Assembly (NCBI RefSeq): GCF_023638035.1
Contig: NZ_JAKRVX010000003.1
Span: forward strand, 1-64,000
Source: Natronocalculus amylovorans
GTDB lineage: Archaea > Halobacteriota > Halobacteria > Halobacteriales > Haloferacaceae
DNA length: 64,000 nucleotides
Direction of reading: 5' to 3'
Every line of letters begins with the position of its first letter. Within the stretch, counting starts at the first letter, position 1. The notes beneath the pieces are model-generated. The model saw only the letters and a program-made list of their open reading frames with translations, was not told the DNA's origin and did no database searches. Both the position numbers and the translations under genes were made by a program. Shown here one piece after another: positions 1 through 64,000 of the stretch.

Positions 1-151
1 TGTACTCCATCGCTGTCTCTTGATTAGTGGTATGTTGAGTTAATGGTTTGTTTCATAGTCTGTCGGATTCAACCTCGGGGCATTCTCCTCGCATTCTGTA
101 AAACCGTGAGCAAACCCAACCGTTAGTACGCTCGATCCCAACTGTGAGACT

Positions 152-1432
152 GTGTTTAACGACCCCACAAAGCGACGCTGGATTGGGTGGGGTGCGCTCG
201 CTATTGTGTTTTTATTGGTGAATATTCACCGGCTCTCAAGTGCGGTTCTCTCCGAAGAGCTCCAAGCAACATTTCAGACATCCGCTGCACAGCTCGGGAC
301 ACTGCACGCTGCGTTCTTTTATATTTATGCGATCGTCCAGATCCCAACCGGATTGTTGGCAGATCGGGTTGGCCCTCGATACGTTGGGGCTGCTGGTGCA
401 GTAGTGCTCAGTGTCGGTGCAATCTTGTTTGCACTGAGTGATAGCTATCTTGCTGCGTTTGCCGCACGGGCACTGATTGGGCTTGGCAGCGGTGTCATCT
501 TTATTTCGATGCTCCGATTCAGCGCAAACTGGTTCCGACCCGATGAGTTTGCAACGATGACTGGACTCACTGCCGGGATCGCAGGACTAGGAGCGATCCT
601 CGCAACGACACCGCTTGCACTGGCCGTAAGCGCAACCGGCTGGCAGCCAACAATAATCCTGCTTGGAATTGTGGGGTTCCTTGCTGCTGCTGGTGTGTTT
701 GTATTTGCTCGAAACTCTCCTTCGGATGCTGGATTAGCGCCGATCGACGGCGTTCCTGAACGCCCAACAGTTACAACCGCAGATGCACGGCGTGCGCTTC
801 GGCAATTAGCTGGCGATATTGATCAGTGGCTGCTGTCGATTGTCTTCTTTTCGGCAATGGGGACGTTGTTGACACTGCTTGGTCTCTGGGGAGTCCCATA
901 TCTGGTTGTTGTCCATGGCCTCGATCTGACGACAGCCTCTTACTACACACTTCTTGGCTCAGTTGGAATGTTATTTGGTGCGCCTGTGATTGGCCGCATC
1001 TCCGATCGGATTGGCAAACGAATCGTACCGATGATTGTCGGTGTTGGGCTCTTAATGATTGCACTCTCAATTATTCCGATCTTTGGGCGTCCACCGCTGG
1101 CTGTTGTTGCACTCACATACATTGCGATCGGATTTTTCACCGGTGCAGCAATGCTTTCGCTCTCGATCATTAAAGAGCGCTATCCTGGTGAAGCGAGCGG
1201 TGTGGCAACTGCAACAGTCAATACTGCGGGCTTCGTTGGTGGTGCACTCTTTCCGACACTCATGGGCGTTGCGCTGGATACATATCAACAAGACGAACTT
1301 GTGGGCGGAACCGTGGTGTATACGGAGTTTGGCTACCGCGTCGCGTTTGCGATCGTTACGGTTGCGGTCGCCGCTGGGTTCCTCTGTGCGATAGCCGTGT
1401 ATATCCGTGAACACCGCCGTCAACTAGTTTGA
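152..1432 (+). CDS. MFS permease, 12-TM
   Basis: Major facilitator superfamily transporter of 426 residues, the usual length, in the cell membrane; substrate not evident. Twelve hydrophobic segments are visible. The family motif A (G-x-L-A-D-R-x-G-x-R) lies at residues 67-76 between TM2 and TM3, and its repeat (G-R-I-S-D-R-I-G-K-R) lies near residue 284 in the second half. The start is GTG, with no clear Shine-Dalgarno, as is common in leaderless haloarchaeal genes. It is convergent with the ligase gene, 4 bp apart. A nitrate- or organic-anion-type permease is possible, but nothing here decides it. Confidence 0.9.
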   Translation: MFNDPTKRRWIGWGALAIVFLLVNIHRLSSAVLSEELQATFQTSAAQLGTLHAAFFYIYAIVQIPTGLLADRVGPRYVGAAGAVVLSVGAILFALSDSYLAAFAARALIGLGSGVIFISMLRFSANWFRPDEFATMTGLTAGIAGLGAILATTPLALAVSATGWQPTIILLGIVGFLAAAGVFVFARNSPSDAGLAPIDGVPERPTVTTADARRALRQLAGDIDQWLLSIVFFSAMGTLLTLLGLWGVPYLVVVHGLDLTTASYYTLLGSVGMLFGAPVIGRISDRIGKRIVPMIVGVGLLMIALSIIPIFGRPPLAVVALTYIAIGFFTGAAMLSLSIIKERYPGEASGVATATVNTAGFVGGALFPTLMGVALDTYQQDELVGGTVVYTEFGYRVAFAIVTVAVAAGFLCAIAVYIREHRRQLV

Positions 1433-1436
1433 TCTA

Positions 1437-3095
1437 CTACTGTGATTCAGCGAGCCGATCGACCCGATCGAGGCTGTCTGCCGTTTCTGGCGTCTTGTCA
1501 TCACGAACTGCAACAAATCGTGGGAATCGAAGCGCATAGCCGGACGCATACGTCGGCGACTGTTGGATCTCCTCATATCCAACTTCAAACACCACCGCCG
1601 GTGAGAGATCGATCGACTGCCCGGATTCGGACAGAATATGGGGTTCACAGAGCGTTGTAAGCTCTTCGAGCTGTGCGTCAGTGATTCCGGTTGCAACCTT
1701 GCCGATCGGTGCAAACGAGTCTCCATCACGGACGGAGACAAGAAAGGTTCCAATATGGTTTGCCCGTCGCCCCTCACCCCATTCCGCCCCCGTCACAACA
1801 AGATCAAGCGTCTCAATATCGGGCTTTCGTTTCAACCAGTGTTGTCCTCTATTTCCTGGTGAGTAGACTGCGGCTGGGTCTTTCAACATAATCCCCTCGT
1901 GACCAGCTTCTAAGGACTGCGTCTCAAATACAGCAATCTTATCAAGCGAATCCGTTTGGATCGTCTCAGACACTGCTTGAGATCCATCTAATACCGATCG
2001 GAGCGTTGCATGACGCTCTGTCACCGGCTCATCAAGCAGGTCAACACCGTCGGCATGCAGACAGTCAAACGCATTCAGCTCAAGCGTCACTTCATTGCGC
2101 ATCTTGGCAATATCGTGCTTCCTTCGAAACCGACGAAGCACTGCTTGGAACGGAAGTGGGTCACCATTCTCGTCGATCGCAATAACCTCGCCGTCCAAAA
2201 TACACGGCACAGTTGCGGTTTCAGAAACGAATTCGACGATTTCTGGAAGCGGGTCTGTTACGTCATCCATATTTCTCGAAAACAAAGACACACTAGTCCC
2301 ATCGTAATGAACCTGTACTCGTGCGCCGTCAAACTTCGTCTCGGCGATCGCCTCACCCCATGTGTCAATGCCTTCGGCTGCTGTGCCTGCCTGTGCAAGC
2401 ATCGCTTGGACTGGCCGTCCAATCTCTAGTTGGAGTGCGGTAAGTCCATCCGCACCATCTTCACGCGCGACCCGCGCAACATGGCCGTAATCGTTCGTCA
2501 CCTGTAGCGCACGCTCTACGGTATCGGCAGGAACCGAGAACGCGTCCGCGATCGCATCCCGCACAGCCCCTTCACCAACCCCAATTCGCATCTCCGAAAG
2601 GACAATCCGTGCAAGATATCTGGCTTCGATCGGCGAACACCGCGTAAACAGCCCAAAAAGGAGATCCAATTTTCGATCTTGGCTTCCCGAACCACTCGTT
2701 TTTGCAAGCGATCGAAGCTCCGAATCAACCTCCGAAACTGTGAGTCTCCCCTGAGATCCACCAGCACCAAACGCAGCTAATCCTTGTTGGCCGCCAAAAT
2801 CATAGCTCTCTGCAACGGCACCGATCTCGCCACGTTCTGCGAGCCGATTCTCAATATCCTCTGGACGTACGTTCGGACCTGCAGCACGGGCGATCGCCAC
2901 ATGACAGAGCGATGTGCCGATATTGAGCGTTTCAGAACTCCATGCTGGAAACACACGACCCTGAATGAATCGGGTAATCGTCGAGAGATCTTCGTCTGAC
3001 TCAGAAAGTAGTGCTGCGACGAGCGACACAGTCTCAAGATCACCGGACTCTGCCTCAATCGCAGCGGACCGCTTGCAGAGCGATTCAAATTTCAT
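1437..3095 (-). CDS. lig: ATP-dependent DNA ligase (archaeal type)
   Basis: Seals nicks in DNA using ATP through an enzyme-AMP intermediate, in replication (Okazaki fragments) and repair. 552 residues, typical for archaeal LigI-type enzymes. The N-terminal DNA-binding domain covers about residues 1-220. The adenylation motif K-F-D-G-A-R places the catalytic lysine at K254. Motif III (F-S-R-N-x-D-D-V-T), the D-G-E-V motif and motifs V-VI (G-I-M-L-K-D, then W-L-K-R-K near 405) follow, leading into the OB fold. All catalytic motifs are present. The gene is monocistronic, convergent with the upstream permease and divergent from the amphi-Trp gene. Confidence 0.96.
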   Translation of the reverse strand: MKFESLCKRSAAIEAESGDLETVSLVAALLSESDEDLSTITRFIQGRVFPAWSSETLNIGTSLCHVAIARAAGPNVRPEDIENRLAERGEIGAVAESYDFGGQQGLAAFGAGGSQGRLTVSEVDSELRSLAKTSGSGSQDRKLDLLFGLFTRCSPIEARYLARIVLSEMRIGVGEGAVRDAIADAFSVPADTVERALQVTNDYGHVARVAREDGADGLTALQLEIGRPVQAMLAQAGTAAEGIDTWGEAIAETKFDGARVQVHYDGTSVSLFSRNMDDVTDPLPEIVEFVSETATVPCILDGEVIAIDENGDPLPFQAVLRRFRRKHDIAKMRNEVTLELNAFDCLHADGVDLLDEPVTERHATLRSVLDGSQAVSETIQTDSLDKIAVFETQSLEAGHEGIMLKDPAAVYSPGNRGQHWLKRKPDIETLDLVVTGAEWGEGRRANHIGTFLVSVRDGDSFAPIGKVATGITDAQLEELTTLCEPHILSESGQSIDLSPAVVFEVGYEEIQQSPTYASGYALRFPRFVAVRDDKTPETADSLDRVDRLAESQ

Positions 3096-3220
3096 CTATC
3101 GGTGTTCAGTCTGAGACGTACGTAAGTACGACGATCAGGGAATCCGATTCATCGGTGCCCGTGACGGTCACGACCAGCGAAAAAAGCTTCAACCGGCCGG
3201 ACGTGGACCGTTTAGATGTC

Positions 3221-3460
3221 ATGGCAGACAAAACGGTACATACACGAGAACTCACCCGTTCAGACATTGCAGCTGAACTTCGAACACTTGCGGATGAGTT
3301 CGAAAACAGCGAACAGGTCAATGTCAGCGTTGGGAACAAAATTGTTGAGCTGCTCCCGCCAGAGACGGTTGATTTTGAGATGCGGGTTGAAGAGAAAGGA
3401 TCAATCATTGGTGGGAAAAAAGAGCGTATTACCATTACAATGGGTTGGAAAAAGCAGTAG
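3221..3460 (+). CDS. amphi-Trp domain protein
   Basis: 79-residue protein matching the amphi-Trp domain pattern: an N-terminal helix starting K-T-V-H-T-R-E-L-T-R-S-D-I-A-A-E-L, an amphipathic strand set rich in acidic residues, and a C-terminal G-W-K. The family is widespread in haloarchaea and bacteria; its function is unknown. A longer reading frame runs upstream to 3011, but that part is not protein-like, overlaps the ligase start and lacks haloarchaeal composition, so I place the start at the ATG at 3221. The TTTAGATGTC upstream may be part of the promoter. Confidence 0.8.
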   Translation: MADKTVHTRELTRSDIAAELRTLADEFENSEQVNVSVGNKIVELLPPETVDFEMRVEEKGSIIGGKKERITITMGWKKQ

Positions 3461-3517
3461 TGACCCACTCAACAGAAGCCGCCACACTTGAGAGGCTCGA
3501 CAACAGATAGATGAGTC

Positions 3518-5056
3518 ATGAGTACGTTCGAGTTGGTGGAGTCGATACGTGATATCTTGGCAGTTGATTCGGATGCGTTCCGAGCGGAGGCACAAGCAGA
3601 CGCTGACGTCATTCTCAAAGAGATACAAAACGGGACATTCGATAACTACCAATCGATCATCGGCCTTGAGTACGAGTTCTATGCGGTTTCGGAGGGTCGG
3701 TGGCGAGATGACGGCGATGAAACACAGTATTCACTGACCCGTGTTCCACGTCGGTTACTAGAACTTATTGGATTTGAAAAAGAACTCGGGCTTCATAATG
3801 CAGAGATGACAACGAGCCCACAGCCATTCAACGAGCATGGGCTCCGTGCCCAGGAGTCGGAGGTTCGTGGACGACTGCAAGCAGCACTTGATTGCACAAG
3901 CGCAGAAGGGATGCGACTCGTAAGTGACGCAATGTGGACGGTTCCACCCGCAGGTGAGACTGCACGGGGGTACCTTACCGACAGCATCGAAGAGGATGGG
4001 ATTCGGATTGCGACGAATATGACCGATGCAGTTCGGTATCACGCGATGGCAAATGGTGACACAACAGCGAATACATTTCGTGTCGACGCACCACATATCG
4101 ATATTGAGGCGGATACCGTCATGCCAGAGGCGTTGATTACCTCGATTCAACCACACTATCAGATGCAGCAGGCTGAGGATCTTCCTCGATATTTCAACTA
4201 TGCTGTTCGGGTTGCAGGACCACTTCTCGCACTTGGCGTCAACGCACCGTTCTTCCCAGCAGATCTGTATGAAGATGTCTCCGCAGAGACAATCATTGAC
4301 GAGGGGTGGCATGAAAATCGGATCGCTGTATTCGAGTCCGTCCTCAACAGCGCAACAGAGCAGAACAAAGTTGCGTTCCCTGAAGATCTTAACTCGATCG
4401 AGGAGGCTGTCGATCGTGTTGTCGAAGACGAAACGATCGTTCCAATGCCTGTCGAACGTGGAGAGCGTTTTGATGATCGCTTTGCAACACTACGTCGAAA
4501 ACATGGCACCTACTGGCGTTGGGTTCGGCCGGTATTTGATGGCCCGACGCGATCGTCTGCCAATGCTCGGATCGAGTTCCGACCGATTCCTGCACAGCCA
4601 ACAGTCCGCGACTCAGTTGCGCTCCAAGCGGCGTTTGCTGGCTTAATGGAGAGTCTGACCCGACATGAGCATCCTGTAATCAATCTTCCATGGGAAGATG
4701 CACGAAATAACTTCTACGTCGCAGTCGAGGATGGTATTGCGGGCGAACAGCAGTGGATTACGAGCGATGGCAGAGAGACAACCGATCAATCGGCGCTCTA
4801 CACGGAGCTGTTAGCGCATGCACACGCAGGGCTTTCAGCAGTTGGCCTCTCGGATGCAGAAGCCGATCGGTACATCGAACCGCTTCGATGGCGTGTCGAG
4901 AATACAGTGACCCCAGCTGCATGGAAGCGATCGATCGTTCGCGAAGAGATTGAATCGGGCGCATCGCTTGCGGAAGCGATCGGAACCATGCAACGGACGT
5001 ATATTGAGAACCAACGAGAGACGCTGATCGACGGCTCGTTCTCTGATTGGGGGTAG
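3518..5056 (+). CDS. GCS2-like (glutamate-cysteine ligase fold) protein
   Basis: 512-residue soluble acidic protein. Near residue 50 it has G-L-E-Y-E-F, which resembles the first strand of the glutamate-cysteine ligase/carboxylate-amine ligase (GCS2) fold. Further family-like features are the H-N-A-E-M-T segment near 92 and the R-I-E-F-R-P-I-P segment near 352, where GCS2 enzymes bind ATP and metal. Haloarchaea make gamma-glutamylcysteine as their main thiol with a shorter GshA; this longer protein is probably a paralogue or a relative of unknown substrate. The first ATG follows a 57-bp gap after the amphi-Trp gene. Family placement is by motif only. Confidence 0.65.
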   Translation: MSTFELVESIRDILAVDSDAFRAEAQADADVILKEIQNGTFDNYQSIIGLEYEFYAVSEGRWRDDGDETQYSLTRVPRRLLELIGFEKELGLHNAEMTTSPQPFNEHGLRAQESEVRGRLQAALDCTSAEGMRLVSDAMWTVPPAGETARGYLTDSIEEDGIRIATNMTDAVRYHAMANGDTTANTFRVDAPHIDIEADTVMPEALITSIQPHYQMQQAEDLPRYFNYAVRVAGPLLALGVNAPFFPADLYEDVSAETIIDEGWHENRIAVFESVLNSATEQNKVAFPEDLNSIEEAVDRVVEDETIVPMPVERGERFDDRFATLRRKHGTYWRWVRPVFDGPTRSSANARIEFRPIPAQPTVRDSVALQAAFAGLMESLTRHEHPVINLPWEDARNNFYVAVEDGIAGEQQWITSDGRETTDQSALYTELLAHAHAGLSAVGLSDAEADRYIEPLRWRVENTVTPAAWKRSIVREEIESGASLAEAIGTMQRTYIENQRETLIDGSFSDWG

Positions 5057-5121
5057 ACGGGTCTCGGCACGCGATCGCGATATACTGTGTGAAAAAACGA
5101 GACAGAAAGGGACGTTGCTAC

Positions 5122-5847
5122 TTACAGTACGTCGTCGAAGTCCTTGTGACGGGTTACGTCAACACCATCTTCGGTCACGACTGCGATGTTGATTCCGTTA
5201 CCGGATGCAAGGTCACGCTCAACTGCAGATTTGACCGCACGTGCGGCGGCGTGTTTTGCATCTTCGATCGACATCTCGGACTCGTACTCCTGCTCGAGCA
5301 GTCCAAGTGCATACTGGCTACCCGATCCCGAAACAGTATATTCTTCCTCTGTTGTGCCACCAAGCGGATCGAGGCTGTAGATGTGTGGGCCGTCGCTGTC
5401 AACACCGCCGAGAATTGGGCTCACAATAAAGAACGCGCCTGATCGGAGGAAGTTTCCAGTGAGCGTTGAAAGCGCTTTCATGCTCATATCCTCTCCGCGG
5501 CGAGCCTCATAGAGACGGACCTCCGCTTTGAGCGAGCTAATCAGGTTCTGTGCAGCAGAAACCGAGCCAGCGATCGTCAGCGCACCGGTCGGATGGATCT
5601 CCTCGACCTTCTGGACGTCTTTACTGGAGACCATGTAACCCATGCTCGCGCGCATGTCGGTTGCGAGTACAACGCCGTCTTTGGCTTTGATGCCAACGGT
5701 CGTGGTTCCTGTTTTGAGCGTTTCGTCGTCTGACGCGCTCTGTTGGCCGTTGGACGGGAACTCGCCGAGTTCCGGACCAAAGACACGTGAGGCGTCACCA
5801 TCAAGCTGACCTAACTCGCCAGCAAAACCGCCATTGGGAGTTCGCAT
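5122..5847 (-). CDS. psmB: 20S proteasome beta subunit
   Basis: Catalytic beta subunit of the archaeal 20S core, degrading unfolded or tagged proteins in the cytoplasm with an ATPase partner (PAN). 241 residues include a 47-residue propeptide ending L-K-T-G; cleavage exposes T48 as the N-terminal nucleophile (T-T-T-V-G-I). Numbered from that Thr, the active-site Asp17 (D64) and Lys33 (K80) are conserved. The S-G-S-G-S motif near 173 is also present. Monocistronic. Upstream on the minus strand there is an AT-rich TATA-like stretch (ATTTATC) about 25 bp from the start, with a very short leader. Confidence 0.97.
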   Translation of the reverse strand: MRTPNGGFAGELGQLDGDASRVFGPELGEFPSNGQQSASDDETLKTGTTTVGIKAKDGVVLATDMRASMGYMVSSKDVQKVEEIHPTGALTIAGSVSAAQNLISSLKAEVRLYEARRGEDMSMKALSTLTGNFLRSGAFFIVSPILGGVDSDGPHIYSLDPLGGTTEEEYTVSGSGSQYALGLLEQEYESEMSIEDAKHAAARAVKSAVERDLASGNGINIAVVTEDGVDVTRHKDFDDVL

Positions 5848-5951
5848 TAGTTCATGTAACGCTCCGTCGCTGATAAATGCAACCCTTCAGGGAAACACCT
5901 CCGGAAGCGATGCTGTAGCTCAGAGATAAAAATACACGGTGAAAAGAGGCG

Positions 5952-6125
5952 TTATTTTTGCGTGGCGTTTTCGTATGCGGTTTCAGTTGCTTCGATCGCG
6001 TTTCGGATCGGAACTGTGACACCAAATTTCTGGAGTGTGATCGCAACTGGGAGCATGACGATCCCAAATGCAACGGTCAGTTGGTACAGCGTAAACAGCG
6101 TGAGCCGGGTGGCCGATTCGATCAT
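5952..6125 (-). CDS. small membrane protein, unknown
   Basis: 57-residue reading frame starting ATG ATC GAA TCG and ending K-TAA. One hydrophobic segment covers roughly residues 8-30 (L-T-L-F-T-L-Y-Q-L-T-V, then I-V-M-L-P-V-A-I), followed by a short amphipathic tail with E-A-T-E-T-A. The composition is coherent and the position (its own cistron between psmB and the DUF555 gene) suits a real gene. I recall similar single-pass mini-proteins in other haloarchaea but cannot give a function. Confidence 0.65.
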   Translation of the reverse strand: MIESATRLTLFTLYQLTVAFGIVMLPVAITLQKFGVTVPIRNAIEATETAYENATQK

Positions 6126-6405
6126 TCGATACTTCTGCTGGCGTCACCTGTGTATAAATACTTGTTGGCCATGATCATTCATCTAGGTAGACGCAGTCTT
6201 GCGATTCAATTTGACTTGTGTCAGACACAACAACAGTTGTTATTCAGTCACTGAATAGCATATTACAGCCGTCAGCAACTGAAGAGATAGCCATAAGTTA
6301 TACAGATAGCGTAGGATTCGTACGCCAATTTGTGGTGACTGCTGGCACACACCGAGGAGAGAACCAAACCACAAGCTACGAAACCCTGCATCTCATTGAC
6401 CACAT
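6126..6405. promoter_or_regulatory. divergent intergenic region
   Basis: 280 bp between the small membrane protein (minus) and the DUF555 gene (plus). Its AT content is higher than that of the genes. It holds a TATA-like TGTATAAATAC at about 6150-6160 and a TATA-like TTATACAG at about 6298-6305. No coding frame here looks convincing. It probably contains two divergent promoters. Confidence 0.4.
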
Positions 6406-6762
6406 ATGAGCAACTATCTCGTCGCCATGGAAGCGGCATGGCTTGTGCGCGACGTTGAAGATATTGATGATGCAATTGGCGTCGCTGTGAGTTCAGCTGG
6501 CAAGCGACTCAATCAAAAGAACAAAGAGTATGTTGAGGTCGAAGTCGGTGTCACTGGCTGTCCTGCCTGTGGCGAACCGTTTGACTCCGCATATATCGCA
6601 GCAAACACTGCGCTCGTCGGCCTTCTCTTGGAGATAAACATTTTCAATGCAGATGGTGAAGAGCATGCGGCACGAATCGCAAAGAGCGAAGTCGGTGGTG
6701 CACTCCGAGACGTTCCGCTCGAAGTCATCGAAGTCATCGAGACCGAACCCGACGACGAGTAA
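6406..6762 (+). CDS. DUF555/UPF0212 family protein (copy 1)
   Basis: 118 residues, full family length. It carries the haloarchaeal DUF555 signature: M-S-N-Y-L-V-A-M-E-A-A-W at the start, V-G-V-T-G-C-P-A-C-G-E-P-F near 47-59 and H-A-A-R-I-A-K-S-E-V-G near 86. The C-P-A-C-G knuckle suggests a metal or thiol site. Function unknown. A diverged paralogue lies at 36690-37112 and lacks this Cys pair. The acidic C-terminus is typical of halophiles. Confidence 0.88.
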   Translation: MSNYLVAMEAAWLVRDVEDIDDAIGVAVSSAGKRLNQKNKEYVEVEVGVTGCPACGEPFDSAYIAANTALVGLLLEINIFNADGEEHAARIAKSEVGGALRDVPLEVIEVIETEPDDE

Positions 6763-6823
6763 GCACCGGCTGGGACTGTCGCCGACGAAACGTTTTCATA
6801 TAACCCAAAGTAATTAGTGGAAT

Positions 6824-7363
6824 ATGGAACTTCCGACGCCACAGGATTTACGCGAGCGTCGCACCGCTCTTGGATTAACACAAAGCAGTCTCGCAGATGC
6901 TGCTGGCGTCTCACAACCGCTTATTGCGCGGATTGAGGGCGGTGATGTTGACCCTCGTCTGTCTACCCTTCGGCGGATCGTTACTGCGCTTGATGAAGCA
7001 GAGGGCGATGTTGTCCGGTCGGAGGATCTGATGAATGAGACGGTTATCTCAGTTGCACCGGATGACTCGGTCCGTGAAGCGATCGACCTGATGGAACACG
7101 AGGCATACTCACAACTTCCTGTGCTGCAGAACGGTATTCCGGTTGGGTCGATCAGCCAGGGTGATGTAATCCGAGCAGGCAACGATGTGAGTAATCTCCC
7201 AGTGAGCGATGTGATGAGCGAATCATTCCCAACTGTTGCGCGGGATGCAACTGTTGATGAAGTCCGGAATCTGCTTGATCACTACAAAGCGATTATGGTC
7301 ACTCAAGGCGGTGAAACAGTTGGCATCATCACTGAAGCCGATCTTGCGGCACAGCTCTCGTAG
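6824..7363 (+). CDS. XRE-family HTH with two CBS domains
   Basis: 179 residues. The N-terminal XRE-type helix-turn-helix spans about 8-60 (L-R-E-R-R-T-A-L-G-L-T-Q-S-S-L-A-D-A-A-G-V-S). A tandem CBS pair follows: one at about 64-120, one at about 123-178. CBS pairs bind adenosine nucleotides, so this is likely a transcription factor that senses energy charge or SAM. Spacing to the DUF555 gene is 61 bp with AT-rich sequence (CATATAACCC) just upstream, so it probably has its own promoter. Target genes are unknown. Confidence 0.88.
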   Translation: MELPTPQDLRERRTALGLTQSSLADAAGVSQPLIARIEGGDVDPRLSTLRRIVTALDEAEGDVVRSEDLMNETVISVAPDDSVREAIDLMEHEAYSQLPVLQNGIPVGSISQGDVIRAGNDVSNLPVSDVMSESFPTVARDATVDEVRNLLDHYKAIMVTQGGETVGIITEADLAAQLS

Positions 7364-7372
7364 CGCTCATCA

Positions 7373-8389
7373 TCATAAGAGAAACCCATTTTTAAACGGG
7401 TCTGTGGGGTCGAGAACAAATGTGTGTACACCAGTAATGTACGCACTGCCTTCGATCGTCGGAATAACCGCATCGTATCCACCATATGTTGTTTCCGTGT
7501 AGCTTCCGGTAAACGTGGAGCCGACAATGCTTTCGACGGTAAACGGCTCAGTGGGTGCGATCGTCTCATCCTCATGTCCAAGCGCCAGCCGGCCGCTCAC
7601 ACCGGTTCCGGTCGGACAGCGATCGATCTCTCCATCAGCAAATACACAGATGTTTCGGCTATCAGCAGCTCCGTTTGCGGGGCCGGTGAAGATCACACCA
7701 TACAGAAATGAGAGGTCACCCTCATACGGATGGATAATCTCACAATCAGCGGCGACTGCGGCTTTGATTTTTCGTCCCACATCAATTAATGATGCAGCGT
7801 CCGCGCCCGTTAATCCAACACCGGCATCCGTAGCCTGACAGTATGCGTAAAATGCGCCGCCGAATGCAATATCATACTGGAGTTCACCAATTCCGGGAAC
7901 GGTCACGGTTCGATCGCGAGCGTAGACAAACGATGGCACATTAGTGAACGCGACACGAGAGACGCGATCACCATCGTCGATCGGCTGTGCGGTCACAATC
8001 CCTGCCGGGGTTTCGATCCGAAGTTCCTCGGCTTTGTTCTCAACAAGATTGCTCTCTGCGAGAATCGCACCAAGCGCGATAATGCCATGCCCACACATTG
8101 TGCTGTAGCCTTCATTGTGCGTAAACAGGACACCAATATCGGCGTCATCCACGGTAGGTTCGACGAGAATTGCGCCGTACATATCGGCGTGCCCACGAGG
8201 TTCGTACATCAACGCTTGTCGATACCTATCCAGTTCGCGCTGCATATACTGGCGCTTCTCAAGAATTGTCTCTCCCTCGATCGGCGGCAGTCCATCAGTC
8301 ACGATCCGGAGCGGTTCGCCACCCGTATGCGCATCAATTGTCTGAATCTGAGTCCAGCCCGCAGGAGGAGAGATGTCGATCGGTGTCAT
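7373..8389 (-). CDS. proline racemase family: probable trans-3-hydroxy-L-proline dehydratase
   Basis: 338 residues of the proline racemase superfamily. The first catalytic cysteine is C99 in M-C-G-H-G-I-I-A-L-G. The second half carries D-R-C-P-T-G-T-G: at the position where racemases and epimerases have the second catalytic Cys (S-P-C-G-T-G), this protein has T260. In the family a Cys/Thr pair is typical of trans-3-hydroxy-L-proline dehydratase, whereas Cys/Cys enzymes are proline racemase or 4-hydroxyproline epimerase. So dehydration of trans-3-hydroxy-L-proline to a pyrroline carboxylate is the best inference. Single gene, convergent with the XRE-CBS gene. Confidence 0.8.
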   Translation of the reverse strand: MTPIDISPPAGWTQIQTIDAHTGGEPLRIVTDGLPPIEGETILEKRQYMQRELDRYRQALMYEPRGHADMYGAILVEPTVDDADIGVLFTHNEGYSTMCGHGIIALGAILAESNLVENKAEELRIETPAGIVTAQPIDDGDRVSRVAFTNVPSFVYARDRTVTVPGIGELQYDIAFGGAFYAYCQATDAGVGLTGADAASLIDVGRKIKAAVAADCEIIHPYEGDLSFLYGVIFTGPANGAADSRNICVFADGEIDRCPTGTGVSGRLALGHEDETIAPTEPFTVESIVGSTFTGSYTETTYGGYDAVIPTIEGSAYITGVHTFVLDPTDPFKNGFLL

Positions 8390-8438
8390 ACCATATGAAG
8401 CGGTACACCGACAGAAATAGCTATCCGAAATGTGAATA

Positions 8439-9425
8439 TTAGAGCGTCAACCCTCGAATTGACACATCTGATCCCTCTTCGACCGTTCCAATAACCTGCC
8501 CACCAGTCTCAGCTGCGAGCGACGAAGCGGCCTCCGAATCGGGGACTGCCGCGACAAATCCAGTACCCATATTGAACGTTTTATGCATCTCTTTCTCGGA
8601 TACGGAGCCACGCTCTTGAATGAAGTCGAAAACCGGCTGTGAATCGTGAGGATTCTCGATCAGATAGCTGTTCTCTCCTAACCGATCGAGATTCGTCCAT
8701 CCACCACCGGTGATGTGGGCGGCACCGCGAACGCCGTGCTCGCGCATCGGATCAAGTAGTTTCGTGTAGATCGCCGTTGGCTCTAACAATGCCTCACCGA
8801 TCGTTTCGTAGCCAACAAACGGACATGGGTCCGTGTATTTTCCACCATCTTTTGTCGTCGCTTTTCGTGCGAGCGTAAGACCATTTGAGTGGATCCCCGA
8901 GGATGCCCATCCAACGAGCGTATCACCAGGCCTTGCTTCGCCGTCAAACAACGCATCTTTTGCTGCAAGCCCGGCACAGGCTCCTGCGAGATCGAGTCCC
9001 CGAACAACCTCCGGCATCACTGCAGTCTCACCGCCAACAAGCTCAATACTCGACTGTTTCGCGCCGGCTGCAAGCCCCTCTCCAACCTGTTCCGCGAACG
9101 TCTCATCGGGTTCGTCGATCGCCAAATAATCCACAAACGCCACCGGCCGAACACCTGCGGCAACGAGATCATTGACATTCATCGCGATGCAGTCAATGCC
9201 AACCGTACTGTAATCAGAAAGCGCCTCCGCAACAAGGAGTTTTGTTCCAACACCATCCGTTGCAAGTGCTAAGTAGCGATCGCCAATATCCAACAAGCCT
9301 GCATAGTCGCCGGCGCTTTCACCGACTGCGCCAATCAGCGCCGCTGTTGCGCTCTCACTCGCTGCAATATCGACACCCGCATCCGCATAGGTTAGCCCTT
9401 CGGTTTCCTCAGCATCGTCGCTCAT
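8439..9425 (-). CDS. purM: phosphoribosylformylglycinamidine cyclo-ligase (AIR synthase)
   Basis: Fifth step of purine synthesis: ATP-dependent ring closure of FGAM to AIR in the cytoplasm. 328 residues from the chosen ATG. The start is set at M-S-D-D-A-E-E because haloarchaeal PurM proteins begin with such an acidic stretch followed by G-L-T-Y-A-D-A-G-V-D; the open frame continues 14 codons upstream with an atypical sequence. Key motifs: A-T-D-G-V-G-T-K-L near 55, M-N-V-N-D-L near 80, G-G-E-T-A-V-M-P-E and G-I-H-S-N-G-L-T-L. Monocistronic; the upstream spacer holds a 12-bp perfect palindrome. Confidence 0.96.
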   Translation of the reverse strand: MSDDAEETEGLTYADAGVDIAASESATAALIGAVGESAGDYAGLLDIGDRYLALATDGVGTKLLVAEALSDYSTVGIDCIAMNVNDLVAAGVRPVAFVDYLAIDEPDETFAEQVGEGLAAGAKQSSIELVGGETAVMPEVVRGLDLAGACAGLAAKDALFDGEARPGDTLVGWASSGIHSNGLTLARKATTKDGGKYTDPCPFVGYETIGEALLEPTAIYTKLLDPMREHGVRGAAHITGGGWTNLDRLGENSYLIENPHDSQPVFDFIQERGSVSEKEMHKTFNMGTGFVAAVPDSEAASSLAAETGGQVIGTVEEGSDVSIRGLTL

Positions 9426-9481
9426 ATCCAAGGTGGCGTCACGAACCCACAAAATCCCACCGATCACTTCCCTCTATCTAT

Positions 9482-9493
9482 GCACGATCGTGC
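9482..9493. repeat. 12-bp perfect palindrome upstream of purM
   Basis: GCACGATCGTGC lies 57 bp upstream of the purM start and downstream of the end of the M50 protease gene. It could be an operator. However, CGATCG cores are very common in this genome, so this may be chance extension of that hexamer. Confidence 0.3.
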
Positions 9494-9558
9494 CTTAGAA
9501 TACAATACGAAAACAGAATGACCGGCGTATATTGCACTACTGTGCAACACGCCCACCG

Positions 9559-10194
9559 TTAGAATCCGATGCCAAACAGCAGTCCAATCGTTAACAGGAG
9601 GCTTGGGAGGAAGACGCCGGCCCAGACACCTTTGTTCCAGCTCATCACTGTCTTGCCATCGAGCGGTCCATATGGGATCATATTGAACGCAGCAAGGAAC
9701 ATGTTCACGAGCACACCATACCAACCGAGGAGGAACAGGAGATTACTCTGTAGCAGTACGCCCCCAAACAACGCGGGGACAAAAATAATCGCAAGCCCGA
9801 TGTTCGTCACCGGGCCAGCAAGGGCAATCAGGCCGTGCTCTTTGTCAGTCAGGTAGCCGCGGTGGTGGACGGCACCCGGTGCCGCAAATATGAACCCGAT
9901 CATTGCGCTCATCACTGCAATAAAGAGCATACTATAATCGGCTCTGAACTCCGCAAACTGGCCAAACCGCACCGCAACAACCTTGTGTGCGACTTCATGC
10001 AAGAGGAACCCGACACCGGCTGTAAACAGACTTACCACAAAGATTGTTGGATTGATGAGCTGTGAGAGCGATCGAGCCCCTCCGGAGAAGAAGATGGCAA
10101 ACGCCACACCGAGAACACCCCATGCGATGAGTAGATCTTTGATTTCTTGGTTACTGAACTGGTAGCCAGCGATCGTTCGGCCACCACTGCTCAT
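9559..10194 (-). CDS. site-2-type (M50) membrane metalloprotease
   Basis: 211 residues with about six membrane segments. H-E-V-A-H at 66-70 is the zinc-binding H-E-x-x-H. N-M-I-P-Y-G-P-L-D-G ending at 180 supplies the third ligand (D179) of the M50 family. It therefore probably cleaves substrates inside the membrane. The start is the ATG at 10194, giving a 4-bp overlap (ATGA) with the stop of the upstream TraB-family gene; the frame opens five codons earlier inside traB. The overlap implies translational coupling with TraB. No PDZ domain is present. Confidence 0.9.
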   Translation of the reverse strand: MSSGGRTIAGYQFSNQEIKDLLIAWGVLGVAFAIFFSGGARSLSQLINPTIFVVSLFTAGVGFLLHEVAHKVVAVRFGQFAEFRADYSMLFIAVMSAMIGFIFAAPGAVHHRGYLTDKEHGLIALAGPVTNIGLAIIFVPALFGGVLLQSNLLFLLGWYGVLVNMFLAAFNMIPYGPLDGKTVMSWNKGVWAGVFLPSLLLTIGLLFGIGF

Positions 10195-11897
10195 CGGAGT
10201 ACCCCCCAAATGAGCTCAGCACTATTTCGAGCGCCTTCAAGCATTAAGCGGGAGACGCCATCAACACCCCCAATTTCTGCCGCGAACAGCGGTAACACGT
10301 ACGCGACAAACAGAATACTTGCGATGATACTACCAACGTTCGTCAGTGCAACAACCATGATGAGTTTGAATAGGGGCACGTCAAACATATCTGAAACGAT
10401 ATCGCTGACTGCCCGCGTCTCATCAGAGAGCAATGCATTCAGTTTTGAAATATCTCCAACATTGACGCGGAGATGTCGAAGCTCCATGTAGCCGGTGAAC
10501 CAGCCAGGAGCGAGCAGTGGATTGATTGATGTCATCCATGCAACCGCTCCACCAACGCCTGCGGAGCTCCACCGTGCGCCTGCGAGCTTTGCAAGGCCTG
10601 CTGCGAATACGGCATTAATTACGAACCATGCACCGAAGAGTCGAAGCAGGAAGCCATCTCGAACGCCCGCCATCGCAAGCAGGACAAAGAACGAAATGAA
10701 TGCGATCGAGACACCGTAGCCGATGATTTTCCCCCACGGAATCCCGCGGCCTTTCTCTGTCCCAACCAGCGAGTCCATCGGTGGCAGTGTCGATGGGTCC
10801 GCAAGATATCGCTCAATGCCGGCTCTGTGGCCTGCACCAACGACAGCGACAACGTGGTAACCTGCGTTTCGAAGCGCAACCAGCTGGTGGCCGATGTACG
10901 CATCTCGCTCGTCAATCAGCGCTTCTGCCCCACCCGGGCTGAACTGACGGAACTCCTCCATCATCACTGTCACAACGTCTGCATCAGTTAATTGCTCGAT
11001 ATCCATCTCGTCGATTCCTTGATGCTCAGGCTCTGTTGAGCCAAAGAGCCCAATCAGTGCAGCCGCGGCAAGGCCAAAGGCAAGTCCGCCGCCAAGTCCA
11101 AGCGACATGCTTCCGATGATCGTAATTGCAAACTCTCCGAGGAAGCGATCGACAATTCCATCGGCGAGGCCAAAGACGAGTCCACCAACGATACCAGCAC
11201 CCAACCCGCCGGCGATCGCCGCATAAAAGCGATCGTCTCCATCAAGCACAGTTCCACCAACGGTATCAATGACAAGTGCGGCTGCAATCGCCAGCAGTGC
11301 TGCACCAGTGATCGTCGCAAGGAACGGTGTTGTGATGCCAACAGCCCCACCAAAGATTGCAATCCCCGGCCCTGCAAGCAGCCCAACGATCAGCCCGACC
11401 ATAATCCCAACAACTCGGCTATCGGTGATTCCAAATGCAAGCCCACCAACCATCCTGAGCTTTTCTCGGATCGTCATCCGTGCCCAGAATCGCTGGATCG
11501 TCTGTTGGATATCGCGATCGACAAGCGCAACATCGATTCCATGCTCCTCTGCAGTCTCGATCGCAGCCATCATATCTGCACCTGGCTTCACGTCAAACTG
11601 ATCGCCAAGCCGTGTTTGGACATACGAAAGCATCCAGTATGCGAGGAACTGAAAGACGGTGTTTCCTTTTAGAAGGTCGCTTGCATCCAAATCTTCAGGC
11701 TCTTCGCCCTGCATCTGTCGGTATCGACCTTCATCCAATTCAACTGCAACAATATCGGGGTTTTCGGCCGCGATCGTCTCTTCAACCTCTTCAACGCTCT
11801 TTTGAGAGACGTGCGCGGTGCCGACGATTGTAATGCGGCCGTCACCAGAAGCAGCGCCATCTGGAGGGCCATCGATTGTATCCGCCGGTTCACTCAT
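10191..11897 (-). CDS. TraB/PrgY family membrane protein
   Basis: 568 residues. The soluble N-terminal part (about 20-190) has the TraB signature G-T-A-H-V-S at 26-31 and the V-A-V-E-L-D-E-G-R-Y segment. A glycine/alanine-rich hydrophobic block follows around 130-300, then a second soluble segment with G-A-G-H-R-A-G-I-E and further membrane helices to the C-terminus. TraB of Enterococcus is linked to shutdown of peptide pheromone; the archaeal role is unknown. The family is proposed to be related to metal-dependent proteases. The start M-S-E-P-A-D-T was chosen over an upstream frame extension of 22 poor codons. It is the first gene of a two-gene operon with the M50 protease. Confidence 0.88.
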   Translation of the reverse strand: MSEPADTIDGPPDGAASGDGRITIVGTAHVSQKSVEEVEETIAAENPDIVAVELDEGRYRQMQGEEPEDLDASDLLKGNTVFQFLAYWMLSYVQTRLGDQFDVKPGADMMAAIETAEEHGIDVALVDRDIQQTIQRFWARMTIREKLRMVGGLAFGITDSRVVGIMVGLIVGLLAGPGIAIFGGAVGITTPFLATITGAALLAIAAALVIDTVGGTVLDGDDRFYAAIAGGLGAGIVGGLVFGLADGIVDRFLGEFAITIIGSMSLGLGGGLAFGLAAAALIGLFGSTEPEHQGIDEMDIEQLTDADVVTVMMEEFRQFSPGGAEALIDERDAYIGHQLVALRNAGYHVVAVVGAGHRAGIERYLADPSTLPPMDSLVGTEKGRGIPWGKIIGYGVSIAFISFFVLLAMAGVRDGFLLRLFGAWFVINAVFAAGLAKLAGARWSSAGVGGAVAWMTSINPLLAPGWFTGYMELRHLRVNVGDISKLNALLSDETRAVSDIVSDMFDVPLFKLIMVVALTNVGSIIASILFVAYVLPLFAAEIGGVDGVSRLMLEGARNSAELIWGVLR

Positions 11898-12011
11898 TAG
11901 CGACGTTACATGGCCGTGCGGTTTACTTGTGTCGGACTGCAATTGTGAGCGTATCCCATGCACAGTATGTTACAGCAGAAGATTTGTATCCATGTGCGGT
12001 AGTGGGAGGAT

Positions 12012-12770
12012 ATGGCGAAGCTCCTGCCCTCCAGTTCGGACGTTCCGCCAGCAGTTGATGGAGACCCACGCATTGTTGGCTTAGATAGCGACGATGCCGA
12101 GTCCGTGATTGCTGCACTCTCGTCTGAAACCGCGAGACAACTACTAACTGCGCTGCACGAACAGCCTGATTCTCCCGCTGCGCTTGCCGATCGGATCGAT
12201 ACCACGCTACAAAACGTACAGTACCATATCAAAAAGCTCGAAGAGGCAGCGTTGATCGAGGTCGTGGATACCGTCTACTCCGAGAAAGGGCGTGAGATGA
12301 ACGTCTATGCACCGGCAGATGAACCATTGGTACTGTTTGCCTCCAAGGAGCCGGACCGAACAGGACTCAAAGCGACGTTGATGCGACTTCTTGGAGGTGT
12401 TGGTATTCTTGGACTCGCAAGCCTCCTCGTCCAACGGTTTGCGGATCGCGGCGGCGTTCCGGTGCAACCTGGCGGCGAAGATGCAGGTGCTGCGACAACC
12501 GAAGATGCAGACACTGCAGAGTCAACCGCGACACCGAGCGACGATCGATCGACAGAAACACCAGCTGAAGCGGCCGAAGAACCAGTTGCGGATGAGGTAG
12601 CGGAGTCAGCAGACGCTACTGATGACGCTGGCGGGACCGAAACGATCGCAGAGTACACTGCAGAACTTGTCGAGATGATCGTCAATTTAGAGCCTGGTGT
12701 TGCCTTCTTCCTTGGTGGGGTAACAGTCATGCTTGCTGTCACTGCACTCTGGTACTATCAGCATCACTGA
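12012..12770 (+). CDS. membrane-anchored ArsR-like winged-helix protein
   Basis: 252 residues. A winged helix lies at about 30-100 (E-T-A-R-Q-L-L-T-A-L, then L-Q-N-V-Q-Y-H-I-K-K-L-E as recognition helix). A first hydrophobic segment is at 122-141, then a Ser/Thr/Glu/Asp-rich linker of about 80 residues (150-225), and a final membrane helix at 229-250 ending Y-Y-Q-H-H. The architecture suggests a DNA-binding protein tethered to the membrane, perhaps released by proteolysis; the M50 protease encoded nearby is one candidate, but that link is inference. It is divergent from the TraB operon (114-bp gap). Confidence 0.8.
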   Translation: MAKLLPSSSDVPPAVDGDPRIVGLDSDDAESVIAALSSETARQLLTALHEQPDSPAALADRIDTTLQNVQYHIKKLEEAALIEVVDTVYSEKGREMNVYAPADEPLVLFASKEPDRTGLKATLMRLLGGVGILGLASLLVQRFADRGGVPVQPGGEDAGAATTEDADTAESTATPSDDRSTETPAEAAEEPVADEVAESADATDDAGGTETIAEYTAELVEMIVNLEPGVAFFLGGVTVMLAVTALWYYQHH

Positions 12771-12821
12771 ACGTTTTGTTGGGTCGCGAGGAACAGCTAT
12801 TCATACCGTCGCGTAATAGAT

Positions 12822-13328
12822 GTGAACATGGAGCATACTGCCGAGATCGAAGGGATTGGAATGGGTGTCGGCCCCGACGGTGCAAGCATCCCTGCAGTGA
12901 TTCTCGCAGCGAGAGAGGAGTATGTCCCGATCTTCATCACCGATGATCAGGCACAGTCAATCCAACTCGCGATCGAGAGTCACACATTTGAGCGGCCACT
13001 CACGCATGATCTGCTCGTTGAGATGGTCACAGAGCTTGGCGGAGCGATCGACAGCGTTCGTATTGATGACCTTGCTGATGGGACATTTTATGCAAAAATT
13101 CGAGCCGAGCGGTACGTTAGCGGTGAGCCAGAGCCGTTTACCTTCGATGCACGACCAAGCGATGCGATCGCGATCGCCGTCCGATTAGAGTGTCCAATTA
13201 TCGTATCCGATGCGGTGTTAGATGCTGCTGGACGGCCGCCGTCAACTATCGATGTCGCCGACTCCGGTGTCTCCGAACAGGCACTTGATACGCGAGATGA
13301 TTCAGATCACGAGTCTGAAGATCGATAA
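12822..13328 (+). CDS. bifunctional nuclease family (DUF151) protein
   Basis: 168 residues matching the DUF151/bifunctional nuclease family: V-I-L-A-A-R-E-E-Y-V-P-I-F-I, then an I-x-L-A-I-E-S segment, then R-P-S-D-A-I-A-I-A-V-R near 112-122, the most conserved family block. Plant members have reported DNase/RNase activity; archaeal activity is untested. The frame starts GTG at 12822; the ATG two codons later (12828) is an equally plausible start. The acidic C-terminal tail is typical of halophiles. It follows the winged-helix gene by 51 bp. Confidence 0.85.
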   Translation: MNMEHTAEIEGIGMGVGPDGASIPAVILAAREEYVPIFITDDQAQSIQLAIESHTFERPLTHDLLVEMVTELGGAIDSVRIDDLADGTFYAKIRAERYVSGEPEPFTFDARPSDAIAIAVRLECPIIVSDAVLDAAGRPPSTIDVADSGVSEQALDTRDDSDHESEDR

Positions 13329-13390
13329 CTAACCGTACACCCAAACACACAACCACAGGTGTTCTTACTGTGTCTCTCTAACATATTCGT

Positions 13391-13879
13391 ATGACAGAAA
13401 CAGCAACGCTTGCGGAGTCCTACACAGAGATGACTGAGCTGCTGCTCCCGAACGATACGAACAATTTGGAGCGAGCACTTGGTGGACGCGTTCTTCACTG
13501 GATGGATATTTGTGGGGCAATTGCTTCGATGCGGTTCTCAAGTCGTCAGTGTGTAACTGCATCAATGGATCATGTTGATTTTATTAGTGCGATCGATCTC
13601 GGAGAAGTTGCCGTGATTGAGGGGTATGTGTTCAATGTTGGTCGGACAAGCATTGATGTCAAAGTCGACGTTCGTGCAGAGAATCCAAAAACAGGAGCTG
13701 AGCGCCAGACGACGACATCCTACTTTACGTTTGTTGCACTGGATGAGCGCGGAACCCCAACGCAAGTGCCACGATTGGAGTGTCCGACCGAGGCGGAGCA
13801 AGAACTCAAAAACGAAGCAATTGAAGGCCGACGAGAGCAGCTTGAAGCAGTTGTCGATCGCTACGGGTTAACCGAGTGA
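13391..13879 (+). CDS. hotdog-fold acyl-CoA thioesterase
   Basis: 162 residues with the acyl-CoA hydrolase (YciA/BFIT-type) pattern: L-P-N-D-T-N-N-L-E-R-A-L-G-G-R-V-L at 18-34, W-M-D at 37-39 and M-D-H-V-D-F near 59. It hydrolyses acyl-CoA to free acid and CoA in the cytoplasm; chain-length preference is unknown. A TATA-like AACATATT stretch lies 10-15 bp upstream. Its end overlaps the end of the convergent HtrA protease gene by 12 bp. Confidence 0.87.
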   Translation: MTETATLAESYTEMTELLLPNDTNNLERALGGRVLHWMDICGAIASMRFSSRQCVTASMDHVDFISAIDLGEVAVIEGYVFNVGRTSIDVKVDVRAENPKTGAERQTTTSYFTFVALDERGTPTQVPRLECPTEAEQELKNEAIEGRREQLEAVVDRYGLTE

Positions 13880-14926
13880 GTCCGGCCGAGGCTCAAGCTC
13901 AACAGTCCCCGTCTGTTCATCGCCGTCTCTAATAAACGTGATCTCGATCGAATCGCCGGGTGATGTTTCAAGCGTTAGATATCGAGAGAGACCGGACTGA
14001 TTTTCGATCTCGGTACCGTCGAGTGCGCGAATCACATCTCCGCCGATCGGATACTGTGTCCCGTCAACAACTGTTGAATCGGATGCCCCTTCTAGCACCC
14101 CTTCAGCTGGGCTCTCTCCCGGTAGGTCGACAACCATCACGCCGCGAGCATCGGCTAATTCGTTCAACTCTGCAAGCGTCGGGTCCACATCCACCGATTG
14201 GATTCCAAGCCATGAGTGTTCGTACGAGCCATCTGTTACAAGTTTCGGAAGCACTCGTTCTGCCAATGCCGCAGAAATTGCAAAGCCAATGTTTTCGCCA
14301 CCTGTTGCACTGACAACGCCTGCCACGTCTCCATTGAGCGTGAGTAGTGGACCACCGCTATTCCCTGGATTAAGCGCTGCATCGGTCTGGACGGTATCGG
14401 AGATGGAAAATCCTTGTGGCCCAGGCAGCGATCGGTTTCGACCGCTAATAATCCCTTGTGTGACCGTATTTTGCAGATCAAGCGGCGCACCGATCGCAAG
14501 TACCTCTTCACCAACTGGTGGAACCTCACTTACCAATGACAGTGGCGTGGCATCCGATGGTGCCTCAGCCACAGAAAGCACTGCTAAATCACTGAATGGG
14601 TCTGTTCCGAGAACGTCAACATCCGCCCAGGTTCCGTCGTGGAAGGTCACACTGACATCTGAGCCATCCGGCACAACGTGATCGTTTGTGACAATGAGTG
14701 TCTCTGTAGTGTCGTTTACATCATCAATTGCAGCGACAAATCCGGAGCCTTGTCCGTCTTGACCACCAACGCTGGCGTGGACCTGCACAACCGACGGCAC
14801 TGTCTGCTCATACACTTGTGTATAGATTCCGTCCGGGTTCGATCGGCCGCTTTGCGTTGGCGCGGTACAGCCAGCAATAAGACCACCGCCGAGCGCGAGG
14901 AGGAGCCCGCGTCGAGTCTGCTTCAT
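13868..14926 (-). CDS. HtrA/DegP-like S1C serine protease, Tat lipoprotein
   Basis: 352 residues. The N-terminus has twin arginines (M-K-Q-T-R-R-G), a short hydrophobic stretch and a lipobox L-I-A-G-C, so C20 should be lipidated after Tat export: an extracellular membrane-attached protease for protein quality control. Catalytic triad H83 (N-D-H-V-V), D113 (S-D-L-A-V-L) and S190 (G-N-S-G-G-P) is complete. One PDZ domain occupies about 250-345. Convergent 12-bp overlap with the thioesterase gene. Confidence 0.95.
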   Translation of the reverse strand: MKQTRRGLLLALGGGLIAGCTAPTQSGRSNPDGIYTQVYEQTVPSVVQVHASVGGQDGQGSGFVAAIDDVNDTTETLIVTNDHVVPDGSDVSVTFHDGTWADVDVLGTDPFSDLAVLSVAEAPSDATPLSLVSEVPPVGEEVLAIGAPLDLQNTVTQGIISGRNRSLPGPQGFSISDTVQTDAALNPGNSGGPLLTLNGDVAGVVSATGGENIGFAISAALAERVLPKLVTDGSYEHSWLGIQSVDVDPTLAELNELADARGVMVVDLPGESPAEGVLEGASDSTVVDGTQYPIGGDVIRALDGTEIENQSGLSRYLTLETSPGDSIEITFIRDGDEQTGTVELEPRPDSLG

Positions 14927-15280
14927 ATGCAGTATTCGTCTGCGCGATCAAAAGCCCCCGGTGTCAACAACACAGACAATTTCTCACGTTGTGAGATGGT
15001 ATTTGGCGACTGGAAGGTATTCGTGAGAATCAAACGCGATCGACCGACCGTACCGATACCGAGCACAATCACAGTCACACCGGGAAGCGTCAGCGCTTCC
15101 CGACGGTACATCCGATCGAGAGAGCACGCTCTTTGCGTGGATGGTCTCGATTAGTGATTTGCGATTGCGTGGGCGCCGCTTGTGTGGGTGTTGTTGGTCG
15201 GTGCAGACGAACTTGTTGTCCGTGTCGCTGCAACCGACTGACCGGACGCGTTTTTGTACTCCGACATGAAATGGTGAGCC
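14927..15280. other. 354-bp intergenic region, no clear gene
   Basis: Spacer between the divergent htrA-like gene and the hypothetical gene at 15281. Short frames exist on both strands. One minus frame (15111-14923) begins with a signal-like hydrophobic stretch (E-A-L-T-L-P-G-V-T-V-I-V-L-G-I-G) but runs up to the htrA start and has no recognisable continuation. Another minus frame of 38 codons (15267-15151) is Ser/Thr/Ala-rich. Neither is convincing. A strong hairpin lies at 15081-15102. Confidence 0.4.
15081..15102. repeat. 9-bp-stem inverted repeat with TCAG loop
   Basis: CGGGAAGCG TCAG CGCTTCCCG is a perfect 9-bp inverted repeat in the intergenic spacer. It could be a transcription terminator-like hairpin, an operator, or the remains of a mobile-element end. 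No poly-T follows directly. Confidence 0.45.
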
Positions 15281-15739
15281 ATGACATTAGATGTCGATAT
15301 TCCAGAGCCACCTGAACCGACAGACATCGACCCGAACCAGTATGAGGATGCCGAAATCATCGGTGATACCGACTATCGACGGGATGAAATCAAAGAGTTG
15401 CTTCAGGCGGGTGCATGGAGAGACTCCTTCGAAGAGTGGGCAGCGAGTGCAGACCTCACAGAAGACGAGTGGACGATCGTTGAGGACCTCAACATGATCG
15501 AACAGTTCGATTTTTTCTGGGATGACTTTGCCGATCGCGTTGGATATCACGCGCCTGGAATCCCTGAAGACTGGAAAGAGCGAAACCTCCACCCTGAACT
15601 TACAAGTTGGGAAACCGTCTCCGGAATCAACGCGGGGCTCACAGAGCTTGGACAGATTGTGTGCGATGTGTTGAAAGAGGAGTACATTGACTGGGAAGCA
15701 AGCTATGATGCACCGGATGATCTGCCGGATTTTGAGTGA
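15281..15739 (+). CDS. conserved haloarchaeal hypothetical protein
   Basis: 152 residues, very acidic and tryptophan-rich (for example F-E-E-W-A-A-S, D-E-W-T-I-V-E-D, F-F-W-D-D-F-A-D-R, G-I-P-E-D-W-K-E-R). No cysteines except one near 130 (I-V-C-D-V-L-K-E-E-Y-I-D-W-E), and no membrane segment. I recognise it only as a type of soluble protein seen in many haloarchaea and cannot assign a function. It sits 13 bp before cobT on the same strand, so the two may be co-transcribed, though a cobamide role is not shown. Confidence 0.78.
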   Translation: MTLDVDIPEPPEPTDIDPNQYEDAEIIGDTDYRRDEIKELLQAGAWRDSFEEWAASADLTEDEWTIVEDLNMIEQFDFFWDDFADRVGYHAPGIPEDWKERNLHPELTSWETVSGINAGLTELGQIVCDVLKEEYIDWEASYDAPDDLPDFE

Positions 15740-15752
15740 GCAGTGAGTTCGC

Positions 15753-16802
15753 GTGCAGACATTTACCCCACCGACGATACCCCCAATTGATGCGGCAGCG
15801 ATCGAGCAGGCAAGGACTCAGCAAGAATCGCTTGCGAAACCACCGGGAAGCCTTGGACGTCTTGAGGAGTTCGCGATACGGATTGCAGGGATACAAGCGA
15901 CAGAGACTCCCACTGTCGACCCTGCAACGATCGTGACTGCGGTTGCGGATCATGGCGTCGCAACGGACGGTGTGAGCGCATACCCACAGTCGATTACAGG
16001 TGGGATGCTCAACGCGCTTGTCAACGATCGGGCAGCAGTCAATGCCATTGCCCGATCGAACGCTGTTTCAACGATCGTCTGTGATTTTGGCGTTGTTGAT
16101 GGTGAAGATGCGGTTGGGTCGGACGCCTATGCTTCGTCTGTCATTGATTGTCGAATCGGTGCAGGCACGGCAAATATGCGTACGGAGCCGGCTATGTCAC
16201 GAAAAGCAGCCGTTGCATCGATCGAACAGGGACGATCGGTGGTTACGTCACACCTTACAGATGCCGGCTGTATCGGGCTCGGTGAGATGGGGATTGCAAA
16301 CAGCACCGCGGCCGCAGCGATCACTGCAGTTCTCACCGGAAATGAGGTGTCAACAGTCACTGGCCGTGGCACTGGTGTTGATGATGAAGGGCTGACCCAC
16401 AAACAGCAGGTAATTGCAGACGCGATCGAAACAACTGAGCCGGATCGAACGGACCCGATCGACGTCCTTCGCTGTGTTGGCGGGTACGAAATAGGCGGGC
16501 TTGTTGGTGTGACGATCGAAGCAGCCTCCAGACGGATTCCAGTCGTGATTGATGGCGTTATTACGGGTGCTGCCGCACTGCTTGCGGTGGCGATCGATGA
16601 GCGCGTACAGCCGTATCTCCTCCCTTCGCATGCATCTGTGGAGCCGGGTCATACAGTGCAGCTAGAGTCGTTGGGAGTTGCGCCGCTGTTTGACTATCAG
16701 ATGCGCCTTGGTGAAGGAACGGGTGCAGCACTCGCAATCGCGACCTACCGATCGGCATGTCAGACACAGACGGAGATGGCGACAATAGCCGAACTCACCT
16801 AA
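15753..16802 (+). CDS. cobT: nicotinate-nucleotide:dimethylbenzimidazole phosphoribosyltransferase (CobT)
   Basis: Activates the lower-ligand base for cobamide assembly by transferring phosphoribose from nicotinate mononucleotide. 349 residues of the CobT/CobU-type family: K-P-P-G-S-L-G-R-L-E at about 28-37, V-A-D-H-G-V-A near 65, G-L-G-E-M-G-I-A-N-S near 172, and C-terminal M-R-L-G-E-G-T-G-A-A, whose glutamate is the expected catalytic base. The start is GTG at 15753, 13 bp after the previous gene. Ends in a 4-bp convergent overlap with the MFS gene. No other cobamide gene is in the window. Confidence 0.93.
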   Translation: MQTFTPPTIPPIDAAAIEQARTQQESLAKPPGSLGRLEEFAIRIAGIQATETPTVDPATIVTAVADHGVATDGVSAYPQSITGGMLNALVNDRAAVNAIARSNAVSTIVCDFGVVDGEDAVGSDAYASSVIDCRIGAGTANMRTEPAMSRKAAVASIEQGRSVVTSHLTDAGCIGLGEMGIANSTAAAAITAVLTGNEVSTVTGRGTGVDDEGLTHKQQVIADAIETTEPDRTDPIDVLRCVGGYEIGGLVGVTIEAASRRIPVVIDGVITGAAALLAVAIDERVQPYLLPSHASVEPGHTVQLESLGVAPLFDYQMRLGEGTGAALAIATYRSACQTQTEMATIAELT

Positions 16803-18019
16803 GCGGCCTTTTTAACGAGCAGCACGCCAAGCGCCGCACAGACCGTCAGAAACCCTGATAATACAATAAAGAGGAGTGGGAGCGTTCCGAAATCCAACAC
16901 TGCACCAGCAACTGCGGCACCGATTGCACCAACGCCGAACGTCCCAAAGTAGACAAACCCAAACGAGAGGCCGTGGCTATCGTCTGCGACATACTCAGCA
17001 ACGAGCGTTTGACCGATCGGCGCAAAGGCATATATAAAGAAGCCAAGCACAGCACATACCGCCAGCAATGGGAGGACGCCAATCTCGGACGCCGGGACAA
17101 ACAGGAGTGATGCAGCAATCAGAATACAGAATGTTACAACAACCGTTCGCTCAGGGTCGACACGATCGCTCAGCGCACCACCAGCATACTGGCCAAAGAC
17201 GCCAACGAGTAACAGACCAGAGTACGCGAGCTGACCAGCCTCAACCGTTCGCTCGCCGATGGTAACCGGTTCAAAAATCGGGAGTCCAGACAGGACATCC
17301 GGAAGGAACGTAAAGATTCCCCGATAGTACATTCCGTACACCATCTGGATCGCAAGCACGATGACGAATCCACCGACCAATAGCTGCCGGCTATCTGTAA
17401 CGAACGATCGGAGCGCGTCGGTAAGCGGCCGACCACTTGGCTCACCGTCAGTGTTTGAACTCGCCGTTGATTCGTCGATCTGCAAGAGCGCCCCAATGAA
17501 GAGTGCGATCATAGACGGCACTGCGAGCAGTACGATCACGATCCGCCAGTCGAATATCGACAGCAGCGCAATCGCGACAAGCGGCACAATAACGGTCCCA
17601 AGACTGCCACCTGCCCCATGGTACCCGAGGACGGTTCCACGTTGGGTTGCGTTTCGGCTAATCAGTGACAGTCCTGCCGGATGGTAGATACTTGCTGCTG
17701 CTCCCCAGATGATAAGTGCGATCGCAAGCGTGACGATCGATGTTGTGAGGCTGATTGCAGCGAACGAAAGCCCCATCCCTGCGATCGAGACGAGGACCAA
17801 CTGTTTTGAGCCGTACTGATCGGCCAACACTCCAGCAAGCGGCGATCCCAGTCCAATAATCGCGTAGCCAGCACCAACAACAACGCCAATGACGGCGGGA
17901 GAGGCATCGAAGGCGGCAATCCAGATCGGAACAAAAAGCGGGATCGAAAGCTCAAATCCGTGAAACGTCCCGTGTGAGAGGCCTGTAAAGCCGGCAATAG
18001 CGTTATCCTCGCGATCCAT
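16799..18019 (-). CDS. MFS permease
   Basis: Major facilitator with 12 hydrophobic segments, 406 residues from the chosen start M-D-R-E-D-N. An upstream ATG extension of 11 codons is possible. Motif A (G-V-L-A-D-Q-Y-G-S-K) follows TM2 and its repeat (G-A-L-S-D-R-V-D-P-E) follows TM8. The glycine-rich block Y-H-G-A-G-G-S-L-G in TM5 resembles drug/proton antiporters. Substrate unknown. Divergent from ileS with a spacer of about 110 bp. Confidence 0.9.
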   Translation of the reverse strand: MDREDNAIAGFTGLSHGTFHGFELSIPLFVPIWIAAFDASPAVIGVVVGAGYAIIGLGSPLAGVLADQYGSKQLVLVSIAGMGLSFAAISLTTSIVTLAIALIIWGAAASIYHPAGLSLISRNATQRGTVLGYHGAGGSLGTVIVPLVAIALLSIFDWRIVIVLLAVPSMIALFIGALLQIDESTASSNTDGEPSGRPLTDALRSFVTDSRQLLVGGFVIVLAIQMVYGMYYRGIFTFLPDVLSGLPIFEPVTIGERTVEAGQLAYSGLLLVGVFGQYAGGALSDRVDPERTVVVTFCILIAASLLFVPASEIGVLPLLAVCAVLGFFIYAFAPIGQTLVAEYVADDSHGLSFGFVYFGTFGVGAIGAAVAGAVLDFGTLPLLFIVLSGFLTVCAALGVLLVKKAA

Positions 18020-18130
18020 ATTTCCGTCATCACGACCGGTGTATAATGACACACGCCTTGCGGCGAAATCTTCCCACTACTGCAGTGCCGGATCACCGTT
18101 TTGATATATACGGGCGAACACCACTCACAC

Positions 18131-21100
18131 ATGGACGATATCGGAGAGCAGTACACACCCGCTGACGTGGAGGAAGCGGTCACTGCGTACTGGGACAAAC
18201 ACAACGCCTACGAGGCGACGAAAGAGGCACATGCCGATGATCCGGATTTCTTCTTTGTTGATGGACCGCCGTATACCTCCGGACAGATGCATCTCGGAAC
18301 GGCGTGGAACAAAACGCTGAAAGACGCCGTCATTCGGTACAAACGCATGACCGGTCACAACGTAACTGATCGGCCGGGGTACGATATGCACGGTCTCCCG
18401 ATCGAGGTGAAAGTCGAGGAGGAGCTCGGCTTTGAGAACAAAACCGACATCGAGGAGTACGGAATGGAAGCATTCATCGACGAATGTATGCGGTTTGCAG
18501 AGGAGAACCGCGAAGCGATGGATGAGGATTTCAAATCGATCGGTGCATGGTTTGATTGGGATAACCCGTACAAAACGATCTCACCGGAGTATATGGAGGC
18601 CGCATGGTACGCGTTCAGCCAAGTGGCAGAGCGTGGCCTTGTTGAGCAGGGGAAGCGATCGATCTCACAGTGTCCACGGTGTGAAACTGGCCTTGCAAAC
18701 AACGAGGTTGAGTACGAAGACGTCGACGATCCATCGATCTACGTGAAGTTCCCGCTCGTAGATCGAGAGGGAAGCGTTGTCATCTGGACCACGACACCAT
18801 GGACAATCCCCGGAAACACATTCGTCGCTGTTTCGGATGAACTCGACTACGCTGCGGTCAGAGCAACGAAAGATGGTGAAGAGGAAGTCATTTACGTTGC
18901 CGAAGAGTGCGTCGAGGAAGTCCTAAAAAAGGGCCGATACGACGACTACGAGGTTGAAGAAACAATTGCTGGCGAAGCAATGGTTGGATGGGAGTACAGC
19001 CATCCGCTCGCTGAGGAGGTGCCGCAGCATCCGAGTTTCGAGGGTGCAGCCACGATCTATACTGCCGACTATGTTGAGGCCGATCGAACCGGATTGGTCC
19101 ACTCCGCACCAGGGCATGGTGAAGAGGACTTCCACCGCGGGACCGAACTTGGATTAGAGATCTTCTGTCCGGTCAAGAGCAACGGAACCTACACGGGCGC
19201 GGCCGGCAAGTACGCAGGCCAGTTTGTTCGTGACGCAAATGAGGAGATCCGTTCGGACTTAGACGCAAACGGCGCACTGCTTGCTGATGAGACGTACAAC
19301 CACTCTTACGGCCACTGTTGGCGCTGTGACACCGGAATTATCCAGATGGTCACCGATCAGTGGTTCATCTCCATCACCGACATCAAAGACGAACTCCTTG
19401 ACAATATCGAAGATGCAGAGTGGCACCCACAGTGGGCCCGAGACAACCGGTTCCGTGACTTCATCGAGAACGCACCCGATTGGAACGTCTCCCGACAGCG
19501 TTACTGGGGGATTCCAATTCCGATTTGGGTTGCAGAAGACGCAGACCAGAACAACCTAACCGAGGACATGATTGCGATCGGCAGCCGAGAAGAGTTGGCC
19601 GATCGAGTCGATCAGGATATCGACCCAACCGACATTGATCTTCACCGACCAACGGTTGACGAGCTTACGATCACCGAAGGTGGAACAACGTATACACGCG
19701 TTCCTGATGTGTTCGATGTGTGGCTTGACTCCTCAGTCGCAACATGGGGAACCCTTGATTATCCTGGCGAAACGGATGCCTTCGAACAGCTGTGGCCCGC
19801 TGATCTCATCATCGAAGCACACGACCAGACGCGTGGCTGGTTCTGGTCCCAACTTGGCATGGGGACTGCGGCATTTGGCGAGAGTCCGTACAAAGAGGTG
19901 TTAATGCACGGCTTTGCAAACGACAAGAACGGCCGAAAGATGTCGAAGTCGCGTGGGAACATTGTGACTCCCGAAGAGGCGATCGATCGCGCCGGCCGTG
20001 ACCCGCTCCGGACATATCTGTTGAGCCACGATCAACAGGGTGTTGATCTCTCATTCGAATGGGATGGCCTTGGCGATATGGTTGGCCGGTTCAATATCCT
20101 CTGGAACGTGTTCCGGTTCCCGCTGCCGTACATGGAACTTGACGGCTACGATCCAGCTGACGCTAATCTCGATGACGGCGAGCTGACGATCGTTGACGAG
20201 TGGGTACTCTCGCGACTGCAAACCGTCAAAACAGAGATGGACGAGGCATGGGATTCGTACGAAGTTCACGATGCACTGAACACACTCATCAACTTCGTCA
20301 CTGAAGATGTCTCTCGCTTCTACGTCAAAGCAATCCGAGAGCGCATGTGGGAAGAGGATGAATCCGCATCGAAACTCGGTGCATACGCGACATTGGCGAC
20401 AATTATGGATCAAGTCATCCGACTGCTTGCTCCATTTGCGCCGTACATTACAGAGCGAATGTACCAGCGATTCGACGGATCGGCGACGACTGTGCACGCG
20501 CTCTCATGGCCAACAGTCGATGCGGATCTGCACAATCCCGCACTTGAGACTGACATGGCTGTGCTTCGCCGTGTTGAGGAGGCTGCAGCAAACGCCCGCC
20601 AACAGGGTGGGCGAAAGCTTCGGTGGCCCGTCCAACGGATCATCGTCGAGACTGACAGCGACGAGGTTGCAGGTGCTGTCGATCGGCTTGAATCGCTCTT
20701 GCTCGATCGCGTCAACAGCCGATCGCTCGAAGTCGTCTCACAGTTCGATGAGTTAGTTGAGTACGCAGAGCCGGAGATGGGTGCAATTGGCCCCGCATTC
20801 GGTGCAGACGCACAGAAGGTGATGAACGCAGTTGATGGAGCAACCCGCACAGAGATTGCGGCTGGCATTACTGTTGATGGTGAGACGATCGAACTCGATG
20901 AGGAGATGGTCACCTATCATGCGGAGCCGCCGGAAGGAATCAGCGGTGCTAGCTTCGATGGTGGAACCGTCTACATCGATACGACGCTCACAGACGAACT
21001 GGAATCAGAAGGGTATGCTCGGGACGTCATCCGGCGTATTCAGGAGATGCGAAAACAGCTTGACTTGGACGTTGAAGAGTCGATCGAGGTTGGCGTTACT

Positions 21101-21277
21101 GTCACCGACGACCGTGTTGCTGGATTCGTTGCCGACAATGAAGCGCTCATTGCTGAGGAAGTTCGCGCAGAAACGTTTGACACGGATCCCGATGCACGAT
21201 CGGATCTCGTTGAGACGTGGGACGTCGAAGAGACTGAGATTCGGATCGGAATCGATCGAACTGCCTCATTTAGCTAA
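18131..21277 (+). CDS. ileS: isoleucyl-tRNA synthetase
   Basis: Charges tRNA-Ile with isoleucine; class I aminoacyl-tRNA synthetase with editing domain. 1048 residues, full length. The HIGH-type motif is P-Y-T-S-G-Q-M-H-L-G-T-A near 51-62; the KMSKS motif (G-R-K-M-S-K-S-R-G-N) is near residue 603. The CP1 editing domain lies between (about 180-390), with W-T-T-T-P-W-T-I-P-G-N. A C-terminal anticodon-binding domain and a further archaeal/eukaryal-type extension follow. The start is the ATG of M-D-D-I-G-E-Q; a frame extension of ten codons upstream is not supported. A TATA-like TTGATATATAC precedes it by about 25 bp, consistent with a leaderless mRNA. Confidence 0.97.
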   Translation: MDDIGEQYTPADVEEAVTAYWDKHNAYEATKEAHADDPDFFFVDGPPYTSGQMHLGTAWNKTLKDAVIRYKRMTGHNVTDRPGYDMHGLPIEVKVEEELGFENKTDIEEYGMEAFIDECMRFAEENREAMDEDFKSIGAWFDWDNPYKTISPEYMEAAWYAFSQVAERGLVEQGKRSISQCPRCETGLANNEVEYEDVDDPSIYVKFPLVDREGSVVIWTTTPWTIPGNTFVAVSDELDYAAVRATKDGEEEVIYVAEECVEEVLKKGRYDDYEVEETIAGEAMVGWEYSHPLAEEVPQHPSFEGAATIYTADYVEADRTGLVHSAPGHGEEDFHRGTELGLEIFCPVKSNGTYTGAAGKYAGQFVRDANEEIRSDLDANGALLADETYNHSYGHCWRCDTGIIQMVTDQWFISITDIKDELLDNIEDAEWHPQWARDNRFRDFIENAPDWNVSRQRYWGIPIPIWVAEDADQNNLTEDMIAIGSREELADRVDQDIDPTDIDLHRPTVDELTITEGGTTYTRVPDVFDVWLDSSVATWGTLDYPGETDAFEQLWPADLIIEAHDQTRGWFWSQLGMGTAAFGESPYKEVLMHGFANDKNGRKMSKSRGNIVTPEEAIDRAGRDPLRTYLLSHDQQGVDLSFEWDGLGDMVGRFNILWNVFRFPLPYMELDGYDPADANLDDGELTIVDEWVLSRLQTVKTEMDEAWDSYEVHDALNTLINFVTEDVSRFYVKAIRERMWEEDESASKLGAYATLATIMDQVIRLLAPFAPYITERMYQRFDGSATTVHALSWPTVDADLHNPALETDMAVLRRVEEAAANARQQGGRKLRWPVQRIIVETDSDEVAGAVDRLESLLLDRVNSRSLEVVSQFDELVEYAEPEMGAIGPAFGADAQKVMNAVDGATRTEIAAGITVDGETIELDEEMVTYHAEPPEGISGASFDGGTVYIDTTLTDELESEGYARDVIRRIQEMRKQLDLDVEESIEVGVTVTDDRVAGFVADNEALIAEEVRAETFDTDPDARSDLVETWDVEETEIRIGIDRTASFS

Positions 21278-21491
21278 GCAGCCCTTTCGAACTCACGTTA
21301 GTCGATCGCCGTCCACCGTGATACGATCGACGCTGAAGGAACTGGCTCACATCAAGCGGATCAATCGCTAACCGATGGGTATCCCAATGATGTTCGCAGA
21401 GCTGTTCAACTGCCTGGTCCTCGTTCCCGACACTAACCGAAAAACCACACTCATACAAACAATCGCCAATATATACTATATTTCTATCCAC
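21270..21491 (-). CDS. Cys/His mini-protein, possible zinc finger
   Basis: 73 residues from a GTG start. The central part reads C-L-Y-E-C-G-F-S-V-S-V-G then E-Q-L-C-E-H-H-W-D-T-H-R-L-A: two cysteines four apart, then a Cys and three histidines about 17-25 residues later. This spacing suits a small zinc-binding fold, broadly like DUF1059-type proteins. The C-terminal tail is basic and poorly structured. Its end overlaps the end of ileS by 8 bp. Haloarchaea encode many zinc mini-proteins, but the GTG start and lack of a clear promoter keep this tentative. Confidence 0.5.
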   Translation of the reverse strand: MDRNIVYIGDCLYECGFSVSVGNEDQAVEQLCEHHWDTHRLAIDPLDVSQFLQRRSYHGGRRSTNVSSKGLLS

Positions 21492-21562
21492 ATTTGCTAC
21501 TATCGGTCACAGTATGTATCAGTATCGGCTGAAAAACTAGTTCAAACAAACGTCGCAACTGC

Positions 21563-23323
21563 CTAGTTGTCTGTTGGGCTCCACTGTGAGTCCACAAGTG
21601 TCCGCTGGACCGCCTCTTGTCCTACTGCGGCCGCCAACGCCTCAAACCCAGCGCGTTCGCCCCGGTCACGCGCATTTGCAACTAGTCGCGACACAATGAA
21701 CTCCGGCGTAGACTTTCCAAGCGTTCCAAACCGCGGCTGGTAATCGACTCGTAACTGGAGGTCTTGCGTGAGCCCCTCTGCAAAGATGCCATCAACCCGA
21801 GCAGTCTCCGGGAGCGGACTCAGATCCTCAGCGAGGTGTGTGACATAGACACCGAGTGCCCCCCGATCAACCGTCAGTTCGACAAGGCCATTCAACAGAT
21901 CTGCAGCGCGGCCTGGCTCTGTAATCGCCTCAAACTCATCGACGAGCATGAGCGTATTTGAGTCCGTTGTCAGTGGTGGCACGATCGATTTAAGCGTCGA
22001 TTCAAGCACACCGGCATTGAATGAGGCATGGCGACGATGGAAGACGATCGTCTCAAACCGACCAACTTCCGCGTTTATTGCCGGGACCGGCAGCCCCATT
22101 GACGACAACAAGACGACTTGACACAGCGTTTCAAGGAGCGTCGTTTTCCCACCGGAATTGGCTCCAGTGAGGATTGTGACTCGGTCGCCAGACGGTGGTG
22201 TTGGTGTCCCATCTGCTGTGAGTGTGTGTGTCCCAACACCGTAGGTAATTGGCTCAACATTCTCAATAAAGAGGTTTCTTGCACCAACAACTGCGATCCC
22301 ATCAGAGACAAACGTTGGCCGAGTGAGTTCATGCGCGGCTGCAAACCGACCAAGAGAGAGGTCAAACGCAATCTCCGACACTGCATCAATGACACCGTCA
22401 ATATCGCTGTCAGTTTCTGCAATCTGTGCCTGCAGCGTTTCAATAACGGTCTCTTCTCGGCGATCAACTGCCGTCTGTAGGTCCGTCGAGAGCGTCCGGA
22501 GTGTTGTGCTTACGAAATCAGCTGCATCCGCAGGATCGTCTGCGGCTGCGCTTCTGATCGTTTCTCGATCAATCTCGGTTTCGTTCCCAACGTGGCGAAT
22601 AACGCCATTTTTGAACGATTCGAGATCACGAGCACCCTCGCTTCTTACCGTTTCAATCACATCAAACGCCGCATTTTCGATCGCCGTCGCCGCCTCATAC
22701 TGCTCTCTGAGGCGATCGAGCTGGTCGTCACTCCCCGTTTCAACTGTGACGCCCGTATTGGTGTCGCGAAGCGACCCAAGCGCCGCTGCTGCGGCTTCCA
22801 GTTCGGCTGGCTCGATCGCCGCTAGCGTCTCAAATGGCTCTCCGGAGAGGCCAACCGTTTGGAGTGTGAGCGCGGTCTCGACGGCTGCTCGATCCGAGCC
22901 ACCTGCAGCATCATAGGTTGAGAATGCCTCAGTAACAGCGGTGCGCTCGGATTCACTGAGCGTTTCCCACGCGTCTTTCGCCCCAAGTACACGTTCGAGG
23001 CGCTCCGTAACGACAGTCTGCTCGGTCAGTGGTGTAAGCACACGAATCCGATCGGCAGCATGTGCCGTGACGGCATACTCACTGGCGAGTGTTACAAGCT
23101 CATCGTAGACCGTACGTGTGTCACGGGTTCCAAGCATGTCCATCCCCGCACCACCGGTTGCACGACGAAGAATACGAACTGCTCGCCCCCGTGGAATTCC
23201 TGCGTCTGTGAGTGTTCGAACCGCGCCCGATTCGATCGCTTCGATCGCTTCCTGTTCGCCAAGCGACTCGCGAAGCTGTGTCGCGGTCTTTGGCCCAACG
23301 CCCCAAAACTCCTGCAGTCGCAT
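21563..23323 (-). CDS. MutS-like ATPase with N-terminal helix-hairpin-helix
   Basis: 586 residues. The first 50 residues hold a helix-hairpin-helix-like DNA-binding motif (F-W-G-V-G-P-K-T-A, then A-G-I-P-R-G-R-A). A long helical core domain follows (about 80-370) and the C-terminal third is a MutS domain V ABC-type ATPase: Walker A T-G-A-N-S-G-G-K-T-T-L near 390 and Walker B L-M-L-V-D-E-F-E-A near 465. It lacks the mismatch-recognition domain of MutS1 and the Smr nuclease tail of MutS2. A role in recombination or branched-DNA processing is likely, but the exact function is unknown. Single gene. Confidence 0.85.
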   Translation of the reverse strand: MRLQEFWGVGPKTATQLRESLGEQEAIEAIESGAVRTLTDAGIPRGRAVRILRRATGGAGMDMLGTRDTRTVYDELVTLASEYAVTAHAADRIRVLTPLTEQTVVTERLERVLGAKDAWETLSESERTAVTEAFSTYDAAGGSDRAAVETALTLQTVGLSGEPFETLAAIEPAELEAAAAALGSLRDTNTGVTVETGSDDQLDRLREQYEAATAIENAAFDVIETVRSEGARDLESFKNGVIRHVGNETEIDRETIRSAAADDPADAADFVSTTLRTLSTDLQTAVDRREETVIETLQAQIAETDSDIDGVIDAVSEIAFDLSLGRFAAAHELTRPTFVSDGIAVVGARNLFIENVEPITYGVGTHTLTADGTPTPPSGDRVTILTGANSGGKTTLLETLCQVVLLSSMGLPVPAINAEVGRFETIVFHRRHASFNAGVLESTLKSIVPPLTTDSNTLMLVDEFEAITEPGRAADLLNGLVELTVDRGALGVYVTHLAEDLSPLPETARVDGIFAEGLTQDLQLRVDYQPRFGTLGKSTPEFIVSRLVANARDRGERAGFEALAAAVGQEAVQRTLVDSQWSPTDN

Positions 23324-23372
23324 ATCTGTCGCTCTCGCGGCGATGGCTTAGGGGTTTTCTTCTCGATGCTAC

Positions 23373-23612
23373 TTATCGGGCATGAACACTCTCGGTGGAC
23401 TGTTCAGTGTCGGTTACTGCCGAAGCGAGAAGCGACGCAAGAAGGAGTACCGCTTCTTCGTGTCGGTCACGTCGAACACGGAAATCCACTGGTGTGATGT
23501 CAAGCGATCGGTAAGGTTCAAAATGCGCAGATGAAACAACCTCACGGCTCACAAGGTCTTCGACCAACTGCGCTAAGAGCGCATGCATGTGCATCAACTC
23601 GTTCTTTTTCAC
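23373..23612 (-). CDS. UPF0058 family protein (copy 1)
   Basis: 79 residues with the UPF0058 start M-K-K-N-E-L-M-H-M-H-A-L-L-A. The H-x-H-x-L-L pattern is the conserved part and may bind metal. Helical, acidic, function unknown. A second copy of identical length but different sequence is at 36358-36597. Confidence 0.85.
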   Translation of the reverse strand: MKKNELMHMHALLAQLVEDLVSREVVSSAHFEPYRSLDITPVDFRVRRDRHEEAVLLLASLLASAVTDTEQSTESVHAR

Positions 23613-23705
23613 TGTAGGGGTACTACGTTGTGCACGCGGGTAAATCCAACGACGAGTGTCGTGAAAATCATGGATTTTGAGACGTGTAACACCGAATTTG
23701 TCTAT

Positions 23706-24176
23706 TTAATCTGCAGGCTGTCCACTCATAGATTCGGCCTTGGCTTCTCGCAGATAGCCTTGGAGATATGCACCAATAAACATCCCAACGATTCCATACA
23801 GAATTGCAGCATTTCCGATTCCCAAACTTGCATATGCTGCACCGGGACAGATGCCGGAGAGGCCCCATCCAACACCGAAAATTGTGCCTCCGTACATTAC
23901 ATTTCTGTCCATTGATTTCAGCCGTCGAGCATATCGCTTTCCGGTCAACGGTGCTGATCGCCCCGATTGTGATGCAACGAAAATCGTTGTCCCAACGACC
24001 GCTGCGGCACCACCCATGACAAACAACAACCCAAGATCAGAGAACTGCAAAAAGGCCAGTACAACTTCCGGACGGGCCATCTGACTCATTGCCAATCCAG
24101 CACCAAATATGAGTCCGCCAACAAAGATGAGCGGTAAAAATAACGGATGCTGCTCGTGGTCCTTTTGAGCGCTCAT
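23706..24176 (-). CDS. YeeE/YedE family membrane protein, C-terminal-half type
   Basis: 156 residues with four membrane helices. Signature G-V-G-W-G-L-S-G-I-C-P-G at 101-112 with conserved C110, as in the second half of the thiosulfate importer YeeE. Together with the adjacent gene (4-bp overlap) it forms a split transporter: one gene supplies each half. Expected role: uptake of thiosulfate or another sulfur compound through cysteine-relay chemistry in the membrane. Confidence 0.9.
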   Translation of the reverse strand: MSAQKDHEQHPLFLPLIFVGGLIFGAGLAMSQMARPEVVLAFLQFSDLGLLFVMGGAAAVVGTTIFVASQSGRSAPLTGKRYARRLKSMDRNVMYGGTIFGVGWGLSGICPGAAYASLGIGNAAILYGIVGMFIGAYLQGYLREAKAESMSGQPAD

Positions 24177-24670
24177 GGGCTCACCCCCAGTGCCATCACA
24201 AGCTGTGCGACACCAACTGCAACAATCATGAATACCGCGACGTTTGCGATCGATGTTGATGAGCCGGAACCAACACCACAGACGCCGTGGCCGGAGGTAC
24301 AGCCCTTACCGAGTCGTGTTCCAACGCCAATCAGAATTCCACCAAGAAAGAGTCGCCACGGCTGGACCTCAGTTGTCCATCCAAAGTCACCCGCAATGAG
24401 CGAGTAGCCCGCTGCTCCGGCTACAATTCCGAGTGTGAAGACAACACGCCAATCGCGTGAGGCAATGAATTTCGGCTGCTGGAATCGCGAGAGCTTTGAG
24501 ACGTACGAAAGCGTTGATTCAAGAAATGTGCTGGCACCTGCAGGGATCGCCGTGCCAAGATAGATAACAGCTGTTCCCAGTCCGATCAGGATCCCACCCA
24601 GAAGATAGTGGCTAATCCCGTTAGGAAACAGCGTCTCAACCAAGAGTGGTACTGTCGCTGTCATTACCAT
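24173..24670 (-). CDS. YeeE/YedE family membrane protein, N-terminal-half type
   Basis: 165 residues with about four membrane helices. Signature G-V-G-T-R-L-G-K-G-C-T-S-G-H-G-V-C-G, with C124 and C131, matches the first half of YeeE. The start is the ATG at 24670 or the one two codons later. It is the first gene of a two-gene operon; the second cistron starts within its stop. No rhodanese or TusA partner is visible next to it. Confidence 0.9.
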   Translation of the reverse strand: MVMTATVPLLVETLFPNGISHYLLGGILIGLGTAVIYLGTAIPAGASTFLESTLSYVSKLSRFQQPKFIASRDWRVVFTLGIVAGAAGYSLIAGDFGWTTEVQPWRLFLGGILIGVGTRLGKGCTSGHGVCGVGSGSSTSIANVAVFMIVAVGVAQLVMALGVSP

Positions 24671-24736
24671 CTTTCAGGTATCGAACCCCGAAAAGGTTGC
24701 TGTGAGCGTGCTTGTTGCCGATCTCTGTCAGAGCAA

Positions 24737-25540
24737 CTACATCGAAAATCGGGCAGCAAGCCGTTCGAACACATCCAAATCGTGCCCATACAGTACTGCT
24801 GCGTCTGTCTGGCGCTCAATCTCTCGCAGTCGCTGACGACTCTCCTGCCAGTGAAGCTGGCTCCACATCAGTCCAGGACCGAGCGGCGCACCATCGTGGT
24901 AGTTTGCCTCAACATACGCTTCATCACCCGCAATAAGGAGTGCCTCCCCACCATCTATCGAGAGCTCTGCACCAAGCAGACCTGGTGTGTGTCCCGGAAG
25001 ATGGAGCAGTTTGAACCCTGGCGCGAGCGTGTGGGTATCCCCCTGAACGAGTTGCCAATTATATGCCCCCGTGAAATCTGCGTGAAGGTATGCGATCGAC
25101 CCGGCTGTCGTTGTCGCACTCAGATGCGCAAATGGGAGCTCATCCTCGTGTACGTATATTGGCGTCTCTGTACCTGCAAACTGCGATAGCTCTCCAGCAT
25201 GATCGAGGTGCAGGTGACTCATCACTACCGCATCGATGTCTTCGATGCGATATCCAACCGTTTGGAGATCGGATTCAAGCGATCGGTCCGTAGCATTGTA
25301 TGCTTCAAATGCATCATACAACGGCTCCGGCCAGTATGTCTCCGCATTTGGTGGACAGCCGGTGTCCCACAGGAATGTTCCATTCTTTGTCTCAATGACC
25401 GCAGCCCACACCACGAACTCACCAATTTCGTGATCCGGGTTTGGAGCACTTGCGCTTGCCATACTGTACCCGCTGATTACATATCCCATATCTGCACGGA
25501 CACGACCTCGATCGACGAGTGTTACTCGTGGACTATCCAT
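24737..25540 (-). CDS. metallo-beta-lactamase-fold hydrolase (lactonase-like)
   Basis: 267 residues from the start M-D-S-P-R-V. The metal motif H-L-H-L-D-H is at 109-114, with a further H near 190 (H-L-P-G-H-T-P-G) and a D in I-A-G-D-E-A. The layout, including G-T-F-L-W-D-T-G-C-P and the ending Y-G-H-D, resembles the AttM/AiiA N-acyl homoserine lactonase group, but that group also contains general lactonases and esterases. The frame runs 25 codons upstream; these are atypical and overlap an AT-rich promoter, so I chose the inner ATG. Divergent from the pseudokinase gene. Confidence 0.85.
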   Translation of the reverse strand: MDSPRVTLVDRGRVRADMGYVISGYSMASASAPNPDHEIGEFVVWAAVIETKNGTFLWDTGCPPNAETYWPEPLYDAFEAYNATDRSLESDLQTVGYRIEDIDAVVMSHLHLDHAGELSQFAGTETPIYVHEDELPFAHLSATTTAGSIAYLHADFTGAYNWQLVQGDTHTLAPGFKLLHLPGHTPGLLGAELSIDGGEALLIAGDEAYVEANYHDGAPLGPGLMWSQLHWQESRQRLREIERQTDAAVLYGHDLDVFERLAARFSM

Positions 25541-25627
25541 AGGTAAAATACGACGTACAAACTGATGAACCCAGTTGCCGAAAGCCGAACAGTATTTGTG
25601 TTGTCTATGAGACATTCATGAATAGAG

Positions 25628-27028
25628 ATGAATCTGAGTCCTGATGCCCAGATTGCTGAACGCCTGCTCTCGGATGTTATGGACTATCCAGCGGAGCTTG
25701 GCCAGCGCCAACTCCGACACATGATCTCACTGTTGGAGAGTGAAGACCCACAGGCACGACTCAGCGCATCTTGGGGAATTGGACTCGCAGTTGAGCATGA
25801 TCCCTTGATTGTTGATTCGAACACCCGACGATTAGCACGAGCAGTTGAGAGTGAGGTCGCTGAAGCTGACGCACTCCGCACAGTCTCATACATTGCAGAA
25901 CACAGGCCACAGATGGCAAAACGGATACTTGACATTGCAGATATCGACCCCGATCGTGTCAACGAGATCGCCCCGCGCATCATCCACGGATACAAAGAGT
26001 GGGAGCCAAGCGGTGATGCTACTGTTATTGGTGGGCGTCGTTACAACGGTCCGATTGCTCCACAAGAGACTGACACAGCCGCGAACACCGATGAAGAGAC
26101 ATCCGATGCATCGCTTCAGCAGCAATCTCCCCGATCACCATCCTCCGGGGAATATCCACCAACAGCTGCTCCACCGACGCCTGAAACGCGTCCGATCTCT
26201 TTTGAAGAGTTCACCGAGATTGAGACACTCGCTGAAAAACCATGGCTCACGCTCCGTAAAGTCAGCTATCAAGCCTATGGAAACGTCTACCCTGCAATTC
26301 TCAAACAGTTCCATCATAGCGTCTCGTTTGGAAGCTCATCAGGATTTGACTCGGAGATGCACTTGTGGGAGAGGCTCAGCGAGCACCCTGCGGTTCCAAC
26401 CGTCGTTGGATGGGGTGAATTCCCAACCTCGTGGGTTGCGCATGAATATACTGGCGGTGAATCCCTCGCCGATCGACCGGGAGCAATTCCAGTTAGTGAG
26501 GCGCTTTGGATTATTGAGCAGATTAGTGATGTCATACAGTATGCGCACAATTACGGGGCAACACATGGGGGATTAACACCGGAGACGATCGAATTCGTCG
26601 AGCTATTTGGCGATCAACACGGCGATCCGTGGGATTATCCAAAAGTCACCAATTGGGGGGTTGGACGGCTGTTTGATGATAAAACACGTGCACCACTCAG
26701 TCAGATACCGGGACATGCAGCACCGGAACAGATTCAACCTAACCGATTCGGATCCATTGATGCAGCGACCGATATCTATCATCTTGGGGTGATCGCATAT
26801 CAGGCGCTTACTGGGCGGCCGCCATACGTTGGTGAGACGGATGCGGTTCTCCGAGCGGTACTTGAATCGGAGCCGGAGCCAGTCACCCGATACAACCGAT
26901 CGATTCCAGATGCGATCGGACCAATTATTCAGAAATCCATGGCAACATCGAAGGTTGAGCGATATGAGACCGTACAGGCATTCAACCGTGACCTCCGCAA
27001 CATTATCCGAACGGCTGGTGGTCAATGA
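25628..27028 (+). CDS. pseudokinase with HEAT-like N-terminal domain
   Basis: 466 residues. The N-terminal helical region (about 1-120) resembles HEAT/armadillo repeats. A Pro/Thr/Glu-rich linker covers 140-195, then a Ser/Thr kinase-like domain to 460. The N-lobe Lys is K226 (A-I-L-K-Q-F). The catalytic loop reads H313-G-G-L-T-P-E-T320, not H-R-D-x-x-x-x-N, and the metal-binding D-F-G is N342-W-G. The A-P-E motif and the D-I-Y-H-L-G helix are kept. So the fold is intact but the catalytic Asp, the Asn and the DFG Asp are gone: a likely pseudokinase scaffold or nucleotide sensor. Its stop overlaps the start of the 7-TM gene (ATGA), indicating co-translation. Confidence 0.85.
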   Translation: MNLSPDAQIAERLLSDVMDYPAELGQRQLRHMISLLESEDPQARLSASWGIGLAVEHDPLIVDSNTRRLARAVESEVAEADALRTVSYIAEHRPQMAKRILDIADIDPDRVNEIAPRIIHGYKEWEPSGDATVIGGRRYNGPIAPQETDTAANTDEETSDASLQQQSPRSPSSGEYPPTAAPPTPETRPISFEEFTEIETLAEKPWLTLRKVSYQAYGNVYPAILKQFHHSVSFGSSSGFDSEMHLWERLSEHPAVPTVVGWGEFPTSWVAHEYTGGESLADRPGAIPVSEALWIIEQISDVIQYAHNYGATHGGLTPETIEFVELFGDQHGDPWDYPKVTNWGVGRLFDDKTRAPLSQIPGHAAPEQIQPNRFGSIDAATDIYHLGVIAYQALTGRPPYVGETDAVLRAVLESEPEPVTRYNRSIPDAIGPIIQKSMATSKVERYETVQAFNRDLRNIIRTAGGQ

Positions 27029-27753
27029 TGGAGCAAGCGGTTGTCACTCCTGGAACAGGCGGTCTCACACGGTTTGTTGCATCCGTCCTACTTACGGTCT
27101 CGTGTTTTGGGGCATCTTACTACGCTGCAGGCAGTGCACGTCACTCAACGTTCAGTACTCTGTTGTGGCGATATCTCTCGCTTGCGACAGCCGTGGGTGG
27201 ATTATTTGGTGTGTTTTCAATAATTGTCACGATCGGTATTGGTGGCGCAACACTTGTGGCTGTCCGTGGACTGTTTGGACTGTTTTTCATTATCTTCCTT
27301 GCCCTCTCGATGCGAGAGCTGTACTATCAAGCGCCATATCGCAGCAGTGAGTCTGATGGGTGGATCTCACTTACTCGTGCACGACGTCTTGAAACCATAT
27401 TCATGGTGATTGTGGTCATTGAATTCAGCATCGCCATTCTCATCGGTCTCACCAGAGTTAGCCAAACCATCCAACTCTTTGCGAGCCTTGGATTCACACT
27501 GTATGGTGTTTCGTTCGCACACAGTATGCGCAATGAAACGCTCTCAAGCGGAACCGTTATTGACTCTGTACTAACGTACACAATTGCAGTCCTCTTGTGT
27601 ATCGGCATTGGATTCGCTGTCGAAAGCGGTGCCGTAGTGGGACTTCCCGACACAACCATTGACAGTGCAGTCAACATCCTCACCGTGATGGGTGCTTCTT
27701 TCCTTATTTCACTAATTATCCGACTGAAGCAGAATGTTGAGGCAGTTAAATAA
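27025..27753 (+). CDS. seven-TM membrane protein, unknown
   Basis: 242 residues with seven hydrophobic segments at about 14-36, 45-68, 70-95, 120-140, 147-165, 177-203 and 212-234. A basic/aromatic loop near 97-118 (Y-Y-Q-A-P-Y-R, then R-A-R-R-L-E) is probably cytoplasmic. No retinal-binding lysine context is evident. The topology resembles the sensor regions of some haloarchaeal histidine kinases, but no kinase domain follows. It is translationally coupled to the pseudokinase, so the pair may act as a membrane receptor and cytoplasmic scaffold. Ends 8 bp inside the convergent JAMM gene. Confidence 0.8.
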   Translation: MMEQAVVTPGTGGLTRFVASVLLTVSCFGASYYAAGSARHSTFSTLLWRYLSLATAVGGLFGVFSIIVTIGIGGATLVAVRGLFGLFFIIFLALSMRELYYQAPYRSSESDGWISLTRARRLETIFMVIVVIEFSIAILIGLTRVSQTIQLFASLGFTLYGVSFAHSMRNETLSSGTVIDSVLTYTIAVLLCIGIGFAVESGAVVGLPDTTIDSAVNILTVMGASFLISLIIRLKQNVEAVK

Positions 27754-28150
27754 TCGACACATTTCTTTTTGAGAATTCGTGCCCATCCCAGTCCCACGCA
27801 GTTACTGTCTGTGTCGGTTCGAGTGACACAATAACGTAAACCACATCGGGCCATGTTGCCAACCTTTTATCAGTTTCACTCGGCTCTGCTGGACCACATG
27901 GATGTGAGTGGTAGAACCCAATCAGCTCGCGTTGTTCCTCTATCGACTCGATCGCACGCAATTGTGCTTGGGGTTCAAGTTCATATCGAATTCGCGGCTC
28001 GGCTGCCGTATTCGAGACTGAAATGAGTGTCGTGACAGTTGCATCGTTCCCAGACCAATACCCACCGAGAACCCCACACACCTCACGTGGTGCACCATGC
28101 TCTGCCCGTTCGAAAAGCCAGCGTCGTTGATCTGCAGACAGCGAAAACAC
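27746..28150 (-). CDS. JAMM/MPN+ metalloprotease, desampylase-like
   Basis: 134 residues. Full JAMM motif: E23 (R-E-V-C-G-V-L-G-G), then H81-S-H83-P with S91 and D94 at the canonical spacing H-x-H-x7-S-x2-D. In haloarchaea such stand-alone JAMM proteins remove ubiquitin-like SAMP modifiers from proteins and from MoaD-like adducts. The start ATG gives M-F-S-L-S-A-D-Q; length fits the family. Convergent with the 7-TM gene. Confidence 0.9.
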   Translation of the reverse strand: MFSLSADQRRWLFERAEHGAPREVCGVLGGYWSGNDATVTTLISVSNTAAEPRIRYELEPQAQLRAIESIEEQRELIGFYHSHPCGPAEPSETDKRLATWPDVVYVIVSLEPTQTVTAWDWDGHEFSKRNVSII

Positions 28151-28187
28151 ACCAAACCTACGCTAGTGGGAAATAAAGGCCTATGGC

Positions 28188-29336
28188 TCAGCGACTCTGC
28201 CGATAGATGAGGTTTCGCTGCACTTCGTTTGCGCCTTCGTATATCACTGGAATCCGCACATCACGGTAGACTCGTGCAATTCGGCGCTCGGTAAGGATCG
28301 ATCGGCCACCGTGTAGCTGCATTCCTCGCTCTGCACACTCGGTTGCGACCTCCGTTGATTTGGTTTTCGCAAGTGCAGCCCAGTAGCCCGCGTTGTCATG
28401 ATTTGCGACCTTCTCGCACGCACGCCAGTTGAGCGCCCGTGCTGATTCAAACTCAAGATGCATATCCGCGATTGAGTGCTGGACTGCTTGGAACTCGTTG
28501 ATTGTCCGACCAAACGCATCACGGTCATGAACAAACGCTTCCGCCTCTTCGATCGCGGCCGCAGCAAGTCCAAGACCATGTCCACCAACAATCACACGTC
28601 CATGATTGAAGAAATCCGCAAGCATGTAAAACCCACCACCAGCAGTCCCAACGACGTTTTCTTCCGGAACAAAACAGTCCTCAAGAACGATGTGCCCCTG
28701 TTTTGAAGCTCGCATCCCCATCTTCTCCGGAATATGTTCGGCGTTGTATCCCTCAGTGTCTGTTTCGACAATAAAGAGCGAGTAGTTGCTGTATCGATCG
28801 TCTAGGTCACCCGTTTTTGCATAGACGGTGAGCCAGTCTGCTTCGACCGCATTGCCAACCCAGTATTTCTCTCCGTTGAGTTCATAGCCACCATCAACTT
28901 TCGTGGCCGTTGTCTGCATTCCTGCAAGGTCAGATCCGGTCTCCGGCTCCGACACTGCAAGCCCTGAAATTTGATCGTTTTCCGCAACCGGGCGGAGGTA
29001 GTTTTCTTTCTGTTCCTCACTGCCGTATTTTTCAACGAGCTCACAGCCAAAGCTTGCAAGCTGAAGCGTCAGTGCAATGCCTGCGTCTGCACGATAAAAC
29101 TCCTCTGCGATCGCAAGGATCTGTGCAAGATCAAGCCCTCGACCACCATACTCTTCGCTGATATCTTGGGCGATGAGTTCGGCATCCATTCCTGCTTCAA
29201 GAATTTCCCATGGATACTCACCACTGTCAAAATACTGCTGTGCGTTCGGTGCAATGTGCTCGGTTGCAAACTCACGGGCCTCGTGTTTTACGTCCCGTGC
29301 GTGCTCTGGGACGATACTGTCATCGAGTAGTTCCAT
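28188..29336 (-). CDS. acyl-CoA dehydrogenase
   Basis: FAD-dependent oxidation of acyl-CoA to enoyl-CoA, feeding electrons to ETF. 382 residues, standard length. Conserved blocks: S-G-L-A-V-S-E-P-E-T-G-S-D-L near 131 (FAD/substrate), the Y-W-V-G-N segment, and the C-terminal Y-R-D-V-R-I-P-V-I-Y-E-G-A-N-E-V-Q, containing the expected active-site Glu of the short-chain type, followed by an R-N-L-I-Y-R-Q tail. Substrate chain length is not predictable. It lies downstream of menE on the same strand, 61 bp away. Confidence 0.93.
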   Translation of the reverse strand: MELLDDSIVPEHARDVKHEAREFATEHIAPNAQQYFDSGEYPWEILEAGMDAELIAQDISEEYGGRGLDLAQILAIAEEFYRADAGIALTLQLASFGCELVEKYGSEEQKENYLRPVAENDQISGLAVSEPETGSDLAGMQTTATKVDGGYELNGEKYWVGNAVEADWLTVYAKTGDLDDRYSNYSLFIVETDTEGYNAEHIPEKMGMRASKQGHIVLEDCFVPEENVVGTAGGGFYMLADFFNHGRVIVGGHGLGLAAAAIEEAEAFVHDRDAFGRTINEFQAVQHSIADMHLEFESARALNWRACEKVANHDNAGYWAALAKTKSTEVATECAERGMQLHGGRSILTERRIARVYRDVRIPVIYEGANEVQRNLIYRQSR

Positions 29337-29397
29337 AGCTACTCTGTGGGTGCTATGGTAAAAACAACCATGGAATCACAATAAACAGATTGATTGT

Positions 29398-31089
29398 TTA
29401 TTCTTGTACGGACTCGTCAGTATCGCTCTCGTTGCTCTGTGGTTCTGTCGGTTCCGTTGTCGTCTCTTCTGTTTGGGATTCTGGTGTGTGGGCCTCGCTA
29501 TTTTTAGTCTCTTCTGCTGTGGCAATGTCGTCTGAAACAAGCTCATCAGGAACGAGTACATCGTCACTTTCTGCATCGGGAATCTGGTGTGCCTCACGGA
29601 TCGATTTTGCAAATGAAAGAAGCTGTTCTCGAACGGTGCTTCGGTCGATCGTTCCTGAGACCGTTCGAGGAATTTCATCGGTAAAGGTCAAAAACCGAGG
29701 GAGTTTGAATCCGGCAAGCCGTTCACGACAGAATGCATCGATGTCGTCCGCAGAGACTGACTCATCACTTCGACAGACGAGTGCAGCAACCCGTTCATTC
29801 CATGTTTCATCAGGAATACCGACCACCGCTGCATCAGTGATTGTTGGATGCGAAAGTAGTACCTCAACGACCTCTCCTGGATCGACGTTTTCACCGCCGG
29901 TGTTAATCCGATCGTCAACACGGTTGAGTATATATAAATAGCCGTCATCGTCTTCATATCCAATATCGCCAGTTCGGAGCCCATACTCACAGAATGCCTC
30001 CGACGTTCGCTCTTGATCTTGGTAGTAGCCCGGTGTCACTGTTGGGCCACCCACAATAATCTCACCCTGCTCTCCCGGTGACACCGGCTCATCATCAGAA
30101 TCAACAATCGTCACATCTGTCCACAGGAGCGGTCGGCCGACTGTATCTGGTCGTTCAAACGCCTCAGACTGGCGTGCAGTGGCTATCTGCGAGGCGGTCT
30201 CGGTCATTCCATAGGTTGGAAACACCGGAACAGAGTAGTTTCGACATCGATCAATAAGTGCCGTAGATGCAGGTGCACCACCAAGAAGCACAACGCGAAG
30301 CGAGTCCGAAAGCGTCCCTCGACTATCAAGCATCGACAATAGCATTGTTGGTACAAGCGAAACAATCGTCACACCATGGCGATCAATATCGTCTGCAGTT
30401 CTGCCTGCCTCAAACTCCGATCGAAGAACAACGGTTGTGCCATACAGTGTTGACCGAAATAGCGGCGCAATTCCACCCATATGAGCAAGCGAGAGTGTGA
30501 CAAGCCATCTGTCAGCTGGGTCGATACCCAATTTGAATCCGGATGCAACTGCACTTGCGAGAAGATTCCCCATGGTGAGTGTCACAAGCTTTGGTTTTCC
30601 CGTTGTTCCAGAGGTTGATAACAGCAGTTGCGGATCAGACCGCTCCCACTCGTATGGCTCGATCTCCGCTGGTTCGGTCTCTGGAATTGATGCGACACCT
30701 TCCCATTGTGGCTCATCAACCGTTGCGACCGGTGTCTCACCCGCCGCTTCAACAGCGACCTGCTCTGTTTCTGCGCTACAGACAACCAATGCTGAATCGC
30801 TTCGTTCTATCCGATCAGCAAGCTCCCGTGGTGTGAGCCGATTGCTGAGAGGAACAATCGTTAATCCAAGCCGCATTCCTGCATGGAATAGTCCTACAGC
30901 AGTGACTGTGGTTGGCAGCAAGAGTGCAACTGTATCGGTCTGTTGGATACCAAGCGCACAAAGCCGCCCCGCGGCTTCTTCAACCGCTCTATCAAGTGCC
31001 TCATAGCTCCACGTCTCGTCATCGTCTGCAGAGACGATTGCAGTTGCATCAGGGGTTGCACGCGCACGGTGCGTCAGCCAGTCACGCAT
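29398..31089 (-). CDS. menE: AMP-forming o-succinylbenzoate-CoA ligase
   Basis: 563 residues of the acyl-adenylate-forming family. Motif L-S-T-S-G-T-T-G-K-P-K near 160 binds ATP; Y-G-M-T-E-T-A near 290 and the hinge Y-I-L-N-R-V-D-D-R-I near 388 follow, then the C-terminal subdomain. It best fits MenE of menaquinone synthesis (o-succinylbenzoate to its CoA thioester), since halophiles use menaquinone, but no other men gene is in the window. Odd point: residues after about 500 form a Glu/Thr/Ser/Asp-rich tail of about 60 residues, unlike normal MenE, which end soon after the C-terminal catalytic region. Confidence 0.82.
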   Translation of the reverse strand: MRDWLTHRARATPDATAIVSADDDETWSYEALDRAVEEAAGRLCALGIQQTDTVALLLPTTVTAVGLFHAGMRLGLTIVPLSNRLTPRELADRIERSDSALVVCSAETEQVAVEAAGETPVATVDEPQWEGVASIPETEPAEIEPYEWERSDPQLLLSTSGTTGKPKLVTLTMGNLLASAVASGFKLGIDPADRWLVTLSLAHMGGIAPLFRSTLYGTTVVLRSEFEAGRTADDIDRHGVTIVSLVPTMLLSMLDSRGTLSDSLRVVLLGGAPASTALIDRCRNYSVPVFPTYGMTETASQIATARQSEAFERPDTVGRPLLWTDVTIVDSDDEPVSPGEQGEIIVGGPTVTPGYYQDQERTSEAFCEYGLRTGDIGYEDDDGYLYILNRVDDRINTGGENVDPGEVVEVLLSHPTITDAAVVGIPDETWNERVAALVCRSDESVSADDIDAFCRERLAGFKLPRFLTFTDEIPRTVSGTIDRSTVREQLLSFAKSIREAHQIPDAESDDVLVPDELVSDDIATAEETKNSEAHTPESQTEETTTEPTEPQSNESDTDESVQE

Positions 31090-31137
31090 TGCGTCGAGAT
31101 TTGTGGGCGGTCACTACACTCTTTCCCTTCATCGGAG

Positions 31138-31566
31138 CTATTCCTCCTGCCGAACAGTGAGCACTGGTACGTCCGAACTCCGTACAACACGCTCGGTAAC
31201 ACTTCCTAGGAGGTAGCGATTGAGCCCTGTCCTCCCATGTGTTCCCATTACTATGAGATCGACATCGCTCTCATCGGCATACTCCAGGATCTGTGCATGT
31301 GGTGCCCCGTGGGAAACTGCGGTTGTAACAGTTACTCCTCGTTCGCGCCCAGCATCTTCGATCGCACCAACCGCACGTTCTCCCTCTGTTTTTAATGAAT
31401 CAAGGACAACGTCAGCTCCCGCTTCAAGCGACGCATACATCGACCCATCAATAACGTAGAGCGCATGTACCGTCGCGCCGTACCGTTCGGCTAGGTTGAG
31501 CCCATGCTCACACGCTGCATCTGCTGCGGGGCTTCCGTCTGTTGGGATCAGGATTGAATCGTACAT
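31138..31566 (-). CDS. universal stress protein (UspA fold)
   Basis: 142 residues with the Usp start M-Y-D-S-I-L-I-P-T-D-G-S and the nucleotide-binding motif G-T-H-G-R-T-G-L-N-R-Y-L-L-G-S-V-T (G-x2-G-x9-G-S), so it should bind ATP. Cytoplasmic dimer; haloarchaea carry dozens of these with mostly unknown roles. Single gene with a short spacer before menE. Confidence 0.93.
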   Translation of the reverse strand: MYDSILIPTDGSPAADAACEHGLNLAERYGATVHALYVIDGSMYASLEAGADVVLDSLKTEGERAVGAIEDAGRERGVTVTTAVSHGAPHAQILEYADESDVDLIVMGTHGRTGLNRYLLGSVTERVVRSSDVPVLTVRQEE

Positions 31567-31612
31567 ACCCGATAATCACAACCAGCATACAAAATCGCAT
31601 CGCCACTTAGGG

Positions 31613-31888
31613 CTACATTTTTTTAATCGCAGCCACAACCGCGTCTTCACACCGCTTAAGGCCATCAAACCGGGTTTGTTTGTCAGTTGTATCGACTGTT
31701 TTGACGACTTCCCATCCATCTCCAGTGAGTGCCAGCCCTTTGACCCACCTCTCGGTTGCAATAATCAGTCCCAGTGTTGGACCTGATTCAGCAGTCGCGA
31801 TTACAAGAGAGAACGCATCCGTCCGGTTGAGTTCTGCAACATCTCGCTCCGTAAGGGCCCGGTTTGGAAGGGTCGAAAGGATACTCAT
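31613..31888 (-). CDS. small conserved hypothetical protein
   Basis: 91 residues from M-S-I-L-S-T-L-P-N-R. The frame extends eight codons upstream, but the inner ATG fits better. Soluble alpha/beta-looking with an A-L-T-E-R-D-V-A-E-L segment and a C-terminal helix ending A-I-K-K-M. No catalytic motif seen. I cannot assign a family with confidence. Divergent from the Agl23-like gene. Confidence 0.65.
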   Translation of the reverse strand: MSILSTLPNRALTERDVAELNRTDAFSLVIATAESGPTLGLIIATERWVKGLALTGDGWEVVKTVDTTDKQTRFDGLKRCEDAVVAAIKKM

Positions 31889-31995
31889 AGCTTCATTTTC
31901 AGCTGGCAACACATGTCTTTCACGGTCACAGCCGGTGTCTGCTGCCCGTTGTGAACCAGAAAGGTTCTATTCCTTGCTCTCACTGTTCGATACAT

Positions 31996-33621
31996 ATGCG
32001 ACGTCCCCGTGTCCGTCTCGATCGGACAGTTCAAGCAATCTGTGTAATTGCAGTGGTTGGACTGTTGCTCCGCCTTGGTGGGCTTGGTACACGACCGTTC
32101 CATTGGGATGAAGCCCGCGTTGGATATTGGACGCTTAGATATCTTGACAGCGGGGCGTATTCGTATCGTCCGGTTGCTGGTGGACCGCTCTTATATCACC
32201 TCAACGAGTTTTTGCTTCCACTTATCGGCACCACAGACGCCACTGCACGGCTTTCAGTTGCCATTGTTGGCGCACTTACACCGTTTTGTGCCCTCTTATT
32301 TCGAGATCGACTCCGAGAGGATGAGACGATCGCAATCGCTTTTGTCCTTGCGTTTACACCGCTCTTGCTCTACTATTCGCGCTTTCTTCGTGGTGACCTT
32401 CCGGCTGCGATCTTCATGCTTACAACCGTTGGGTTTGTCGTTCGGGCGATCGACCGATCGGACCATCGTTATTTATACGCAGCTAGCGTTTCCCTCGTGG
32501 CTGCGCTAAGTGCCTCCGCATTTGTGGTTGTCCATCTGCTCTGTTTGGCAGTCGTGTTGGTATTGACATTTGATCACCGACGTGTTCGCGGCAATCGTGC
32601 ACGCACCGTCCTCTCAGACCTTCGAGCTGGTGTAACAACGACTCAAAATTGGGGGACACCGCTTGCACGTACGTTCTTTGTGTTCCTTGGCACATGGACC
32701 CTGCTGTTTGCCCCACGCGGAACGGACTGGACCTCTCTAGACGGAATCGAACGGCTCCTTGCTGGGACCTATATTGAACCTATTTCACTCTTTCGTGCGG
32801 TTCGAGTTGCGAATCACGATGGTCACGAGTTTCTACCGTATATGACTGATGCTGCAGGGACACTTCTTGCGGTCTCACTTCCAGTTGTATTGCTCGCAGT
32901 TGTCGGGTTCGTCGCCGACCGATACGGTGTCTTCAGTTCGAATGGTGCTCGATCGATTGTCACACTCACCGGTCTGTGGGCACTGTTTGGATTCTTGCTA
33001 TTCCCAACACTGAGTGAGGTGAGTGCCCCGTGGGTACTTGTTCATATCATCGTCCCGCTTACAATTCCAGCAGGTATTGGACTTGCAGCACTTGTCCGAT
33101 ATGGGAGCCATGGCGCACACACGCAAAACCCTGCTCCGGTTGCGATTGCCGCTTTACTTCTTGTCTCAGGTGGAGTCGTTGCCGGGGCAACGATCGCAGA
33201 TGCTGTCTACGGAGAGCAGACTGCAGAGAATGATCTGTCTCAGTATGCACAGCCAACAGATGATCTTGAAGCAATTGTTACGGCCGCATCTGCTGTCCCC
33301 TCCGAGGGTGACTCCCCAACCACGGTCTACGTTGGCGAGCAGTTTGTTATGGAGACGGAGCCAATACAGCCGCCGATACAGGGTGCTGAAAACCGCGCCG
33401 CATTTGCTGAACGCCTCCCGATTGTGTGGTACACCGAACGGCTTGGTGGCACCACTGAAAGCGTCGCAACACCGGCTGATATTACAGGCTCACCATCTGT
33501 TGTGGTCGCTGCACCTGAACACCGATCGGAACTTGACGACCAACTGCAGGCGTATGATGCAACGACGTATCAAACCGGATTGTGGGACCGAGAGGTTGTT
33601 GTGTATGTCCGACATCAGTGA
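31996..33621 (+). CDS. Agl23-like GT39-type membrane glycosyltransferase (TIGR03663-type)
   Basis: 541 residues with about 10-12 membrane helices and a soluble C-terminal domain from about 430. The first loop carries F-H-W-D-E-A-R-V-G-Y, the Asp-Glu motif of GT-C fold dolichol-phosphate-sugar transferases. This type is called flippase-activity-associated protein Agl23 in haloarchaea and is linked to protein N-glycosylation at the membrane. The start is the ATG of M-R-R-P-R-V; 15 upstream in-frame codons are Cys/His-rich and not haloarchaeal in style. No other agl genes are adjacent. Confidence 0.82.
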   Translation: MRRPRVRLDRTVQAICVIAVVGLLLRLGGLGTRPFHWDEARVGYWTLRYLDSGAYSYRPVAGGPLLYHLNEFLLPLIGTTDATARLSVAIVGALTPFCALLFRDRLREDETIAIAFVLAFTPLLLYYSRFLRGDLPAAIFMLTTVGFVVRAIDRSDHRYLYAASVSLVAALSASAFVVVHLLCLAVVLVLTFDHRRVRGNRARTVLSDLRAGVTTTQNWGTPLARTFFVFLGTWTLLFAPRGTDWTSLDGIERLLAGTYIEPISLFRAVRVANHDGHEFLPYMTDAAGTLLAVSLPVVLLAVVGFVADRYGVFSSNGARSIVTLTGLWALFGFLLFPTLSEVSAPWVLVHIIVPLTIPAGIGLAALVRYGSHGAHTQNPAPVAIAALLLVSGGVVAGATIADAVYGEQTAENDLSQYAQPTDDLEAIVTAASAVPSEGDSPTTVYVGEQFVMETEPIQPPIQGAENRAAFAERLPIVWYTERLGGTTESVATPADITGSPSVVVAAPEHRSELDDQLQAYDATTYQTGLWDREVVVYVRHQ

Positions 33622-33687
33622 GGCGGTTATTGCACGCAAATTCCCGTGTCGATGGAATTACTATCTTGACTGTTGAAAGATCATTCA

Positions 33688-33963
33688 ATGGAGGCAGTCC
33701 TCTGGTATGTGTTGACCGGAACCCGTGGCGGAGCGAACCGCGTGCGGATTCTTCGGGCGCTTAATGAGCGGCCGCGAAACGCCAACCAGCTTGCAGAGGC
33801 GCTGTCACTCGATTATAAAACGATCAGACATCATCTGGATGTCCTCGTAGAAAACGGCATTCTACAGAACAGTGGGAACGATTATGGCGCAGTGTATCTT
33901 CCGAGCGATCGTGTCCGAACGCATTGGGACACCGTTGAGACAATTATTGGGCAACTAGAGTAA
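33688..33963 (+). CDS. winged-helix ArsR-type regulator
   Basis: 91 residues. M-E-A-V-L-W-Y-V-L-T-G-T-R-G-G, then a compact wHTH: R-I-L-R-A-L, A-N-Q-L-A-E-A-L-S-L-D-Y-K-T-I-R-H-H-L as recognition helix, L-V-E-N-G-I-L and a beta wing with Y-G-A-V-Y-L. Strongly conserved type in haloarchaea. It is followed 105 bp later by a small membrane protein gene on the same strand. No ligand-binding residues are seen. The start is the ATG at 33688. Confidence 0.88.
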   Translation: MEAVLWYVLTGTRGGANRVRILRALNERPRNANQLAEALSLDYKTIRHHLDVLVENGILQNSGNDYGAVYLPSDRVRTHWDTVETIIGQLE

Positions 33964-34068
33964 ACAGATGACTACTATAACGAACAGAACACAGACTGAA
34001 CTTCTGGGAGGTATTCGGCATGAATTTGGGAAAGCCGTTATATCCTCACAACAGGTAGAGGCAACATA

Positions 34069-34374
34069 ATGAGTGTGTGGTTCGATATTGCGCGTATCTC
34101 AGCAGGACTTAACATTGTGCTGTTAGGTGCGCTGCTCTATATTTGGGGGCGGAACTACGTTGAGTTCCGATCAAAACACACGCTTGGGCTCCTGCTATTT
34201 GCACTCTTTTTGCTTGCAGAAAACGCGCTCAGTCTCTACATCTACGTCGTTGATCCAACGCTTTCAGCGTGGTTTGCAAGCGACGTGCCTGCGATAGCAT
34301 GGCGGGGGATGATGGCATTGCACGTGCTCGAGACGATCGGGCTCACGTTCCTTGTCTGGATCACGTGGGACTGA
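34069..34374 (+). CDS. three-helix small membrane protein
   Basis: 101 residues with three hydrophobic helices at about 8-27, 37-60 and 79-99, the last ending V-W-I-T-W-D. Function unknown. Proteins of this sort often sit beside the preceding winged-helix gene type in haloarchaea as I recall, so a regulator-membrane pair is likely. A TATA-like CGTTATATCC is about 30 bp upstream, so it has its own promoter. Confidence 0.75.
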   Translation: MSVWFDIARISAGLNIVLLGALLYIWGRNYVEFRSKHTLGLLLFALFLLAENALSLYIYVVDPTLSAWFASDVPAIAWRGMMALHVLETIGLTFLVWITWD

Positions 34375-34945
34375 TCCTCGGCGATGCTGTACTCCTTCCT
34401 AATCGTTCATCTCATCGCACAGTATCCACTTCGTCGCGGTAGCTTTTCAAACCCGATCGGTGTGGCTGGCTCTTGGGCTGAATTTGGGTCTCACTCAGGT
34501 TGGAATGCGGAAAAATCCCGCTTCATATTTTTGAAGGTGGGTGCTCCATACGACAGCGCATGCCAGTTCGACAACGAGCACGGATACCCACGAATAGGCA
34601 ACGGCTTCCTGCAGTGAAGAAGCGTCAACGGCACAACGATCGTCGTTGTCATCGTGATAGTGGCGCTCCCTAGGGAAGTTACGAGCACGACATAACTGAA
34701 GTGTCCAAATATTTTTATATTGAACTCTGTTTCTCTTGACGATATATTTAATATTGTGTGCAACCAGTGAGCAATGCTAACACGGTATGTAGTAACACCG
34801 CCTAATCCGTCGCTGGCTGCGTCTTTTGAGACATTTTAGAATAGGTGCATTTATATGCTCTGAACACATTACTTGTAGTAAGGACATTCCCCGATAAACG
34901 GCTTCTCTTCTTCTACATCTGTCACGGGTCGTCCACGAAACTATC
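34375..34945. other. 571-bp AT-rich spacer upstream of TFB
   Basis: No convincing gene. Weak frames exist: a plus frame from 34384 and a minus frame from 34763 with a hydrophobic stretch, but both have unusual composition (Cys, Ser, Asn, Ile). The part from 34690 to 34900 is clearly AT-rich. It contains TTTATATG at about 34850-34857 that could be the TATA box of TFB, giving a leader of about 65-70 nt. The left half may hold remnants of a decayed gene. Confidence 0.5.
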
Positions 34946-35932
34946 ATGAGTGAAAGTGAAACCAACATCCGAACCTATAGTCGAACCGACGAGTCAGAGA
35001 CGCGATCGGAGCGCGAGCGTGCACAGGAATCGACGACTACCTGCCCAGAATGCAGTGGTCGGCTCCTGACTGACGAAGAACATGGCGAAACCGTCTGCAG
35101 CGATTGTGGATTGGTCGTCGAAGATAGCGCGGTCGATCGCGGGCCAGAGTGGCGTGCGTTCGACTCTGCAGAACGCGATTCAAAATCCCGCGTCGGTGCA
35201 CCAACAACGAAGATGATGCACGACAAAGGGCTGTCAACCAACATCGGCTGGCAGAACAAAGACGCCTACGGAAAGTCGCTCTCCTCACGACAGCGCCAGC
35301 AAATGCAACGGCTCCGTACCTGGAACGAGCGCTTCCGCACCCGTGATTCGAAAGAGCGCAACCTCAAACAAGCGCTCGGTGAGATCGATCGCATGGCATC
35401 CGCGCTTGGACTGCCAAAGAACGTTCGGGAAACCGCATCAGTGATCTACCGCCGTGCCCTCTCGGACGATCTGCTCCCTGGCCGATCGATCGAAGGCGTT
35501 GCGACAGCTGCGCTCTACGCAGCTGCCCGTCAAGCAGGGACCCCCCGGAGCCTCGATGAGTTCACCGCGGTTTCACGTGTTGATAAGATGGAACTAACGC
35601 GGACATACCGCTATGTTGTCCGTGAACTCAAGCTGGAGGTCCAACCAGCAGATCCAGAGAGCTACGTCCCACGGTTTGTCTCTCGGCTTGGTCTCTCCGA
35701 AGAGGTCGAACGAGAAGCGCGTGGCCTGCTCCGAGGTGCGAAAAACGCAGGTACGACGAGTGGCAAATCACCAGTCGGCCTTGCAGCAGCGTCAGTGTAT
35801 GCTGCAGCCCTGCTTGCAAACGAAAAAGTCACACAGAGCCAAGTGAGTGAGGTTGCTGACATCTCTGAAGTGACGATTCGAAACCGATACAAGGAACTTC
35901 TTGAGGTCGATCACGGCGATCTGTTTGCCTGA
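34946..35932 (+). CDS. tfb: transcription initiation factor TFB
   Basis: Archaeal TFIIB: bridges TBP at the TATA box with RNA polymerase. 328 residues. The zinc ribbon has C33-x2-C36 and C51-x2-C54. The B-reader/linker follows (W-R-A-F-D, S-R-V-G-A-P), then two cyclin-like repeats (about 130-225 and 230-325) with I-E-G-V-A-T-A-A-L-Y-A-A-A-R and V-G-L-A-A-A-S-V-Y-A-A-A. The final recognition helix S-E-V-T-I-R-N-R-Y-K-E-L is complete. Haloarchaea usually have several TFBs; this could be a general or a specialised one. Unusually long AT-rich upstream region. Confidence 0.96.
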   Translation: MSESETNIRTYSRTDESETRSERERAQESTTTCPECSGRLLTDEEHGETVCSDCGLVVEDSAVDRGPEWRAFDSAERDSKSRVGAPTTKMMHDKGLSTNIGWQNKDAYGKSLSSRQRQQMQRLRTWNERFRTRDSKERNLKQALGEIDRMASALGLPKNVRETASVIYRRALSDDLLPGRSIEGVATAALYAAARQAGTPRSLDEFTAVSRVDKMELTRTYRYVVRELKLEVQPADPESYVPRFVSRLGLSEEVEREARGLLRGAKNAGTTSGKSPVGLAAASVYAAALLANEKVTQSQVSEVADISEVTIRNRYKELLEVDHGDLFA

Positions 35933-35997
35933 TACAGAGATAATGCGTGTGAAACACACGCAAACTTTTACTCGATAGCGCCCGTCATCTGCTTCGT

Positions 35998-36177
35998 ATG
36001 GTCGAAGCATTTGTCCGATTAGTCTGCCCAGAATGTGGTAAAGAATGGCAAGAAACACCAACTGACTTACCAGAGGTGCGAAAGAATTTCTCTTGCCCTG
36101 CATGTCACGCAACACGGCGACTCTCGGAATTTATGCGTACCGACCGAGACCTTCGCGCCGTTAAACAGTTCCAGTAG
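35998..36177 (+). CDS. zinc-ribbon mini-protein
   Basis: 59 residues, start ATG, stop TAG. Two C-P-x-C knuckles: C10-P-E-C13-G and C33-P-A-C36-H, spaced 20 residues, the usual zinc-ribbon layout. The rest is charged (R-L-S-E-F-M-R-T-D-R-D-L). Probably a DNA/RNA- or protein-binding accessory. It is 65 bp after tfb, with a TATA-like CTTTTACT upstream. Haloarchaeal relatives exist but the function is unknown to me. Confidence 0.75.
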   Translation: MVEAFVRLVCPECGKEWQETPTDLPEVRKNFSCPACHATRRLSEFMRTDRDLRAVKQFQ

Positions 36178-36357
36178 GCAGGTACTACCGGACTTATTGA
36201 ATACTGCTATTGGACTAACACTAATAAGCCATGCTATCAAATGTCATGACAAGCAATATCTGCCAATAACGGCTATTTTGATCGCTCTATTCAACGTTGT
36301 GTGTTAACTCATATCAAGATAATACTATAACCCCTCGGTCGTTAGAACTCATCGCAC

Positions 36358-36597
36358 ATGAAAAAACAGGAGCTCATCCATCTGCACGGTCTTCTTTCAG
36401 AAGTACGAAATCAGTGTCAACACTGGGAAGGAGATCTCGATCTTGAAGCGTATGAGACGCTTGGTGTAAAGCCGACATCAATTCACAAGTCAAAAACTGA
36501 TCACAAAGCCGCTGTTTTTAAACTCGCTGAGGGAATTACTGGATCGATGCAACAGGCAGAAGCCGAGCCTGAAACTGTCGCTCCAACTGCAGACTAA
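36358..36597 (+). CDS. UPF0058 family protein (copy 2)
   Basis: 79 residues, M-K-K-Q-E-L-I-H-L-H-G-L-L at the start, the same H-x-H-x-L-L pattern as the copy at 23373-23612. Acidic C-terminal tail. The upstream 180 bp is AT-rich with several TATA-like stretches (TACTATAACC at 36325-36335). Function unknown. Confidence 0.87.
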   Translation: MKKQELIHLHGLLSEVRNQCQHWEGDLDLEAYETLGVKPTSIHKSKTDHKAAVFKLAEGITGSMQQAEAEPETVAPTAD

Positions 36598-36689
36598 ACA
36601 TACGACGACACCTCCTAACGAATGTTACAATCCTGAGCGAGTGCTCTATTTAACACATCGATCCTCGAAAATACTATACTCGGTGGTGT

Positions 36690-37112
36690 CTACTCCGACG
36701 ATTCGTCCGTTTTTGGGCTACCGATCGACACATCTTCATCCTGTTCATCTGTTTCCTTTTCATCAGCGGAATCCTCATCTGGAAGTATCTCCACAGACAG
36801 CACTTTCAGCGGGATGTTATGGAGTCGTTGCCCGATTTCTTTTCGCGCAATCCGACTTGCGTGCTCTTCTCGTTCAACATTGTACACCGTCATTTCTAGC
36901 TCCAGTGCGACAAGCGCCTCATCCGCCGCAATAAACGCGGGCGCCATCTCATCTCCGGATGGTGATGTTCGCATTGTCATATTAATCTCGACATAGTTGA
37001 GATCGGGATTGAGCATATCGCCCGTCTTTGAGATTGCGATCCGGACAGCCTCGTCCGTGCTTGCAACGTCGTACACTGGAACAGCGGCCTCAACGACGAC
37101 TCGGCAGTCCAT
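36690..37112 (-). CDS. DUF555 family protein (copy 2)
   Basis: 140 residues from M-D-C-R-V-V-V-E-A-A-V-P-V. The C-terminal core E-E-H-A-S-R-I-A-R-K-E-I-G-Q-R-L parallels the H-A-A-R-I-A-K-S-E block of the copy at 6406. The C-P-A-C-G knuckle of copy 1 is replaced here by a Ser/Gly/Asp segment (R-T-S-P-S-G-D-E), so any metal site is lost. It has a longer acidic tail (about 30 residues). The inner ATG start was chosen over a frame six codons longer. Confidence 0.85.
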   Translation of the reverse strand: MDCRVVVEAAVPVYDVASTDEAVRIAISKTGDMLNPDLNYVEINMTMRTSPSGDEMAPAFIAADEALVALELEMTVYNVEREEHASRIARKEIGQRLHNIPLKVLSVEILPDEDSADEKETDEQDEDVSIGSPKTDESSE

Positions 37113-37176
37113 AGTGAGTATACATACCACACCAAGGAGTATGAAACTTCGCCTGGATTACAACTCTCAAAGAACG

Positions 37177-38142
37177 TTACTCTCCGCCGTTTCGGAGATG
37201 ATGAAAAACGTAGGTCTGAACATAGCCCGCAAACTCCCCACCAAACCGTTCTCGAATGGCGCGTGAGGTGTTCGTATAGTTTGATTTCTCACAGTCGGGG
37301 TAGTACTCTGCAATTGCGGTTTGAATCCACGTGTCCAACGGGACTGGCTCTGTAAAGCCAAGTGAGAATAGCAGTACACAGTCTGAGACTTTGTCACCAA
37401 CACCAACGAACTGTGTCAGCAGTTCACGTGCTTCCTCATACGGTAGTGATTGTGCGTCGTATGGATCACTCTCCTCGGTCGCAACCATCTCAGCGGTTCG
37501 CTGTACATACGGTGCTCTGTATCCCAAACTCAGATCGCGGAGTTCATCTTCGGTTCTCGCAGCGAGCGTCTCTGCTGTTGGATAGCTGTAATATGTGTTG
37601 TCACCCAGTTCGATCGGCTCGCCATACGTTTCCATGAGTGATTGTTGCATCTGATGGATTCGAGAGACACGCATCTGTGCCGAGCAAATAAACGAAATGA
37701 GGCTCGGAAACGCAGGATCTCGAACGAGTCGCATACCAGCGTATCGATCGAATGCACGGCCCAGCATGGCATCCGGTGGTGTTTTTGCCTCAATTGCAGC
37801 TAGGTCATCGTCAAGCCGAAGGATGTGCGTGAGGATTGGCACTGCATCAGCTGTCGATTCCCACTGAAGCGATTCATCTTGTTGCCGAATTCGAATTGGG
37901 ACCGCCTCATCACTGACACCAGGTATTGGGGAGACTACGGTCTCATACCATGCATCACCACCATGGACGTCTGATTCGGCGTACATCTGTCCGTCAGGAC
38001 GGTTCCACAAATAGCTTTGACCGCTTTCGACAGTTGATTGGAGATCAAACGCCCCATCAAGTGTCGCTAAATCGATTGCCCCACGTTCCATTGACTCTCT
38101 TAGGTGAGCTGTGTGTATTGGGGTTTCGAAACCGTCATTCAA
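37177..38142 (-). CDS. 8-oxoguanine-type DNA glycosylase (HhH-GPD, Ogg-like)
   Basis: 321 residues resembling Ogg1. The helix-hairpin-helix F-V-G-V-G-D-K-V-S-D-C ends at the catalytic Lys K251, with the catalytic Asp at D270 (P-V-P-L-D-T-W). It should remove oxidised guanine from DNA and may nick the strand by its lyase activity. The N-terminal domain includes L-Q-S-T-V-E-S-G-Q-S-Y-L-W, close to the Ogg family. The start may instead be the ATG at 38091 (M-E-R-G-A-I-D-L), since the first 17 residues are less conserved in style. It follows the M20 gene by 24 bp, probably in an operon. Confidence 0.85.
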   Translation of the reverse strand: MNDGFETPIHTAHLRESMERGAIDLATLDGAFDLQSTVESGQSYLWNRPDGQMYAESDVHGGDAWYETVVSPIPGVSDEAVPIRIRQQDESLQWESTADAVPILTHILRLDDDLAAIEAKTPPDAMLGRAFDRYAGMRLVRDPAFPSLISFICSAQMRVSRIHQMQQSLMETYGEPIELGDNTYYSYPTAETLAARTEDELRDLSLGYRAPYVQRTAEMVATEESDPYDAQSLPYEEARELLTQFVGVGDKVSDCVLLFSLGFTEPVPLDTWIQTAIAEYYPDCEKSNYTNTSRAIRERFGGEFAGYVQTYVFHHLRNGGE

Positions 38143-38166
38143 AACCGCGCTTACACCCTCTCTTGG

Positions 38167-39429
38167 CTACTCTTGGGCAGCGCGCGCAATTGCGCCCGCG
38201 AGGACCCTGGTTGCCTCTGCACAGTCCTCCCAATCAGTCCACTCTCGTGGATTGTGCGAGATCCCATTCTTTGATGGCGCAAAGAGCAATACTGCATCTG
38301 TCACGTCCGCAATATACATTGTATCGTGTGCCGCGCCCGAGTGCATATCATGTGTCGCAATCCCTGCAGTTGACCCAGCATCGTGGACGTACTGTCTGAG
38401 CCGATCGCTCATCGGTGTTGGCTCAAGATCAAATGGCCGATCGATCGCCGTCTGTACTCCACGGGTATTTTCGATCGCGGTGAGCGCATCTTCGGTCGCA
38501 GTCACAAGCGTCTGCATCGACTCATACGCGACATCGCGGATATCAACACCCAGTGTGACACGCCCTGGGACTACGTTTGTCGCGTTTGGCTCAACAGAGA
38601 GCGAACCGACGGTCCCAACTGCGGATTCACTGCTCTCTTCGACGATCGTATTCGCGCATTCCTCAACGTCAAGAATGACCTCTGCAGCGGCTGTGAGCGC
38701 ATCTGTCCGCTCTGTCATTGGTGTTGCACCTGCATGGTTCGCCTCGCCATCGATCGTCACATGACAGTGTGTAATCCCTGTGATTGTGGTTACAACACCG
38801 ACTGGAATCCGTTTTCGCTCAAGGACTGTATCCTGCTCAATGTGAAGTTCAAACCAGCTATCCCATGAATGTGGATCGATAAGCCCGTCTCCGTGATATC
38901 CAATCTCTGTGAGTGCCTCTTGGAGCGTTACCCCGGAGTCACTGGTGAGCGACAACGCTTCGTCAACGGATCGATCGCCGACTGCGACAGAGGATCCAAG
39001 GAGTCCATCACTGAACCGCTGGCCTTCTTCTTCGGTGAAGCAGACCACATCGATCGGTCGTGTTATCTCAATATCCGACTCTTGAATTGCTCTCACTGCT
39101 TCAACTGCGGCATACACGCCAAGCGGCCCATCAAAAATACCACCGTGTGGAACGGAGTCAAGGTGGCTACCAGCGGCAACCGGTGCTGCATCTGGATCGG
39201 CAGTTGCAGGTTCAAATCGGCCAGTAATGTTTCCAACCGCGTCAATTGAGACAGAGAGCCCTGCTTCTCGGAGCTGTGAGACAAAGTAATCACGTGCGCG
39301 CTTGTTTGCGGTTGTCCCTGCGAGAACGGTTCGGCCGATTCCTTCCGCAACATCTACTGCACCAAATTCCGAATTGGTCTCAATATCTGCTCGGAGCCGA
39401 TCGGCGTCAACAGAAACTGTGTCTGACAT
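38167..39429 (-). CDS. M20-family amidohydrolase (N-carbamoyl-amino acid hydrolase/allantoate type)
   Basis: 420 residues. Motifs of the Zn-dependent hydantoinase/carbamoylase group: G-S-H-L-D-S-V-P-H-G-G near 85, C-F-T-E-E-E-G-Q-R-F near 120 and E-L-H-I-E-Q near 185, plus a C-terminal M-H-S-G-A-A-H-D segment near 360 with the last ligands. It would cleave N-carbamoyl amino acids, ureidoglycolate or allantoate. No uric acid pathway genes are nearby, so the substrate is open. Probably the first gene of an operon with the Ogg-like gene. Confidence 0.88.
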   Translation of the reverse strand: MSDTVSVDADRLRADIETNSEFGAVDVAEGIGRTVLAGTTANKRARDYFVSQLREAGLSVSIDAVGNITGRFEPATADPDAAPVAAGSHLDSVPHGGIFDGPLGVYAAVEAVRAIQESDIEITRPIDVVCFTEEEGQRFSDGLLGSSVAVGDRSVDEALSLTSDSGVTLQEALTEIGYHGDGLIDPHSWDSWFELHIEQDTVLERKRIPVGVVTTITGITHCHVTIDGEANHAGATPMTERTDALTAAAEVILDVEECANTIVEESSESAVGTVGSLSVEPNATNVVPGRVTLGVDIRDVAYESMQTLVTATEDALTAIENTRGVQTAIDRPFDLEPTPMSDRLRQYVHDAGSTAGIATHDMHSGAAHDTMYIADVTDAVLLFAPSKNGISHNPREWTDWEDCAEATRVLAGAIARAAQE

Positions 39430-39479
39430 AGCTACGAAAAAGACGCCAGTATCAAAGGCTGTTCGCTTCCCGGAAGCCG

Positions 39480-40967
39480 TTAGCGGTTATATCGATCGGT
39501 GAGGTCTGCAAGCCGTGCTGCAATCTCTTCAGCGAAGCCTTCCGCAGTACACCGCCACTGCCAGTTCCCGTCAAGCGTTCCTGGTGTGTTGTAGCGCGCA
39601 TGTGAATCCAATCCGAGCAGATCCCACATCGGTGTAAATGCGAGCACCGCATCTGACTCCCATACCGCCTTGATAATTGACCAGCTAATTTCGGAGCCAT
39701 CAACACCCAGATTGTAGTGAAGACAGCCACGCTGTCTGTCATCAAGATCGTCGTAATAGCCAACGAACGTGTCCGTATCATGCGTTGATGTGTAGCCGAC
39801 AACGTTGTGTGGATACTCAATCGGTTGGTGTGTCGAGCCTTCTTGACACCAATCCGAATAGATCGGAACTCTCATTCCTGGCAGATTAAAACGGTCCATC
39901 AAAGCATATAGCTCCTCATCCGGGAATCCGAGATCCTCTGCAATGAATGGTACCGAACCAAGTTCTTCATCGATCGACTCAAAAAATGCATCCTGAGGTC
40001 CATCCCGCCATGCACCTGCGGCAGGGGAATCCGCATCAGCAGGGATTGCCCAGTATTGGAGGAAGCCTTGGAAATGGTCTAATCGAGTGACATCGACAAG
40101 TGAGAACAACCGCTCAAGCCGATCGATCCACCAGCCATAGCCGTCTTCACGGAGCGCGTCCCAATCATACAGCGGATTTCCCCACCGCTGTCCATCATCG
40201 CCGGGGTTCGGTGGGACGCCCGCAACAGCGGTTGGCTCGTTTTCGTCATTAAGTTGGAAGGCGTCTGGATTTGCCCACACATCGGCGCTATCAAGCCCGA
40301 CATAGATCGGGAGATCACCAACGAGTGAGATGCCCCGGTCTGCAGCGGCGTCTCTCAGTGATTGCCACTGGGTATCGAACCAATACTGTGTGACAATGTG
40401 GTACCGGATCGTCTCTTTCGCCTCGGTTTGGAAGGTTTCGATTGCCGCTGGCTCACGATTCCGGAACTGATCCGGCCATGATGGCCACGGCTGTTCGTCG
40501 AATCGGTTTTTGAGTGCCATGTACGTCGCGTACTCAGTGACCCAACTGTGTTCGGCAACAAACGCATCAACAGCACGCTGTTCATCCGCAGTCGCAGTCT
40601 CCTCGAACTCCGCAACCGCGGTTCGAAGAAGCGGCTCCTTGTACTCGGTGACCGCGTCATACGCAACTGCGTGGTCGTCAAACGGTGGAATTGGCTCACA
40701 ATCACTCTCGCTGAGCCATCCATCGGCTTTCAGCTGTTCAAGATCAATAAACAGCGGGTTGCCTGCAAATGCGGAGTATGACTGGTATGGTGAATTTCCA
40801 AGTCCTGCGGACGTGGGGCCCAGCGGACAGAATTGCCAGTACTGTTGCTCTGCTGACGCAAGGAAATCAAGAAACAAGCGAGCGCCGTCTCCGAGGTCAC
40901 CAATCCCATACTGGCTCGGGAGTGACGAAATATGGAGAAAAACACCACTTGCACGATCGAATTGCAT
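39480..40967 (-). CDS. malQ: 4-alpha-glucanotransferase (amylomaltase, GH77)
   Basis: 495 residues, standard length for GH77. It transfers maltosyl and longer glucans between alpha-1,4-glucans. Recognisable blocks: S-L-P-S-Q-Y-G-I-G-D-L-G at 15-26, G-D-L-P-I-Y-V-G-L-D-S-A-D-V-W near 218, V-T-R-L-D-H-F-Q-G-F near 292 (nucleophile Asp), and F-I-A-E-D-L-G near 340 (acid/base Glu). Single gene. Confidence 0.95.
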   Translation of the reverse strand: MQFDRASGVFLHISSLPSQYGIGDLGDGARLFLDFLASAEQQYWQFCPLGPTSAGLGNSPYQSYSAFAGNPLFIDLEQLKADGWLSESDCEPIPPFDDHAVAYDAVTEYKEPLLRTAVAEFEETATADEQRAVDAFVAEHSWVTEYATYMALKNRFDEQPWPSWPDQFRNREPAAIETFQTEAKETIRYHIVTQYWFDTQWQSLRDAAADRGISLVGDLPIYVGLDSADVWANPDAFQLNDENEPTAVAGVPPNPGDDGQRWGNPLYDWDALREDGYGWWIDRLERLFSLVDVTRLDHFQGFLQYWAIPADADSPAAGAWRDGPQDAFFESIDEELGSVPFIAEDLGFPDEELYALMDRFNLPGMRVPIYSDWCQEGSTHQPIEYPHNVVGYTSTHDTDTFVGYYDDLDDRQRGCLHYNLGVDGSEISWSIIKAVWESDAVLAFTPMWDLLGLDSHARYNTPGTLDGNWQWRCTAEGFAEEIAARLADLTDRYNR

Positions 40968-41069
40968 AAACAGTAGGTATAGCGCATTCGTGTCAAAGCT
41001 TTTGATTACGACCGTAATTTAGCCGTCTTCCGTCAGTGCAGTTTTGTTTCCAGCACCCCAATTATACAT

Positions 41070-41495
41070 ATGGTTGCGTACGATTCGATACTAATCTACG
41101 ATGGTGAGTGTCCATACTGTTCGATCGCGGCACGAGCGCTGAAACGACTGGACAATATCGGTTCGATATCGTGGTACGATGACGCTGCGCAATCATTCCT
41201 TACAGCCCAATTTGATGAGCCACCGTTTGCGATGGTACTTGTCGATCGATCCAGAAACCGTGTCTATGCCGGTCGATCGGCTGCAAAAGAGCTTGCTGAG
41301 AGAGCGGGGACCCCCTCTCTTGTAGGCTCGCTGGTTCGGCGCAACTACGATCGGATTGCCTCTGTAGTCGGTACTGCAAGCAACCGTGGCCGCGATCCGG
41401 ATGATGTCCACGAGATTTATCAGCTCCGTACGGATGCAAGAACGCAATTCGACCAGCTTGCGACGAATGCTGCAGAACCACCCGAGACACTCTAA
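41070..41495 (+). CDS. DCC-family (DUF393) thiol protein
   Basis: 141 residues. The DCC motif D11-G-E-C14-P-Y-C17 sits near the N-terminus in a thioredoxin-like fold (I-L-I-Y-D-G-E-C). Predicted thiol-disulfide oxidoreductase of unknown substrate. Complete. Its 3' end faces the structured RNA candidate on the opposite strand, about 25 bp beyond its stop. Confidence 0.87.
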   Translation: MVAYDSILIYDGECPYCSIAARALKRLDNIGSISWYDDAAQSFLTAQFDEPPFAMVLVDRSRNRVYAGRSAAKELAERAGTPSLVGSLVRRNYDRIASVVGTASNRGRDPDDVHEIYQLRTDARTQFDQLATNAAEPPETL

Positions 41496-41519
41496 GGAGC
41501 ACTATCGCTCAGAAGTATT

Positions 41520-41735
41520 GAGAACAGCTGTCCGGCCAAAATAGTAGCCAGACAGCCGTGTACCCAGCCGACCCGGGCAAAGTCGGCCGAGCGAACCCAA
41601 CGATCCGGGCAAGGTCATTGGGTATACTGTAGCGAGCGCCCGGGCAGAACGCTCGGCTACAGTTGCCGGATTGTCAGAGGCACCCCGGCGTATACAATGG
41701 GTGCCCGCAGCGTATTTAATTCACCCGTTGACATC
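41520..41735 (-). ncRNA. candidate structured RNA with three repeated-loop hairpins
   Basis: Non-coding interval between the DCC gene and an HTH gene, with five consecutive hairpins: 41527-41556, 41567-41587, 41595-41623, 41627-41662 and 41679-41705. Hairpins two, three and four have unrelated stems but the same loop, read on the minus strand as YYYTGCCCGGR (CTTTGCCCGGG counting a closing pair, CCTTGCCCGGA, TTCTGCCCGGG). The strand is suggested by pairing: in hairpins one and three, C-A mismatches on the plus strand become U-G wobbles on the minus strand. A minus-strand TATA box (TATATAAA, 41757-41764) would start the RNA near 41732. The ends are approximate. Not a tRNA, and I see no SRP or RNase P features. 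Confidence 0.5.
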
Positions 41736-41756
41736 TGGACCATCAATACATACTAA

Positions 41757-41764
41757 TTTATATA
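41757..41764 (-). promoter_or_regulatory. TATA box, candidate promoter of the structured RNA
   Basis: TATATAAA on the minus strand, preceded by an A-rich BRE-like stretch (AAAAAC). It is about 25 nt upstream of the predicted 5' end. A second TATATAAA lies further upstream on the same strand at about 41774-41781. Confidence 0.4.
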
Positions 41765-41803
41765 GTTTTTGATTCTTTATATACTCTTGCGGGCAGCAGA
41801 AGT

Positions 41804-41815
41804 ATTATAAATATG
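41804..41815 (+). promoter_or_regulatory. TATA box of the HTH gene
   Basis: TATTATAAATAT centred about 26 bp upstream of the ATG at 41836, the spacing expected for a leaderless mRNA. It is divergent from the RNA candidate promoter. Confidence 0.5.
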
Positions 41816-41835
41816 ATGACACAACTAATTAAGGG

Positions 41836-42618
41836 ATGACAGACACGGGCCCTAGAGATCTATTATCACTTATTGTCCGGCGGGGAGACGTGTTGCGCAC
41901 AATTGATTCGCCCGGAATGGATAAACGTGACATCGTTTCGCAGTTGAACGTCTCACGCTCCACCGTTGACCGTGCCGTACGCGAACTGGAAAGTGCGGAA
42001 CTTATCGAACGCACTGACAATGTTTTCCGCCGCACACTTGCCGGAGAACTAGCTTTGGATGCGTACGAAACGTTCGAAGAACAGCTATCAGCTATCTCTG
42101 CTTCCTGCTCCGCACTTAGACCGCTCCCACCAGAAACCGAAATCGACTCTGCGTTGCTAGTTGATGCGGACGTCATCTCTGCAACGATTCATGAGCCTCA
42201 CCAACCGATCGCAAAACTGTGTGAACTATGTGAGTCTGCTCGTTGGGTCCATCTCGTGCTTCCAGCCGTATTTCCACAAATACTTGATTCAATTGTTGAC
42301 GCTGCTCAAAGTGAACAACTCAGAGCCGATCTTGTAATTACTCAACCAGTTCTTCAACGGTTGCTCTCGACCGACAAATCAAAACTGACAACCCTTACTG
42401 AGTCCGAGTATGTGACAATTCGACAAACAGAACTGTCACAACAGTACGTTCCGCTCATCATTGAAAATGACTCCCGGACGATCGGTGGACTACTTATTGT
42501 CGAGACAAACGGTGCGAGTGCGCTCATTTTGAACGAAGATCCGGATGCAGTCACAAGGGTCTCTAATAAACTAAGAAAGTATCTCGAAAGCGCAGAGCCA
42601 ATTAAGAGCCACCACTGA
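41836..42618 (+). CDS. winged-helix HTH transcriptional regulator
   Basis: 260 residues. The N-terminal winged helix (about 15-75) has the recognition helix V-S-R-S-T-V-D-R-A-V-R-E-L. The remaining 180 residues form a sensor-like domain (I-S-A-T-I-H-E-P-H-Q-P, V-H-L-V-L-P-A-V, then I-G-G-L-L-I-V-E-T near 210) of the kind common in archaeal HTH regulators; ligand unknown. CGATCG is sparse here (two copies in 0.8 kb). Leaderless. It is divergent from the structured RNA candidate, so it may control that RNA or itself. Confidence 0.85.
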   Translation: MTDTGPRDLLSLIVRRGDVLRTIDSPGMDKRDIVSQLNVSRSTVDRAVRELESAELIERTDNVFRRTLAGELALDAYETFEEQLSAISASCSALRPLPPETEIDSALLVDADVISATIHEPHQPIAKLCELCESARWVHLVLPAVFPQILDSIVDAAQSEQLRADLVITQPVLQRLLSTDKSKLTTLTESEYVTIRQTELSQQYVPLIIENDSRTIGGLLIVETNGASALILNEDPDAVTRVSNKLRKYLESAEPIKSHH

Positions 42619-42692
42619 AGGAGTGTTAGCTCCGTCAGACGTGTGTCTGTCGACCACGAAGTCTTATTACTTGAGGCTTCAACGAACTGTGT

Positions 42693-42983
42693 ATGAGCAA
42701 GAGCCCAGAAGAAATTACCACGCTTGTCGGCCGAGAAGTATATTCGAATAACGGCGTTTTTGTCGGTGAGATAGAGGACGTTCGACTCAATCTTGACCAA
42801 CAAGCCGTCACTGGACTCGCACTTGGACAACTCAATAGAGAGCTCTTTTCAGAGACTGTCCAGCTAGGAACCGGTGTTATTGTTCCGTATCGCTGGGTGC
42901 GAGCGGTTGGAGATGTTGTACTTATTAACGACATAATTGAGCGGCTCAAACAACCAGAAGAGAGCGAAGAAGTCGTTGTCTGA
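42693..42983 (+). CDS. PRC-barrel protein, possibly CdpB-like cell division factor
   Basis: 96 residues forming a single PRC barrel: T-T-L-V-G-R-E-V-Y-S-N-N-G-V-F-V-G-E-I near 9-27, then I-V-P-Y-R-W-V-R-A-V-G-D near 63-74, ending L-K-Q-P-E-E-S-E-E. Haloarchaeal PRC-barrel proteins CdpB1/CdpB2 work with FtsZ and SepF at the division site; this protein resembles that type in length and style, but the assignment is from memory of the family. Convergent with the DHH gene. Confidence 0.8.
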   Translation: MSKSPEEITTLVGREVYSNNGVFVGEIEDVRLNLDQQAVTGLALGQLNRELFSETVQLGTGVIVPYRWVRAVGDVVLINDIIERLKQPEESEEVVV

Positions 42984-43036
42984 GCTGAAACGGAGTTGTT
43001 TTTATTCTTGATAATGGTGTGGTGGGCGACAGTGTG

Positions 43037-44494
43037 TTAGGATCCGTTGCTGCCCTCACCGACACCCTCAACACCCATCGCATCAAAGAGTTTTCGACGA
43101 ACTGCTTCCTCCGTTAATGAAAGAAGTGTGTCTCTGTTATCCTCGCTTGTTTCAATACCAGTAAAGATTCCAAGCGGGATCTCGACACTTCCTTGCGTTG
43201 AATGGCCGGCGGCTTCTCCAATCCCTTCAAACGCGTCTTGGAGAATGTTTCCGATATTGATTCGGATGTCTTTCGATCGAGCCGCAACATAGATGGTATC
43301 ATCTGCAATACCGAACACTGCTGTCGTCGTGATCCCTTCAAGATTAAGCAGATGCTGGGCTGCTTGGCTAAGCGCATCCCGATCGCGGATGAATCCTGCT
43401 GTCGAAAAGAGATGGCTTCCTTGAACTTCGCGCTTTTGAATCGCCTCTGCAAGCACATCAAGCGTCTCCGGCGACATAGACGGCGATTCAACCTGCTCGA
43501 GCGTGTCGTGGTTTGCAAAAGGATGTAAGTACGCTGCTGCAGTGAGGTCTGCAGGCGTAGTATCTCGTTTGAAATCCAGTGTCTCAGCCCGAATCCCATA
43601 CAGAAGTGCTGTTGCGACGGCTTCGCTTGGGCTCAGATCGAACTCTTGGAGATACTTTGTGAGAATTGTTGATGTCGAAGAGAGATTTGTCCGTACATCG
43701 ACAAATGCCGAATCGATCTCGTCATCCGGCTCATAGTGATCAATGAAGATATCGATATCGACGCTGAGATCTACGTCTCCCGCTTTCATATTATCGACGA
43801 GTGCGACTACGTCATACTCTGATAGATCATCAACTGAGGATCGAGCACGAAGTTCGATTCCAAGCAGGTTTACAAACGCACGATTCTCTTGGTGACCAAT
43901 ATCTCCATCATAGAAGATATCTGCCTCAACATCAAGCTCTGCGGCGATCGCCTGCAGTGCAACCGCACTGGCGATTGAGTCGGGATCTGGACTATCGTGT
44001 GTGAGTATTGCAAGTTTCCCGTCTGCGGACTCAAGTATGTCCGCCAACTGTCGAGCCTTATATTGTAATTCTCCCGACTCAATGCTTCGGAGTGCAGAGT
44101 CAGAGATAACCGTTGATGGGTTAATAACCACGTCCGCACCGAGTGTTCTGAGTTCATCCTCACTGACTGGGTCGGATGCGCGAACAACGATATACTGGTC
44201 CCCTCCCCGGTCACGGATCGCAGAGACGGCTGCTTTGTTCGCCTCGACCTCCGATGCAAGAATTAAAATAATATCTCGATCGACAATCACGTCATACACG
44301 GACGGGTCGCTGATATCCTGTACACGTGCATCGAGGTCTTGATCACGGAGTGCTTCAACACGGCTCTCATCTTTGTCCAAGATGAGGACATCGTTGCCCT
44401 CCTCGGTCAGTTCTTCGGCGACCGCATGCCCAACACTTCCGCATCCAAGGATGGCATACGATGATCGTGAAGAACCAATAGCCCCAGCGCTCAT
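43037..44494 (-). CDS. DHH phosphoesterase with N-terminal TrkA-N domain
   Basis: 485 residues. The N-terminal Rossmann domain (G-C-G-S-V-G at 18-23, L-I-L-D-K-D) is of the TrkA-N type and may bind a nucleotide or NAD. The DHH domain follows with T-H-D-S-P-D-P-D-S-I-A-S near 165, D-N-M-K and I-D-H-Y-E-P-D-D, all metal-binding. The C-terminal DHHA1-like part includes G-H-S-T-Q-G-S-V near 440. It would hydrolyse short oligonucleotides or cyclic dinucleotides (NrnA/GdpP-like). The gene is convergent with the PRC-barrel gene. Confidence 0.88.
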   Translation of the reverse strand: MSAGAIGSSRSSYAILGCGSVGHAVAEELTEEGNDVLILDKDESRVEALRDQDLDARVQDISDPSVYDVIVDRDIILILASEVEANKAAVSAIRDRGGDQYIVVRASDPVSEDELRTLGADVVINPSTVISDSALRSIESGELQYKARQLADILESADGKLAILTHDSPDPDSIASAVALQAIAAELDVEADIFYDGDIGHQENRAFVNLLGIELRARSSVDDLSEYDVVALVDNMKAGDVDLSVDIDIFIDHYEPDDEIDSAFVDVRTNLSSTSTILTKYLQEFDLSPSEAVATALLYGIRAETLDFKRDTTPADLTAAAYLHPFANHDTLEQVESPSMSPETLDVLAEAIQKREVQGSHLFSTAGFIRDRDALSQAAQHLLNLEGITTTAVFGIADDTIYVAARSKDIRINIGNILQDAFEGIGEAAGHSTQGSVEIPLGIFTGIETSEDNRDTLLSLTEEAVRRKLFDAMGVEGVGEGSNGS

Positions 44495-44644
44495 TAGTGC
44501 CGATATTCAGGTCGCACACCACTTAACGACATTTGTTTGTCTCTCTGAATGTCAATAATTAATGATTGATTTCACAGAATACACAACCGATCGATCGGAC
44601 AAGAAGGAAACGTCTTTTAGTACCCCCTGAATATCAGTGTACGA

Positions 44645-44718
44645 GGGCTGGTAGCTCAGTCAGGGAGAGCGACGGACTCTTAATCCGTCGGTCGCGTGTT
44701 CAAATCGCGCCCAGCCCG
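44645..44718 (+). tRNA. tRNA-Lys (anticodon CTT)
   Basis: Acceptor GGGCTGG pairs with CCAGCCC at 44711-44717, discriminator G. D-arm with AGCTCAGTCAGGGAGAGC. The anticodon stem ACGGA/TCCGT closes the loop CTCTTAA, so the anticodon is CTT (Lys). T-arm GCGTG-TTCAAAT-CGCGC with one G-U pair. No intron; CCA not encoded. A TATA-like TTTTAGTA is about 30 bp upstream. Confidence 0.96.
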
Positions 44719-44853
44719 TTTTTCTGCACACAACGTGAGCAATAGAGATGTTCTCTTTGCGGGTTTGACTCTGTTTTGGAGACGTTGGCGAGCAAAATAA
44801 TCTGATGACTACCTTGTGACTATTCTTTTTGATCCCACTGTGGAACTAGCGGT

Positions 44854-45249
44854 ATGTTTCGTCGAATTCTGACACTCGTTGGTATAACAGAAATTCTCGC
44901 CCCCGAGCGGTTAATTTCGAGCGCAGAATCAGTTGTTGCTGAAAATCCAGAGCAGTGTCAATTAAAATCGTGGGTTGTTCCTGCCGCACGAGTGGAAGGT
45001 ATCTGTTATTTATATATGGTGTGGCAATCGCCGCAAACATATACCGCATTTAAAAAGCTCTTGGGTGTAGTAGGGATCCTTGCGCTGGTCTTCCCACAGC
45101 AGTTCATTCAGTATGCAACGGAGTCCGTATATGAGAATGGTGATGCGGTTATCTGGAAACCGTGGGTCTATCCTCTTTGTCGCGTAGTTGGGGTTCTGTA
45201 CCTGCTACTTTCGTTGGCGACCGCCGTCCGATCAGGTAGCATCGACTAG
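44854..45249 (+). CDS. small membrane protein with internal duplication
   Basis: 131 residues. Two similar halves: the first has E-R-L-I-S-S-A-E-S-V-V-A-E-N then K-S-W-V-V-P-A-A-R-V-E-G-I-C-Y-L-Y; the second has Q-Q-F-I-Q-Y-A-T-E-S-V-Y-E-N then K-P-W-V-Y-P-L-C-R-V-V-G-V-L-Y-L-L. Each half ends in a hydrophobic segment, and each starts with a hydrophobic one as well, so four membrane helices are possible. Function unknown. The ATG start follows an AT-rich spacer after tRNA-Lys. Confidence 0.75.
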   Translation: MFRRILTLVGITEILAPERLISSAESVVAENPEQCQLKSWVVPAARVEGICYLYMVWQSPQTYTAFKKLLGVVGILALVFPQQFIQYATESVYENGDAVIWKPWVYPLCRVVGVLYLLLSLATAVRSGSID

Positions 45250-45333
45250 ATCTCTGGTATTGTGTTTTGGCTGCGATGTACGTGAGAGTTGATAGATACC
45301 AACGTTGATACCGCTTGTACGTAATTCACTAGT

Positions 45334-48548
<3,215 letters not shown>

Positions 48549-48560
48549 TCTAATCTACGG

Positions 48561-51080
48561 ATGAGTTCAGAGATACCAGATCCAGCAGACGATACCGCAT
48601 TGGCCGCACGGGTTGAAACCGCGCGAATTGAGGACGAAATGGAGCAGTCCTACATCGACTACGCGATGAGTGTCATTGCAGGTCGGGCACTCCCTGACGT
48701 TCGAGATGGACTGAAACCGGTTCACCGTCGCATCCTCTATGCGATGCACGAAGCCGGTGTCACCTCCCGATCGAGCCACCGAAAATCATCCTCGATCGTC
48801 GGGGAGACAATGGGTGATTACCACCCACACGGTGACAGTGCGATCTACGATTCGCTCGCTCGGATGGCCCAAGACTTCTCGATGCGTAATCCACTTGTCG
48901 ATGGCCAAGGAAACTTTGGTTCGGTCGACGGTGACCCACCAGCAGCAATGCGATATACGGAGGCACGGATGGCCTCGATTGCAGAGGAACTGCTCAACGA
49001 TATTGAGAAAGAGACGGTTGATTTCCAGGCCAACTACGACGATCGTCTCGAAGAGCCGTCAGTCCTTCCATCAGCGTTTCCAAATCTCTTAGTTAATGGC
49101 TCTTCGGGGATTGCGGTTGGAATGTCGACAAACATTCCGCCACACAATCTTGGTGAGGTAATTGATGCATCGATTCACCTAATCGACAACCCTGAGTGTA
49201 CGATCGAGGATCTGATGGGCCATGTCAAAGGCCCTGACTTCCCAACAGGTGCAAATATCGTTGGCCGAAGCGGTGTCCATCAAGCATATAAGACTGGCCG
49301 TGGCCGCGTCCGCGTCCGTGCGGAGTTCGAGGTTGACGAAGCGGAAGGCCAAATCATCATCACGGAACTTCCGTTCCAGTCGAACAAAGCACGGATGGTC
49401 AAACGAATCGCAGACGATGTCAACTCGGGTGCGATTGAGGGTATTCGTGACCTCCGTGATGAATCCGATCGCGACGGTATTCGTGTCGTTATCGAACTCA
49501 AGCAGGGTGCGATGGCAGAGGTTGTTAAAAATCAGCTCTTAGAGAGCCACCTTGAGCGGACGTTCGGTGTGATTAACCTCTCATTGGTTGATGGGACCCC
49601 ACAGGTTTTGACACTGAAAGAGACGCTTGAGCACTACGTTTCTCACCGAAAAGAAGTTGTTCGCCGCCGCTCGGAGTTCGATCTGGAGGAGGCTGAAGAC
49701 CGCGCCCATATCCTTGAAGGGCGACTCATCGCACTGGACAACGTTGATGCGGTTGTCGAATTGATTCAAGAGGCTGACGACCGTGACCATGCAAAAGAAG
49801 AACTGCAAGTTGCGTTCGAGTTTTCGGAGCCACAAGTAAATCACATCGTTTCGATGCAACTTGGGTCGTTGACGTCGATGGAAACCCAAGAAATCGAAGA
49901 CGAGTACGAAGAAGTACAGGCGACGATCGAACGGCTCAACGAGATTCTCGGAAACGAATCAGAGCTGTTGGGTGTCATCAAGGATGAACTTCGAGAGATC
50001 AAAGACGAGTATGCAGACGAACGGAGAACCTCATTTATCGCGGACACGGGAACCGTTGCACATGCAGATCTGATTCCAGAACAGGACGTTGTCGTTGTCC
50101 TCTCCGAAGACGATTACATCAAGCGGATGCCGCTCGCCACATTCAAGGCCCAAAATCGTGGTGGGAAGGGAATCATTGGGACAGACCTCAAAGAGGAAGA
50201 TAGCGTCTCATCAGTGTTTGTAGCGAATAGCCACGACTATCTGCTCTGTTTCACCAATAAGGGTCAAATATACAAACTGCGGGCATTCCAGATACCGGAA
50301 ATGTCCCGTACGGCTCGGGGGAAATCCGCAGTAAACCTGCTCGACCTTGACGATGGAGAAGAGCTTGCAGCCGTTGTCAACTGTGAAGAGGTCGAAGACG
50401 AAGCGATCGAAGGCGATCGGTTCCTCACAATGGTAACCCGCGATGGCTACATCAAGCGAACAAGCGTTTCCGAGTTCCAAAATATTCTCTCAACAGGTAT
50501 CCGGGCGCTCAGGCTTGAAGACGGGGATGAACTGGTTGACGTTGAAGTAACAGATGGTGGTCGAACACTCGTAATCGGTACTGCCGGTGGAATGTCCATT
50601 CGGTTTGACGAAAACGAAGTTCGTGCAATGGGTCGCAGTGCTCGCGGTGTCCGAGGAATTACACTCACCGGTGGTGATACGGTTGCTGGTGTTGCAGCCG
50701 TCGATACCGATCGGCACAGTTGGGTGCTTACTGTGACCGAAAACGGCTATGGGAAACGATCCAATATCGATGAGTATCGTGTGCAATCCAGAAACGGAAA
50801 AGGGCTCATCGACATCAAAACCAACGCTCGAAACGGTGATGTCTGTGCGATCGAAACCGTTGGTAAAGGAGATCACCTTGTTGCCATGAGCAACGGTGGA
50901 CAGATTATGCGCACACCTGTTGAGGGTATTTCAACAGTTGGGAGAAACACCATGGGCGTTATTGTAATGGATCTTGACGAAAACGACTCTGTAGCGTGTC
51001 TTGACGTGATCCCACGAGAGATGATTACAGAAGACATTAAAGAGCAATCTGCAGAGATCACTGAAGTTCTCGAAGAGTAG
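48561..51080 (+). CDS. gyrA: DNA gyrase subunit A
   Basis: Breakage-reunion subunit, 839 residues. Active-site tyrosine Y132 in A-M-R-Y-T-E-A-R. The region for quinolone contacts, [11 protein letters not shown], is at 88-98. A long helical domain follows (330-500), then a six-bladed C-terminal DNA-wrapping domain with the GyrA box-like Q-N-R-G-G-K-G-I near 530. The acidic C-terminal tail is typical. The start has no Shine-Dalgarno; it is coupled closely to gyrB. Confidence 0.97.
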
Positions 51081-51103
51081 TCCCGTTCTCGAACTTCCAA
51101 TTA

Positions 51104-52012
51104 TTATAAAATCGTTTTTCCAAATGCACTCGCTGCTAATTCGGTTGCCAGCGATGCAGTCTCGTTATGCTGATCCAGTGTTGGGTTAACTTCGACCAAT
51201 TCGAACGATCGCGGCCCATCGTGATTTGCAACGAGTTCCATCGCAGCGTGTGCTTCCCGGTAGGTTGCGCCACCTCGGACTGGCGTTCCGACCCCGGGAG
51301 CTTCTTTTGGGTCTAGCCAATCTAAATCAAGGCTAATATGGACTCCATCAACACCATCGTGTGCAATTTCAAGGGCTTCTTCTGTAACCGCTGCAATCCC
51401 TCGCTTATCAATATCGCTCATGGTGTAGGCGGTAAACCCTCGCTCTTCGAGGAGCTGGTTCTCGCTTTTGTCGACGCTTCTGAGGCCAACTAACACGACA
51501 TTTTCTTCCGATAGCCGTGGTGCATTTGCCCAAACTGTCTCTTCGAATTCACCAATCCCCAGTGCTGCAGCAAGCGGCATGCCGTGGACGTTGCCGCTTG
51601 GAGAGGTTTCTGGCGTATTTAAATCTGCATGTGCGTCGAACCAGATCGTCCCGATATCTGCGTCAGCGGCAGAGCCAACTAACGAACCGATTGCAACGGA
51701 ATGGTCACCACCAAGAACTAAGGGAGTCTCACCATTGTTTAGCGCGTCCGAAACACGTGTTGCGAGCTGTCGTGAGACATCTTCGATCTCCTTGAGAAAT
51801 TTGGTCTTTCCTGTTTTTGGCTGAACAACATCAGGATCACGCTCTTCTGCACGCGGTGCTTGCACATCGCCATCGTCAATTGTGCCAACGCCTGCGGACT
51901 CTAACTTCGCTGCAAGACCTGCGTATCGGATTGCAGATGGGCCCATATCGACCCCACGCCGATTTGCACCGTAATCTGTTGGTGCACCAATAATACGTGC
52001 CGATCGTGTCAT
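51104..52012 (-). CDS. rocF: arginase
   Basis: Hydrolyses arginine to ornithine and urea with a binuclear Mn centre. 302 residues, family length. Metal motifs G-G-D-H-S near 100, W-F-D-A-H-A-D-L-N-T-P near 123, and S-L-D-L-D-W-L-D-P near 228. The S-P-S-G-N-V-H-G-M-P-L-A loop favours arginase over agmatinase. Single gene, convergent with gyrA; no other arginine genes nearby. Confidence 0.92.
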   Translation of the reverse strand: MTRSARIIGAPTDYGANRRGVDMGPSAIRYAGLAAKLESAGVGTIDDGDVQAPRAEERDPDVVQPKTGKTKFLKEIEDVSRQLATRVSDALNNGETPLVLGGDHSVAIGSLVGSAADADIGTIWFDAHADLNTPETSPSGNVHGMPLAAALGIGEFEETVWANAPRLSEENVVLVGLRSVDKSENQLLEERGFTAYTMSDIDKRGIAAVTEEALEIAHDGVDGVHISLDLDWLDPKEAPGVGTPVRGGATYREAHAAMELVANHDGPRSFELVEVNPTLDQHNETASLATELAASAFGKTIL

Positions 52013-52152
52013 ACCAGAAGGTCCACGGGTGTGCTATTTATCTCTGTGCTTATGTTATCAACAACAATGTTGTATATATATCATAAATTACTTATTCAGA
52101 TCTGTGCTAGTTTTCCATCGGGTTTAATAAGGTTCCTCACGAAGCAAGTTTC

Positions 52153-52686
52153 ATGTCATCTATTGAGCTCACACCGAGCCAAAAGACAATCCTTACGGCA
52201 CTTATTAATCTCCACCGAGAGACTGAAGATGCAGTCAAGGGTGAAGATATTGCAGAAGAAGTTAATCGGAACCCGGGCACAATCCGTAACCAGATGCAGA
52301 GTCTGAAAGCCCTTCAACTGGTAGAGGGCGTCCCAGGTCCAAAAGGTGGGTATAAACCAACTGCAAATGCATACGAAGCGCTTGACGTCCAGCAGATGGA
52401 TGAGCCTGCCTTTGTCCCACTCACACACAATGGTGAAGCAGTTGAAAACGCAAACGTTGAAGAGATTGATCTCTCAAGCGTCCACCACCCTGAACTCTGC
52501 CGCGCAGAAATCCACTTACAAGGATCTACGAAAGATTTCCATGAAGGAGATAAGATTGTCGTTGGTCCAACACCTCTTTCAAAACTCGTTGTTGAGGGAA
52601 CATTGGATGGCAAAGACGACACCAACAATATCCTCATCTTGCAGATTGACGATATGAAGGCTCCTGCAGAAGAGCCTGCACACTAA
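52153..52686 (+). CDS. winged-helix regulator with C-terminal beta domain
   Basis: 177 residues. HTH at about 5-65 (K-G-E-D-I-A-E-E-V-N-R-N-P-G-T-I-R-N-Q-M-Q-S-L), wing G-P-K-G-G-Y-K-P-T as in Rrf2-like repressors. The C-terminal part (about 90-165) is beta-rich, with V-H-H-P-E-L-C-R-A-E-I-H-L-Q-G and a D-K-I-V-V-G-P-T-P-L-S-K-L segment, and may bind a ligand or oligomerise. It resembles a haloarchaeal predicted transcription regulator type; target unknown. TATA-like sequence (TTATATATAT) lies upstream at about 52065-52085. Confidence 0.8.
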   Translation: MSSIELTPSQKTILTALINLHRETEDAVKGEDIAEEVNRNPGTIRNQMQSLKALQLVEGVPGPKGGYKPTANAYEALDVQQMDEPAFVPLTHNGEAVENANVEEIDLSSVHHPELCRAEIHLQGSTKDFHEGDKIVVGPTPLSKLVVEGTLDGKDDTNNILILQIDDMKAPAEEPAH

Positions 52687-52776
52687 CCGCTGTTTTACCA
52701 ATTTTCTATATTTGTGAGCAACCGCGCTTACAGAGATTTTCTACAATAAAATAGAGTGGTTGAGTACGTAGTTACT

Positions 52777-52792
52777 CGGCTCAAACGAGCCG
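52777..52792 (-). terminator. hairpin after the NDH-2-like gene
   Basis: CGGCTC AAAC GAGCCG: 6-bp GC-rich stem a few bases downstream of the NDH-2 stop on the minus strand. A T-rich tract is not immediately adjacent, so termination is only suggested. Confidence 0.4.
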
Positions 52793-52798
52793 CGGTGC

Positions 52799-53962
52799 CT
52801 ACATGTCGCTGAATGCACTCATTGCACGTTTCGTTGAGGACACATCCGCAATCCAGCGGCATGCAATTGTCTTTTTAAGAAGTTTGGCTGCTGGGCCACC
52901 GAATGTATTGATTGGAACACCGATCACATCGTGTGCAACCGCTTTATCACCGACTGAGACAACGGTTCCTTTGTCTTTATGACGCCACGATTTCAGTGGA
53001 GCACCCTGAACCGATCGAGCGAGGTTTTCTCCTGCAATCTCGGCTGCTTGCCAAGCTGCTTGTGCGGTTGGCGGGGCAACCTCATCAGTTCCTTGGTCGA
53101 TCAGTGCGGAGTCACCGATCGCAAAGACACGCTCGTTGCTGGTTTGGAAGTCGGACTCCGCAAAGATGCGGTTCGATCGATCGTCTTTCTCGACATTTGC
53201 GTCAGCAACCTCTTCATGACCGGTAATACCACCGGTCCAAACAAGAACATCGTATTCGAGTCCATCGTCGCCAAGGTGGACCTCCTGCTCGTCGACCGCG
53301 GAAATGAAGTCACCGGTAAGAATCTCAACGTCTTTTGCAAGCAGCCGCTTCTTTAGTGCGCCTTGCACTTCGGGGTCCTGTCCAGGGAAGATCTCATCAA
53401 GCCCTTCGATCAGTTTGATTTCAAGCGGTGCGCGATGTGCATCTCGATACTCTGCGATCTCACCGGCGGTCTGGATACCGGAAAGCCCTGCCCCGCCGAT
53501 CAGGATCTGCGCTGGCTCGCTTTGGGTTGCCTCGTCGGTGGCCGATCGGATCGCCTCGTGAATTGCACGTGCATCATCGAGCCCTTTGAGAGTGAGAGAG
53601 TGTTCTTTGAGGCCTTCGATGCCGAAGAATGCCGTTTCGCTCCCGATAGCAACGAGGAGGTAGTCGTACTCGACTGACTCGCCATCTTCGAGTTCGACGG
53701 TCTGCTCGTCAGTATCGACGTTCGTGACACGATTTCGGATGAAATTCGTCGTGTCGGATTTAATTTCGTCCACCGGGATCGCAATCTTTGACTCAACCTC
53801 TGGTTTTCGGATTGCACGGTGTACTTCGTGGAGAACAAGATGGTAGTCGTGCTCAGAAATCCACGTCAGTTCGGCTTCACCTGGCTCAATATGCTTCTCA
53901 AATGCTTTCACCGCACCAGCACCAGCATAGCCAGCACCAATAACGACGACATGATCGCTCAT
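52799..53962 (-). CDS. FAD-dependent NADH dehydrogenase (NDH-2-like)
   Basis: 387 residues of the pyridine nucleotide-disulfide oxidoreductase family. FAD site G-A-G-Y-A-G-A-G near 8, second nucleotide site G-G-A-G-L-S-G-I-Q-T-A-G-E near 157, and F-A-I-G-D-S-A near 290 contacting FAD. The C-terminus has a hydrophobic/basic stretch (L-L-K-K-T-I-A-C-R-W-I-A-D-V) as in type II NADH dehydrogenases or sulfide:quinone reductases. No paired redox cysteines of SQR type are visible, so NDH-2 is preferred. Single gene. Confidence 0.87.
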   Translation of the reverse strand: MSDHVVVIGAGYAGAGAVKAFEKHIEPGEAELTWISEHDYHLVLHEVHRAIRKPEVESKIAIPVDEIKSDTTNFIRNRVTNVDTDEQTVELEDGESVEYDYLLVAIGSETAFFGIEGLKEHSLTLKGLDDARAIHEAIRSATDEATQSEPAQILIGGAGLSGIQTAGEIAEYRDAHRAPLEIKLIEGLDEIFPGQDPEVQGALKKRLLAKDVEILTGDFISAVDEQEVHLGDDGLEYDVLVWTGGITGHEEVADANVEKDDRSNRIFAESDFQTSNERVFAIGDSALIDQGTDEVAPPTAQAAWQAAEIAGENLARSVQGAPLKSWRHKDKGTVVSVGDKAVAHDVIGVPINTFGGPAAKLLKKTIACRWIADVSSTKRAMSAFSDM

Positions 53963-54039
53963 GTGTAACTATCCGAAGTCATGGGATAAATCGGCTTTGA
54001 AAGCGTCGCGTCAGTGACGACAGGTTTTTTGTTTCGGTA

Positions 54040-54861
54040 TCACTCGATAGACAGCCCAGCATGCCATGTTTCGACGCCAGCGTCCCTTTTGACTGCATCC
54101 ATTTTTGCTAACAGCGCCGCAGCAAGGCTTGCCGTCTCAGCGGCCCGTGATTCACCCTCAGTGCGGAACTCGCCGGTCACACGGTTTGCGTAGACCGTAC
54201 ACACAGCGCCTGCGCGGAGCCCGTAAATATTTGCAATAGTCAAAATTGCGCTGGCTTCCATCTCGATATTCTTTACATTCGCGTTCTGGAGCTCTTCAAC
54301 CAGTGCATCATTCCCGGCTGCACGAAACCCATTGTATCCTGGTCGGCCTTGCCCAGCATAGAAACTATCTGCGCTCATAGTGATTCCAACATGGTAGTCG
54401 TATCCAAGTCGCTCTGCAGCAGCAATGAGTGCAGAAACCACTTCATGATCCGCCGACGCTGGGTAATCTTCTCGAATGTACTCATCGCTTGTGCCCTCCT
54501 GTCGGACTGCACCGGATGTAATAACAAGATCGCCAACGCTCATTTCCGGTTGAATTGCACCACACGACCCAACCCGGATGAATGTATCTACTCCAACTCT
54601 GGCAAGTTCTTCGACAGCGATCGCCGTCGATGGACCACCAATACCAGTAGATGTTACTGAGAGCGACTCTTCATCGTAGGTACCTGTTGCAGTGCGGTAT
54701 TCGCGGTGATACGCAATCTCTTCGTGCGTATCCCAGAGTGACGTTATTTTGTCCACGCGCTCTGGGTTCCCCGGGAGCAACACTGTCTCTGCAACATCTC
54801 CCTCCCCGACTTCGATATGATACTGCACATCCGCATTTGGATCCTCGCTATCGCCAGTCAT
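54040..54861 (-). CDS. nucleoside phosphorylase (uridine phosphorylase-like)
   Basis: Phosphorolysis of nucleosides to base plus ribose-1-phosphate, 273 residues. Phosphate loop L-P-G-N-P-E-R near 31, R-V-G-S-C-G-A-I-Q near 96, and N-I-E-M-E-A-S-A near 198 (ribose contact Glu-Met-Glu). The family includes Udp and purine nucleoside phosphorylases; proximity to cytidine deaminase supports uridine. Divergent from the serine hydrolase. Confidence 0.87.
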   Translation of the reverse strand: MTGDSEDPNADVQYHIEVGEGDVAETVLLPGNPERVDKITSLWDTHEEIAYHREYRTATGTYDEESLSVTSTGIGGPSTAIAVEELARVGVDTFIRVGSCGAIQPEMSVGDLVITSGAVRQEGTSDEYIREDYPASADHEVVSALIAAAERLGYDYHVGITMSADSFYAGQGRPGYNGFRAAGNDALVEELQNANVKNIEMEASAILTIANIYGLRAGAVCTVYANRVTGEFRTEGESRAAETASLAAALLAKMDAVKRDAGVETWHAGLSIE

Positions 54862-54948
54862 ACCCTGTGGGTTCTCACCTTCCCGTGATAGCTCTGTCGC
54901 GTTCGCCGCTTTCGGACCTGTTTTTATTTTTACGTACTATCTGTCTGC

Positions 54949-56085
54949 ATGGATAACCCGTCCCCACTTGACCGATCGCCGCTCGAACGAGCATCACCAA
55001 CTGACATGGGTATTGACCCGGATGCGATCGCAGATGCAATTGCGTTTCATAAAACACACGACACACTAGCCGAGCAGGTTGCCTACGACTTTTCAAATCT
55101 TGACCCATGGGACGAAGCTGAAGGTCCATACGGCCGACGACTGGGACCGATGCCACCACGGCGCGGTGGGCCAAGCGGGATGATACTCAAAGATGGAGAC
55201 GTTATCGCAGAGTGGGGTGATATTCATCGCGTTGATCACACCTTCAGCGTTGCAAAGAGCTTTTTATCGCTTTGTGCTGGGATTGCGTTCGATCGTGGAC
55301 TCTTGCCACCCCTTGATGAGCCTGTTGCAGAAACGATTCAAGACGGTGGATTCGAGAGCGAGCACAATCAACAGATCACGTGGCGACACCTCTTAGCACA
55401 AACAAGCGAGTGGGAGGGAACGCTTTTCGATCGGCCGGACACCGTTGACCGGAACCGAGCTGTCGGGAAAACTGATGCGCTTGACAAAGCAACAACACGC
55501 ACACTGGAGCAACCGGGCACGTTTTGGGAGTACAATGACGTCCGAATCAACCGTCTCTCGCTCGCATTGCTTCGGCTGTTTGGAAAGCCACTGCCACGAG
55601 TCCTTGCCGATGAGATTATGACGCCGATCGGTGCAACCGAATGGGAATGGCATGGGTACTACAACTCTCGGGTTGATGTGAACGGGCAAGCGATGGAATG
55701 CGTCTCTGGCGGTGGACACTGGGGTGGTGGGCTCTGGATCTCGACCGATTCGCTCGCTCGGGTTGGGATGCTCCTTGCGAACGGTGGCGTATGGAATGGG
55801 AACCGGATCCTTTCGGAATCATGGATCGATCTATCTACCACTCCATGTAATATCTATCCCGGATATGGATTTTTGTGGTGGCTCAACACCGACCAGACCG
55901 TCTGGCCTGCTGCGCCAGAGGCCTCATATGCCGCACTTGGTGCCGGGCAGAATATGCTTTGGATCGACCCAAAGGACTCCCTTGTTGTGGTTCTGCGTTG
56001 GCTTCGGATGCACCCCGATCGAGCGGAACGCTCCGATAATCCGAATCAAGCCGCATTTTTCGAACGGCTCTTTGCCACTAGCTAA
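54949..56085 (+). CDS. class C beta-lactamase-like serine hydrolase
   Basis: 378 residues. S-V-A-K (S-x-x-K) near 100 in T-F-S-V-A-K-S-F-L-S-L. W-E-Y-N-D-V-R near 190 provides the Tyr motif. A G-A-G-Q-N segment near 325 lies where the third motif is expected. No signal peptide is visible, so it is cytoplasmic, where esterase, amidase or peptide hydrolase activity is likelier than antibiotic cleavage. It lies between the nucleoside phosphorylase and cytidine deaminase genes; a link is not shown. Confidence 0.88.
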   Translation: MDNPSPLDRSPLERASPTDMGIDPDAIADAIAFHKTHDTLAEQVAYDFSNLDPWDEAEGPYGRRLGPMPPRRGGPSGMILKDGDVIAEWGDIHRVDHTFSVAKSFLSLCAGIAFDRGLLPPLDEPVAETIQDGGFESEHNQQITWRHLLAQTSEWEGTLFDRPDTVDRNRAVGKTDALDKATTRTLEQPGTFWEYNDVRINRLSLALLRLFGKPLPRVLADEIMTPIGATEWEWHGYYNSRVDVNGQAMECVSGGGHWGGGLWISTDSLARVGMLLANGGVWNGNRILSESWIDLSTTPCNIYPGYGFLWWLNTDQTVWPAAPEASYAALGAGQNMLWIDPKDSLVVVLRWLRMHPDRAERSDNPNQAAFFERLFATS

Positions 56086-56089
56086 CTAG

Positions 56090-56515
56090 CTACTCTTCCG
56101 CAACTGAGCCGGCGTCTTTGAGGGTCTGTAACGAGATTGTGTTTGGCAAGAGCTCTCCAAGCGTGTATTCGGCACGGTCGTTATCACCAAGATCACAGAT
56201 AACAGGGAGGTCACCTCGGCAGAACTCTGCAAGAGACTGTCGACACATTCCACAGGGAGTTACTCCATCCCGAACACCGGAGGTGACAACAAGCGCGTCA
56301 AACTCCGTGTGCCCATTCTTCACAGCCTCCGCAAGCGCAACCTCCTCGGCATGAAGGCTATTTGAGTAGTTTGCATTTTCAATGTTACAACCGGTGTATA
56401 CCGTTCCATCAGCACTCCGAAGCGCAGCACCCACTCGGTACTCTGAGTACGGTACATATGCATCGTCAAGCGCATCGCGAGCAACAGCAATGAGATCGTC
56501 AAGATTCTCAACCAT
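56090..56515 (-). CDS. cdd: cytidine deaminase
   Basis: Converts cytidine to uridine in pyrimidine salvage. 141 residues, family length, from the start M-V-E-N-L-D-D-L. Zinc motif C-N-I-E-N-A-N-Y-S-N then H-A-E-E-V-A, and P-C-G-M-C-R-Q; with V-P-Y-S-E-Y-R-V-G-A-A near 24. The frame runs 38 codons upstream with non-typical residues, so the inner ATG was chosen. Pairs logically with the uridine phosphorylase-like gene. Confidence 0.93.
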   Translation of the reverse strand: MVENLDDLIAVARDALDDAYVPYSEYRVGAALRSADGTVYTGCNIENANYSNSLHAEEVALAEAVKNGHTEFDALVVTSGVRDGVTPCGMCRQSLAEFCRGDLPVICDLGDNDRAEYTLGELLPNTISLQTLKDAGSVAEE

Positions 56516-56597
56516 GCACTGTTTCGTGTGGCAACGACTGTGTATATTTCGACTTACCGGCCCATCCAATGGAAACCCACAAATCGCTTGACCCGCT

Positions 56598-56885
56598 ATG
56601 TTCGGTGTGGACGACGCAGACGCAGACACTGCTCAGGGTAGCACAATTCTCATTGCGGTCGCCATTAGTGCGATCATCACCGCAGGTATTCTTGGTCTAT
56701 TTGTCGGTGAACTTGGTGCAGAACAAGGTGAGATATCGGAGATTATCGTTTTGGACATCCTCACAGTCCCACTCAGTCCAGTTCCGCTTGCAGTGTATGC
56801 GATGGGCGCGACATCTCTCATCGTCATTGTGCTTTTTGGTGCTGTTTCGATCGCAGCCCGATTTGATTCACATGCAGAGCGATAG
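56598..56885 (+). CDS. two-TM small membrane protein
   Basis: 95 residues with two hydrophobic segments (about 16-40 and 60-88) separated by an acidic loop; acidic N-terminus D-D-A-D-A-D. Conserved style in haloarchaea, function unknown. It starts at ATG after an 82-bp spacer from the divergent cdd gene. Confidence 0.75.
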   Translation: MFGVDDADADTAQGSTILIAVAISAIITAGILGLFVGELGAEQGEISEIIVLDILTVPLSPVPLAVYAMGATSLIVIVLFGAVSIAARFDSHAER

Positions 56886-56935
56886 CCAAACATAAATCCA
56901 ATTTGTTTTTGAATATAGACTACGTATTTTGTAGT

Positions 56936-57193
56936 ATGTCTGCATCGTCTGGCGAAACAACAGACCCTCCAACAGAGCGTTTTTCACCGCCTGAAGAAGC
57001 GAATGCAGGAAAAAAGCGAAAACGTGCTGTGCTCTTATCGCTCCCGTTCTTACTGTTGGGGCTCGGTAATGTCGTACTCATTCTCAGCTGGGGATTAGAG
57101 CCACTGTGGGGGTTCGCGCTCCTCCCGCCAATTCTGTTTTGTACGGTGTTAACGTATATTGTATTTAGTACAGACTTTCTTGAAGGTCGTTAA
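56936..57193 (+). CDS. two-TM small membrane protein
   Basis: 85 residues from M-S-A-S-S-G-E-T-T. Acidic N-terminal 25 residues, a basic patch G-K-K-R-K-R, then two hydrophobic helices (about 33-54 and 58-78). The frame opens 11 codons earlier, but that stretch is Cys/Phe-rich and AT-rich, more like promoter DNA. Function unknown. Four-base overlap with the convergent GNAT gene. Confidence 0.72.
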   Translation: MSASSGETTDPPTERFSPPEEANAGKKRKRAVLLSLPFLLLGLGNVVLILSWGLEPLWGFALLPPILFCTVLTYIVFSTDFLEGR

Positions 57194-57768
57194 CGACCAG
57201 TATTGTATTTGTACGTCGCTTCCTCCGGATCAATTCCGAAATCCTCTGCGGTCGCCGTCGGCTCACCACCGGTTCCGTCATCTGCTCGTGCGTTTTTAAA
57301 TCGTTCTCTGGCACGTTCGGAGATCTTGAACTCCCCGCTGAGTTTACATCCCACGACATCGTCTGAGATCGTGTTTTGTTTTATTTCAAGACGGCGCTTC
57401 AATACGTCTGGTAACACTGACTGTTCGATTGTCTCGAATCCAAACTGTGCAAGATATGTTGGCTCATCAGTAAGCGAGTAGACCGCTTCAAACTCTTCAT
57501 CGCGAGCCTTTACAACTAATCGCTCAACAACATGTGCGCCAACACCTTGTTCACGCCACTCTGCAAGCACCCCAATCCCTGTGAGTTCGCACACATCTGG
57601 ATCTCCCGTATGGATTCGAAGCCGTCCAAAGCCCACTCTTGTGTTTGTATCTTCATCCACTGCAATAACATAGTCCCGTGATCGAAATGCTTCATCGTCT
57701 AGACCCATTGACTCAATCTGATCGAGGAGCCACACTTCATCTCGATTTTTAGCATCACGGACGTACAT
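57190..57768 (-). CDS. GNAT-family acetyltransferase
   Basis: 192 residues. Acetyl-CoA site V-L-A-E-W-R-E-Q-G-V-G-A-H-V-V near 71-85 (R/Q-x-x-G-x-G/A type). Start M-Y-V-R-D-A-K-N, inner ATG. The C-terminal 50 residues are an acidic extension beyond the GNAT core (T-A-E-D-F-G-I-D-P-E-E-A-T-Y-K-Y). N-acetylglutamate synthase-like members exist, but the substrate is unassigned. Confidence 0.85.
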   Translation of the reverse strand: MYVRDAKNRDEVWLLDQIESMGLDDEAFRSRDYVIAVDEDTNTRVGFGRLRIHTGDPDVCELTGIGVLAEWREQGVGAHVVERLVVKARDEEFEAVYSLTDEPTYLAQFGFETIEQSVLPDVLKRRLEIKQNTISDDVVGCKLSGEFKISERARERFKNARADDGTGGEPTATAEDFGIDPEEATYKYNTGR

Positions 57769-57862
57769 GTCAACATATACTGTCGGTGAGAGCAAAAACG
57801 TTCCCCGGCACAGATGCACTGCGTATCAGTTGTGAAAAATTATGTAGGTACGGCAACGACCT

Positions 57863-59872
57863 ATGTGTATGTCTGCGTACGATGAGTTTGACACGGTTGT
57901 CCATGAGCCTGATTCTGCATTTATCGAGTCAACGAATGTTGCTGCATTTATGCGAACCTATGGTATTGATGACTCCGATGCGCTCATCGATCGCTGTGGA
58001 TCGGGTATTGAGGGGGTAGCGGAATCCGGTGTTGAGTGGTTCTGGGACGAACTGCCGTCGTATCTCGGTGTCGAATTTTACGAGCCGTATGATCGGGTTC
58101 GGGACAACACTGATGGCCCCCAATTTTCTTCATGGTATCCCGGCGGGCAGATTAATATCGCACATAACGTGCTCGATCGCCACGCAGCAGTAGAGAGCCC
58201 AAACCGAAATCGTGTTGCGTGTATTTGGGAGGGTGAAGGTGGTGACGTTCGGGAAATCACATTCCACGAGCTTGCTCGACAGTCAAACAAGGTTGCAAAC
58301 GCGCTTGCGGAGCGAGGCATCGAAACAGGAGACACTGTCGGTCTGTATATGCCGATGGTTCCGGAAGTAATCTCAATTCTGTATGGCTGTTTCAAAATCG
58401 GTGCGATCGCGGTTCCGATCTTCTCCGGATTCGGTACTGAGGCAACCGCAACCCGGATCCGGGACAGCGAGTGTTCCGTTCTTTTCACCGCTGATGGCTT
58501 CTATCGGCGTGGTTCTCCGGTACCTCTTAAACAAACTGCTGATGATGCAATCGCGAACACGGACTCCGTTGAGCACAGCATTGTCTACGATCGCTTAGGC
58601 TCAATTAGCGACCCTGACAAGTCTATCAAATGGAAGCGGTATGACGAGTCATGGGAGGATGCGATCGAGTCATGTGCGGACACCTACGACACCAAATCGC
58701 TTCCATCGGACCAAGCGGCGATGCTTCTGTACTCCTCTGGAACGACTGGCAAGCCAAAAGGAATTATCCATACCCATGCGGGAGTGTTGATGCAATGCGC
58801 AAAGGAGATCCACTTTGGGTTTGATCAGAAACCAAGTGATCGGTTCTTTTGGGTATCCGACATTGGCTGGATGATGGGTCCATGGATGCTGATCGGAAAT
58901 CACACATTTGCGGGAACGATCTTTATGTACGAGGGCGCTCCCGATTATCCACAGCCCGACAGATTCTGGGAGATGATCGACAGACACAGTCTAACGACGT
59001 TTGGCATCTCACCGACTGCGATCCGTGCGCTTCGAAAACACGGCGATGAGTGGGTTGAAGGACATGACCTCTCCAGTATCCGGCTGCTTGGATCGACTGG
59101 TGAGCCGTGGGATCCAGAATCGTGGCTGTGGTTCTATGAGAACGTTGGGCAGGGGCAGGCACCAATTATGAATATCTCCGGTGGGACCGAAATCTGTGGC
59201 TGTTTCTTGATGCCACTTCCGACCCAACCACAGAAACCATGCACACTTGGCGGCCCAGGCCTGGGAATGGATATTGATATTGTCGATGTTGATGGAAACA
59301 GCGTCCGTGAAGCAAACGAACGCGGCTACTTGGTTGCTCGTGATTCCTGTCCATCACTGACAAAGTCGCTCTGGTCTGGTGATGAGCGCTATCTCAACAC
59401 CTACTGGAGCACGTGGGACAATCTCTGGGATCATGGCGACTGGGCACAAAAAGACAAAGACGGTTTCTGGTTCCTGCATGGCCGATCGGACGATGCACTC
59501 AACATCGCTGGTCGAAAAGTTGGCCCCGCAGAGATTGAAGCAGTGTTGATTGATCACGAAGCCGTCAATCAAGCCGCCGCTGTTGGTGTCTCAGACGAGA
59601 CAACGGGAACTGCGGTTGTTGCATACGTTGTGCTTGAAGATGGCGTTGACCAATCTGCGGAGCTTCGATCGGAGCTTCGATCGCTTGTCGGTGAGGAGCA
59701 TGGCAAACCATTCCGTCCACGTGAGATCCGCTTCGTCTCACAGTTCCCAAAAACACAGAGCGGCAAGATCATCCGCCGGGCGATCGCTGCCGTCTATGAG
59801 GGCGACGATCTTGGCGATCTCTCGAGCATCGAAAACCCGGATGCGTTAGCTGAGCTAGAACCATCTGAGTAA
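57863..59872 (+). CDS. acetyl-CoA/acyl-CoA synthetase, AMP-forming
   Basis: 669 residues. ATP motif L-Y-S-S-G-T-T-G-K-P-K-G near 291; S-G-G-T-E-I near 438; W-F-L-H-G-R-S-D-D-A-L-N near 535; C-terminal catalytic lysine in T-Q-S-G-K-I-I-R-R-A near 635. The N-terminal 100 residues (W-F-W-D-E-L-P and similar) match the acetyl-/propionyl-CoA synthetase subgroup. Either the ATG at 57863 or at 57869 could start it. It contains a small duplication: 59664-59687 encodes E-L-R-S twice. Confidence 0.9.
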   Translation: MCMSAYDEFDTVVHEPDSAFIESTNVAAFMRTYGIDDSDALIDRCGSGIEGVAESGVEWFWDELPSYLGVEFYEPYDRVRDNTDGPQFSSWYPGGQINIAHNVLDRHAAVESPNRNRVACIWEGEGGDVREITFHELARQSNKVANALAERGIETGDTVGLYMPMVPEVISILYGCFKIGAIAVPIFSGFGTEATATRIRDSECSVLFTADGFYRRGSPVPLKQTADDAIANTDSVEHSIVYDRLGSISDPDKSIKWKRYDESWEDAIESCADTYDTKSLPSDQAAMLLYSSGTTGKPKGIIHTHAGVLMQCAKEIHFGFDQKPSDRFFWVSDIGWMMGPWMLIGNHTFAGTIFMYEGAPDYPQPDRFWEMIDRHSLTTFGISPTAIRALRKHGDEWVEGHDLSSIRLLGSTGEPWDPESWLWFYENVGQGQAPIMNISGGTEICGCFLMPLPTQPQKPCTLGGPGLGMDIDIVDVDGNSVREANERGYLVARDSCPSLTKSLWSGDERYLNTYWSTWDNLWDHGDWAQKDKDGFWFLHGRSDDALNIAGRKVGPAEIEAVLIDHEAVNQAAAVGVSDETTGTAVVAYVVLEDGVDQSAELRSELRSLVGEEHGKPFRPREIRFVSQFPKTQSGKIIRRAIAAVYEGDDLGDLSSIENPDALAELEPSE

Positions 59873-59898
59873 CAGTGAGTAACGCTAGGTGGCGTCGC

Positions 59899-60615
59899 TT
59901 ACTCGGTAATCGTATACACTCGATCGGTCTCGATGTCGACGGTTCCGTTCGTCTCATCAACTAGATACGCATCAGCGATCGGTTCATCAGTAAATACTGC
60001 GGTTGCACCGACGGATAGCGCTCCAATGAGACCGCGACCGATCGTCTCTGGCTTCGAAAGTGCCGGGTGGATACCAAGCCGCTCACCAGCAGAGAGCGAA
60101 AGCACCGAGACGGTTTGTTGTGCCATCTCCATGAGATCAGCGTGAGTGTAGGTTGTTTCACCAGCAAGGAGAACAGGTGTCTCCGGTGTCACTGTGCTCG
60201 GCGGGAATCCTGGGTTTTCGCTCCACACTTCCTTCTCCCAATGCGTGGTTGCTGGCTTCGTTGGCGGTCCACCGTATACTGCAAGCCGTGTCCCCGGTTC
60301 GACCGTGACTGTTGCTTCGTGCTCCACATTGGTTAGAAGCACTCTTCTGTGCTTTCGATCGGTTTCAAACGTTGCCACCGCACCAAGCTGTGCAGCTCCG
60401 AAAAACGCGAGCAGCGGCTCTGGACGCAACTCCGGTTCGATCGCTACTGTTGCACCCGATCCAACACCAAGATACCGAAGTACATTCCCCGATTTATATG
60501 CCGTCGTGATAAAATCGTGATAGCTCATCTCTCGATCGATCGCTGGAAACGAGACTGCCGGCGTACTCTCTCGCCGATCGCGTGAGAGGAGACCCGGTAC
60601 TGTATCCATAGCCAT
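59899..60615 (-). CDS. reduced AMP-binding-like protein
   Basis: About 238 residues resembling the N-terminal part of acyl-CoA synthetases: S-Y-H-D-F-I-T-T-A, V-L-R-Y-L-G-V-G-S-G-A-T-V-A-I, L-L-A-F-F-G-A-A-Q-L-G-A near 70-81. The second half keeps a G-E-T-T-Y-T-H-A-D-L-M-E segment. But the ATP motif S-G-T-T-G-x-P-K and the C-terminal catalytic Lys region are missing. The start may be M-A-M-D-T-V-P. The frame is intact and shows no decay, so it is probably a stable reduced family (regulatory or binding role) rather than a pseudogene. Convergent with the full-length synthetase. Confidence 0.72.
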   Translation of the reverse strand: MAMDTVPGLLSRDRRESTPAVSFPAIDREMSYHDFITTAYKSGNVLRYLGVGSGATVAIEPELRPEPLLAFFGAAQLGAVATFETDRKHRRVLLTNVEHEATVTVEPGTRLAVYGGPPTKPATTHWEKEVWSENPGFPPSTVTPETPVLLAGETTYTHADLMEMAQQTVSVLSLSAGERLGIHPALSKPETIGRGLIGALSVGATAVFTDEPIADAYLVDETNGTVDIETDRVYTITE

Positions 60616-60766
60616 ATTTACTGTTTGTTGTGAGGATGGAAAATACCGCTGACAGACGCTGAACAACCGTAGTGAAATGTGGGACTATGTCACACTACGT
60701 TTCCGATGAAATATCGCATTCAGTAGGAACATCAGGTCAGCCGAAAACAGCGAAAATCACCCTCTC

Positions 60767-61921
60767 TCAAAAGGAGTTTTTGATCTTCTCGAAGAAACCT
60801 TCAGAGATGTTCACTTCCTCACCGCCTGCTTCTGCAAATGCTTCGAGCGCTTCTTTCTGTTCTTCGTTGAGTTTTTTCGGTGTGACTACCTGAACTGTGA
60901 CATATAGATTACCGCTCCCGCGTCCTCGAAGCCGCGGCATCCCCTTGCCACGAAGACGGAATGTCTCACCGCTTTGGGTCGCTTCCGGAATCTCAAACTC
61001 AACCGGTCCATCTAGTGTCGGCACTTCGACTGTCGATCCAAAGACAACCTGTGGGAACGAGACCGCAAGGTTGTACCGAAGATCGTCACTGTCACGCTCA
61101 AACTCATCGTGTGGTGTTACCTCAACATCAATAAGGAGGTCGCCGTTTGGCCCACCATTCTCACCAGGTGCACCCTCTCGTTCCATTCGGAGTGTCTGTC
61201 CAGTTCGGATTCCAGCTGGCACGTCAACCGAAAGCGTCGCTTCAGCACGAATCTGTCCCTGCCCACTACACGATGAGCAGGTTTCATCAGCAGTCTCCCC
61301 ATCACCGCCACACCGACGACAGGTTGTTGACTGCTGCACTCGGCCAAATGGCGTCTGTTGTACCTGTGTCACCTGTCCTTGGCCGTTACACTCTGGACAT
61401 GTTTCGACGTTCGCATCCGGTGGGTGACCATTTCCATCACAGTCGGGACACTTCTCTGGGCGCGTAACTGTAAACTGTTTTGTGGCACCCTCATACGCCT
61501 CTTCGAGGTCGATCGTCATCGACGTCCGAAGATCGCGGCCTTGTCGTGGCCTATTTGCTGCTTGGCGACCACCTCCACCCCCGCCGAAGAATTGATTAAA
61601 GAGGTCTTCGAAACCGCCAGCGCCAGCACCACCTGCACCGCCAAAGCCACCACCAAATCCACCGGCCCCGGCTCCGCCAGCGCCACCGCGTTTTTCAGCT
61701 TGCTCAAAACGATCGTGGCCAAGCCGATCGTACGCTTGTCGCTTTTCTTCGTCGGTGAGGACTTCTTTTGCCTTCTGCACTTTTTTAAATTTTTCCTCTG
61801 CATCAGGCTCGTCGCTCACGTCTGGATGGTACTGTGCTGCTTTCTTTCGATACGCACTTTTTATCTCCGATTCATCCGCATCGTTGGAGACGCCAAGTAC
61901 ATCATAAAAATCCTCACTCAT
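60767..61921 (-). CDS. dnaJ: chaperone DnaJ (type I Hsp40)
   Basis: Co-chaperone stimulating DnaK ATPase. 384 residues. J domain with H32-P-D34, Gly/Phe/Ala-rich region about 78-115 (G-G-A-G-G-A-G-A-G-G-F), four zinc-finger repeats (C-P-D-C-D-G-N-G, C-P-E-C-N-G-Q-G, C-R-R-C-G-G-D-G, C-S-S-C-S-G-Q-G), and the C-terminal substrate domain. A Shine-Dalgarno-like GGAGGA is 9-10 nt before the ATG. It lies downstream of dnaK, separated by 113 bp. Confidence 0.97.
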   Translation of the reverse strand: MSEDFYDVLGVSNDADESEIKSAYRKKAAQYHPDVSDEPDAEEKFKKVQKAKEVLTDEEKRQAYDRLGHDRFEQAEKRGGAGGAGAGGFGGGFGGAGGAGAGGFEDLFNQFFGGGGGGRQAANRPRQGRDLRTSMTIDLEEAYEGATKQFTVTRPEKCPDCDGNGHPPDANVETCPECNGQGQVTQVQQTPFGRVQQSTTCRRCGGDGETADETCSSCSGQGQIRAEATLSVDVPAGIRTGQTLRMEREGAPGENGGPNGDLLIDVEVTPHDEFERDSDDLRYNLAVSFPQVVFGSTVEVPTLDGPVEFEIPEATQSGETFRLRGKGMPRLRGRGSGNLYVTVQVVTPKKLNEEQKEALEAFAEAGGEEVNISEGFFEKIKNSF

Positions 61922-61930
61922 ACTCTATGT

Positions 61931-61936
61931 TCCTCC
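61931..61936 (-). promoter_or_regulatory. Shine-Dalgarno of dnaJ
   Basis: GGAGGA on the minus strand 9-10 nt upstream of the dnaJ ATG. Worth noting because most genes in the window lack a clear ribosome binding site. Confidence 0.6.
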
Positions 61937-62034
61937 GGGCTGTCCGTGCTCATTCTTGCGTTACGGTTTGTGTGACGGTACTTGTGTGGTGTGACTTCGA
62001 TTGGTGGACTCGATGTAATCGATACGTTGGGTAC

Positions 62035-63921
62035 TTACTTTTCGTCTTCCGCAACGTCTTCGAAGTCCGCATCTACGTACTCATCACCGTCGGCTGCGTC
62101 AGCATCTGCACCTGGGCCTTGGCCTCCCATACCGGCTCCGCCTGCACCACCTGGACCGGCTTGTGCTTGCTGTGCCTGCTCTTGATACATTCGCTTCCCG
62201 ATTTCTTGAAGTTCTTTCGAGAGGGATTCAGTCGCGTCTTGGAGCTCTTCTGTGCTTGCATCTTCGTCCTCAAGCACTGACTCAAGCTCTTCTACAGCAG
62301 CCTCGATATCCGCCTGCAGTTCATCATCGACGTTCTCTTCGTTCTCCTCTAGGAGGGTTTCTGCTCGCTGAACCGCCCCTTCTGCCTCATTACGGGCTTC
62401 GATCTGCTCTCGGCGCTGTTTATCCTCTTCTGCGTGTTGTTCAGCTTCGTCCTGCATTCGCTCGATCTCCTCATCGGAGAGCCCAGCGCCACCTTCGATC
62501 GTGATGTTCTCTTGATTTCCGGAGCCTTTGTCCTCCGCAGAAACGTTCACGATCCCGTTTTCGTCAATATTGAATGACACTTCAATCTGTGGTGTTCCGG
62601 CAGGCGCAGGTGGAATGCCTGCAAGCATGAACTCACCAAGAAGTTCGTTCTGGTTTGCGATCTCTCGCTCCCCTTGGAAGACACGAACCTGCACTGAGGT
62701 TTGGTTGTCTGCTGCCGTTGTGAAGATCTTTGACTCCTCAGTTGGGATCGTGGTGTTCTTTTCGATCAGTCGTTCGAAGAGCCCACCCTTAACCTCAATA
62801 CCAAGGCTGAGTGGCGTTACGTCAAGCAGGACGATGTCGTCAACTTCGCCACCAAGGACGCCACCTTGAATTGCTGCTCCAAGTGCAACAGCCTCGTCTG
62901 GGTTGACGTTCTTTTTCGGCTCTTTACCGATAATTTCGGTTACCTTCTCAGAGACCTGTGGCATTCGGGTCGATCCACCGACGAGAATAACCTCATCGAT
63001 GTCGTCCGTGTTGTAGTCTGCGTCAGAGAGCGCCTGCTCAGTCGGGTCGACAGTTCGATCGATTAGATCCTTCGTGATCGACTCGAACTTTGCACGCGTG
63101 ATTGAGGTCTCTAAGTGAACCGGACCAGTGTCAGTTGCCGTAATGAACGGCAAGTTCACTTTGGCTTCTTTTCGGTTTGAGAGCTCGATTTTTGCTTCCT
63201 CTGCGGCGTCTTTGAGACGCTGGAGGGCTTGTCGATCCTCTCGAAGGTCAATACCATGATTGCCCTTGAATTCATCCGCAAGGTAATCAATAATCGCCTG
63301 GTCCCAGTCATCGCCACCTAGGTCGTTGTCACCGTTTGTTGCAACAACCTCGTAGACACCGCCACCGAGATCAAGAACGGAGACATCGAACGTTCCGCCA
63401 CCAAGATCGTAGACAAGAACCGTCTGATCGGAATCATCATCAAGGCCGTATGCCATTGATGCAGCAGTTGGCTCGTTTACAATCCGTTCAACATCGAGCC
63501 CGGCAATCTCTCCTGCATTCTTTGTTGCCTGTCGTTGTTTGTCGTTGAAATATGCAGGGACTGTAATAACTGCCTTTTTAAGTTCGTCGCCGAGGTATTC
63601 TTCGGCGTCACGTTTGATTTTCTGGAGAATCATTGCCGAAATCTGTTCAGGTGTATACTTTTCACCCTCGATATCGACAGTGTAATTCTCCTCGCCCATG
63701 TGTCGTTTTATGGACTGAATCGTCCGATCTGGGTTTTGGACTGCCTGGTTTTTCGCCGGCTTCCCGACGAGTCGCTCTCCGTCGTCCGTGAACGCCACGA
63801 CGGATGGTGTTGTTCTGTCACCTTCCGAATTCACGATGATCTCGGGATCTCCGCCTTCCATCACCGCGAACGCGCTGTTGGTGGTACCGAGATCGATACC
63901 GAGAATCTTGTTACTCGCCAT
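62035..63921 (-). CDS. dnaK: chaperone DnaK (Hsp70)
   Basis: Hsp70 chaperone, 628 residues. Nucleotide-binding domain: G-I-D-L-G-T-T-N-S at 8-16, [10 protein letters not shown] near 170, [10 protein letters not shown] near 310. The substrate domain (about 365-480) includes [11 protein letters not shown]. The lid is Glu-rich and the tail has a Gly/Ala/Gln-rich stretch before an acidic end (D-V-A-E-D-E-K). Archaeal dnaK is of bacterial origin and usually comes with grpE; grpE is not within this window. Confidence 0.98.
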
Positions 63922-63927
63922 CTTGTT

Positions 63928-63934
63928 CTCCTTT
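63928..63934 (-). promoter_or_regulatory. Shine-Dalgarno of dnaK
   Basis: AAGGAG on the minus strand, 7-8 nt before the dnaK ATG (63921). This supports the start and shows that dnaK is translated from a leadered mRNA. Confidence 0.65.
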
Positions 63935-64000
63935 ATCGGCTTGTGTCGGTTAAAGGTTACTAGATATGCTAACTCACACTTTGGTGGTAAGTCTACGCTG

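Follow-up and report, generated by a model that had tools for sequence, protein, structure and literature searches.

The locus raises two questions, namely whether a hairpin-rich, non-coding stretch in Natronocalculus amylovorans represents a structured RNA and, if so, what this RNA might act on. The stretch lies within the window, which here means the 64,000 nucleotides that were analysed (contig NZ_JAKRVX010000003.1, assembly GCF_023638035.1, positions 1 to 64,000). An earlier note, made from the sequence alone, had described three hairpins with unrelated stems and one shared loop on the minus strand, preceded by a TATA box, and had drawn an analogy to protein-titrating RNAs such as CsrB/RsmZ. 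To determine whether the structure exceeds chance, both strands of positions 41500-41760 were folded and compared with shuffled sequences. The minus strand gave a minimum free energy of -117.8 kcal/mol and a z-score of -5.4, while the plus strand revealed a z-score of only -2.7. The three hairpins with the loop YY-UGCCCGG-R and the minus-strand TATA box were recovered. The observation of the earlier note is therefore confirmed, though with one correction. The minimum-energy fold pairs GGGUGCC with GGCACCC, which would be the hairpin at the 5' end of the RNA, but this hairpin is not conserved. The conserved 5' hairpin is another one, formed by GCCGG and CCGGC, and its loop GUGCCUCUGACA, which the note did not see, is almost invariant and the most conserved part of the whole element. 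Moreover, the number of three UGCCC hairpins is specific to this organism and its kin, since relatives possess one to three of them.

Features of the putative RNA gene and its surroundings (positions refer to the window unless stated otherwise)
Position	Strand	Feature	Support
41714-41724	-	BRE/TATA-like promoter element GTGAATTAAAT	Conserved columns (GTGAnGTAAAG) at fixed distance from the 5' hairpin in 29 relatives
41719-41714	-	TATA box TTAAAT	
41690-41693	-	Predicted transcription start region, inferred from a distance of about 24-27 nt after the TATA centre	Fixed promoter-to-hairpin spacing; no transcript data
41706-41680 (approximately)	-	GGGUGCC/GGCACCC hairpin of the minimum-energy fold	Not conserved
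41665-41689	-	Conserved 5' hairpin; GCCGG at 41689-41685, CCGGC at 41669-41665	Near-invariant in relatives; compensatory GCTGG/CCAGC stem in a Haloferax paralogue (locus L185)
41672-41683	-	Seed loop GUGCCUCUGACA, exact complement of nt 2-13 of rosR mRNA	Conservation in relatives; complement at the rosR start
41631-41657	-	UGCCC hairpin 1 (loop UC-UGCCCGG)	Model R2 match, 27.2 bits; stem covariation
41596-41622	-	UGCCC hairpin 2 (loop CU-UGCCCGG)	Model R2 match, 29.9 bits
41564-41590	-	UGCCC hairpin 3 (loop UU-UGCCCGG)	Model R2 match, 30.5 bits
41523-41559	-	3' terminal hairpin (GGCUAC...GGCC type), likely end of the RNA	Predicted fold; a similar hairpin ends the RNA in Halohasta and Halonotius
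41836-42618	+	Divergent neighbour, winged-helix regulator with HVO_A0261_N and FilR1_middle domains	Pfam
41070-41495	+	Convergent neighbour, DCC1-like thiol-disulfide oxidoreductase	Pfam
44645-44718	+	tRNA gene	Only Rfam hit in the window
Outside the window, contig C6 of the organism's genome (G000), 7578-7925	-	rosR	

A search of the stretch against Rfam 15 gave no match above the gathering score and none even at E<=5. By contrast, a DNA search of relatives detected similar sequences in many haloarchaeal genera, among them Haloferax, Halogeometricum, Halohasta, Halonotius, Haloquadratum, Natrialba, Halocatena and Halostella. Lining these sequences up on GTGCCTCTGAC revealed the layout of an intergenic element of approximately 175-180 nt in this organism. 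The BRE/TATA element is followed by a fixed gap, the 5' hairpin GCCGG-GGUGCCUCUGACAA-CCGGC, one to three hairpins presenting UGCCC and often a terminator-like hairpin. The fixed spacing between promoter and hairpin shows the direction of transcription, and a 5' end would be expected 1-8 nt before GCCGGGGTGCCTCTGACA. Since the neighbouring genes differ by lineage, the RNA is an independent gene. Genes that look like thioredoxin, thioredoxin reductase or DCC1-like oxidoreductases often lie beside the RNA in different lineages (loci L077, L090, L114, L086, L213-L215 and the window), but of these only the DCC1-like gene of the window was checked by Pfam and, because the neighbours change by lineage, this theme was not used as evidence.

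To determine the distribution of the element, two covariance models were applied to 391 genomes of the class. Model R1, comprising the promoter and the 5' hairpin, matched 132 genomes at E<=0.1, whereas model R3, comprising the 5' hairpin and the first UGCCC hairpin, matched 162 genomes belonging to 55 of 86 genera at E<=0.01, the weakest of these matches being doubtful. Strong hits fall in families f1, f4, f5, f6, f7 and f14, while hits in family f12 (loci L216, L217 and L219) were judged false. Bacterial matches obtained in a pattern scan are due to chance, as those loci lack the UGCCC hairpins. Some Haloferax genomes contain four or more matches in separate places. In the Haloferax genomes G138, G336, G281, G301, G231 and G249 (loci L180-L194), several separate copies with different promoters and neighbours were found, some of which have altered seeds (GTGCCTCTGAAGAC, GTGCCTCTGTGTT).

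The stems of the UGCCC hairpins are under selection for pairing. In 112 distinct related RNAs, 140 UGCCC sites were tested without choosing for pairing. In one fixed register (loop NN-UGCCC-GR), the five innermost stem positions pair at 66-79% each, compared to about 41% at UGCCC sites elsewhere in the same loci, and five of five pairs were present in 42% against 0.9%. On average, 4.32 of 6 positions pair, compared to 3.12 (sd 0.09) when the 3' arms were shuffled. In a set of 25 non-redundant hairpins, all eight pairs show changes on both sides and 95% of the cells pair, while sliding the partner reduced this value to 24-46%. These hairpins were chosen for inner pairs, but the three outermost pairs, which were not part of that choice, still pair in 84-88%. 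The stem of the 5' hairpin hardly varies and thus gives little covariation.

Repeated hairpins with freely varying stems, one presented loop and a copy number of one to three are what might be expected of an RNA that sequesters an RNA-binding protein. As to the ALTERNATIVES, titration predicts that the hairpin also occurs on target mRNAs, but a search of the own genome did not reveal any other significant hairpin of this type. The three hairpins of the locus have E-values of 9e-4 to 8e-3, the next one 1.7. The loops contain UGCCC and not the GGA/ANGGA of CsrB/RsmZ, many relatives have only one UGCCC hairpin and the most conserved loop is a different sequence with an exact antisense target (see below). 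A CsrB-like titration is therefore not supported and we regard it as unlikely. The interpretation of the earlier note is thus partly supported. A structured minus-strand RNA without match in Rfam, with covarying stems, conserved loops, a variable number of hairpins and its own promoter could be corroborated, but not the analogy to protein titration. Pairing of the loops with 16S or 23S rRNA was also considered, but their complementarity did not exceed that of shuffled sequences.

To identify a possible target, the complement of the seed, TGTCAGAGGCAC, was searched in six genomes. Besides the RNA itself, all six genomes contain an exact copy at the same gene, where A+TGTCAGAGGCAC forms the start codon and the first codons, ATG TCA GAG GCA C. 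An exact match of 12 nt is expected about 0.4 times per genome, yet it was found each time at the start codon of this gene. The gene encodes RosR (116 aa; hsRosR 6qfd, E 1.4e-41). On the RNA level, the complement UGUCAGAGGCAC coincides with AUG UCA GAG GCA C. The start of rosR was then read in 79 genomes, while in two more no start was found. Of 52 RNA-positive genomes, 51 have the exact sequence, and the remaining one (G275) has GCGC, which still pairs by G-U. Of 27 genomes without a model hit, 16 are exact and 11 show one to five changes (Fisher P 1.4e-5). Within genus g6, the RNA-positive genomes G151 and G361 possess the exact start, whereas G032 and G052, which have neither the RNA nor any seed, show five and three changes, respectively. 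It should be considered that the species are related and that the P values overstate independence.

Thirteen of the 16 model-negative genomes with an exact rosR start hold the seed 12-mer somewhere other than in rosR. Of those looked at, several are RNA-like. In G015, G008, G004 and G051, the seed lies in a predicted large loop closed by GGCGGAC/GTCCGCC or its compensated forms. Loci L377, L382, L390 and L391 have stems of this type with a C-rich 3' side, possibly another branch of the same system. Four genomes of genus g13, probably Halorubrum as inferred here, share a different conserved element that was not matched by the models and consists of CGTGTGCCTCTGACA, a following GC hairpin and GGCTTT (L378, L380, L395 and L397 in G056, G165, G037 and G107, respectively). 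In G078, the seed is accompanied by a UGCCC hairpin and a T-run. On the other hand, some exact copies are start codons of other genes. Other genes or frames whose start is exactly ATGTCAGAGGCAC were found at L272 (G000:C12:253991-254002), L280 and L273. They are not conserved between genomes but may be extra targets. Among 26 model-negative genomes, seed and exact start occurred together in 13, seed and changed start in two, no seed and exact start in three, and no seed and changed start in eight (P 0.004), though any exact 12-mer was counted as a seed, not only those shown to sit in an RNA. Hence, genomes with a changed rosR start mostly have no seed at all (8 of 10).

It is conceivable that the complementarity is incidental, the rosR start being conserved for initiation and the loop for another partner. 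This would be in line with the exact starts in model-negative genomes, three of which (G063, G080 and G088) have no exact seed elsewhere. G088 even contains two rosR paralogues (L368 and L386), both with the exact 13-nt start. However, over the 52 RNA-positive genomes, codons 2-4 are TCA in 52, GAG in 52 and GCA in 51, although conserved residues downstream use their commonest codon in only 72% on average. Codons ending with A are generally favoured at these 5' ends, at codons 5-6 as well, which explains TCA and GCA in part but not the invariant GAG. Codon 5 always begins with C whether it encodes Gln, His or Arg, as the 13th paired base requires. Together with the single conserved gene, the position at its start codon, and the loss of the RNA along with changes of the target within a genus, this makes an incidental match unlikely. 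A TATA box begins 29-30 nt before the ATG in 50 of 52 genomes, and the rosR mRNA is thus almost certainly leaderless. In most genomes, a conserved GTGACATTT-like element was detected just before the rosR ATG (e.g. L292, L303 and L321), perhaps an operator for autoregulation.

The best reading is that of a trans-encoded base-pairing RNA, whose 5' hairpin presents the seed to the extreme 5' end of the leaderless rosR mRNA (AUGUCAGAGGCAC). Pairing over 12-13 nt would cover the start codon and should stop ribosomes from binding, thereby lowering RosR. We hold this explanation with fairly good confidence. The analysis establishes the RNA family, its promoter, its structure and the exact complementarity of seed and target conserved together, whereas transcription in this organism, duplex formation in the cell, the sign of regulation and the role of the UGCCC loops are inferred. 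The duplex of the seed with the own rosR start has a calculated energy of -24.0 kcal/mol, but the predicted fold half-pairs the ends of the seed loop, and in this organism the rosR start itself can fold. On the other hand, pairing might stabilise or activate rosR mRNA, or mainly allow rosR mRNA to remove the RNA (sponge). Archaeal sRNAs that stabilise mRNAs are known, such as sRNA154 of Methanosarcina mazei (cited in PMC13286277). These possibilities rest on the same complementarity, but as a duplex over the start codon of a leaderless mRNA should hinder initiation, they are considered unlikely.

The UGCCC hairpins are probably second-contact or stabilising modules. In this organism, each loop, whose UGCCC pentamer is fully unpaired in the predicted fold, can form six pairs with CGGGCA at about +31 to +36 of rosR (-12.3 kcal/mol). 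GGGCA occurs in +13 to +60 of rosR in 19 of 52 RNA-positive genomes, compared to 1 of 27 model-negative ones (P 0.001; shuffled expectation 5.6%). The one model-negative genome is G078, which has a seed RNA. However, the site overlaps a conserved Gly-Ile and the genomes are related, so this contact is suggestive only. In the most far-reaching view, which we consider about as likely as not, a class-wide archaeal antisense system would have one dominant conserved target. The start codon of leaderless rosR mRNA would be occluded by an almost invariant seed loop carried by several differently built RNAs (canonical, Haloferax paralogues, Halorubrum-type, GGCGGAC-stem type), and the UGCCC hairpins would provide a second, kissing contact within rosR.

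Among known systems, OxyS-fhlA of E. coli is closest. There, too, seeds are borne by loops, one over the ribosome entry site and possibly a second inside the coding region, and the target is a regulator. The RNA described here is archaeal, its target is leaderless so that the seed covers the AUG itself, the number of second-type hairpins varies and there is no sequence relation. SHOxi of Haloferax volcanii (PMC12482152, PMC9426492) is likewise a haloarchaeal sRNA linked to redox control, but it is 254 nt long, located on pHV3 and destabilises malic enzyme mRNA, while the present RNA is class-wide and has its conserved complement in rosR. Haloferax sRNA132 (PMC6560208) and other sRNAs of the H. 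volcanii deletion set (PMC3956466) are also intergenic with their own genes. sRNA132 is confined to Haloferax. Conserved members of the set such as H225.2R (96 nt) could not be matched to this RNA, H. volcanii not being among the loci returned, and identity with one of them is not excluded. No paper describing an RNA against rosR was found. RosR acting on an RNA (hvo_1211s) has been reported, but this is the opposite direction. As published H. volcanii lists may contain the transcript under a number, the transcript may not be new, while the family, its architecture and its target appear to be.

Conserved archaeal sRNAs with a defined conserved target are rare. In one tested set, 22 of 27 H. 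volcanii sRNAs had no homologue (PMC3956466). Many haloarchaeal mRNAs are leaderless, and how an sRNA could act on an mRNA without a leader is an open question, for which target site, seed and natural loss cases are now named, so that it can be addressed by a few point mutations in laboratory haloarchaea. The pairing would also put a post-transcriptional layer on RosR, which has been reported as an oxidative-stress master regulator in Halobacterium (PMC4287449) and as needed for rod shape and motility in Haloferax (PMC13286277).
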